Below, in pieces: positions 1 to 35,618 of a DNA stretch of 35,618 nucleotides. The position numbers and the translations under genes were made by a program. Where the stretch lies: IMG/VR virus record IMGVR_UViG_3300033146_004397, positions 1 through 35,618 of that record, one strand, 5' to 3'. The notes beneath the pieces were generated by a model, which did not search any database, was not told the DNA's origin, and worked only from the letters and a program-made list of their open reading frames with translations. Position 1 is the stretch's first letter; every line of letters begins with the position of its first letter. Source of the DNA: a virus.

Positions 1-73
1 CCCTTAATGAATTTGTCCGCCATAGCAGGAACAAAAACGAAAAAGAACTGATAAGCAAAACATTCATCATCAT
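1..73 (-). CDS. Partial ORF with hydrophobic N-terminus, cut by window edge
   Basis: An open frame starts in the run ATGATGATG that overlaps the TGA stop of the upstream gene and continues to the window edge. Only about 24 codons are visible; they read as a short start followed by a hydrophobic stretch (VLLISSFSFLFLLW), like a signal peptide or single membrane segment. It follows genes for small membrane proteins, so a lysis-related role (spanin or export-signalled endolysin) is possible but not shown. Which of the three ATG codons is used cannot be decided. Confidence 0.4.
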   Translation of the reverse strand, partial: MMMNVLLISSFSFLFLLWRTNSLR

Positions 74-513
74 TTTATTCCCTTTATTTTATCTTGTAAA
101 TATCCGTAAAATGACACGCTCCCCGTTGCAAGGATAAGTGTGAGAATCATCCACACACTAGGGAGTACATCACTCAAAACATCTGCACCAATATAATAGT
201 TTAATATCTTTTCTCCACCATTCAAGAACACTAAAAATGACATCATAGTGAACAGCAAACCGATTAGAAAAGCCTTGCTTAATTCTAACCGGATATTCTT
301 TTCACACTGCTCACCATTTTTAATCTTCATCTTTCGTAACATTGATAAATCGTAGTGTGCAGAACCCATGCTCACAAAGGCACCGATTAGAGCGATTATG
401 ATATAAGCAGGGTCTTGGAAGATTATCATGCTCCCGAATAATGTTGAACTAAATACGGCTTTTTTAAGTACTACTGTCGTTACGATCGTTTCTGTTAAAT
501 TTGAGTCTGTCAT
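70..513 (-). CDS. Putative multi-pass membrane protein, holin candidate
   Basis: A 147-aa protein with three or four likely membrane segments: a pair around residues 22-52 (FGSMIIFQ and AYIIIALIGAFVSMGSA), one near 80-100 (FLIGLLFTMMSFLVFL) and one near 118-138 (WMILTLILATGSVSFYGYL). Between the first pair and the third is a charged loop with RKMKIKNGEQ. The C-terminus is lysine-rich (DKIKGIK). The size and layout fit a phage holin or other lysis-associated membrane protein, but I recognise no specific family. It sits at the end of the tail-fibre operon, a common place for lysis genes. The start has only a weak AAGAAG ribosome binding site. Confidence 0.75.
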   Translation of the reverse strand: MTDSNLTETIVTTVVLKKAVFSSTLFGSMIIFQDPAYIIIALIGAFVSMGSAHYDLSMLRKMKIKNGEQCEKNIRLELSKAFLIGLLFTMMSFLVFLNGGEKILNYYIGADVLSDVLPSVWMILTLILATGSVSFYGYLQDKIKGIK

Positions 514-515
514 TT

Positions 516-659
516 TTACTTCTTATAGCGTTTTTTGTAACTATTAGTGCAGTGCATGTCATCTCCGAAAAGCCAATTTATGACATCAACTACGTAGCCG
601 TAGAACATGCTTTTACCGCGTACCATTTTATAGAAAGAATATGCACTTAGTGGTTTCAT
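516..659 (-). CDS. Small hypothetical protein, 47 aa
   Basis: A complete small frame begins at ATG 659, one base after the stop of the preceding gene, and ends with a TAA three bases before the next ATG. The product has a basic N-terminus, a hydrophobic middle (MFYGYVVDVINWLFG), a DDMHC acidic patch with one Cys and His, and a basic tail YKKRYKK. An AGGA element lies about 10 bases upstream. It fits tightly into the operon and fills an otherwise empty gap, which supports it as a gene. Function unknown; membrane association is possible. Confidence 0.6.
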   Translation of the reverse strand: MKPLSAYSFYKMVRGKSMFYGYVVDVINWLFGDDMHCTNSYKKRYKK

Positions 660-660
660 G

Positions 661-921
661 TTAATATAATCCTATGCAGAATACAGTTATCGCGTAGATA
701 CATGCACCGCTCCATACACCCAAGAATGTTACAAAAAGATCGAGAGAATCAAAACCACCATATTTATATTGGTCATATAATTCTTTCCCAACACCTGCTG
801 CAATTCCTGCAAATATCCCTATTACGGGGGAAACGAAAGCAAGCAAGAATGTGATCAGAAACCCTGCAACAAAATGACAGCCTTTATCTTTATAGGGTAC
901 GTTATTACAATTATATTTCAT
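661..921 (-). CDS. Small membrane protein, DUF2279/VanZ-like
   Basis: An 86-aa protein with three likely membrane helices. It shows the pattern DKGCHFVAGF followed by a Gly/Ala-rich helix, then GKELYDQYKYGG and DSLDLFVTFLGVWSGA. This D-x-x-x-HF...GKE-x-YD...D-x-x-D-x-x-x-T-x-x-G pattern is one I associate with small phage and bacterial membrane or lipoprotein families near DUF2279; the match is from memory. A GAGGA ribosome binding site precedes the ATG. It overlaps the upstream gene by 11 bases. Possible roles are lysis or host envelope change; none is shown. Confidence 0.75.
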   Translation of the reverse strand: MKYNCNNVPYKDKGCHFVAGFLITFLLAFVSPVIGIFAGIAAGVGKELYDQYKYGGFDSLDLFVTFLGVWSGACIYAITVFCIGLY

Positions 922-1360
922 TTATGTTTTCCTCTTTTATTTTTTCTGTTGGTATATCCCCAAACTCATCCGTACCAAAGATACCAAACTCATAGCCTGT
1001 CATACTAGCAATATCCAAGTCTTTAACTTTAACCCCAGCTCGCATATTTACAAGACCCTTGCTTAACAGTAACTCTCTTGTGGCTTGCTCATCTATGTTT
1101 ACACCAATGTCAGTCACTTCTTTATCAAATGACCAGCGAATGTGCTTTAACGTCTTAGCTTTATTGAAGTTCATAGGTTTCAAGAAGTCTCCTCCTAGCT
1201 CCCTAGACAATTCATTGATGCTGTAGTAGCCTATAATGTTTTCGTCAGCGTCATACTTTGCCATTTTTTCCAACTCTATAGGAATATCCCCCATTGCAGA
1301 GGGATAAACTATTCTCTCGTAACTGTTTTTTAGCCGTCTTTTTAGTGTTTTAATGCTCAT
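911..1360 (-). CDS. Hypothetical protein, 149 aa
   Basis: A soluble, charged protein with a very basic N-terminus (KTLKRRLKNSYER), a middle with the segment IGYYSINELSRELGG, and an acidic C-terminus. The ATG has an AAAGGA site six bases upstream. It lies three bases after the putative receptor-binding protein, so it may be a chaperone or accessory for that protein, as is common downstream of fibre genes. No family is recognised. Confidence 0.7.
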   Translation of the reverse strand: MSIKTLKRRLKNSYERIVYPSAMGDIPIELEKMAKYDADENIIGYYSINELSRELGGDFLKPMNFNKAKTLKHIRWSFDKEVTDIGVNIDEQATRELLLSKGLVNMRAGVKVKDLDIASMTGYEFGIFGTDEFGDIPTEKIKEENINEI

Positions 1361-1363
1361 GTT

Positions 1364-3004
1364 CTATCCTTTAATTTTGTTGTCTATTATGAGATCCGCT
1401 TGTATCTCGTCTATAGTATCAGGGTTCCCAATATATGCTTTTGTGTCTAAAATAGAGTCATATGGTATTTGCGGGTTGCTTGCTTGAGGTATGTCATCTA
1501 CATAGTATCTGTAGTCAATGCCATCGTATGTTAGTTTTCTTGACTCTGTTCTGTTTGTGTAAGATTTGATTTCTCTAATGGAGATATTCCAAAAATTTGT
1601 TTCCTGTCCAGATAGAGAAGCATCTCCAGGTCTGAAGTACAAGCTGAGTGTTGTACCCCCTGCTTCTATTACTTTATGTACTGAATCGCTTGATGCAATT
1701 TCTCCAACCTCGGGGGAGTATATACCGGATTGATAATAATCCCCACTACATTTGCATATGAACAAATATTTATGCCCAGCAGTTGAATTAACACTAAGCC
1801 TTGCTCCTTGATTTTCTGCGTTACTAATTAGATTTAATTTAAAATCCTCTATTGTTCTATTTGTAGGAGTACCATATTCGTACCACTGGGTTAAAGTTGT
1901 AACATCTGTGCCATCAGGGTAAGCACTGAAATCATAATCATTGTGAAGTTCGTCACCTAGGTCCATTAAGTCACCTTTACACTTATACTTTATTGTGTAA
2001 GGCGTAGTTGGAGTCCATTGAGCGTTGGCATACATTCCTGAATTGTCAAGCCTGATTGAGTCAGATGTTGTAAGCCCCGTTATTCTACCTGTTGTAGCAT
2101 CTTTTACAAATCTAAAGTCCGTTGGTCCATATTGGGTGTTTTTGTATGTGTCTCTGTTTGCTGTTACGTAGTTAACGATAGTCAAAGATACTGTGCCATC
2201 AAGGCTTTGAACAGCATCCCCGTTTTCATAGTCATTGCCGGGGAACATATCTTGTATATCTGTAGCATCAAAACTTAATTCATCAATCGTTACACCAAGC
2301 TGCAACCTCCGCACATCGTCAGGGTTTGCATTTAGATACACGAGGTCTGATGCCATCGGTACTTTAGATAATTTAGTAATATCTGCAAAAGAATCTGTAA
2401 ATGTGTAGGTTGTTGATGTTGGGATAGTTTCTATCACTTTCCATTCATTATTTACAGGGGAGTAATAAAGGAGTGCTTTTGTGTCTACAGAGGTTATTTC
2501 TTTAGCACTATTGATTAAAACATCTCCCGTAAAGCCCACTGCTGTCAAGGCTTCATTTGTTCCTGTAGTTTCGTAAGTTCCATTAGCACTTTGCCCATCC
2601 AATGTCCCTGCCGAGTAGTTGGATATTGTAAAGTTTATTACAACATTTGTGCCAGTTGAAGAAATATCGCTTAAATCGCTTGTGGCGCTAGATGCTGTAT
2701 AGCTGTCGGAACCGTTATCTACCCAATCAGCCCCTAGTGTTGCAGTTTGTTTTGTGTCTGTTGCAGAGAGTGTATATTCCAAAGGCACGGGTAAACTGTT
2801 GTCTGTTCCGTTCTGATATATTGCTTTAGAACCGTAGAGAGGGGCGTCATTTGCACTGCCAGAACTTCCTGCGTTGTCTAGGGTTCGTTCTCCTGTTGGG
2901 GATGTGTTGAATGTGGTCATGTTGTATAGGATTTTGGCTAATTGGACATCTCCGCTTCCACTACTTATACCTGATATAGTAAATGGTTTAAATATATTAA
3001 ACAC
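1364..3004 (-). CDS. Putative receptor-binding or adhesin-like structural protein, 546 aa
   Basis: The frame extends upstream to 3073, but the best start is GTG 3004, which has AAGGA five bases upstream and follows the TAG of the preceding gene at 3007. The protein is rich in Ser, Thr, Asn, Asp and Tyr and poor in Lys, as expected for an extended beta-rich virion protein. Residues near 400-510 of the product (GARLSVNSTAGHKYLFICK then LSLYFRPGD and NFWNISIREI) resemble a jelly-roll carbohydrate-binding module. It lies downstream of the fibre and its chaperone, so binding of a host surface glycan is a reasonable inference. No enzymatic motif is visible. Confidence 0.7.
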   Translation of the reverse strand: MFNIFKPFTISGISSGSGDVQLAKILYNMTTFNTSPTGERTLDNAGSSGSANDAPLYGSKAIYQNGTDNSLPVPLEYTLSATDTKQTATLGADWVDNGSDSYTASSATSDLSDISSTGTNVVINFTISNYSAGTLDGQSANGTYETTGTNEALTAVGFTGDVLINSAKEITSVDTKALLYYSPVNNEWKVIETIPTSTTYTFTDSFADITKLSKVPMASDLVYLNANPDDVRRLQLGVTIDELSFDATDIQDMFPGNDYENGDAVQSLDGTVSLTIVNYVTANRDTYKNTQYGPTDFRFVKDATTGRITGLTTSDSIRLDNSGMYANAQWTPTTPYTIKYKCKGDLMDLGDELHNDYDFSAYPDGTDVTTLTQWYEYGTPTNRTIEDFKLNLISNAENQGARLSVNSTAGHKYLFICKCSGDYYQSGIYSPEVGEIASSDSVHKVIEAGGTTLSLYFRPGDASLSGQETNFWNISIREIKSYTNRTESRKLTYDGIDYRYYVDDIPQASNPQIPYDSILDTKAYIGNPDTIDEIQADLIIDNKIKG

Positions 3005-3006
3005 GA

Positions 3007-3255
3007 CTATCCTTCTTGGAGTCCAACATCTCCAGTCATTACAGAGGTTTTCCCCCACCAAATACCCTTGCAAGATGGTAGGTTGCTATGTATCCCCTCT
3101 CTATGCTCAAGTTCTATTTCTGGGCTTTCATCATTATCAGGCTTATCTACAGCTTTAATTATATTAAGCGTTCCGCTACCAAGATACGAGAATAAAAATG
3201 TATTCTCATCGGTGTTAATTTGTGTGTATTCTGTATTTGTCATTGGTAATCTCAT
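3007..3255 (-). CDS. Hypothetical protein, 82 aa, fibre region
   Basis: The ATG has a strong AAGGAG seven bases upstream and overlaps the stop of the fibre-chaperone gene by four bases (ATGA). The product has a central beta-like segment (FLFSYLGSGTLNIIKAV), an acidic patch DNDESPEIELEHREG and one Cys. The stop TAG also sits inside the ribosome binding site of the next gene, so the two are likely translationally coupled. No family recognised; position suggests a small fibre or adhesin accessory. Confidence 0.7.
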   Translation of the reverse strand: MRLPMTNTEYTQINTDENTFLFSYLGSGTLNIIKAVDKPDNDESPEIELEHREGIHSNLPSCKGIWWGKTSVMTGDVGLQEG

Positions 3256-3725
3256 GGCTGTACTCCTTCATATGTTGGAAGTTCTGATAAAAGTTCTGCT
3301 TTCGTTGGTATCTCCCTATCCCCAGAAGCTACAGCATTTAAAACGTTATAGCAGTATGTCCATACATCTGAACGCCAAACAAGAAGTGCTTGACCTTCTG
3401 CTTGGTAGGCATTTTCAAACCCTGCATATGAGCACGCAGAGAGCATATTGTCATAACCAGCTTCTTTTGCTGTTTTGTCTAAAAATTTTTGGACCCCTGT
3501 TTCAAGATCTTTTTTGAGTGCATCTGCTATCTGTTGAGGAGATCTAAAGTCAACTTTTTTGAGTGAGTTTGTTTCTATATCAACACAGTTATAGTTTTTA
3601 TTGATAGCCTGTCTCCACTCTTCTTGGCTTATCTCAATGTTTGGAAGTGGTATTGTTGAGTGTACTTTATTATCGTAGTAGCCAATTAGTTTACCGTTTA
3701 TTTCGTCATAATGTGCGTATTTCAT
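3252..3725 (-). CDS. Tail fibre assembly chaperone-like protein
   Basis: The frame is open to 3755, but ATG 3725 has AAGGAA six bases upstream and follows the fibre stop, giving 157 aa. The N-terminus (MKYAHYDEINGKLIGYYD) is a typical fibre-chaperone opening. The C-terminal half carries the pattern QAEGQALLVWRSDVWTYCY then IPTKAELLSELP, which resembles the common C-terminal part of phage tail fibre assembly proteins. Such proteins help fold and trimerise the fibre encoded just upstream. The location directly after the fibre gene supports the call. Confidence 0.75.
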   Translation of the reverse strand: MKYAHYDEINGKLIGYYDNKVHSTIPLPNIEISQEEWRQAINKNYNCVDIETNSLKKVDFRSPQQIADALKKDLETGVQKFLDKTAKEAGYDNMLSACSYAGFENAYQAEGQALLVWRSDVWTYCYNVLNAVASGDREIPTKAELLSELPTYEGVQP

Positions 3726-3733
3726 AATTTTCC

Positions 3734-4927
3734 TTAATTTCCTATCGCTATCCAACTAGTGTCTGCATCACCATCCATTGTTACTAAAATAGTGCTTAAA
3801 CTTGTTCCATCTTTACCTGCACTTGTAGAGTTACCATCTTGTCCAAAATCCAGAGCATTAGGACCCCCCATTACCATAAAAATATTATTAGGAAAAGCTA
3901 TTGGGAGTGTAACTGTTATCGTTCCGCTTGATGAAGATGGGAGATACCCCCATTGCTTTATTATATTTCCATCAACTGTTGGGATAATCACATATCCAGA
4001 CTCGTTTAGATCAGATTGAAATGCAGAGGCATCAAGTGTTTTACTCCAAGCAGTCCATGTTCCAGCATGTCTTCCTCTTATGAAAATTCCATCATCCGTA
4101 GTAATTCTTTGATAAATAGTATCGGAGCTTCCAATGAATACTTCTAGTATATAATCACCAGATACAGAAGTTGCATGATTTACATATGTATATGTTGCAT
4201 CAAGGCTATATTTACCCCTGCTTAAAACATCATCTAAATCAGAATTATCATCCAATACTCCAAAGTCTTGGATTGCCCCAGCGATAAGCCCTGCTATTTC
4301 AACATCATTTGACTGTATCTCATTTTGCAATTCGAGAAGTGTATCGTATGCATCCCCTGCCCCAGCTACTATTTGGTCTTTAATCTCCTCTGCTGTATAC
4401 CCACCAAGTTTTTGAGCATTTGTAACCTCTACATCATTTAAAACTAATGATCCAGAAACTCTATCCAGTTGAACTTCTGTCGTACCAATAAAGAGCGAAC
4501 TATTTTTTTCAAGATAGTTATTTACACTTAAAAAATTAAAGTTAAACGCTGTTGTAAGGCTGTCATGGTTCAATCTAAGATACACGCCTTGTCTTTGATT
4601 GATAGGCAGTTGTGAAGCCAATGCACAAATAGCAAACAATGTGCCATCTTCAAGATATAGCCCAACGGTTCCTGTTTGGTCTGTTGCCAAGTTTGCTTCA
4701 ACAATACAGTTGAAAGAAACAGTTGCCGCATCATCTACAGAATACTCCGTAATTGTTCCAGTAAACCATACATCTTCGGAGGGGATATTGCTTGCCGAAA
4801 AGGTAGCATCTATATTCATTATTGGAACAATGAATTTGAATGTCTTTGGAGAGACTGGGGTACCATCAGCTAAAGCATCTGCGATAGCTTGCCTTCCATC
4901 ATCTGTTAATAGGAAATTATTTGCCAT
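3734..4927 (-). CDS. Tail fibre protein with gp53-like C-terminal domain
   Basis: A 397-aa protein. The N-terminus (MANNFLLTDDGRQAIADAL) is of the type that attaches to the baseplate. A middle segment near residues 173-210 (GGYTAEEIKDQI and LLELQNEIQSND) is a short helical/coiled region. The C-terminus has KQWGYLP, then LPIAFPNNIFMVMGG, and ends TSWIAIGN, matching the gp53-like C-terminal fold of phage tail fibres, which contacts the receptor. It lies after baseplate wedge genes and before its chaperone. AAAGGA lies five bases before the ATG, and part of this site comes from the 60-bp repeat. Confidence 0.85.
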   Translation of the reverse strand: MANNFLLTDDGRQAIADALADGTPVSPKTFKFIVPIMNIDATFSASNIPSEDVWFTGTITEYSVDDAATVSFNCIVEANLATDQTGTVGLYLEDGTLFAICALASQLPINQRQGVYLRLNHDSLTTAFNFNFLSVNNYLEKNSSLFIGTTEVQLDRVSGSLVLNDVEVTNAQKLGGYTAEEIKDQIVAGAGDAYDTLLELQNEIQSNDVEIAGLIAGAIQDFGVLDDNSDLDDVLSRGKYSLDATYTYVNHATSVSGDYILEVFIGSSDTIYQRITTDDGIFIRGRHAGTWTAWSKTLDASAFQSDLNESGYVIIPTVDGNIIKQWGYLPSSSSGTITVTLPIAFPNNIFMVMGGPNALDFGQDGNSTSAGKDGTSLSTILVTMDGDADTSWIAIGN

Positions 4928-4934
4928 TTGTGTC

Positions 4935-4994
4935 CTTTAATTTGATTGTTCTGCATAAGCCAAAGATTCTCCTATGGCTCCTGCTTGTACTATT
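4935..4994. repeat. 60-bp exact direct repeat, copy 1
   Basis: Sixty bases identical to 5169-5228. On the minus strand it encodes the last residues IVQAGAIGESLAYAEQSN, the TAA stop and two more bases, and supplies the start of the fibre gene's AAAGGA ribosome binding site. The bases on both sides differ between copies. The copies are 234 bp apart, a multiple of three. Confidence 0.95.
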
Positions 4995-5128
4995 ATTTCT
5001 ATGGTGCTAAATGCAGGATATATAAAACAATATTTTCCATTTGTTCGATAAATGTCATCTTTAACAACATCAACTATCTTCTTATTAACAATAATAGTAT
5101 TCGTTACAATATAATCTACTTTAGTCAT
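4937..5128 (-). CDS. Small ORF with duplicated C-terminal tail, 63 aa
   Basis: The frame has 44 unique residues rich in Ile, Val, Lys and Tyr, and then the same 18-residue C-terminus, with identical codons, as the larger upstream protein. It has no ribosome binding site; instead a TATAAT box ends five bases before the ATG, so a leaderless transcript is possible. It lies between the wedge-side gene and the fibre and looks like the product of a small insertion or partial duplication. Whether it is translated is uncertain. Confidence 0.5.
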   Translation of the reverse strand: MTKVDYIVTNTIIVNKKIVDVVKDDIYRTNGKYCFIYPAFSTIEIIVQAGAIGESLAYAEQSN

Positions 5129-5133
5129 GTGTT

Positions 5134-5139
5134 ATTATA
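5134..5139 (-). promoter_or_regulatory. Possible -10 box (TATAAT), leaderless arrangement
   Basis: A perfect TATAAT on the minus strand is followed by AACAC and then ATG. No good -35 element is seen; TTAAAA lies about 19 bases upstream. In AT-rich DNA this may be chance, but the gene has no ribosome binding site, which makes a start at or near the ATG plausible. Confidence 0.3.
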
Positions 5140-5168
5140 GTTAATTGTTTCATAGTCTTTTTAAGGCA

Positions 5169-5228
5169 CTTTAATTTGATTGTTCTGCATAAGCCAAAGA
5201 TTCTCCTATGGCTCCTGCTTGTACTATT
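5169..5228. repeat. 60-bp exact direct repeat, copy 2
   Basis: Identical to 4935-4994. On the minus strand it is the 3' end of the 158-aa gene including its stop codon. It is probably the original copy, because the larger gene continues naturally into it. Confidence 0.95.
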
Positions 5229-5647
5229 GCTGTTTTGTCATACGTTATAACATAATCACCTTCAAGGGATAACCATTCCTCATATGTTATGTATGTTGTT
5301 AATGGGTTTTCACAATCTATACTTTCATAACATATTATATCCATTCCAGATTCATCATGCTTTAGGTGCCCAAGTGCTTTTAAATAATTGTCAATATTTT
5401 TTGGGTTATATGCAATCCTGTTTCTATAGAACGGGGCAAGGTAAGACATTGTTTTTAAATCGTCACTTGATATATCAAATTCTGGCAGAGTAATTCTATT
5501 GTCCACAAAAAAAGGACACTTTTTTGATATTTCTTGTGCAGAGAAAAATGGTGCAATATAGTAATATGGGTCCTGTACCATAAAATGCAATATAGTCTGG
5601 TCTATTGCTTCTGCTACTGCATCATATAATTCACTATTTTTGGTCAT
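5171..5647 (-). CDS. Baseplate/fibre-side structural protein, unknown family, 158 aa
   Basis: This gene follows the J/gp6-like wedge protein by three bases and has an AAAGGTGG ribosome binding site. In many myoviruses this slot holds a P2 gpI-like or T4 gp7/gp8-like protein linking wedge to fibre. The sequence has aromatic stretches (QDPYYYIAPFF, SYLAPFYRNRIAY) and the pattern YITYEEWLSLEGDYVITYD, but no family is recognised with confidence. The last 18 residues are repeated in the next small ORF. Confidence 0.7.
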   Translation of the reverse strand: MTKNSELYDAVAEAIDQTILHFMVQDPYYYIAPFFSAQEISKKCPFFVDNRITLPEFDISSDDLKTMSYLAPFYRNRIAYNPKNIDNYLKALGHLKHDESGMDIICYESIDCENPLTTYITYEEWLSLEGDYVITYDKTAIVQAGAIGESLAYAEQSN

Positions 5648-5650
5648 AAA

Positions 5651-6985
5651 CTACCACCTTTCTGTTACAAGTATATCAATATTTGCTATCTCTATATTAT
5701 AAAATGTTGCATTCGTGGCTTCTGGTTTTTCTGTCATGGTTATATCTACATCAATATTGTAGTCAGCTAACACTTTTATAATTTGAAGGTAAATAATTGA
5801 TTTGTTTATTCTCCTGTCTATATCATCGTAATACCCTGAAATAAGATTTTTTATTTCATCAAGTTTTGCTGCTGGGATTGATTTTTTTGTATTGTTTGTT
5901 ATGCTTATATCAATATCAAGAGGAACATATAAGGGAGAAACGTGTTCAACATATTTCCCATACACTGTGTCATTTACAATATCCGTGATACTTTTCTTCA
6001 TAATTGTTTGCCCTACATCCCCGTTTCCCAAGAAAGACACAAAAACCTTATTGATATTACAGGCACTTGCTCCATTTTCTCTATCTTCTTGTTCTTGTTG
6101 CCAAACCTTTATAAGATAAATTCCTCTAATTTTTTCTTTTATAAGATTTTTATAGTCTTCATTGTAGACGATCGAGTTATTAAAATTTTTGTTGTATCTA
6201 AGAATATTTTGCATTTCATTAATATTCAATGATGATTCATAAGTATTGCTTTTTACAATATTTTCACACAATATATCAAAATCCCCTATGATTGCTAAGT
6301 TTTCTGGCACATCATCGGAAGCGATTGATTCAAATACCTCTACGGTTAGAATATCATTTAATTGTATATTTAACCCGTTTGTATTTTTTGTTCTTACGCA
6401 AACAAGAAGTTCTCCATCTAGTTTTATTTCTAAAGATACATCACTATCCTTATCTATAAACATTTGTGAATATTTTAGCTCTTCCCCGTCTCGATATACT
6501 TTAAAATCGTACAGTTGTTTGTATGTTGTATTTAGTGGGATTTTAAAATAGAGATTGTTATCTACTGTTGCGGTAATTTCACGCCTTGATCCCATTGTCA
6601 GGGTTAATGTTTTTATTTCTGTTGCTGTAAGATTTACCTCTTCATCTAACATAAATACATCAACACCAGTAGTAAATCTCTGATATCTATCAAGAGAAAC
6701 ATCTACACCACTTTTTATATCTGCTGTTATGACAAGTGGTTTTTGCAATTTTATGTATCCAAGTTCATACATAAGTCTTGCTAAGAGTTTTGTCTCTCCT
6801 GTAGGATCGTAAAATTCAGAAAAAAGATTTGTTTCTCTCTTAATTGCATCATCTATTTTATACCCAAGTTCATTTGCAAGTGCAACTACACCTAGATCCC
6901 CGTCTAGTCCAGAAAGTCTTGGATCACTTTTTACTAATCCTAAAAAATATTTGTTTATGTCTTCTCTGTTAATATCATTAAACAT
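5651..6985 (-). CDS. Baseplate wedge protein, J/gp6-like
   Basis: A 444-aa protein directly after the gp25-like gene, overlapping it by eight bases, as J/gp6 follows W/gp25 in P2 and T4-type phages. Its N-terminal half has LARLMYELGYIKLQKPLV and a beta-rich region with YQRFTTGVDVFML, the type of segment found in baseplate J proteins. The C-terminal half has the pattern SPLYVPLDIDISI, then a helical part and DILVTERW at the end. The protein would form the ring of baseplate wedges that triggers sheath contraction. Strong AGGAG site at the start. Confidence 0.8.
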   Translation of the reverse strand: MFNDINREDINKYFLGLVKSDPRLSGLDGDLGVVALANELGYKIDDAIKRETNLFSEFYDPTGETKLLARLMYELGYIKLQKPLVITADIKSGVDVSLDRYQRFTTGVDVFMLDEEVNLTATEIKTLTLTMGSRREITATVDNNLYFKIPLNTTYKQLYDFKVYRDGEELKYSQMFIDKDSDVSLEIKLDGELLVCVRTKNTNGLNIQLNDILTVEVFESIASDDVPENLAIIGDFDILCENIVKSNTYESSLNINEMQNILRYNKNFNNSIVYNEDYKNLIKEKIRGIYLIKVWQQEQEDRENGASACNINKVFVSFLGNGDVGQTIMKKSITDIVNDTVYGKYVEHVSPLYVPLDIDISITNNTKKSIPAAKLDEIKNLISGYYDDIDRRINKSIIYLQIIKVLADYNIDVDITMTEKPEATNATFYNIEIANIDILVTERW

Positions 6986-7268
6986 TGTATGCTCCTAAAG
7001 CTATTCTGTTATTATAGAGTTTTATTAGGATAAAAAATTTATCACTCTCTGCTTCTTCTATGAAAGATATGTCGTAAATTAGCATAGCAACACTTTTGCC
7101 TAATTGTTTTTCTATCGCATCAACAATTATCCCTAGTTTATGATCAAGATTTTGTCTATTCTCAAACAATAATTCATGTATTATGTTCCCATATCTAGGA
7201 TAGCCCTTATAGCTGCCCAGTGGGGTATCAAGCCAATGCTGTATTGGATTCTTTGTTAAAGCACTCAT
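6978..7268 (-). CDS. Baseplate wedge protein, gp25/W-like
   Basis: A 96-aa protein. Length, position before J/gp6, and the motifs WLDTPLGSYKGYPRYGN and NRIALGAYNV fit the gp25/W family (lysozyme-like fold without activity), which joins the tail sheath to the baseplate wedge. GGGAG lies six bases before the ATG. The gene overlaps both neighbours by a few bases, so it is translationally coupled to them. Confidence 0.8.
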   Translation of the reverse strand: MSALTKNPIQHWLDTPLGSYKGYPRYGNIIHELLFENRQNLDHKLGIIVDAIEKQLGKSVAMLIYDISFIEEAESDKFFILIKLYNNRIALGAYNV

Positions 7269-9271
7269 ACCTTACTCCCTATTGTTGTGTCTGTTGACTT
7301 ATGTATAATATTTACACTAATAATTTCTTTATTCTTTTTTTCTTTTTTCTGTCTTGGTGGTGTTGTATTTTTAGCAATAATTTCAAGATGTTGCTTTAGG
7401 GCGGCATCAAGTTCTGCGATAATCTTTACCTCTTTGGTGCCATCTGTTTTAGTGTCATCCTTGTTGGCTTTATTGGTCTTATTGGTTTCATTGGTTTTCT
7501 GTTTGGTCCTATCTATTGCCTTTGATTGATGTATATTTTTTTGTACCTTATGCTTCAAGGCTATACTGTTTTGTTTTAATTTTTCACTTGGCATACGGAA
7601 AGTATCAAAAGATGATATCTTAACAGTTTTTCTGCTCACCTTATCACCTTGATTGCCACCGATAACAGTCATTGTTCCCTTGTCACTGTCTATGCTTTCA
7701 ACAACAACAACATGGTTTCCTACTTTTCTGCCCTTATTGTATCTGCTCTTAACTGCAATAGCCCCTTTTTGTGGGCTTGCTTTTACCCCCCAGCCTCTCC
7801 ATGATCCAGCACTTGCACTATTCGTTCCACTATACCCAGAATCAATAACCTTTTTGTTTATAAATGCTGAACACCATGCGTTTGCTGAACCACTATCATC
7901 TTTTGCATTTTTATAACTTGTTGAATAAAGGTATCCCATAATTTTAGGATTGCTTTTCCATCCTTTTACTTCCTTTACGCCTATATCCTTCTTGGCTTCT
8001 TCTAGGATCTTAAGTCCACCTTCCTTAGAGGATAAGGTTGAAGGAGAAGCAGGAGAAGCAGGAGTAGTAGTAATGGGTGACGGGGTGTTGTTGCCTATGT
8101 TTGATGGTGTGTCGTAGCTTGACCGCAACATTAATAGCCCCTCAAGGGCATCTTTTAGATTTTTTGTGCTCATCTTAAATGCGTCTAACTGTATAGATAG
8201 TTTCTTTTGATCATCTTTATCTTTAGGTTTATTCAGATCTTCTTTGAGTTGTGATATTTTCTTCTCGTTTGATTTTAATTGTTCTCGCTTTAATGCTATT
8301 TCTTCACTTATTTTCTTATCTCTATTGTACCACTCTTCATTGTCTCTTGATTGCTTGTGCAGATTTGCCTGTTTTGCAATTTCCAGATATGGAGAATTGG
8401 AAACAAACTCTTTATTTTTAAGTAAAGTTTCTGATAGATCTCCCATTTTTTTAAAGGCATTGTCTCTGTCTTGTTTTGAATGTAGCCCATATTTATCATG
8501 TTCTCTTACAATGTCTTGGGCTTTTATGAACTCACGCTCTTCTTTTGTTTGCTTATCGAAAGCTCTTGAAACAACCTTAAATGCTTTACTAACATAGTTT
8601 TCTAGTGCAGTAGTTCCCTTCCCAAGTACATTATTGGCTGTAGAAAATAAACTAATGACAGCCTTTCCGAATCTAGGATAGTTCTCTTCAAAGTTTTTAC
8701 TTGCAGTAGTAATGCTTTCTCTTAATTTCGCTGTGGCTTTTTCAGTCTTTTGTGGGTCTATCTGGTAATCAACATCAAAGAACTTAAGTATATCATTTGT
8801 GAACCCTATTGTCTTTTCGCCAATCATGTTGGCAATGCCTTGTATCTTGCCTGCTATGCCGATATTTGCAACATCTACCCCTATGGAGTCTGCAACCTTC
8901 TTAATGGCATCAGATGACGCGTCAATAATACTCCAAATTAATACAGGAATAGAAAGTTTTCCTAGTAGTGTTTTTGGATTCAAAATCTTTTTTATCAGTA
9001 GACCGAGACCGCCAATAACACCGCCCCCAAGAAGAGTTTTCCCAAGCATCCCCTTACCAAGAGAGAAGGACCCTCCTCTTCCACCCTTTTTTAGTTCTTT
9101 AAGGATATCTTCTAGAGTGTCTCCCTGTTTTTCATTCTCTTTAGAATCTTTAAATTCTGTTCTTAGTTCATTTTTTGCATTTCGCTTGCTTAAATAGTTT
9201 GTTATTCTTCCACCACGGGGTAAAATACCTTTTATTTCTTGCATTGCTTTGTATGCAGAACCACCAAACAT
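7265..9271 (-). CDS. Large tail structural protein with CHAP-type peptidoglycan hydrolase domain
   Basis: About 668 aa from ATG 9271; the frame is open upstream through TTG 9278. Residues about 30-150 are Gly-rich and hydrophobic (LLGGGVIGGLGLLIKK, IPVLIWSIID), then long helical coiled-coil regions to about 380, then a Pro/Thr/Ser linker. Residues about 420-570 form a TIGR02594/CHAP-like peptidase: ANAWCSAF holds the likely catalytic Cys (about 467), GNHVVVVES the His (about 520), followed by GGNQGDKVS. The C-terminus is Lys/Thr-rich. It is likely a tape-measure or hub protein that cuts host peptidoglycan during DNA entry; it is the longest tail protein here. It may be made as a frameshift fusion with the ORF at 9232-9420. 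Confidence 0.75.
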   Translation of the reverse strand: MFGGSAYKAMQEIKGILPRGGRITNYLSKRNAKNELRTEFKDSKENEKQGDTLEDILKELKKGGRGGSFSLGKGMLGKTLLGGGVIGGLGLLIKKILNPKTLLGKLSIPVLIWSIIDASSDAIKKVADSIGVDVANIGIAGKIQGIANMIGEKTIGFTNDILKFFDVDYQIDPQKTEKATAKLRESITTASKNFEENYPRFGKAVISLFSTANNVLGKGTTALENYVSKAFKVVSRAFDKQTKEEREFIKAQDIVREHDKYGLHSKQDRDNAFKKMGDLSETLLKNKEFVSNSPYLEIAKQANLHKQSRDNEEWYNRDKKISEEIALKREQLKSNEKKISQLKEDLNKPKDKDDQKKLSIQLDAFKMSTKNLKDALEGLLMLRSSYDTPSNIGNNTPSPITTTPASPASPSTLSSKEGGLKILEEAKKDIGVKEVKGWKSNPKIMGYLYSTSYKNAKDDSGSANAWCSAFINKKVIDSGYSGTNSASAGSWRGWGVKASPQKGAIAVKSRYNKGRKVGNHVVVVESIDSDKGTMTVIGGNQGDKVSRKTVKISSFDTFRMPSEKLKQNSIALKHKVQKNIHQSKAIDRTKQKTNETNKTNKANKDDTKTDGTKEVKIIAELDAALKQHLEIIAKNTTPPRQKKEKKNKEIISVNIIHKSTDTTIGSKV

Positions 9272-9420
9272 ATTTCCCAATCCCCCAAATTATTTATGAT
9301 TGTTGTGGTATTGTTTGAATCCTTTTGTGAAGCATCAACCTTTGCTGTAGTATCTGGCATAAGCTTTTTAAGTGCTTTTGTTATAAGAAACCCTGTAGAT
9401 CTATCAAATTCAAATGCCAT
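9232..9420 (-). CDS. 62-aa ORF overlapping the CHAP protein, possible N-terminal leader of a fusion
   Basis: The ATG has an AGGAG six bases upstream, so initiation here is likely. The first 45 residues (MAFEFDRSTGFLITKALKKL then a polar NNTTTIINNL) look natural; the last residues after NNLGD look like out-of-frame sequence with several Cys. The natural reading frame seems to continue in the -1 frame into the CHAP protein through the G-run. It is therefore either a short gene ending by itself, the zero-frame product of programmed frameshifting, or the N-terminus of one gene broken by a homopolymer error. Confidence 0.6.
   Translation of the reverse strand: MAFEFDRSTGFLITKALKKLMPDTTAKVDASQKDSNNTTTIINNLGDWEICLVVLHTKQCKK
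9283..9289 (-). promoter_or_regulatory. Candidate -1 ribosomal frameshift site UUUGGGG
   Basis: On the minus strand the heptamer T-TTG-GGG fits the X-XXY-YYZ pattern in the frame of the 62-aa ORF. A shift back by one base moves ribosomes into the frame of the CHAP protein and gives the junction NNFGGLGNMFGGSAY or NNLGGLGNMFGGSAY. A downstream pseudoknot was not established by eye. A length error in the five-G run is the main alternative. Confidence 0.4.
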
Positions 9421-9429
9421 TATTTTCTC

Positions 9430-10011
9430 CTAGTATCTTAAGCCAAGGTCTAAGTTTGCATCGGTATTAGCATCCATCTTTTTGGCTTTTCTAAGGCTGT
9501 CTACCATATCGGAACTGATCTTTTTATCAATAGGAGAAGATGAAATAGATAGTAGGTTCCCAAGAGCAGAAGCATCCATTGTTAGGGCACCATTTTCTTC
9601 TTTTACTCCATAGGTTGTAAATGTATTTTCTAGAGAAGAAACGTTGTCTTTAAGTATTTTTATTTCTTCCTCTTTTTTATTGATCTCACTGATTGCTTTT
9701 TTAGCCTCTTCCAATAGTTTCTGGTTTTTAGTTAAAAGCCGTTTTTTTTCTTTCATTTCTTCTTGGATATCAATATCCTTGTTTCCTATGATAATTTCCT
9801 TCTCTTCAAGTGTTTTTTGGAGAGTTGAAATATTGTCCTGCATTGCTGCTAGCTTATCTTTTACCTTAATAGCCCCCATGACGCTATCTTGATTTATAAG
9901 TAGGTCCTTTGCTTCATCATATAGCTCTTTATTGTCTCCAATGGCACTTATGACGGCATCCTCTATTGCTGATCCTAGATGACAATTACCATCGCTACAA
10001 ATTGAGTCCAT
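9430..10011 (-). CDS. Coiled-coil protein, scaffold candidate
   Basis: A 193-aa protein with a short Cys-containing N-terminus (ICSDGNCHLG) and a long charged helical stretch of roughly residues 50-135 with heptad spacing (DNISTLQKTLEEKEIII, KKRLLTKNQKLLEEAKKA). The C-terminus is a separate charged/hydrophobic segment ending LDLGLRY. Position after portal and a protease-like gene is the usual place of a head scaffold. The ATG overlaps the previous stop as TAATG with no strong ribosome binding site, suggesting coupling to the upstream gene. Confidence 0.65.
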   Translation of the reverse strand: MDSICSDGNCHLGSAIEDAVISAIGDNKELYDEAKDLLINQDSVMGAIKVKDKLAAMQDNISTLQKTLEEKEIIIGNKDIDIQEEMKEKKRLLTKNQKLLEEAKKAISEINKKEEEIKILKDNVSSLENTFTTYGVKEENGALTMDASALGNLLSISSSPIDKKISSDMVDSLRKAKKMDANTDANLDLGLRY

Positions 10012-10379
10012 TACGACACGGTTCCCATTAAATTTCCTATAGTTTCGACAAGTAGCATTTCGTAAGAGACAATTTTATCCCTTATTGAGAGCTTTGTTAC
10101 TTTCCCTATTGGTTCTTGTACGGTACCAGTATCAAAGTTGACTTCTGTTGCAAGATACCCTGTTTTCTTATGTCTTGCACCGTGACCATACATACATAGT
10201 GCATACCCATTTTTAATTGTATCTTGAACCTTTTTACTTCTTACAAGCTTGTGTATATTTTGAAGATTATAATTCCTTGGAAGACCAAAAGAATGTCCGT
10301 GTTCCGTTATATCAAATGAAATTGAAACCTTGTGTACTCCATCACTTGAACTCTCTATCTTGCTTTTTTTGTTGTTCAT
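10011..10379 (-). CDS. Hypothetical protein in the prohead-protease slot, 122 aa
   Basis: It lies between portal (plus endonuclease) and scaffold candidate, where prohead proteases are found. The segment ALCMYGHGARHKKTGYLATE followed by PIGKVTKLSIRDKIVSYEMLL loosely resembles the His-containing part of such proteases, including the beta strand after it. The protein then ends, so the region that should carry the catalytic Ser is absent. Either this is a short head protein of another type or a reduced, possibly inactive relative. Its ribosome binding site AAAGG is inside the end of the endonuclease gene. Confidence 0.55.
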   Translation of the reverse strand: MNNKKSKIESSSDGVHKVSISFDITEHGHSFGLPRNYNLQNIHKLVRSKKVQDTIKNGYALCMYGHGARHKKTGYLATEVNFDTGTVQEPIGKVTKLSIRDKIVSYEMLLVETIGNLMGTVS

Positions 10380-11050
10380 GCTATAGCCTTTGTCTTTGGA
10401 TTGTTTTTTGTATGCTCTAAATTATTATCTATCACATAATTATCATATGCTATTCCTGCTTCTATTGCAGTATCGTATCTTCCTATAAATATACTCTTGT
10501 TTTCTACTGTTATTTTGCACGCCCACTTCCCTCTGCTGGTATCAAAACTCACCCCTCTATACCCACTTGTATTATTTATCCTTAATGTCCTAGTATTCCT
10601 TGTTTGGGTGCTTCTATTTACCCATCTGCAATTATTTGGTTCATAGTTCCCATCATTATCTTTTCTGTCTATTGTTAAATCATCGCTATATCTATTTTCT
10701 AAAGCCCAATCCCTAAAAGAAGTATAGCTAGACACCCATGAGTCACACATTGTTATACCTCTTCCTCCATAATTTATAAAATGCGTGTTTGTTTCACTAT
10801 AGCATCTTGATTTAATTGCTCTCCATATCCTGTATACTCTACTATTTCTACTTTCGCAATGTTTATTTAGGCTATCTCCACATTTTCTGCATTTTGTGGT
10901 GTTTCCTTTTTTTACATTATTTATATTTGCTCTGAAATGCTTTTTACAATAAGGACATTCATATATTCCAACTCTTGTCTTATAATTACTGCTACTTTTT
11001 GGTTTTATCCTACCCAAATCTTCAATAAGTTTTATTTCAGCATGACTCAT
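10376..11050 (-). CDS. HNH homing endonuclease with AP2 DNA-binding domain
   Basis: Three parts are visible in 224 aa. Residues 32-57 form a zinc ribbon (CPYC...CRKC). Residues 71-145 have the phage HNH-type pattern YRIWRAIKSRCY, YGGRGITMCDSW, and IDRKDNDGNYEPNNCRWVN. Residues 162-206 form an AP2-like DNA-binding domain (SGYRGVSFD, GKWACKI, IFIGRYDTAIEAGIAYD). Such free-standing enzymes cut the allele without the gene and spread by repair. It is inserted exactly between portal and the next head gene, two bases after the portal stop and overlapping the next start by four bases, so the operon stays intact. Confidence 0.9.
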   Translation of the reverse strand: MSHAEIKLIEDLGRIKPKSSSNYKTRVGIYECPYCKKHFRANINNVKKGNTTKCRKCGDSLNKHCESRNSRVYRIWRAIKSRCYSETNTHFINYGGRGITMCDSWVSSYTSFRDWALENRYSDDLTIDRKDNDGNYEPNNCRWVNRSTQTRNTRTLRINNTSGYRGVSFDTSRGKWACKITVENKSIFIGRYDTAIEAGIAYDNYVIDNNLEHTKNNPKTKAIA

Positions 11051-11052
11051 TC

Positions 11053-12630
11053 TTACATTCCCTCATCTTCTTTTGGTTTTGGTTTAAGTATGTTTTCTAT
11101 CATTACATCGAGCATACTATCTTTATTTTTTGCAGTAGCAGGAAGTGTTCCTTCCAGCATCTCTCTAAGCATCTCTCTTGTTTCCTTGGTATCATCAAAT
11201 GTTGCTTGTTTAAATGCATCAAGGATAGCTCCTACTTGTGTAACATTATCTATACTCTCTCTTCTCTGCATTTCTGCATCAAGTTTTGCTTGATTGACCG
11301 TGGATGTAAATTCAACATCAATATATTTCATATTGAGTTCAAGATTATATTTCGACAAAAAATGTATTTTTGTAATATGTAAAATATATTCTTTCATTGT
11401 GCGTCTAATCTGCTCACCTTGTGCATCCATTTGTAGACTGTTTTGTACTGGTCCATCTCTTTCCCCTCCACCGATCATTGAGTCTGAAAAAGGAGTCATT
11501 TCAATATTAAACCCAATATCTCCAATGTATCGCTTTATGTGAAACATAATATCATCTATCTGTTGGTTAAACTGTGGTGTACTTTCTTGGATCTGTACAG
11601 AGTTTGTATTTTCTGCTGTAGTTGGAAGTATATGATTTGCCACTAATGGGGTAGGATCTTTAGATGCAACTCTTTCAAGGACCTTATCCCTAACTTTTTT
11701 AATACTTGCTTCCAGTGCACCTTTTAGTAGCTTTCTTTCGGATTCACTTGTGGACTCTAAGGTGTGCGTGATAAATCTCTCTACCATGGAGCTTGATATT
11801 CTCATGTTTGTCAAGGAGTTCACCGCCCAAATATAGTTATTGAAGCTATCTTCGCATCCTTCTATAACCCCACCATAAATAAAGTCTTCATAGATGGTTT
11901 CTTTTTCAGAAAAAGCATTCATATTTTCAACCGCAATAATGTTATCTGCTTGTAATTGCATAATACCATTTGATTGAGCATTCATTCTTGCTACTTTTGA
12001 AGGAGGAACATAGGTCCTACCATTGCCACTAACCTTGCTTTTACCACCTATTAGTTTTGTATTGGAACTTATCTCATATGCTACATCATGACCTCTATTG
12101 GTTCTGTATGGCGTGACATTGAAAGGTTTTGTTGAAAAATTATATACCAATTCTTTTATACCGCCAGTCTCATCAAATATTATTGATGTGTACCCATCAC
12201 TATAAAACTGGCTATCCATTGTTACTTCAAGGAGATTTTTATCAATTACTTCTATCAAGTGGGCTAAGTCATTTTTGACAACTTCTTCTATTTTTTCATT
12301 TAGCCCAGCATCTTTTGAAATGGAGAGCTGAAATGGAATGACCGCATCGTGTGTAGCTCCTATTGCCCTAACTATGATTACTTTAACCATCTCCCTAGTA
12401 AAGCTATCTTCATAAATAGTATGTCTTTTTAAGTACTCTCCATCCCTTGACACAGAGTTAAATGTTTTTTGTCGTGTTGCACTAAATGTAAGGTTTCTAG
12501 GTATAGAACTCTGAATAATCTCCCTAGTTAAGTCTTCCATTGTCTTAGCCGAGACATTGCCATCAATGGACTTATCCTCTTTTGCTTTTTCACCAAGTAA
12601 TCCAAAACTTAACTTTTGTAATATATTCAT
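11053..12630 (-). CDS. Portal protein
   Basis: A 525-aa protein. ATG 12630 is chosen over GTG 12639 because AAGGTG lies six bases upstream. The middle part has IWAVNSLTNMRISSSMVERFI and later MFHIKRYIGDIGFNIEMTPFSDSM, typical of the stem/wing helices of T4-type portal proteins, and the C-terminus is a long charged helical region. It would form the dodecameric ring at the head vertex through which DNA enters and leaves. It is the first large gene of the head module and is followed by an endonuclease, a protease-slot gene and a scaffold candidate. Confidence 0.85.
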   Translation of the reverse strand: MNILQKLSFGLLGEKAKEDKSIDGNVSAKTMEDLTREIIQSSIPRNLTFSATRQKTFNSVSRDGEYLKRHTIYEDSFTREMVKVIIVRAIGATHDAVIPFQLSISKDAGLNEKIEEVVKNDLAHLIEVIDKNLLEVTMDSQFYSDGYTSIIFDETGGIKELVYNFSTKPFNVTPYRTNRGHDVAYEISSNTKLIGGKSKVSGNGRTYVPPSKVARMNAQSNGIMQLQADNIIAVENMNAFSEKETIYEDFIYGGVIEGCEDSFNNYIWAVNSLTNMRISSSMVERFITHTLESTSESERKLLKGALEASIKKVRDKVLERVASKDPTPLVANHILPTTAENTNSVQIQESTPQFNQQIDDIMFHIKRYIGDIGFNIEMTPFSDSMIGGGERDGPVQNSLQMDAQGEQIRRTMKEYILHITKIHFLSKYNLELNMKYIDVEFTSTVNQAKLDAEMQRRESIDNVTQVGAILDAFKQATFDDTKETREMLREMLEGTLPATAKNKDSMLDVMIENILKPKPKEDEGM

Positions 12631-12632
12631 TC

Positions 12633-13103
12633 TTAGCACCTTACTAATTTATATTTATATATGTTACTGATCGGTCTTTTTTTTGTCACTTGCTCAACCC
12701 TCATTTTTATATTTTGAAATTCTGCAAAAGTTAATATACTATATTTTGGAACAAATGCCCCTTTAATAAGGCACCAAATACTATTGAAATTTGAACTATT
12801 TTCATTACCAAGAAGAGCGTCAAGCATTATCTCATAGGATACTATTTGAAATTGGTAATCAGCATTAATAAATATAGCTTTTGAGTTATATGGTATATTG
12901 TACTCTTTAATTGATCCGTCTTCATATCCAACACTTTTAACATCTATATCAAACGGGTCAAGATCATGTTTTACTTCCTCTCCATTATCTAATAATTTAA
13001 CTGGTTTAATAGATACAGTTATTCCTTTTGTATCTATCCAAGTATCATGTATTAACTTTTCACGGTTTCTTTGTATTGAAATTAAATCTTGATCGAAAGA
13101 CAT
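12633..13103 (-). CDS. Hypothetical protein, possible head-tail connector, 156 aa
   Basis: First gene of the portal operon, 20 bases downstream of a TATAAT box and three bases before the portal start. The product is beta-rich (GITVSIKPVKLL, SKAIFINADYQFQIVSYEIML, KYSILTFAEFQNIKMRVEQV). Size and position fit a neck or connector protein, but no family is recognised. The ribosome binding site is weak (GAAGAAG). Confidence 0.65.
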   Translation of the reverse strand: MSFDQDLISIQRNREKLIHDTWIDTKGITVSIKPVKLLDNGEEVKHDLDPFDIDVKSVGYEDGSIKEYNIPYNSKAIFINADYQFQIVSYEIMLDALLGNENSSNFNSIWCLIKGAFVPKYSILTFAEFQNIKMRVEQVTKKRPISNIYKYKLVRC

Positions 13104-13122
13104 GCTTCTTCTTTTTTGTTTT

Positions 13123-13128
13123 ATTATA
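13123..13128 (-). promoter_or_regulatory. Possible -10 box of the portal operon
   Basis: A perfect TATAAT on the minus strand lies 19 bases upstream of the first ATG of the head module, at the end of a 182-base gap that also contains a terminator. A TTGCAA lies too close (12 bases) to be a standard -35. Position at a module border supports function. Confidence 0.45.
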
Positions 13129-13165
13129 GTGTGTATATGATTGCAAAAATTAAGAGGTGTGCTAG

Positions 13166-13190
13166 GAGGAAGGTAGGTAAGCCCTTCCCC
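13166..13190 (-). other. Strong stem-loop in the intergenic region
   Basis: On the minus strand GGGGAAGG (13190-13183) pairs with CCTTCCTC (13173-13166) over eight positions with one G-U pair and a nine-base loop. No T-run follows. It lies between the terminator and the promoter-like box, so it may be part of a longer 3' UTR or a control element. Confidence 0.5.
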
Positions 13191-13212
13191 TAACTAAAAA
13201 TTTACAAGGAGT

Positions 13213-13234
13213 AAAAAGAGAGGTGTGCCCCTCT
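13213..13234 (-). terminator. Intrinsic terminator candidate with competing hairpin
   Basis: On the minus strand AGAGG, a six-base loop and CCTCT form a five-pair stem followed by CTTTTT. An alternative stem, GCCCCT (13246-13241) with AGGGGC (13232-13227), shares bases with the first arm, so the two cannot form together. This is the layout of an attenuator, although the competition may be accidental. It would end transcripts of the SWIM-protein operon. Confidence 0.5.
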
Positions 13235-13285
13235 GGGCAAAGGGGCAAGAAAAGTATACCTTAATTTAACTAAGAAGTAAAAAGG

Positions 13286-14002
13286 CTATTTTGAAGAGAA
13301 ACTGCTACCTGCAATTTTCGCTTTATCTTTACTTGATATTCTTGTTCTTTTATTATTTTCTAAATTCTCTATATATCTTTTGAAAGCAGTATCTTTGAAT
13401 GTCGAACGCTCCAATCCCTTCATTGTAACAATAAGGTGCTTGCAGCATAAGCCTTCAAGGTTTTTGTTTCTAATTGATGGGAATCTATGTTCTTGTTTCC
13501 CAAGTGCTGATTTAGCGATTGTAAGAATATACCTATACCAATATGTGAATCTACCGCAAGAACATTGTATTTTTATTGGGGCATTATAAAATATTTCTTG
13601 ATGGCTTCTTCCTATCCCTATTAACCCGTCCGTTTCCCACTTTATATGTACTTCATGACTTGTCGCTTGATACAATCCACTTGCCTTCACCGTAAACTTA
13701 AAAACATCTTTTGTAATTGTCTTAATATAAAAAGCTTTTAGCTGTAATTTTGCTCTATCTATGTCAATCTTTAATGATTTATCAAGGGCATTTTTTAGAT
13801 TTATCCCTGTTTTATAGTAGGACAAATAATGTTTAATTGCTTTTCCGTGCTCCCTTATTGTTAACGCTGTCTTTTGCGTTTCTACTTTTTTAGAGAGGGA
13901 TTTGTCAAGTTCCTTTTTTTGTAGCTTATGGTTTAATATTGGGTTTTTATTTTTAACTTTTGTTGTACTTTTGATTGCTTGTATTTTTTTTATTCGTGCC
14001 AT
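13286..14002 (-). CDS. SWIM-type zinc-binding protein
   Basis: A 238-aa basic protein. Residues 147-149 (CSC) and 187-189 (CKH) give the C-x-C...C-x-H pattern of SWIM zinc domains, which bind DNA or proteins; C186 adds another possible ligand. Before the motif is a beta-rich region (DVFKFTVKASGLYQ, HEVHIKWETDG), and both ends are Lys/Arg-rich (KKIQAIKSTTKVKNKNP; KRTRISSKDKAKIAG). DNA or nucleoprotein binding near the head module is a fair inference. It is the last gene before the intergenic terminator. Confidence 0.7.
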   Translation of the reverse strand: MARIKKIQAIKSTTKVKNKNPILNHKLQKKELDKSLSKKVETQKTALTIREHGKAIKHYLSYYKTGINLKNALDKSLKIDIDRAKLQLKAFYIKTITKDVFKFTVKASGLYQATSHEVHIKWETDGLIGIGRSHQEIFYNAPIKIQCSCGRFTYWYRYILTIAKSALGKQEHRFPSIRNKNLEGLCCKHLIVTMKGLERSTFKDTAFKRYIENLENNKRTRISSKDKAKIAGSSFSSK

Positions 14003-14004
14003 CT

Positions 14005-14223
14005 CTATACCGCTATCTCGTATCCATATTCTTGTGCATAGTTAGAATTAGGAATAAGGACATCAAACATAAAACTATACTCTGCACTTCCAAATAGTTT
14101 ATCCGCCCAAAAATCTTGATTCTGTGCTTCATATGGTGTCAACATAACTTTAACGGCTTTATGGGTCATCCTAGAAATGTAATCTCTTTTAAACAGCATC
14201 ATCTCTTCTGTTGTTAAAATCAT
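14005..14223 (-). CDS. Hypothetical protein, 72 aa
   Basis: The ATG has AGGAG five bases upstream and follows directly after the stop of the preceding gene. The product has an N-terminal helical part (TTEEMMLFKRDYISRMTHKAV) and a C-terminal part with aromatic residues (FDVLIPNSNYAQEYGYE). No family recognised. It is co-transcribed with the SWIM protein gene. Confidence 0.7.
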   Translation of the reverse strand: MILTTEEMMLFKRDYISRMTHKAVKVMLTPYEAQNQDFWADKLFGSAEYSFMFDVLIPNSNYAQEYGYEIAV

Positions 14224-14739
14224 CTATTCTCCTAACGCTTTAATTAATACATCGGTTTTATTTTTCAAAACTAAATCCAGTGAGAACATAAAAGCAAATG
14301 TTACCATTCTTAATTGTATATGGTCAAATTTCCATCTTGCTTTTTGGCTATCCCCATCAGTTAAAAATAGACCGTCTTGATTTGTAACTTGCTGTAGAGA
14401 AGTTTCTGCATTTTCAAGCACTTCAAAATTCTCTATATAGTGTGTCGCCAGTTCATGCTCATCTCCACGGTTATAAATCTCATAGTGATATGCTATCTTA
14501 AGAAAGCTTTTTTGTGTAGATATTACATAGTTTGGTTTCTTGTTTTCAAATAACGTCTTGGTATACTTCTTTACGTCTGCCATAAGAATATTCTCTTTTA
14601 GCATCCCACTATGAACTCTTGCACGATAAATCTTGTTTGTATCAATATCTTTTTTAATGTCAACAACGCACCAAGTGTAGCGGTCAACGGTATTTGTATT
14701 TAATAGTACGCAGAGTACCCTATAGTTTCTAATATCCAT
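14224..14739 (-). CDS. Hypothetical protein, 171 aa, no ribosome binding site
   Basis: A soluble protein with an N-terminal beta-rich half (YRVLCVLLNTN, DRYTWCVVDIKKDI) and a C-terminal helical half that includes a hydrophobic segment (VTFAFMFSLDLVL). No family recognised. Unlike its neighbours it has no Shine-Dalgarno sequence: the ATG comes six bases after a TAAAAT box, so transcription may begin at the start codon. It is the first gene after the DUF5131 remnant. Confidence 0.7.
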   Translation of the reverse strand: MDIRNYRVLCVLLNTNTVDRYTWCVVDIKKDIDTNKIYRARVHSGMLKENILMADVKKYTKTLFENKKPNYVISTQKSFLKIAYHYEIYNRGDEHELATHYIENFEVLENAETSLQQVTNQDGLFLTDGDSQKARWKFDHIQLRMVTFAFMFSLDLVLKNKTDVLIKALGE

Positions 14740-14745
14740 AGGGTT

Positions 14746-14751
14746 ATTTTA
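14746..14751 (-). promoter_or_regulatory. Possible extended -10 box (TGCTAAAAT)
   Basis: On the minus strand TGC-TAAAAT has the extended -10 form. It ends six bases before ATG 14739, a gene without a ribosome binding site. TTAAAA lies about 18 bases upstream of it. This fits a leaderless transcript. Confidence 0.35.
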
Positions 14752-14785
14752 GCAGTTATTGAAGTTTTGTTTTAAAGAGTAGGTT

Positions 14786-14993
14786 TTATAAAGCTATTCG
14801 TTCGAGGATCTCTTTTATCTCTTCAAATTTATACATGCCTGCATCTTTTGGCTTATGGGAACCCCACTGTTTAAAGAAGAATTGCACGTTATTTGCCTTG
14901 GCATAACAATTTTTACAGCCACTTGATGCCATTGTGCAACCTTGTGATCGGGTTCCATGTAAAGTCCGTCCATGCTATATTTGTCTTATTCAT
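14786..14993 (-). pseudogene. Remnant of a DUF5131 (phage Gp37/Gp68 family) gene, deleted and frameshifted
   Basis: The N-terminal frame from ATG 14993 reads MNKTNIAWTDFTWNPIT, the hallmark start of the family. Around 14940-14946 one extra base in ACAAGG shifts the frame; the next frame then reads the three-Cys motif GCTMASSGCKNCYAKA, followed directly by the family's C-terminal VQFFFKQWG and a short tail ending at 14786. A usual member has about 230-280 aa; here the middle, some 150 aa or more, is missing, leaving about 68 codons. The ATG overlaps the stop of the membrane-protein gene. The family is unknown in function but is linked to three-Cys-motif partner proteins; no partner is seen here. 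Confidence 0.8.
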
Positions 14994-15226
14994 TTTATGT
15001 CTCCCATAACCCATGTTGTAAACCCAAAATAAGTGAATATGATGATAGATAGTACCACATCAAAAACATGTGGGAATCTTTCCCCCCAAAAAAGATACTC
15101 TATACCCATAAATATAAATTCTATAAAGATAAAAATACCAAGGCACCATAACCAAACTGTAAAAAGATTAAACTTAGATGCCCTTATTAATCTTGAGGTA
15201 AATTCTGTAATAAAATTGTTATTCAC
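14990..15226 (-). CDS. Small two-helix membrane protein, holin-like size
   Basis: GTG 15226 is the best start: AGGGGGA lies about six bases upstream, and the codon follows directly after the dUTPase stop; upstream codons in frame overlap dUTPase. The 78-aa product has two strong membrane segments, near residues 21-45 (TVWLWCLGIFIFIEFIFMGI) and 53-75 (VFDVVLSIIIFTYFGFTTWV). Size and topology would allow a holin, but the position in an accessory island gives no support. No family is recognised. Confidence 0.7.
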   Translation of the reverse strand: MNNNFITEFTSRLIRASKFNLFTVWLWCLGIFIFIEFIFMGIEYLFWGERFPHVFDVVLSIIIFTYFGFTTWVMGDIK

Positions 15227-15227
15227 G

Positions 15228-15788
15228 TCATCCCCCTGTGCTTCCAAAGCCGCCATCACGCTCTTTATCTGTATCAATGCCAAAGAGATAGCTTTTGTGT
15301 TCAATCATCGTGATTTGTGCGATTTTGTCTCCACTATTAATAGTGTAATCATTTGCATATTTTGCATTGCTTTGGTCATATATCCTATCATCAACAGCAC
15401 TGTACTGAAACATCATATTGTCTGAAATATCATAATCTACCAATCTTATTGGATTATGAATAATCATTTTTATCTCATCACGATAATCAAGGTCGATGAT
15501 GCCCACTCCGTTTGGAAGAATGAGTCCTTTTTTGCCGAGTGATGAGCGTAGCATAAGTTGGAGGTAGTGAGATCTGACAAAATGTCCAAAATCAAACATC
15601 CGATTATGATGTTTTCTATCTTTATAATAGATTTTTTCAATGTGGTCAATGTCTATCGACACCCCAAGCCCAACCAATCTCGTCTCTCCCGCACCGATCA
15701 CTACATCTTCAGATGCGTACAGATCGACACAAGCACTATATTTGCTTCCTCTTGTCGGCTCACAGCCTTTTGTTAATACTTTAAGCAT
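15228..15788 (-). CDS. dut: dUTPase (deoxyuridine 5'-triphosphate nucleotidohydrolase)
   Basis: It hydrolyses dUTP to dUMP and pyrophosphate, keeping uracil out of DNA and feeding dTMP synthesis. All five motifs of trimeric dUTPases are present in order: SACVDLYA (I), LRSSLGKKG (II), NGVGIIDLDYRDEI (III), GDKIAQITM (IV) and the C-terminal DGGFGSTG (V). At 186 aa it is longer than the usual 145-155 aa because of two inserts, one before motif II (KIYYKDRKHHNRMFDFG) and one before motif IV (around DNMMFQYSAVDDRIYD), as in some phage enzymes. GAGG precedes the ATG. Likely active. Confidence 0.95.
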   Translation of the reverse strand: MLKVLTKGCEPTRGSKYSACVDLYASEDVVIGAGETRLVGLGVSIDIDHIEKIYYKDRKHHNRMFDFGHFVRSHYLQLMLRSSLGKKGLILPNGVGIIDLDYRDEIKMIIHNPIRLVDYDISDNMMFQYSAVDDRIYDQSNAKYANDYTINSGDKIAQITMIEHKSYLFGIDTDKERDGGFGSTGG

Positions 15789-16173
15789 CTTCTTTTACCT
15801 CTATTTCTTTCCCACAATAAGGACAAAATTTCATTTTATTGTCAGAGGGGGTTCTTTCTACTATTGAAAATGCACCACCGCATAGTGTTGTGTATCCAAC
15901 GTCATTATCATACTTCCATTCGCACTTTTCGTTAAAGTGGTTAAATCTATTAACTATCTCATCACCAAAAGATTTTGCATCATTGAAAGTTGCATCTGCA
16001 TCTATAGCTCTATGTGTTGAGTATAGTTTTATGTCTGCGAAAGTAACATGCCATCCACCCATGAAGCAGAGAGATACACTCCCATATTTTGAGTTGCCTA
16101 TACATATTAACTTATCTTTGTCTGTATCAAAAGCGCCAGAGACACCCTCAATTCTACTTACATCTATTTTCAC
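15781..16173 (-). CDS. Hypothetical zinc-ribbon protein, 130 aa
   Basis: GTG 16173 is chosen as start because GGAGG lies six bases upstream and it follows the previous TGA immediately; the frame itself extends to TTG 16188. The C-terminus carries CEWKYD, then TLCGGAF and FCPYCGKEIEV, a pattern of small phage zinc-ribbon proteins with two Cys pairs. The first 80 residues are a beta-rich domain with GNSKYGSVSLCFMGGWHV. It overlaps dUTPase by eight bases. Function unknown. Confidence 0.7.
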   Translation of the reverse strand: MKIDVSRIEGVSGAFDTDKDKLICIGNSKYGSVSLCFMGGWHVTFADIKLYSTHRAIDADATFNDAKSFGDEIVNRFNHFNEKCEWKYDNDVGYTTLCGGAFSIVERTPSDNKMKFCPYCGKEIEVKEDA

Positions 16174-16174
16174 T

Positions 16175-16729
16175 TCACACCTCCTCAATTAACATAAGTG
16201 ATTTAAAGCTTTTTACCACTTCAAGAATTGATACCTTTTTACCTAAGTTGCTTGGCAGCCCTGCAAGCCTTTTTGCTTCATTTTCTACACTATCCAGTGA
16301 ATTATGGATTTTTTTTGGTGTAGTTCCGTTTTCAACAAGGACCATATACTGCTTTTCTTTGTCTGGCGTTTCATTCTCTTCTATTTTACTAAAGCAGTGT
16401 CTAAACCCACCTTCGTCAAAGACACATAATTTTTTATTGTCATTCTTTGTCACAATGACATGTTTTGATTCTTGTTTAAATTGGTATCTATTTCCTTCTG
16501 TGAAGCCAGCTTGATCTATTAGTGCATCTCCATTATATACTGCTGTAAAGCAAATTGGATATTCTTCTTTGTTCTGCTCTTCAAAGGTCTCATTAAATAA
16601 TTTTTTAGGCATAGTTGATATTACAACCCCACATACAGATATAGTAGCGTCATCCCCGTTTATTTCCACATCATAAACCATTCCGTTTACAAATGTAGTG
16701 TTAGTCTCTCTTGTATAAATTACTTTCAT
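16175..16729 (-). CDS. Hypothetical protein, 184 aa
   Basis: The ATG has AAGGA six bases upstream. The product looks like two small beta domains (FVNGMVYDVEINGDDATISV, then FTEGNRYQFKQESKHVIVTK) followed by a helical C-terminus (LDSVENEAKRLAGLPSNLG). Five Cys residues are scattered without an obvious zinc pattern. No family recognised. It is coupled to both neighbours by short overlaps or abutting ends. Confidence 0.65.
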   Translation of the reverse strand: MKVIYTRETNTTFVNGMVYDVEINGDDATISVCGVVISTMPKKLFNETFEEQNKEEYPICFTAVYNGDALIDQAGFTEGNRYQFKQESKHVIVTKNDNKKLCVFDEGGFRHCFSKIEENETPDKEKQYMVLVENGTTPKKIHNSLDSVENEAKRLAGLPSNLGKKVSILEVVKSFKSLMLIEEV

Positions 16730-17388
16730 CTTTCATCCTTATTTTTTATTTTTGCTTTAGCTATTCTATCTGCAAGTGCAGAAAGATTTTTTTTCTTACG
16801 CTCTTTTTTTTCAACAAGTTTTTTAATTACCCTATTTGGCTTTGTCTTTTCTTTTCTTTTTTTCTCCTTTTTATTTTTTGGTTTTTTCACTTTCACCACC
16901 ACCTCTTTAGGCTTTATAAGTCCATAAGATTTAGTTCCAAGTAGTTTATTTAACTCTTTGTCGAGTTCAAGTGTTCCAAGTGCAATGTTCTTGTAGTCCA
17001 TAAAGTAGATATGTCTATCCCTGACGTATGCTTTGGTAGCAAAAAACTCTCTAAAGTCTTTCGGAGTGATAATCATCGCCAAGCACTCAACAAGGACTGG
17101 TATGCTTTCCTCTTTCATTGTGTTTTCGTTACGGTCTGCGAGTTCTTTCCAAATTGCACTAAGTTTTTCAAGTAGGGTATGATATTGGTAGTCTCCAACT
17201 TTTGAGTAAAAAACATTCATAGCTCTTTTTGACTGTAGGTGTAGTTTTTTTAGCTCTGCATCAGGGTAGGGTTCAAGGTCTCTTAATACGGTTGCTATAA
17301 AAGTAGCTATTGCGAATGATTTATTTATGTTCTTTGGTATCTTTGTTTCGGTTACTCTGTAGCCGTGTTTTACTTTTTTAAAGTTCAT
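16726..17388 (-). CDS. Hypothetical protein with highly basic C-terminus, 220 aa
   Basis: Residues 1-160 are a mixed helical domain (FAIATFIATVLRDLEPYPDA, LLEKLSAIWKELADR). The last 60 residues are extremely Lys/Arg-rich (KKPKNKKEKKRKEKTKPNR, then KKERKKKNLSALADR), which suggests nucleic-acid binding or charge neutralisation of DNA. GAGGT precedes the ATG. No family recognised. Confidence 0.65.
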   Translation of the reverse strand: MNFKKVKHGYRVTETKIPKNINKSFAIATFIATVLRDLEPYPDAELKKLHLQSKRAMNVFYSKVGDYQYHTLLEKLSAIWKELADRNENTMKEESIPVLVECLAMIITPKDFREFFATKAYVRDRHIYFMDYKNIALGTLELDKELNKLLGTKSYGLIKPKEVVVKVKKPKNKKEKKRKEKTKPNRVIKKLVEKKERKKKNLSALADRIAKAKIKNKDER

Positions 17389-17786
17389 TTTGATACCTCT
17401 AGCAAATCTTTATTCTCATAGATGTTGCCTATAATTTCACACAGCTTAAAGTCTATTGCTTCTGCATAATAATCGTTCCTTTTATCTTTTGCTATATAGC
17501 GTCCATATTCAACATCAAAAACAACTTCTGCTATTTTGATAGTACCTCTTATCTCCCATTTTAATATATCTCCTCGATAAATCTCAATACCTACAGAGTC
17601 TTTTAGTCCAGTGCATAAGTCTTTACCTATCATCCTATACTCAACAAAATCCTCATCAAGACCACTCATCCCATTTATTTCTTCTTCCATGCCCTCTTTT
17701 AAAAAGCTACTATCAAGTAACTGATCTAGCGTGTAGTAGAACTTATCCATATTGTCAAAAGTAAATCTAAATTTGATATCTTGCAT
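17385..17786 (-). CDS. YopX-like protein
   Basis: A 133-aa protein with the typical YopX layout: an N-terminal IKFRFTFDNMDKFYY segment, a middle with LKDSVGIEIYRGDILKW, and the C-terminal signature CEIIGNIYENKDLLE. YopX proteins are widespread in phages and have no known role. A second, larger member lies at 33362-33919. GGAGGT precedes the ATG, and it shares one base with the upstream gene. Confidence 0.8.
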   Translation of the reverse strand: MQDIKFRFTFDNMDKFYYTLDQLLDSSFLKEGMEEEINGMSGLDEDFVEYRMIGKDLCTGLKDSVGIEIYRGDILKWEIRGTIKIAEVVFDVEYGRYIAKDKRNDYYAEAIDFKLCEIIGNIYENKDLLEVSK

Positions 17787-18523
17787 TATAGCACCTCCGC
17801 TAACTTGTGGATGATCTCATAAAGCTTTTCCATTTCGGGGTTTCTAGATAAACATTTACCATTTAATTTTGGGTTGTTTAAATTGTGCCCGTTTAATCTT
17901 ATATGTTCATCATACGCTTTTTTTGTAAGGAAGAAATTAGTATTGTGCTTCGTACAGTCTTGCACTAACTCATAATTTAGTATTTCAAACACAAACTCAT
18001 CTGACAATTCATATTTAATAAGCCATAGCTCTACCGTTTCAATACAGTTGCTATTTTTAAGTTCTTCTCTTAGTCTGTCAACATTGTCTATCTCATAATC
18101 TTCAATGTGCTGTAAAATATTGTCTGCAAAATCTTCAAGAGAATAGGCTTCACCATCATAAATAATGTCAAAATTGTCTTCTGCAATGCCATCTGGTCTA
18201 TACTCTTTCTGCTCTGTAGTCAATAAAAAAGCAAACGGTTGAGCAGTATCCATGTTGTCCTGCGTCTTCATTTCATGTGATAAATTCTTGATGAAATCTA
18301 TCTGATCTTTTGATAATGTTTCAAATGTTTCATCAGTATTTTGTGCAGGTGGCGTATAACTATCAAGATCTGTCTCTGTGCTGATACTGAAACCTTCTTT
18401 GTCACAATTTGGGCATCTATAGTAATCTGCTATTGCGGTAGTTCGTATATATTCCAGATCCTCGACATGATCCATTGTAGGACCACACTCTGCACATGAA
18501 TCATATGTATTTTCATTTTTCAT
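17786..18523 (-). CDS. Hypothetical protein with N-terminal zinc ribbon, 245 aa
   Basis: The first 45 residues carry CAEC (about residues 10-13) and CPNC (about 37-40), a zinc-ribbon pattern. The rest is acidic with helical segments (LSKDQIDFIKNLSHEMK, NVDRLREELKNSNC). A C-terminal part has CTKHNTNFFLTKKAYDEHIR, in which C-x-x-H and H spacing might form another metal site. No family recognised. It lies in an island with other zinc-binding small proteins between terminase and dUTPase. Confidence 0.65.
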   Translation of the reverse strand: MKNENTYDSCAECGPTMDHVEDLEYIRTTAIADYYRCPNCDKEGFSISTETDLDSYTPPAQNTDETFETLSKDQIDFIKNLSHEMKTQDNMDTAQPFAFLLTTEQKEYRPDGIAEDNFDIIYDGEAYSLEDFADNILQHIEDYEIDNVDRLREELKNSNCIETVELWLIKYELSDEFVFEILNYELVQDCTKHNTNFFLTKKAYDEHIRLNGHNLNNPKLNGKCLSRNPEMEKLYEIIHKLAEVL

Positions 18524-18702
18524 CTTCTTAGGTCTCCTACTATTTTATCGATCACTCTTGCAATCTCCTTGTTGCTAACACTGCTCCTAACAACTTTATT
18601 TTTTAAACTCAACAAGTCACCAATGGCAGTCGTAATATCCTCCTCCACTAGTGCCATGCACTGATAAGCATTATTTAATTTTATTTTTATATCACTTGCC
18701 AT
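18520..18702 (-). CDS. Small helical hypothetical protein, 60 aa
   Basis: The ATG has AGGGG six bases upstream and overlaps the preceding gene by 11 bases and the following one by four. The sequence is predicted to be helical with a regular hydrophobic pattern (MALVEEDITTAIGDLLSLKN). No family recognised. Confidence 0.65.
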   Translation of the reverse strand: MASDIKIKLNNAYQCMALVEEDITTAIGDLLSLKNKVVRSSVSNKEIARVIDKIVGDLRR

Positions 18703-19003
18703 TTATTACCCCTTCAAATTTTTTACACCCAAACCCAATAGATGCACTTGCTACGCCTTTTATGCAATACCCAAGCCCAAGCTGCTCTTTGTCAAGTTCA
18801 CCGTTCATATCCCTTAAACCAAAGGAAGCACATCTCTCACATACTCTTGTCTCATACTCATAAATGACTTCTGTAAGCTTATCTGTAGCCAAAGACCTTA
18901 TTTCATACTGATCTATATCCCACACTTTAATCTCGCTCATTATTCCATTTGCGATTATTCCTGCTCTAACTTTAACATGATCTATCGCTGATTCTTTACC
19001 CAT
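18692..19003 (-). CDS. Hypothetical Cys-containing protein, 103 aa
   Basis: A strong AAAGGAG precedes the ATG. The C-terminal half has C-x-x-C (RVCERCASFGLRD), then YCIKG and GCKKFEG, four Cys that could bind zinc or a metal cluster. The N-terminal half is helical. It is the first gene after the 112-base gap that follows the large terminase. No family recognised. Confidence 0.65.
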   Translation of the reverse strand: MGKESAIDHVKVRAGIIANGIMSEIKVWDIDQYEIRSLATDKLTEVIYEYETRVCERCASFGLRDMNGELDKEQLGLGYCIKGVASASIGFGCKKFEGVINGK

Positions 19004-19115
19004 CTTGTTCTCCTTTAATAAAATCTTTACGCTGCATTATCGCACAAGTTGTCTTAAAAGTTCCTGAACAGTTGATGAAAGATGAACTAATCCATGTAAA
19101 ACACTTTTTTTGTGT

Positions 19116-20801
19116 CTACATAATAAGTGATGACTCAAAGTCTGTAAACTCTTCATCATCATCTTTTTCTTCTTTGCCTTCTGATGTATCATCGGTAAGT
19201 TCTTCTATTTCTTCCTCTTCTATTTCTTCCTCTTCTTCTGCTGTAAAGGATGGGGCTACGTATGGAACTAAAAACTGTTGCGATAATGTATCAATAATAT
19301 CAGGGGATCTGATCCCTTGTTTTGCCATTTCTTGTTTGCTTGCTATCTTGTATTTAAAATCCATGGTAAAAGAGAATGGTATATGAGAGAGTTCTGTGAG
19401 TATTCTTGTTTTATATTTTTTTGTTGCAATATAAAGGCGGTTTCCAGTAATTGCTTCCTTTAGCATAATGTTCGCTTTTGCTCTTTGGTTTGAAAAACGT
19501 TTTTTGTCAAAACCTACTAACCTGCCAGATCCCCAAACAATAGGTTGAACGTGTGCATCCCCTAGCCCTGCTTCTGCTACTTTTTCTTCAAGTGTAGTAT
19601 ATGCTTCATGCCCTCCTGCTGTAGCATCTATAGGAAGTCTTAAGAATTGATAAATATCCTCTGTTTCATCAAGTGTCTGCGTTAATACCTTAAAGGCTTC
19701 CTCGGCTATCTCTGTAGGCATCTTCCCTGTTTTGCCTTGGTATACATTAACATTATCAACAATTATATAGTATTTGGTTTTGCCCGTGGCATCTGTAGTT
19801 ACTGCTACCCTAAGTGTTGTGACTACACTACTGTCTCGCAAGCCCGTATATGAAACGTCCGTAGAGAAGGTTAGGGTATTGAAGTTAAGCTTATCTATCC
19901 ATTCCTTGCCTTTTCTGCTGTAAGCCCTGTTTGCCTCAAGAGCATTAAGCAAGAATCCATCTTCAAAGAGTGGTGGTAAACCTAATACGCGTACTTGATA
20001 TTCATTTTCAGTGTATGTAGCTCTCCAATTCATGATTGCTTTGGCTGTAACCCTTGGAGATTGTTCAGAGTTCATCCTCCTTATTCTCCAAGTTCCCCCC
20101 TGTTCCTCTGAACGGGTCGTTACCCATTCATGGAACCGCCCACTTGTTCTTGTATGTTGTGAAAAAGCTATACAACTGTTGTATTTCTCTGACAATGCAC
20201 CAAGAGACCCATCAATATGAGTATCTGGGATACCTGAACATTCATCAAACAATAATAGATAACTCCAATTATGTTGACCTGATAAGTTTGTTGGATCTCC
20301 TTTTGGTGCGGTTGCTGGCTCACAGTACCAACTTTCCTTAAATCCTTTTATGTAAATGAGATTATTGTTTAGTTGAAAGAATTTAGCCAAGAATGCCCAT
20401 TCGCTTATTACTATTTTCCCATTTATACGTTTTGGTTGTTCAAGTCTTGCTATGGCATTTTTGATTTCTTTAAAAGAGAACTTTGTGACCTGTTCTGCTT
20501 TTGGGGCTTGTATTCTTGTAATGCTTTTGTTAAATAAAATCATATGTGAAATTGCCAAGATAGCAATTAAGAAAGTTTTTCCGATCCCGTGACCTGATGG
20601 AACTGCAAGCCGCCCACCTTCCCAATCGTGTGCCTCAAGAATCTCTATCTGCTGGTAAGTAAGTTCGCTTTCAAAAAGATCATAAACAAGTCGTGGGATA
20701 TCATTTATGTATTTTTGGACAAAATGCTTCTGAAAATATGGTGAGCGATGCACCTCTGCAAAGTCTTTTGTATTTTTTAGGGAGGCTAAGTTATTTAGCA
20801 C
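19116..20801 (-). CDS. Terminase large subunit
   Basis: This 561-aa ATPase/nuclease packages DNA into the prohead and cuts it. Walker A is SGHGIGKT (69-76), Walker B with catalytic Glu is YLLLFDE (181-187), and SQHTRTSGRFHEW (214-226) fits the coupling motif region. In the C-terminal nuclease, FSTDVSYTGLRDSS (about 312-325) holds the first metal-binding Asp, IDATAGGHE (about 397) the second acidic site, and SPDIIDTLS (about 497) the third. The tail is very acidic with a duplicated EEEEIE unit. The start is GTG, since no in-frame ATG is near; it overlaps the upstream gene by 11 bases. Confidence 0.92.
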   Translation of the reverse strand: MLNNLASLKNTKDFAEVHRSPYFQKHFVQKYINDIPRLVYDLFESELTYQQIEILEAHDWEGGRLAVPSGHGIGKTFLIAILAISHMILFNKSITRIQAPKAEQVTKFSFKEIKNAIARLEQPKRINGKIVISEWAFLAKFFQLNNNLIYIKGFKESWYCEPATAPKGDPTNLSGQHNWSYLLLFDECSGIPDTHIDGSLGALSEKYNSCIAFSQHTRTSGRFHEWVTTRSEEQGGTWRIRRMNSEQSPRVTAKAIMNWRATYTENEYQVRVLGLPPLFEDGFLLNALEANRAYSRKGKEWIDKLNFNTLTFSTDVSYTGLRDSSVVTTLRVAVTTDATGKTKYYIIVDNVNVYQGKTGKMPTEIAEEAFKVLTQTLDETEDIYQFLRLPIDATAGGHEAYTTLEEKVAEAGLGDAHVQPIVWGSGRLVGFDKKRFSNQRAKANIMLKEAITGNRLYIATKKYKTRILTELSHIPFSFTMDFKYKIASKQEMAKQGIRSPDIIDTLSQQFLVPYVAPSFTAEEEEEIEEEEIEELTDDTSEGKEEKDDDEEFTDFESSLIM

Positions 20802-21045
20802 TAACCTCTACCTCATGGTATTTATTTTTTATATATATCTCTGATTTTTTCAAGGTCATTGTAAAATGCCAATAATATAGAAATTGAAATATTTTAAATC
20901 TGCTTTTCTTTCTCTCCCATAGTTCATAGGTTGTATAGGTTACTTTTCCATACCACCCAATATGTAGTTTTTTAACTACTTTTTTATAGTCCGTTTCAAC
21001 TATCTTTTTTAATTGCTTTACTTTGTTTCTTTTTATTTGTTTCAT
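20791..21045 (-). CDS. Small basic hypothetical protein, about 84 aa
   Basis: The product is rich in Lys, Tyr and Trp (MKQIKRNKVKQLKKIVETDY, then FKIFQFLYYWHFTMT). ATG 21045 is preferred; TTG 21060 is an in-frame alternative that overlaps the previous small gene. A GGA lies about ten bases upstream of the ATG. Its 3' end contains the GAGG elements that serve the GTG start of terminase, so the two are coupled. No family recognised. Confidence 0.6.
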   Translation of the reverse strand: MKQIKRNKVKQLKKIVETDYKKVVKKLHIGWYGKVTYTTYELWERKKSRFKIFQFLYYWHFTMTLKKSEIYIKNKYHEVEVSAK

Positions 21046-21047
21046 AT

Positions 21048-21149
21048 TTAATCTATCCAATCTACGATTTTCATAAAAGATTTAATTGCATAAGCAACCA
21101 CTCCTAAGAATAATATTGTACCAATATGCCACCATGCTATAGTATTCAT
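21048..21149 (-). CDS. Tiny single-pass membrane protein, 33 aa
   Basis: A complete frame starting at ATG 21149 with AAAGG six bases upstream. The product is one hydrophobic helix (IAWWHIGTILFLGVVAYAI) followed by a short charged tail. It follows the preceding small gene's stop by one base. The precise fit into the operon, the ribosome binding site and the hydrophobic pattern support it as a gene. Function unknown. Confidence 0.6.
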   Translation of the reverse strand: MNTIAWWHIGTILFLGVVAYAIKSFMKIVDWID

Positions 21150-21150
21150 T

Positions 21151-21306
21151 TTATACCTTTTTAAATTTAGATAAATTAATATCTGAAAGTGGTATTTTTT
21201 GTGTCACTTTTCCAGATTTATTTCTAACTTCAAGTTTCTTGATATCATCAAATTCTTTAACTTCTCCAATAAGCCCGTTTTTGCTTATATATTTAGTTTT
21301 ACTCAT
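21151..21306 (-). CDS. Small basic hypothetical protein, 51 aa
   Basis: ATG 21306 lies inside the end of the candidate small-terminase gene, with GGAG six bases upstream. The product is Lys-rich with a small beta-like fold (KNGLIGEVKEFDDIKKLEVR then GKVTQKIPLSDINLSKF), which looks like a short SH3-like domain. No family recognised. Confidence 0.65.
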   Translation of the reverse strand: MSKTKYISKNGLIGEVKEFDDIKKLEVRNKSGKVTQKIPLSDINLSKFKKV

Positions 21307-22129
21307 CTATTTCTCCTTCGGTAAAATCTTCATCGCTGTATTCTTTGTTTCCGTATGCGATTTGCTGCTGTTTGACTTTAGCTAGGTATTGAGAGTATCT
21401 ATCTTCTTGCTCTTCTTGTGATAGGTATTCTTGATTGCCACTTTCCATATTTTGTATTACTTCCATAACAACTGACGCACCTGCAAATGCTCTTTCATCT
21501 GGTAAATGAGATTGTGTTTCCTCCCATACCCTTTGTCTTCCATTTGTGTCTTTAATGAGTGTCTTTTGGTACTCCCCATTGCCAAGATCTATAAATTCAT
21601 ATGATCCACTTGTCTTTTTGGTAACTGTTTCTCCTTTTGCTTTAGCCATCAAAAGAAGATAGAGCACTTTGTACGATTCTATAATCACCTCTTGGCTAAA
21701 TGTTTTGTCTTCCCCTACTGCCAATATGAGATCCAGAGTACCTTTTTTATTTACATTGAATAAATCTAGGACTGGGGTTAGTTTCTCTATAGCCTTTTCA
21801 ACATCCCCCTTTTTTGGTTTTACCTTCCTCCTTTTCTTTTTAATCACCTCTGGTTTCTCTTTTTCAATAAGGTTTATATCTATTCCATGCTCTTCACATC
21901 TATGCAAGAATATACCTACCTGTTTTGATGTGTTTGCTTTTTTTCTTCCAAAGGTATCCATTATCTTATTTATAACGAGATCTTTACTCATATTGCAGTG
22001 AGAGAAGAACATTGCATATCCAACTGGGGTAAGTGTTGATATTTTTGATAAATTTGCTATCTCTGTTTTGGTCCAATTTTTAGAAAGTGCAACCCTTACA
22101 CTTTCCTTTGGGAAGACAACTTTAGGCAT
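21299..22129 (-). CDS. Candidate terminase small subunit, 276 aa
   Basis: The N-terminus contains a helix-turn-helix-like segment (NWTKTEIANLSKISTLTPVG) followed by a Lys/Arg-rich stretch (KKKRRKVKPKKGDVEKA, about residues 95-115), then a helical middle and an acidic C-terminus. A DNA-binding protein shortly upstream of the large terminase would fit the small subunit, which recognises the packaging site. The family is not recognised, and three tiny genes separate the two, so the call rests on position and layout. A strong AAGGAG precedes the ATG. Confidence 0.5.
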   Translation of the reverse strand: MPKVVFPKESVRVALSKNWTKTEIANLSKISTLTPVGYAMFFSHCNMSKDLVINKIMDTFGRKKANTSKQVGIFLHRCEEHGIDINLIEKEKPEVIKKKRRKVKPKKGDVEKAIEKLTPVLDLFNVNKKGTLDLILAVGEDKTFSQEVIIESYKVLYLLLMAKAKGETVTKKTSGSYEFIDLGNGEYQKTLIKDTNGRQRVWEETQSHLPDERAFAGASVVMEVIQNMESGNQEYLSQEEQEDRYSQYLAKVKQQQIAYGNKEYSDEDFTEGEIDE

Positions 22130-22286
22130 TTTGGTCCTTCTCCTTCTGCTTCTCTCTTAGCTTCCATACATCATATGCAAGAAGGGGATCTTGGTTAAAA
22201 AAACTCTCACCTAAATCAGAAACCAATAATACACACTCTTTATATTCCAAATGTGAAAAATCTTGAGGGGTGAAAGGGTAGAGCAT
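22122..22286 (-). CDS. Small hypothetical protein, 54 aa, in overlap of tail genes
   Basis: ATG 22286 lies within the end of the preceding gene and has a very strong AGGAGGGG six bases upstream. The frame is closed by TAA inside the start of the next gene, so it bridges both by overlaps of 47 and 8 bases. The product has an acidic first half (PFTPQDFSHLEYKECVLLVSD) and a basic C-terminus (WKLREKQKEKDQNA). It may be an assembly factor; no family recognised. Confidence 0.65.
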   Translation of the reverse strand: MLYPFTPQDFSHLEYKECVLLVSDLGESFFNQDPLLAYDVWKLREKQKEKDQNA

Positions 22287-22902
22287 ATTGCTCCCCTCCT
22301 TTCTCTGCTAAAAGAGATATTTTAGCATCTTCACCGAGGAATGTTAGTTTTATGGAAGAGATGTCACCAATCATATTATCATACTTGATCAATAGCCCTA
22401 CATCTTCACTGCTATCCATTAGACTAAGCAAAGTGTTTACTCCATCTTTTACACCAGAGCGTGTACACCCTGCACCAAGTATATAAAACCTTAGATTTTC
22501 TATATCACCAAGTGATCCACAATAGGTTTCTGCATCTATGGCATCCTTCATGAGTATTTTTGGTGTAAATACATAATCCCCTATTCTTATTTGTTTGATC
22601 GATTCTTCATCTGGTGCTTTATTTATAAAATCAGAGGGAGAGAGGTTTGCATCATCAGATATAATTGCATCATCCCAAAAGTACATTCTATAAAATACCG
22701 TAAGAGAAATAGCATCCTGTATAGTGATGGAGTTTATCTGTCTATCGTCCAAGTTGCTTATGTTCTTAACAACCTTTTTAAGATAACTAAAGTAACCACT
22801 TTTCTTTTTTGATAAATTAATACTTTCTATAAGTGTTAACCTTTTCAGGACCACTTCATATTTTGGAAGTGATTGTAATAATATTGATTCAGTTTTATTC
22901 AT
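22240..22902 (-). CDS. Tail/baseplate protein, possibly T4 gp26-like
   Basis: A 220-aa protein behind the tube-like genes. The segment LDDRQINSITIQDAISLTVFYRMYFW (quoted only as a region around residues 50-75) has the form seen in T4 gp26-type baseplate-hub proteins; I am not certain of this match. The C-terminal half is beta-rich (IRFYILGAG-type strands) with CTRSGVKDGV and ends in an aromatic HPSRFFTFGI. AAGGG precedes the ATG. It could also be a tail assembly chaperone. Confidence 0.5.
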   Translation of the reverse strand: MNKTESILLQSLPKYEVVLKRLTLIESINLSKKKSGYFSYLKKVVKNISNLDDRQINSITIQDAISLTVFYRMYFWDDAIISDDANLSPSDFINKAPDEESIKQIRIGDYVFTPKILMKDAIDAETYCGSLGDIENLRFYILGAGCTRSGVKDGVNTLLSLMDSSEDVGLLIKYDNMIGDISSIKLTFLGEDAKISLLAEKGGEQYALPFHPSRFFTFGI

Positions 22903-23414
22903 AGTTTGCCCTTCATTATTTCATCTACAAAATCAAAAGTTGTTTGTTTGATATCTGACCTTACTCTTTTTTTTGTGGATTTCTTTTTTTCTTTTTTTTG
23001 TGTTTGCTCTTCAACTATAAACAGTTGATTCTTTTTTCTTAAAAGTTCCTGCTCCTCTTCTAATGTTCCTTTCCCGTTCTTGCTCCTAATTTCATTCAGT
23101 TCATCAATAAGGCGTGATATTTTTTCTTCTTCAATGTTATCTTCGGGTCTTCCATAAATCTCCCATACAATATCACGCCTAGCTATAAACTCTGACAATG
23201 ATGGAATAGTTAAGTCTTTAAGAAAACCTTTTTTAACATACTCTCTTATAGTGATCTCTGATACTTCCAGTACAAGAAAAGCAGAATACCATGACATTGT
23301 TTGCTTGTTGCTATATTTTGGGTATCTTCTTTTTAGCCATTGTGCAACTTCTTCAATATGCTCTTTTGTTGGCGTAAAGTTTTTATATTCAACTAGTGGA
23401 GGAAGTGGTGACAT
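22899..23414 (-). CDS. Hypothetical tail-module protein, 171 aa
   Basis: The N-terminal two thirds form a helical domain (HIEEVAQWLKRRYPKYSNKQ, LVLEVSEITIREYVKKGFL); the C-terminal third is a charged helix with a very basic section (KKEKKKSTKKRVRS). AAGGG precedes the ATG, and the end overlaps the next gene by four bases. The location between baseplate tube-like genes and the gp26-like candidate suggests tail assembly; no family recognised. Confidence 0.65.
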   Translation of the reverse strand: MSPLPPLVEYKNFTPTKEHIEEVAQWLKRRYPKYSNKQTMSWYSAFLVLEVSEITIREYVKKGFLKDLTIPSLSEFIARRDIVWEIYGRPEDNIEEEKISRLIDELNEIRSKNGKGTLEEEQELLRKKNQLFIVEEQTQKKEKKKSTKKRVRSDIKQTTFDFVDEIMKGKL

Positions 23415-23471
23415 TTTTACCCTTTTTGATATCTTATTATTTTATCAATAAGTAGATACATTATCGTTGCC

Positions 23472-24350
23472 TTATCTCCATGATTTTATAGGTTTAAAAG
23501 TAGCAGTTACTTCAAGATATTGTTCTTCCCCTGTTGAATATTCAGTTGATAAATTGCCTTCTAGGATAAAATCGTCTTCCAAGACAACCATTTCATACAC
23601 TCTATTGGCAGAAAAGTCACTTACAAGATTTGATATTTTTATTCTAAAGTAGTATTGATATGGCAGTAGTGTCGTTCCGTTTGATGGTATAATATTTTGA
23701 TTTTTATTATTGCCAAGTGCACCACCACTATTGAATAAACCACCTATTGCCCCAAGCCCATTAAGCACAGAGCTTACACCAGAGGGGATGGTTGCCCCAA
23801 GCCCACTTGCTATCCCACTAATTGCCTCTATCCCTTGCGATACCCCTCCAATAGCCGCACCTATTCCTAGACCACCTATTGCCCCATGAAGTGAATTTAG
23901 TGAAGATATTTTTGTTAAAAAATCAACTACTGAACCATCTTTAAACTCATGGAATACCCCCTGAATTTCACCAGATTGCCTTCCCTTGTGTGAATTGAAA
24001 TACCCACTTCCTACCCTGTCTTCTTGTGTCTCTAACCCATCATGAACAACAGATATTGATTTCATCATGGAAGTGATTAATTCTGATTTTTCTTTATCAT
24101 AGTATGGTTCCACTCTTGTTATTTCAACTTTAAATACATCTGCGTGTTGAAGTTTGTCAAGATTTATTTTTGCCTTAAATAATTCTCTTTTATACTCCTC
24201 AAGTGTATATCCTGACTCACTAAAGGTTCCGACATTTCCACCATCAAAAGCACCGCTGATAGCGTCAAAACTTCCCCTGATATTATTATATGTTCTAATG
24301 ATCTGGCTTGCCCCATTAGCCACTGCTGAAACCGAGGAAAGAAAACTCAT
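23472..24350 (-). CDS. Tail tube-associated baseplate protein with Gly-rich hydrophobic insert
   Basis: A 292-aa protein. An N-terminal helical part and a strand-rich section (ADVFKVEITRVEPYYD) are followed by a long Gly/Ala/Ser-rich hydrophobic stretch near residues 145-220 (IGGLGIGAAIGGVSQGI, LGAIGGLFNSGGALG), then a C-terminal beta domain (YYFRIKISNLVSDFSANRVY, LEVTATFKPIKSW). The C-terminus resembles that of the protein at 25515-26363, and both resemble T4 gp48/gp54, which begin the tube on the baseplate; this is an inference from fold pattern and position. Confidence 0.55.
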   Translation of the reverse strand: MSFLSSVSAVANGASQIIRTYNNIRGSFDAISGAFDGGNVGTFSESGYTLEEYKRELFKAKINLDKLQHADVFKVEITRVEPYYDKEKSELITSMMKSISVVHDGLETQEDRVGSGYFNSHKGRQSGEIQGVFHEFKDGSVVDFLTKISSLNSLHGAIGGLGIGAAIGGVSQGIEAISGIASGLGATIPSGVSSVLNGLGAIGGLFNSGGALGNNKNQNIIPSNGTTLLPYQYYFRIKISNLVSDFSANRVYEMVVLEDDFILEGNLSTEYSTGEEQYLEVTATFKPIKSWR

Positions 24351-24850
24351 TACATTACCAGCCCGACCGCGGTTATGCCAAATTCTTTTCTAAGATAGTC
24401 TCTGACAGCTTGTATGTCTTCCTCTTGAAAGCCTTCCCCGTCATCAATTCCTGCTGACTTCATCATCCTCATATTGTCTCTTTCAACTTTACGCAAGAAG
24501 AATCCAGCAACAAACTGATAGGCACCGATATACCCATCATCAAGTTTAAAATCATCATAGTCAAGTGGCTTAACTCTAATGCCCACACAATCGTTCATTT
24601 GGGCTATCTCTATTATTTTAAAGCTACCAATATTTAAATTTAAAGAGTCATCGTCATCTATAAAATTACAGCCAACTTCTTCTGCTTCTATAATTTCTTC
24701 CCACCTAGTATTACTAATGAATATAATAGGGGAAACATATGAAAAAAATTCTCTTGACGCATTTTTGAAAGCATTATCTTTTTGTTCTGGTGTAGCAACA
24801 ATGTTTAACATTGTAAAAGTATCTGTAAAAATTTCTGAAACTAAAGTCAT
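24350..24850 (-). CDS. Hypothetical tail protein, 166 aa
   Basis: First gene after the tail-tube terminator. The product has an N-terminal helical part, a beta-rich middle with an acidic run (CNFIDDDDSLNLNIGSFKII) and a helical C-terminus (EEDIQAVRDYLRKEFG). The ribosome binding site is weak. Its position between tube and hub genes suggests a tail-end or assembly protein; no family recognised. Confidence 0.6.
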   Translation of the reverse strand: MTLVSEIFTDTFTMLNIVATPEQKDNAFKNASREFFSYVSPIIFISNTRWEEIIEAEEVGCNFIDDDDSLNLNIGSFKIIEIAQMNDCVGIRVKPLDYDDFKLDDGYIGAYQFVAGFFLRKVERDNMRMMKSAGIDDGEGFQEEDIQAVRDYLRKEFGITAVGLVM

Positions 24851-24918
24851 ATTAAATCTTTTATTTATTTTTTAAAGTGTAGCGTTTTAAGAGGAGATTT
24901 TTTTAAGAGGGAGTGCAA

Positions 24919-24938
24919 AGAGGGGGATTTGCCCCTCT
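24919..24938 (-). terminator. Hairpin terminator after tail tube gene
   Basis: On the minus strand AGAGGGG, a six-base loop and CCCCTCT form a seven-pair GC-rich stem, starting seven bases after the tube stop codon. The following T-run is short (TT then GCAC), so termination may be partial. Such a hairpin could limit read-through behind the highly expressed tube gene or protect its mRNA end. Confidence 0.5.
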
Positions 24939-24944
24939 ATTTTA

Positions 24945-25505
24945 CTAACATTCGGAATATCCTCCTGACACTCCATTTAGGTCATTAATCGCTTGGTGTG
25001 CAATACCAGTCAACGCCTCATTGATAACAATGTTTTCTGGGAAGTAGTGTGCATGAAGAGTAATACTCTGCTTCATTGGAGTTTCGGAACCTTCCGCATC
25101 TGCTTCTGGGGTATCTTCTACAACAATATATCCAAGCACTGCCGTTCCCCACATCTTGCTCTCGATAAGCTCACCGTCACCGATGTAGTAATCAATTTCA
25201 AGCTCTCCATTGTGTCCACTTGTCATAATGCATTCAATCGCACTTTTAACATCCATTCCTTCACGCTCATTAAACGTAATAGGTAGTTGTACATATGACT
25301 GATTTTTGCCTTTCCCGAAGGTTTTATTCCCTGTTGGAGTAGCATATTCAATTACTCCGTTTTTTAACGTAGGCAAGTTAAATGATGCAGTCATAAAAGA
25401 GAGCTGCTCAAACCCTTTAATAACCAGATAGGCAGAAGATGAAGCAAGTACGTCACCTGCACCTTTTTCTGCCACTATAAATCTTTTAGTTACGTCCATA
25501 CTCAT
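24945..25505 (-). CDS. Tail tube protein
   Basis: A 186-aa protein with the size and beta-rich pattern of myovirus tube proteins: KGFEQLSFMTASFNLPTL in the N-terminal half, SYVQLPITFNEREGMDV in the middle, LEIDYYIGDGE and AVLGYIVVEDTPEADAEGS later, and QSITLHAHYFPENIVINEA near the C-terminus. It would form the inner tube inside the sheath. It lies four genes downstream of the sheath gene and is followed by a hairpin terminator, in keeping with high expression. AAAGGA precedes the ATG. Confidence 0.75.
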   Translation of the reverse strand: MSMDVTKRFIVAEKGAGDVLASSSAYLVIKGFEQLSFMTASFNLPTLKNGVIEYATPTGNKTFGKGKNQSYVQLPITFNEREGMDVKSAIECIMTSGHNGELEIDYYIGDGELIESKMWGTAVLGYIVVEDTPEADAEGSETPMKQSITLHAHYFPENIVINEALTGIAHQAINDLNGVSGGYSEC

Positions 25506-25514
25506 GTTCGTCCT

Positions 25515-26363
25515 TTAATATAAAATACCATCATCTGAATTAGAAGATCCAAAACTTGATAGTTGCCCTAAAGCACCACCTAATGAACCATCTAAAACAT
25601 CTGACTTCATAATACCTGCTGTACTTCCTAATGTAAGGCTTACAACTTGGTACACTCTGTTCCCACTTTGATCTATCTTAATCTCATCTACACTTTCCTC
25701 CATGCTTTCAATTCTGTAAGTAGCATTAAATCTCTTGCCGAAAAGAGAGATTGAGATATCACTTGGTACAGATCCAAGTGCATCCCTTAAAGCATTTTTT
25801 GCATTTTCTTTATTTTCACTTTCAGAAAGTTTTTCATCATAGGCTTGTGCCGACAATGTTTTTGATGTCTGTTCGAGCATATTTTCATTTAACTCTGGTG
25901 ACATCATCTTTATTAACGCTTGGATAGGCTGTTCAACTTCAAGTGATGCATTTGAGAATGCTCTAAATTCTATTTCTAGGCTTATCTCTTGTGGTTGAAG
26001 CCCTGTCCAAACCTGAATTGATTGGGCTTTTGTTATTAGAGTCTTTCCTTCAAGTTCTTTAAGGAACCCTTCATCATCTGCATAAATACCACTTTGTAGT
26101 ATTGCAGATAATGTTGGAACTTTACTATCTGTGTCGGACCCTTCAAATTTATTAGCCCATTCTGCGCTATTTGATACAGAGTAAGGAAGAAGGCGACCTT
26201 TTACTGCTACACCTGTTTTTCTATCCTGTATAGTTACAAAGAGGTTAGGATGTAATTCCCCTATGCTTTGTGGTTGCCATCCAAGACCTCCTCCCCCACC
26301 AATAGCCCCAAAAAGACCGCTAATAGAATCTAATGCGCTACTGAATGTGGGTGAAAAAGTCAT
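25515..26363 (-). CDS. Tube-like baseplate/tail protein, 282 aa
   Basis: The core has TKAQSIQVWTGLQPQEISLE and EIEFRAFSNASLEVEQP, followed by IQALIKMMSPEL, a form I associate with tube-initiator or hub-adaptor proteins related in fold to the tube. The C-terminal domain has ISLFGKRFNATYRIESMEE and NRVYQVVSLTLGS. Both ends are Gly-rich (LFGAIGGGGGLGW; LGGALGQLSSFGSS). T4 gp48/gp54 would be the functional counterpart; the exact family is not established. GAGG lies nine bases before the ATG. Confidence 0.6.
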   Translation of the reverse strand: MTFSPTFSSALDSISGLFGAIGGGGGLGWQPQSIGELHPNLFVTIQDRKTGVAVKGRLLPYSVSNSAEWANKFEGSDTDSKVPTLSAILQSGIYADDEGFLKELEGKTLITKAQSIQVWTGLQPQEISLEIEFRAFSNASLEVEQPIQALIKMMSPELNENMLEQTSKTLSAQAYDEKLSESENKENAKNALRDALGSVPSDISISLFGKRFNATYRIESMEESVDEIKIDQSGNRVYQVVSLTLGSTAGIMKSDVLDGSLGGALGQLSSFGSSNSDDGILY

Positions 26364-26950
26364 GAGTGGAGACCTCTTTTCTCTCCTATCTTCATTGATC
26401 GCTTACGAGAATAGTTAGCCATTGAAGAGTGGGCTTTGTTTCTTGCTTTTCTAAGTGCTTGTTTTTGCTTTGATGATAGTCTTGTTCTTCCAAATAGGCG
26501 TTTACACACCCATGTAGGCTTCCCGTCTCTAACTACCATTTTACGCTTGTATCCAGATTTGCATCTTTTTGGACTTACCCCATCCATGGTGATTGTATCA
26601 TCATTGTATGTTCCAGAGAACTCTTCTGCTAAAGAGTGTGTGTCCTCTTCCGAGTACTTCTCCTTAAAAGCTTTTGCTAGAGAGGTAATGGAGTCGGTAG
26701 AAATATTCTCACGACCAGAAACCATATCCTCAATAACATTGTCAGGAACACCAAGAAAGGACACAAAAGACACAAGGGCTTTTTGAGCGTCACAACATTC
26801 AGCACTATCCATCTCTATGGGGTCAAACTCTACGCCCGAAACAGCACTTAAAAAAGCATCATAAGAAAAAGGAACTTCACTGTCTGCAAAGTCCATTAAT
26901 ACTGCTGATGCTGAAAGTGCCACGGATAGAGGATATAGTTTCATATTCAT
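26360..26950 (-). CDS. Acidic/basic two-part structural protein B, paralogue of next upstream gene
   Basis: ATG 26950 is chosen because AGGA lies seven bases upstream; the open frame reaches 27010 but overlaps the previous gene. The 196-aa product has an acidic helical N-terminal half (VSFLGVPDNVIEDMVSG, then STDSITSLAKAFKE) and a very basic C-terminal third. Two Cys flank the switch (KRCKSGYKRK and TWVCKRLFG), followed by SSKQKQALRKARNKAH and RSMKIGEKRG. The upstream gene product has the same order of elements, which suggests an old tandem duplication. Role unknown; location between sheath and tube suggests a virion or assembly protein. Confidence 0.7.
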   Translation of the reverse strand: MNMKLYPLSVALSASAVLMDFADSEVPFSYDAFLSAVSGVEFDPIEMDSAECCDAQKALVSFVSFLGVPDNVIEDMVSGRENISTDSITSLAKAFKEKYSEEDTHSLAEEFSGTYNDDTITMDGVSPKRCKSGYKRKMVVRDGKPTWVCKRLFGRTRLSSKQKQALRKARNKAHSSMANYSRKRSMKIGEKRGLHS

Positions 26951-26963
26951 GTGGCTTTCCTTT

Positions 26964-27824
26964 TTACATTTTTGCTTTTGCAGATTTACTTGCAGCACCA
27001 CTTCTAGCATCTCTTGTCAGTTTCATATTTAATGCTCTACGTCTTTCTGCTTGTGCAGTGTGGGCATCTGTTACCATTTCTGCAAGGTGTGTTTTTTGTT
27101 TTGGAGATACGCCACTTGCTTTTTTGTATTTCTTGCCTTTCAAGAGAGATGCAGGGTATCTACAAAAACCTTTTTTACGAACCCCACCAATAGTACGGTG
27201 ACATTCAACAGTCTTCATTGTGTGCCCTGTTCCAGTTTTTGCTTTACGTTTGATTTTCTTTTTAGAGAAAGACCAGTCCAGTGTTACATTATCAAGCTGT
27301 ACACCGTCTTGAAGTTCTTCATCATTTGCAAAGTCTTCAACAATAGAATCAAAGTGAACATATGCAGTAACAAGTTGTGCAATGTCTCCGTCTTCTGGGA
27401 TAGCACTATTCATAGCACTTGCAAAAGATTGGACCTCATCCATCGCGATTTCATGATCATCTTCAAACATATCAAGAATAGCACTATCGCTCATTCCCAA
27501 TGCACCTGCAAAGTCCATTACTATATTAAGAGCATATTGGAACGCTTCATCATCATATTGAATATTAAAGTGCTCTTCATCCCCTGCATCATCAAGCTTT
27601 ACAGTAGTCCATCCGATTGCATCCATCATGATATCCACTAATGTGACCTCATCCGATGGTTGTACTGCTGAAACAGCACTTGCTACAGCCATAAGCATAT
27701 TATGTTTCATATGCAGTTGTGTCATGCTATCCATTTGAACAGCGAGGGAAACACCCTCTTTTTGTTCAGATGCTCTAGCAGGAGTGCTAATCGCGTCTAA
27801 ATCAATTTTATAAATTTGTGGCAT
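26964..27824 (-). CDS. Acidic/basic two-part structural protein A
   Basis: A 286-aa product: residues up to about 190 are acidic and helical (MDFAGALGMSDSAILDMFED, then MDEVQSFASAMNS), then the charge switches to basic (SFSKKKIKRKAKTG). Two Cys flank a basic loop (VECHRTIGGVRKKGFCRYP), and the tail has SPKQKTHLAEMVTDAH and RRALNMKLTRDARSG. These match protein B element by element. The strongly dipolar charge suggests binding to another charged surface or to nucleic acid. AAGGA precedes the ATG; it follows the sheath gene by nine bases. Confidence 0.7.
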   Translation of the reverse strand: MPQIYKIDLDAISTPARASEQKEGVSLAVQMDSMTQLHMKHNMLMAVASAVSAVQPSDEVTLVDIMMDAIGWTTVKLDDAGDEEHFNIQYDDEAFQYALNIVMDFAGALGMSDSAILDMFEDDHEIAMDEVQSFASAMNSAIPEDGDIAQLVTAYVHFDSIVEDFANDEELQDGVQLDNVTLDWSFSKKKIKRKAKTGTGHTMKTVECHRTIGGVRKKGFCRYPASLLKGKKYKKASGVSPKQKTHLAEMVTDAHTAQAERRRALNMKLTRDARSGAASKSAKAKM

Positions 27825-27833
27825 TGGTTATCC

Positions 27834-29357
27834 TTATATTTTTCTTTTAACAGTGCTTCTTACGACACCTTTTCTCATGACACCTTCTGGGTAATAGGTA
27901 AAGTCTATTACAACGGTATCGCCATTTTCATCATATACTTCAAAAGTCCACGGCACTGCAACATCATTATCAAAGTATGCATTAGCTTGGCAGTGTTCAA
28001 AAAACACTCTTGCTTGGCTTTCCATGAAGGATTTTGCAACTGCAATATTTCTAAACACTTGGCTATCTAAATATTGCCCTAGCGTTCTTTTGATATAACC
28101 AAGACCATCAGATACAGGAAAGCTCATTAGGCTTGTTTCTTTTTCTAATGCACTTAGTACATCTGAAATACAAACTTTACCAAGGAAGTCTTCAACGGTA
28201 TTAATTCTTGCCTCTGTCAACTCTATCTTCTCATCATTTGTGAGAGGAGTTATTTCTGTAGGCGTTACTCTTGGTAGTGGGTGTCTAATCCCTGCAATAC
28301 CACTTACGCGATACTCTGCACGCTTTTGTTTACCGTGGATATTTCTTGCTACACATCTACCTGCAACAAATCCACTAATCCCGACATTTTGAAGACCAGC
28401 TTTATATTTATATTGGACTCTATTCCAGAGACATTGGACCAAATCACCATCCAAGACAAGTGTTGTTTTTTTGGACTTAGCCAGTGCAATGCTTGGTGCA
28501 ACAATATCAACCAAATAGCCAATCGTTGCTTCCTCTGCAATATCTCTCATCATTTCCAAGAGTTCGCTATCTGTGATCCCCATAGAGACAACATAATCAC
28601 TTTTTCTTGAAACAGTATTTAAAACCGTTTCTGAATGAGAAACACTAATCGCACCTGCATCTGTAGTCAAGCCATTGGTAAAGGTCTCTGTGATAGAGAA
28701 TGTCTCTGCATAATCTACATGGGAAGTATCTACTTTAAGGGCAATGATTCTATCATCGGCAATATTACCAATATAGTCACTCTCGTTATTATCATCCAAG
28801 TGTAATGGATCAAGATGACCACTTACTTTATAGATCTTGTTACCAAACTCATCCGCAAACGTGATAGTTGCTTTTTCTGCCTTAACTGTTAAGTCAACAG
28901 TAATTTTTGATTGTGGACAAAGCTTGATAAGCATTTCAACTGCATTGGTAGGAGTTACATCTTCCCAAGTATCCAAGTTGGAAACGCCAAAAATGTTTTG
29001 TTCTACGCTGCTATCAAAAGAATAGACTCCCGTATCCTCGGCAAGTGAAAGAACCTTTGTTGTACTGTCTGCACCAAGAAGTCTTGAAAGATACACGCGT
29101 CCATTATATTCATTAAAGAAGTCTTTAATATGATATAAGGTTTCATTCTTAGGGTTTCCACCGTTGGAAGTCTTTGTACTCTTCAATCTTTCATTTGTGC
29201 CAACAATACTCAAAGCATGGAGGGGATTACCAATGTTCATATAGCCTACACCACAAATCACCCCTGCTTCATTTGGCTTAAAACGTTCAGTAAGATCTTT
29301 TGTCGCCTCAATATAGATTGACGGAAAAATTTCTTCTTTATTTGTTAATCTACTCAT
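27834..29357 (-). CDS. Tail sheath protein
   Basis: ATG 29357 is used rather than the in-frame TTG 29366. The 507-aa product has the usual sheath opening (a FPSIYIEATKDLTERFKP segment), the beta domains, then the conserved C-terminal part: GIAGIRHPLPRVTPTE, TLGQYLDSQVFRNIAVAKSF, and the final strand-rich segment PWTFEVYDENGDTVVIDFTY followed by EGVMRKGVVRSTV. The sheath contracts to drive the tube through the host envelope. It follows the capsid gene and one small gene, and stands before the tube. Confidence 0.82.
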   Translation of the reverse strand: MSRLTNKEEIFPSIYIEATKDLTERFKPNEAGVICGVGYMNIGNPLHALSIVGTNERLKSTKTSNGGNPKNETLYHIKDFFNEYNGRVYLSRLLGADSTTKVLSLAEDTGVYSFDSSVEQNIFGVSNLDTWEDVTPTNAVEMLIKLCPQSKITVDLTVKAEKATITFADEFGNKIYKVSGHLDPLHLDDNNESDYIGNIADDRIIALKVDTSHVDYAETFSITETFTNGLTTDAGAISVSHSETVLNTVSRKSDYVVSMGITDSELLEMMRDIAEEATIGYLVDIVAPSIALAKSKKTTLVLDGDLVQCLWNRVQYKYKAGLQNVGISGFVAGRCVARNIHGKQKRAEYRVSGIAGIRHPLPRVTPTEITPLTNDEKIELTEARINTVEDFLGKVCISDVLSALEKETSLMSFPVSDGLGYIKRTLGQYLDSQVFRNIAVAKSFMESQARVFFEHCQANAYFDNDVAVPWTFEVYDENGDTVVIDFTYYPEGVMRKGVVRSTVKRKI

Positions 29358-29790
29358 CTTCTCCAACCTCTGCTACTCTACAGATTTCAACATCTGCATC
29401 AGGGTAAAGTTCTTTAAATTCATTATCGGATATAAGATCTTCCCCATATTTTTCATGGATAGCTTCAATAGCTTTTTTTGCAACAGGGCTACCGCTAAGA
29501 TTCCCTTCTTTGGTAATTACAGAAGACGGGTACACTGATTTGAAAGAAGAATTGTCTGGTTTCTTAGTAGCATTTATGTCTTTGTTTGCATCACCTTCGG
29601 TAAGTTTTACTTTTTGAGCAACTGTGATCTCCGTTGCCCCAAAAAGAATTGAGCAGCCAGAACCTACGATCTTTTTTTGCTCTTCATCGGTAATAAGCGA
29701 TTGTCTAACAACTCTCTGCGATTTACTTCCTATCTCAACACCACCCAAAGAGATGGTGGCATCGGATAGGTTATTAACTGCTTTTCTCAT
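29350..29790 (-). CDS. Hypothetical protein between capsid and sheath, 146 aa
   Basis: The N-terminal half is beta-like (ATISLGGVEIGSKSQRVVRQ, then GATEITVAQKVKLTEGD) and the C-terminal half is acidic and helical (AKKAIEAIHEKYGEDLISD), ending EVGEDE. Position suggests a head-completion, neck or sheath-end protein. It overlaps the sheath start by eight bases. No family recognised. The upstream ribosome binding site is moderate (GGAAGG). Confidence 0.65.
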   Translation of the reverse strand: MRKAVNNLSDATISLGGVEIGSKSQRVVRQSLITDEEQKKIVGSGCSILFGATEITVAQKVKLTEGDANKDINATKKPDNSSFKSVYPSSVITKEGNLSGSPVAKKAIEAIHEKYGEDLISDNEFKELYPDADVEICRVAEVGEDE

Positions 29791-29810
29791 ATCAATAACC
29801 TTCCAGACTC

Positions 29811-31460
29811 TTAACTATGAGTCTTAAATAAAAGTGTTTTAGCTAGTTTTCTAGCGTGTGGGTCTTTGTTCGCCTCAACAACCATTTCACCTTCAAGTGC
29901 GATTTTCTGCTCTGAATCATCATTGATTTTAAGATCAACTGGGATGATTGGAAGACCAATACCTACAATAACTGCTCTTTTTGCAGGATCAGATGGTGTT
30001 CCAACAACATGAAGTGTATTGTATACATTGTCCGCAGCAGTACCAGAAACAACACCATTTTCATCAACCAATGGATAGTTTGTATCATGTCTTGGATCAT
30101 AGTATGCAGGGTATTTGCCATCAAGGTACCCAAGGAACTTAAATGTATTTGCATCATTTGTATCACGGATAGTAAGACCATCTGTATTTTTAGCCATCAT
30201 ACCGAATGCATCAATGAGACCTTTACCACCAAGTACAACTACTTTGTCTGTAAGCATAGATTCTTCAAGAATTTCTACGGACGCTTTATCAATACCTACT
30301 GTTAAGAGTTTATACGCTTCATTTGTAGTAGCAAGTCCTCTATTTGTTGTAAGATCAATAGCTGTACCAGAACGTGTAGCAAATTGTGTAGCCAAATCTA
30401 CTTTAGCGCCAATAAGTTCAGATGCTATCTTTTGACCTGCAACTTGAAGACCCACAGGTAGCAATGCATGTTTAACTGCTTGATTTACTCTTCGGATGTC
30501 GAGCATTGAAGCTTTTGTAGCGATCGTTACTGGGTTAGCAACATATGTAAAGTCACGAATATCTGAACCGACAAACCCTCTTACATCACTGATCTTTTCA
30601 ACAGATAGGGAAGAACTTACATATAGTTTTGTTCCATTTGGAAGAGTTGCGTTGTCTTCAAGTGTGATAACGATTGTACCAGCTGCATAATCAACAACCA
30701 TTTCAATCTGCTTATCATTATAAGTGATTGTTCTTTTTGGCTTTGTCTCTTGGTTAGCCACCTCATAGTCATTTAAAGAAAGACCAGTATCCCCAATGAT
30801 TACCTCTGATGTGCCTCTACCGATTTTATAGTTGCCTGCATCACTTGACTTCTTTTTGATATCAAATGTATATGTAAGTACGGTATCTGCTTTTGTAAAT
30901 GTTTCACGTCTTGCAGTAAACGCCATCGGAAGTGTTACGTTTTGTGGTGTAAGTAGGGTATCATCTGCTAGATCTCCCATCCCCTCTGTTACAGTTGGGT
31001 TAAATGAGTAGATTTTAAACTTTCTGTTTGACTTATCTTCCATATCAGAGATGTTACCATCAAGACCTGCAATATTTGAATTGAGAATAATGTATTGGTT
31101 AAACGCTACAGCTGTAGCTACAATACCACCACCATCAACAGAATCAATACCATCCATTTGAACAAGTCTACTATCTTGGATAGCCGCAGCCGTTGCGATT
31201 GAAAGATCAATAGCATCTGCTGTAACCAATACGCCAGAAGCTTGTGCCTGTGAAATACCAGATAAAAGTGTCTCTGCTACTCCGTGGCTCCCTTTGCCCT
31301 CTTCATTTGCTTGTGGCATAATTGCATCAAGTTGTGTAAGCTTTTCACTTCCTATTGTTGCTTGAGTGATTACCGCATCCATAGTTACGTCTTCTCTCTC
31401 TCTTCCAAGAGCTAGAGCGATTGCCGAGATATTGGCATCTCTTACGATTTGTTGTGACAT
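29811..31460 (-). CDS. Major capsid protein, with beta-rich insertion
   Basis: A 549-aa protein. The C-terminal half has the HK97/T4 gp23-type layout: a long helix region (ASMLDIRRVNQAVKHALLPV), KVVVLGGKGLIDAFGMMAK, then FLGYLDGKYPAYYDPR as the segment before the final strands, and VGIGLPIIPVDLKIND near the end. Residues about 190-300 (TFTKADTVLTYTFDIKKK, EMVVDYAAGTIVITLED) form an added beta-rich region like an Ig-type or insertion domain on the capsid surface. The N-terminal 110 residues are Ala-rich and helical. AAGGAA precedes the ATG and a 156-base gap with a promoter-like box lies upstream, in line with strong expression. Confidence 0.75.
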   Translation of the reverse strand: MSQQIVRDANISAIALALGREREDVTMDAVITQATIGSEKLTQLDAIMPQANEEGKGSHGVAETLLSGISQAQASGVLVTADAIDLSIATAAAIQDSRLVQMDGIDSVDGGGIVATAVAFNQYIILNSNIAGLDGNISDMEDKSNRKFKIYSFNPTVTEGMGDLADDTLLTPQNVTLPMAFTARRETFTKADTVLTYTFDIKKKSSDAGNYKIGRGTSEVIIGDTGLSLNDYEVANQETKPKRTITYNDKQIEMVVDYAAGTIVITLEDNATLPNGTKLYVSSSLSVEKISDVRGFVGSDIRDFTYVANPVTIATKASMLDIRRVNQAVKHALLPVGLQVAGQKIASELIGAKVDLATQFATRSGTAIDLTTNRGLATTNEAYKLLTVGIDKASVEILEESMLTDKVVVLGGKGLIDAFGMMAKNTDGLTIRDTNDANTFKFLGYLDGKYPAYYDPRHDTNYPLVDENGVVSGTAADNVYNTLHVVGTPSDPAKRAVIVGIGLPIIPVDLKINDDSEQKIALEGEMVVEANKDPHARKLAKTLLFKTHS

Positions 31461-31495
31461 TTGTATTTCCTTATGTGTAATTTATGTACAGCTTA

Positions 31496-31501
31496 ATTTT
31501 A
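31496..31501 (-). promoter_or_regulatory. Possible -10 box of the capsid gene
   Basis: TAAAAT on the minus strand preceded by an A-tract (AAAAAAGCGT). Transcription would begin near 31488, giving a leader of about 28 bases with the AAGGAA ribosome binding site. There is no clear -35. The 31461-31616 gap holds nothing else I can name, apart from a weak hairpin at the end of the preceding gene. Confidence 0.35.
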
Positions 31502-31616
31502 ACGCTTTTTTGAGATGATATTTTAAGGGGGGTAGTTTTATATTTTTTAGGAGATAGTTGGGATTTGTTTTTTTATATTAATTAATAATGTTTTTTGTGA
31601 TAAGAGAGAGTGGTTT

Positions 31617-31913
31617 TTAATCACCCTTTGTTTTTAGGTATTGATAGAAATTTGATATCAAATGTAAATGACTTGCAGTTGTAATATTTTTTCTATACTT
31701 TATTTGATTAAATATTCTCCATGCAAACTTCACTGATTCAATATTTGCTTGTCTTGTTGTGGCACCATTGTTTTTTAGAAGCAAAACAAGATACTCATAT
31801 ACATCTCTTGGAGTGAACTTTTCACTTATTGGAGTTGGTATCTTCGGGGTGATTAACTCAAGTGTTACTATGTTCCCCCCTATTGATATGATTATGTTGT
31901 TTTCAAAACCCAT
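31617..31913 (-). CDS. Hypothetical protein, 98 aa
   Basis: GGAGG lies six bases before the ATG. The N-terminus is beta-like with a small-molecule-neutral pattern (NIIISIGGNIVTLELITPKI), the C-terminus helical and basic (VKFAWRIFNQIKYRKN, LHLISNFYQYLKTKG). It is the last gene before the capsid gene's leader. No family recognised; a helical DNA-binding fold is possible. Confidence 0.65.
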   Translation of the reverse strand: MGFENNIIISIGGNIVTLELITPKIPTPISEKFTPRDVYEYLVLLLKNNGATTRQANIESVKFAWRIFNQIKYRKNITTASHLHLISNFYQYLKTKGD

Positions 31914-32235
31914 CTATAACCTCCAATCTGCAACTGTCGCAAATTGTACGACACCCAATAAATGTAGTTGGTGTTCCTGATTTACATTGACATACCCTGA
32001 CTCTATGCTTGTCATACTCTTCTTGTGTGGTAGGTGGTTGCCATTTTGATAAAAAAATAGAGTGATCTCCATCTTCACTGCCAGTATCAACGGATATAAA
32101 ATTATCGTTTTTATATGCCCCATTCTCCCAAGCCATCTTAGCTATCCTCTCAGTAAACTCTTTAAGGTCTTCGTTCTCTCTTGGTGGTTGGCTTCCTTCT
32201 CGATGCCACCATGTCTCAAAGTCTTTGTTGCTCAT
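31903..32235 (-). CDS. Hypothetical Cys-rich protein, 110 aa
   Basis: The N-terminal half has Trp-rich charged sequence (DFETWWHREGSQPPRENEDL), a layout frequent in phage accessory proteins. The C-terminus carries CQCKSG and CRTICDSCRLE, five Cys that could bind zinc. GGAG precedes the ATG. It overlaps both neighbours. Function unknown. Confidence 0.65.
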   Translation of the reverse strand: MSNKDFETWWHREGSQPPRENEDLKEFTERIAKMAWENGAYKNDNFISVDTGSEDGDHSIFLSKWQPPTTQEEYDKHRVRVCQCKSGTPTTFIGCRTICDSCRLEVIDGF

Positions 32236-32464
32236 AATCTTCTCCTAATTCTTTTTCAAGTTGTTTAAAAACCTTTCTAAGCTTCAAGTTCTTTTCTGTG
32301 CTCATTTTCCAGATCACACCACACCAGACAATCTCATATCGCCCTATTGTATCCCATCGCTTAGAAAAGCCCATGCCTTCAAAGGTTTTCTCCATCTTAT
32401 TAATAAATGCTCTATCCTTATCGGTCATTTGTTTTGTAATATGTTTTGGTAGATTTGGTATCAT
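32216..32464 (-). CDS. Hypothetical protein, 82 aa
   Basis: ATG 32464 is chosen because GGAG lies eight bases upstream and the codon overlaps the preceding stop as ATGA; the frame extends to 32494. The product is basic and helical with KMEKTFEGMGFSKRWDTIGR and a C-terminal charged helix (KVFKQLEKELGEDYEQQ). No family recognised. Confidence 0.65.
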   Translation of the reverse strand: MIPNLPKHITKQMTDKDRAFINKMEKTFEGMGFSKRWDTIGRYEIVWCGVIWKMSTEKNLKLRKVFKQLEKELGEDYEQQRL

Positions 32465-32850
32465 TTTAATGTCTCCTCTGTGATGTCTTCCCAATATTCA
32501 GCACCATCTCTTATTAATTCCATTGAATCAAGACTAAGAAATTCTGCAAAAGAGAGTAAAATCCCCTCTGACTTTCTATGTTTGTAAACCTCACCATCCA
32601 CAATGTAATACCTATAGAAATATTCGGTATCTTCTACGATGTTCCCTTTTACCATCTCTCCAAGTGCATGAAGAGCATCAATCGTAGCATTGTCTTCCAC
32701 TGTCTCTTTCTGTACCACCATCTTTGGAACCCATGCTTCATTTCTTGGATCTTTAGCATTTATTACATTACATAGTTTCTGACCTCTTTCCAAGGCTTCA
32801 TTTGTGCTGCTTGCGTCTATATTAATTTCTATGGTTGTTTTGTACCGCAT
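32461..32850 (-). CDS. Hypothetical protein, 129 aa
   Basis: GAGG lies eight bases before the ATG. The first 70 residues look like an alpha/beta fold (RYKTTIEINIDASSTNEALE, NATIDALHALGEMVKG); the second half is aromatic and acidic (TEYFYRYYIVDGEVYKHRK). No family recognised. It is preceded by a 39-base gap. Confidence 0.65.
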   Translation of the reverse strand: MRYKTTIEINIDASSTNEALERGQKLCNVINAKDPRNEAWVPKMVVQKETVEDNATIDALHALGEMVKGNIVEDTEYFYRYYIVDGEVYKHRKSEGILLSFAEFLSLDSMELIRDGAEYWEDITEETLK

Positions 32851-32889
32851 GGGATGTACCTCACCTTTCTATCCTCATCACTGATACCC

Positions 32890-33120
32890 CTAAGTATCTT
32901 GATTTTTTTTCTTATTCTCTCTCTTGCTTTTAGGATCACTTCTTCTACTCCAATGCTTACGGATGGAAGTCCTGTTATTGTTCCAGATAGTACTTAAAGG
33001 ATTATATACATATCTTTTCTTTTTATCTTCATTTTTCTTAAGCATCTCCTCTATAATCTCAATAAGTTCATGCTTTTTTAGTTTCTTATAGTTATGTCTA
33101 TGCTTTTCAAGAAGTGTCAT
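32890..33120 (-). CDS. Small basic hypothetical protein, 76 aa
   Basis: The ATG overlaps the preceding stop as ATGA; the ribosome binding site is weak, so translation is probably coupled. The product is Lys/Arg-rich, with an N-terminal helical part (KHELIEIIEEMLKKNEDKKK) and a basic tail (TSIRKHWSRRSDPKSKRENK). Nucleic-acid binding is possible; no family recognised. Confidence 0.6.
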   Translation of the reverse strand: MTLLEKHRHNYKKLKKHELIEIIEEMLKKNEDKKKRYVYNPLSTIWNNNRTSIRKHWSRRSDPKSKRENKKKNQDT

Positions 33121-33371
33121 AATCTATACCCAATATTTCTTGCGATTCTTAATTGAAGCATTACTGTTTCACCGTAGACTAAATCAGAATTTTTACACGT
33201 TCTTGGCATTTTAAATTGATATTTCTCTCCGTTATATACATATTGTAATTTAACAGTATTTTTATCCTCCATGAACATTACATACGCTTTTACTGTAGTG
33301 CTACTGAAATGATAATATGCTAAATAACATATACCTCCAACCACAACGCCAAATAAAAACATCATCCACAT
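33117..33371 (-). CDS. Membrane-anchored small protein, 84 aa
   Basis: A hydrophobic N-terminal helix (MFLFGVVVGGICYLAYYHF, about residues 4-22) is followed by a beta-like domain (KLQYVYNGEKYQFKMP, then YGETVMLQLRIARNIG). AGGAGG lies seven bases before the ATG. A type II membrane topology with an outer domain is likely. No family recognised; superinfection or envelope functions are possible but unsupported. Confidence 0.65.
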   Translation of the reverse strand: MWMMFLFGVVVGGICYLAYYHFSSTTVKAYVMFMEDKNTVKLQYVYNGEKYQFKMPRTCKNSDLVYGETVMLQLRIARNIGYRL

Positions 33372-33919
33372 ACTATTACCTCCTCATTATTTGGAACTAA
33401 ATACCAGATTTTCTTTTTTCGGGAGTCCTTGTCTATCTCACACTTAACATAAGCAACTCCATTATCTTTTTTGGTATATGTTTTCCCATTTCGCTTTACT
33501 GTAAATGATCCACCTATTGCTATATCTCTTGCTGTTGTTATAACTACCCCAACTTCTGGGTTTTGGTGTATATTGCCAACCACTTTGCAATTATGAAAAT
33601 CAAAAGTATATATTGTCTGGTATTTAGATAAGACTGTGTATCTTGCTTGACTCTCTGAATAAAATACTGGTGCAATCGTTTTAGTAAATGGAAACTCTAC
33701 CTTGATTAGATCCCCTACATAAATATTTTTTACTCGTATATGTGGTTCAATTACAATATCATTCCCCCCGTCAACACACTTTTGACAATAAGAAAAGAAC
33801 TCTGAAAGATTTTTAAAATCTTTTGAATAAGTATATACTGCATTAAGTTTATCCCACGCTCTAAATTTCAAATTAGTTATGCTGCCTGCTGTATCTTCAT
33901 GTGTTTTTTTATTACCCAT
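33362..33919 (-). CDS. YopX-like protein with C-terminal extension
   Basis: A 185-aa protein. The N-terminus has LKFRAWDKLNAVYTYS, the middle IYVGDLIKVEF, and the YopX end signature FDFHNCKVVGNIHQNPEV at about residues 108-125. After it follows an extra 55-residue basic domain (GGSFTVKRNGKTYTKKDNG, then CEIDKDSRKKKIWYLVPN) not seen in the member at 17385-17786. AAGGAG lies seven bases before the ATG. Role unknown. Confidence 0.7.
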   Translation of the reverse strand: MGNKKTHEDTAGSITNLKFRAWDKLNAVYTYSKDFKNLSEFFSYCQKCVDGGNDIVIEPHIRVKNIYVGDLIKVEFPFTKTIAPVFYSESQARYTVLSKYQTIYTFDFHNCKVVGNIHQNPEVGVVITTARDIAIGGSFTVKRNGKTYTKKDNGVAYVKCEIDKDSRKKKIWYLVPNNEEVIVCG

Positions 33920-34082
33920 TTGCCAGCTCCTTATTTAGTTTTCTTATGTACTCATTGATATCCTTCACTGAATCTTTTTCAATAGCCCTACATTCTTTAT
34001 GCTCTGCTATGAATTTAGGGTTAGTCGCCCTATTCCATTTTCCAAACATGTTCTTGTAAATATAAAAATAATCTTCAAACAT
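33912..34082 (-). CDS. Small hypothetical protein, 56 aa
   Basis: ATG 34082 has AAGGAG six bases upstream and is preferred to ATG 34100, which overlaps the preceding gene more. The product is aromatic at the N-terminus (MFEDYFYIYKNMFGKWNR) and charged helical at the C-terminus (VKDINEYIRKLNKELANG). No family recognised. Confidence 0.6.
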   Translation of the reverse strand: MFEDYFYIYKNMFGKWNRATNPKFIAEHKECRAIEKDSVKDINEYIRKLNKELANG

Positions 34083-34083
34083 T

Positions 34084-34659
34084 TTAAACTCCTTTTTCAT
34101 TCATCAGCCAATCTTTAGCCTTTTGGATGTCTGCCCTTGAGTGAGTTATATTTTCATTCATATCTATATAGAATTTCACTACTTCTTCTATAGTATCAAA
34201 GGTATATATTTTGATAGCCAAGTGTGTATTAAATGCACCAAGATACTCTTTTAATTCTTGATATGAATACCCAAAAGGTTTTATTTTCCCATCAAAAAAA
34301 TCTATTATTGCAGTAGTTCTTTGAAGCCCGTCAATGATAAGTGAATCCTCCAGTTCTCCCATTCTGTAAAATAAAAGTTCTGTATTTGCACCACTCAATA
34401 AATTTTCAATAAACTTTAACTTCATTTTTTTAGTCCACTTATTATTTGCTCTTTGAAATGGAGGAGTAACCCTATCTAACCATGATTTATTTGTTACATC
34501 ATTCTTTTTAAGAGTCGATTTAATGTCCAAAATATCATACCAAGTATGTAAGAGCATAGAATCTACAAATCTTTTTAATTCAATAGAGACACAATAGTTA
34601 TCTCTATTAAAATTACTACTTCTCGTTTTTTTTACTAAATCCATTATTTTATTACACAT
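34084..34659 (-). CDS. DUF262-domain protein (ParB/GmrSD-N-like), stand-alone
   Basis: Residues 66-70 (PPFQR) and 110-117 (DGLQRTTA) match the two conserved blocks of DUF262, the ParB-like nucleotide-binding/nuclease fold found in the N-terminal half of GmrSD-type modification-dependent systems (usual forms PxFQR and DGQQRxTT). At 191 aa only this domain is present; the DUF1524 HNH part of GmrSD is absent. Phages often carry such single-domain forms; roles in DNA handling or in conflict with host defence are possible but unproven. The Gln at the second position of the usual DGQQR is replaced by Leu. Confidence 0.75.
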   Translation of the reverse strand: MCNKIMDLVKKTRSSNFNRDNYCVSIELKRFVDSMLLHTWYDILDIKSTLKKNDVTNKSWLDRVTPPFQRANNKWTKKMKLKFIENLLSGANTELLFYRMGELEDSLIIDGLQRTTAIIDFFDGKIKPFGYSYQELKEYLGAFNTHLAIKIYTFDTIEEVVKFYIDMNENITHSRADIQKAKDWLMNEKGV

Positions 34660-34662
34660 CTT

Positions 34663-34983
34663 CTACTCCACTACGCTTTTAATGAAATCATTATTAAGGT
34701 AGGCTCCATACGTTCTCCCAACCCCAACAAGTCTTTCAAGTTCTGCCCTCTTTGATAGTTTTGCTCCCAGAGATGCAATAACCCCTGCATTAAGGTGTCT
34801 CACCACAAGAACCCCTATCTTGGCATCTCTTAGGTATTCATCTTTTGCTTTATCATATGCCTCTGGTGTTGTCTTGATAGCTTTTATTTTTACTGCACCA
34901 CTTTTATATTTATGAAGTTGTCTTACAGACATTCCAATTTCTATCGCTACATCCTGTAATGTTATTTTACTTATATGTGGCAT
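34663..34983 (-). CDS. Putative helix-turn-helix protein, 106 aa
   Basis: The segment LQDVAIEIGMSVRQLHKYKSG (residues about 9-29, region only) has the shape of a helix-turn-helix: helix, GMS turn, recognition helix. The remainder is helical and basic with GVLVVRHLNAGVIASLGAKL. It could regulate the phage early or accessory genes. It is followed by the DUF262 gene with a three-base gap. No exact family recognised. Confidence 0.6.
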   Translation of the reverse strand: MPHISKITLQDVAIEIGMSVRQLHKYKSGAVKIKAIKTTPEAYDKAKDEYLRDAKIGVLVVRHLNAGVIASLGAKLSKRAELERLVGVGRTYGAYLNNDFIKSVVE

Positions 34984-35061
34984 ACTCTATCCCCTTATTT
35001 ATTTAAATTTTCCCTAATGGTCTCATCTGTATTTGGTAAAACCATATTCTCATCCTTCGTT

Positions 35062-35349
35062 TTAGATTTTATCTTCATTAGCTTTTTTATCTATTAAATT
35101 TTCTAATTCTGATTTTAAAGTATTAATCTTTATTGAATTAAGTATCATATTAGTATTTACATATTTAAGATTAAGAATCTTAATTGCTTCGTTAAGAATC
35201 TTAATTGCTTCGTTGATTATATCAATAGCTTTATTATAATTCATTATCGGCATATTAGTATGCAAATTAACAATATATTTATCTGATCTAAAATCAATAT
35301 TAATATTTAGATTTGCTTCTATTTCTCTTTTTAATTTTTGTATTTTCAT
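35062..35349 (-). CDS. Coiled-coil hypothetical protein, 95 aa
   Basis: AAAGGA lies seven bases before the ATG. The protein is almost entirely helical: IQKLKREIEANLNINIDF at the N-terminus, a middle made of seven-residue units (INEAIKI LNEAIKI LN) and a C-terminal KSELENLIDKKANED. The units come from a 21-bp tandem DNA repeat. A dimerising coiled coil is likely. Function unknown. Confidence 0.65.
   Translation of the reverse strand: MKIQKLKREIEANLNINIDFRSDKYIVNLHTNMPIMNYNKAIDIINEAIKILNEAIKILNLKYVNTNMILNSIKINTLKSELENLIDKKANEDKI
35171..35212. repeat. 21-bp tandem repeat, two exact copies
   Basis: Copies at 35171-35191 and 35192-35212 are identical. Each encodes seven residues of a heptad, so the repeat adds one coiled-coil turn unit in frame. 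It probably arose by replication slippage. Confidence 0.95.
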
Positions 35350-35446
35350 AATCTTATCCTTTTTCTTTTTCTTTTGTTATTCTGCTAGCAGTGCTTCATT
35401 ATAAAGCAACATCATTTTGTTTCTCTAGGTCTGTTAGTATCATCAT

Positions 35447-35618
35447 CTACTCCTTAAAATCTTCAATTACTGTATTACTATCAACAATAACCTCGATCAT
35501 CGGTTCAGGCATATCACAAAACACATCTTTGCTATCTTGATAATCTTCATACTCATCTTTATCGTATACAAAACATACGCCATAAAAATCATCATCCTTA
35601 ATAAACTTTAGGCATGTG
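35447..35618 (-). CDS. Partial acidic protein, 5' end outside window
   Basis: An open frame enters from the right edge and ends at TAG 35447; 56 codons are visible. The sequence is very acidic (DDDFYGVCFVYDKDEYEDYQ, then CDMPEPMIEVIVDSN). The frame before and after fits natural protein composition, and AAGGAG at its end could serve the next small frame. The true start and length are unknown; no family recognised. Confidence 0.55.
   Translation of the reverse strand, partial: TCLKFIKDDDFYGVCFVYDKDEYEDYQDSKDVFCDMPEPMIEVIVDSNTVIEDFKE

Follow-up and report, generated by a model that had tools for sequence, protein, structure and literature searches.

The window analyzed here comprises all 35,618 nucleotides of IMG/VR record IMGVR_UViG_3300033146_004397, a 35.6-kb linear virus contig. 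Translation of its minus strand revealed the remnant of a DUF5131 (Gp37/Gp68) gene, which extends from an ATG at position 14993 to a TAA at 14788 to 14786; an earlier reading of the letters (the sequence-only reading) had placed a shrunken and frameshifted DUF5131 gene at 14786–14993 without naming the strand, and these coordinates are exact. The ATG and the TGA that ends the upstream ORF overlap as ATGA, with GGGAG shortly before the ATG; start codon and ribosome-binding site are intact. The first frame encodes the DUF5131 N-terminal stretch MNKTNIAWTDFTWNPIT (14943–14993) and closes after 26 codons in total. A one-base frame change at about 14941–14943 is followed by a second frame reading GCTMASSGCKNCYAKA NNVQFFFKQWGSHKPKDAGMYKFEEIKEILERIAL up to the stop codon (in full GCTMASSGCKNCYAKANNVQFFFKQWGSHKPKDAGMYKFEEIKEILERIAL), in which an internal ATG at 14932 is preceded by AAGG. 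This frame contains a three-Cys stretch (GCTMASSGCKNCYAKA, 14894–14941), the in-frame junction of an apparent internal deletion (14891–14899), the C-terminal stretch NVQFFFKQWG (14861–14890), and a tail (SHKPKDAGMYKFEEIKEILERIAL, 14789–14860), which shows coding-like codon usage, yet is unlike the usual DUF5131 C-terminus. Unlike an intact DUF5131 member, the remnant has no single open frame; without read-through of the frame change, the first ATG would yield no more than a 26-aa peptide.

A profile of length 240 was built from 22 full-length phage DUF5131 members (alignment A2) and compared with the window. Three stretches of the remnant matched in order, at profile positions 1–17, 18–33, and about 201–222 (NVQFFFKQWG itself at about 203–213), with scores of 17.1, 14.6, and 13.9 bits in the raw window, while 40 dinucleotide shuffles of the window gave 11.0 bits at best and the next-best real stretch reached 4.0. 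All three stretches exceed the shuffle best; the resemblance to DUF5131 is therefore real and not due to chance. Pfam family PF07505 matched at two places, profile positions 15–31 and 204–227, with an E-value of 1.6e-5 for the 51-aa open part, although the score of 25 bits for this part lies below the gathering cut-off of 28.9 (16 and 13.9 bits for the separate places). PHROG 2045 aligned the first piece at 2–18 and the second at 19–35; this contiguity, also seen at profile positions 17 and 18, indicates that nothing was lost at the frame change. The PADLOC models PDC-M41B and PDC-M30B matched the remnant read-through at both ends (E about 1e-16), which points to descent from such a gene. Family profiles thus detected both the start motif and the three-Cys motif, and together with alignment scoring also the C-terminal FFFKQWG stretch; profile searches found no other family above noise, so the refuting case named in the sequence-only reading, a match to another short family, did not arise.

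The sequence-only reading had also held that the middle of the protein was missing, and by profile positions about 169 codons are indeed gone between CYAKA and NVQFFFKQWG. Among 52 residues invariant in the 22 full-length relatives, the remnant keeps 19, has lost 31, and has changed two. The missing middle was not found elsewhere in the 35.6-kb record, and no syntenic full-length parent gene was found; it is the family profile, rather than the sequence of an ancestor, from which the internal deletion is deduced. The profile alignments, 1–33 and 201–220, overlap at the junction, where the residues KA are compatible with either flank; a deletion by way of short repeats would probably leave such a pair. 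By chance alone, an in-frame junction like this one would arise in one of three cases. A scan of viral contigs for a KQWGxxKP tail in a DUF5131 gene returned unrelated matches only.

The structure of a full-length relative (L003, 248 aa) was predicted with a pLDDT of 86. Among solved structures, spore photoproduct lyases, which belong to the radical-SAM enzymes, are the best neighbors of this model (Foldseek E 1.5e-3, probability 1.0, TM 0.50). The part lost from the remnant corresponds in the model to five of the seven listed strands, those from residue 70 to residue 177, and to most of the helices; with 31 of the 52 invariant residues in this part, the remnant does not possess the core of the predicted radical-SAM-like barrel. 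The remnant read-through folded alone reached a pLDDT of 45, which is weak evidence as a prediction from a single sequence without an alignment.

The terminase of the contig matches PacB of the P1 group at about 30%, and profile searches assigned its portal, sheath, and PmgG-like genes to phage types. Searches with the 171-aa neighbor gene or the terminase as lone query found no relatives, but the terminase alignment (A1) identified the closest phages found in IMG/VR, L072 and L073, with terminases 74–75% identical. Comparison with these phages delimited a 4.4-kb cargo block (14740–19115, minus strand), which carries a dUTPase gene, a YopX-like gene, and several unknown genes, with the remnant at its end. 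Its insertion point falls precisely where the terminase stop would meet the start codon that comes next, and among the three phages compared the block occupies this place only here; in L072 and L073 the 171-aa gene begins within about a dozen bases of the terminase stop. L073 has a dUTPase elsewhere in its genome. Neither DUF5131 nor TcmP was found in the records of L072 and L073, and DUF5131 was absent beside related dUTPases at all 26 loci; no relative sharing the gene arrangement of the remnant was found among these phages and loci. The remnant is thus a piece of variable cargo, rather than something conserved throughout this phage group.

Full-length DUF5131 proteins match PDC-M30B and PDC-M41B, and the TcmP (three-Cys-motif partner) adjoining DUF5131 in L020 matches PDC-M30A. 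TcmP was present in three of the eight examined phage records having full-length DUF5131. A TcmP-like partner (TIGR04474), proposed earlier as something to look for elsewhere in the genome, is absent from the 35.6-kb record, which may be a fragment or incomplete. PDC systems are putative and were found via guilt-by-embedding; one study that covered 100 P. aeruginosa strains predicted PDC-M30 in 32 of them (PMC10855318). Judged by these matches, the intact gene would have been the B half of a TcmP/DUF5131 pair corresponding to the PADLOC candidate defence systems PDC-M30/M41, which are database candidates only. Separately, a 191-aa protein encoded at 34084–34659 (minus strand) gave weak matches to the defence models NsnA and PD-T4-2_A and to PHROG 1583.

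Comparison of the ORFs of L072 and L073 with the window brought out two more breaks. A 112-bp out-of-frame deletion at about 10.03 kb (10000–10040, minus strand) splits a core gene that adjoins the portal gene (directly after it in L073) and is one intact 350-aa ORF in both relatives. A short A-rich repeat is present at the ends of this deletion, and the gene halves overlap as TAATG in the window. A second frame break was located at about 9.29 kb (9280–9320, minus strand) at TTTGGGGGAT, at a run of five G, in a tail/baseplate gene (765-aa ORF), which is a single unbroken ORF in L072 and L073; this break may be a homopolymer length change or, with less likelihood, a programmed –1 shift at TTTGGGG. 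Most other core genes in the shared region, among them those for terminase, portal, and sheath, keep their frame as compared to L072 and L073. Coding lesions thus appear to be general in this contig and no trait of the DUF5131 gene, and would stem either from a defective prophage in decay or from errors of consensus or assembly. Two further observations were made in the contig: overlapping ORFs of 82 and 569 aa at 1364–3255 (minus strand) may be one gene broken near 3010–3070, and a stand-alone HNH endonuclease gene carrying an AP2 domain is inserted at 10376–11050 (minus strand), with the portal gene on one side and the damaged core gene on the other, and is absent from L073.

The remnant is in all likelihood a dead relic, namely an inactivated DUF5131 cargo gene of a P1-like phage that once made up one half of a candidate defence pair. 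It would originate from a DUF5131 (Gp37/Gp68) gene of about 240 codons closing the accessory block between terminase and next core gene. A single in-frame deletion, probably through recombination between short repeats, would have removed about 169 internal codons by profile positions, and the frame would have been closed, either before or after this deletion, by a one-base change where codon 17 meets codon 18. The intact start would then yield a 26-aa peptide and a restart at ATG 14932 at most 48 aa that retain two of the three cysteines; no radical-SAM-like barrel can form from either product, hence no enzyme would be made. The near-consensus ends, the coding-like tail, and the in-frame junction count against a relic. 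Since the retained ends are near consensus and the tail is still coding-like, the decay, if real, would be recent. Taken together, real damage is the most likely explanation, a sequencing or assembly artefact ranks second, and a functional mini-protein is unlikely.

The artefact, to which we assign a rather low probability, would mean that the phage gene is intact or otherwise damaged and that the contig was misjoined or miscalled. The further core-gene lesions, including the one at five consecutive G, have the look of an indel-prone consensus, and the near-consensus state of the retained DUF5131 parts would fit such an error as well. However, the frame change in the DUF5131 gene lies outside any long homopolymer, and the frame-intact state of most shared-region core genes argues against such an error. 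Furthermore, assemblers seldom drop 500 bp where a long repeat is absent.

The sequence-only reading had left the choice between a decaying gene and a minimal form; the lesions in core genes and the loss of invariant residues and barrel favor decay, and the minimal form was not supported. It would be a functional DUF5131-derived protein of 48–68 aa, made via a frameshift at about 14942 or a restart at ATG 14932, whose cysteines bind a metal or an Fe-S cluster. The in-frame deletion junction, the coding-like tail, the intact start signals with AAGG before the internal ATG, and the retention of all three cysteines in the read-through can be cited in its favor. However, a restart at the internal ATG would drop one cysteine, no recognised slippery signal is present at the frame change, and single-sequence prediction gave no confident fold for the read-through. 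No equal was found elsewhere: a search by junction pattern for equally short versions in 2.9 million IMG/VR viral contigs returned none, the two closest phages being devoid of DUF5131 altogether. Four matches to the junction pattern were rejected as short forms; two occurred by chance, and the other two are full-length genes of the ordinary kind, of which one has KQWG close to the N-terminus and the other has CYA immediately ahead of FFFKQWG. Breaks are, moreover, common in this contig, and damage spread over the contig makes it less likely that selection has kept the remnant as a minimal gene. We therefore regard a functional minimal protein as very improbable, and still more so that a product of 48–68 aa exists and acts as a small cysteine-cluster protein, such as a decoy or inhibitor of full-length DUF5131/TcmP systems in the host. 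Least credible of all is a mere truncation, in which the part following CYAKA would be collinear with the N-terminal region of a KRFGKQWG-type variant; some DUF5131 members do carry KQWG close to the N-terminus, L006 for instance reading CYAERQAKRFGKQWG there, but the C-terminal alignment outscored the N-terminal one in 49 of 51 relatives (mean 47.8 versus 19.2), Pfam and PADLOC profiles put this part at 201–227, and internal deletion appears to be the better reading of these alignments.

The inactivated cargo gene is a finding of little weight alone: it shows that this phage lineage, or a partner in gene exchange, once had a DUF5131 gene of the PADLOC candidate-defence type, and that DUF5131 cargo of this kind can be lost. 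In a contig with several coding lesions, short odd genes should be read as damage first.

As compared to DUF5131/Gp37-Gp68 (PF07505, PHROG 2045), the remnant shares the start motif, FFFKQWG, and the three-Cys motif, each where the profile would place it, but it lacks about 169 of 240 codons, its frame is broken, and the tail following KQWG is not alignable. With respect to the PADLOC candidates PDC-M30 and PDC-M41, in which A is TcmP-like and B is DUF5131, it resembles the B models at both ends, whereas this record is without a TcmP-like partner and its B gene is not intact. The full-length DUF5131 protein L003 is predicted to resemble the radical-SAM spore photoproduct lyase fold with a modest Foldseek score; this likeness concerns the intact DUF5131 family only, as the remnant has no barrel. 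Pseudogenised prophage cargo genes likewise combine an internal deletion and a frame break in an accessory gene with more lesions in core genes.
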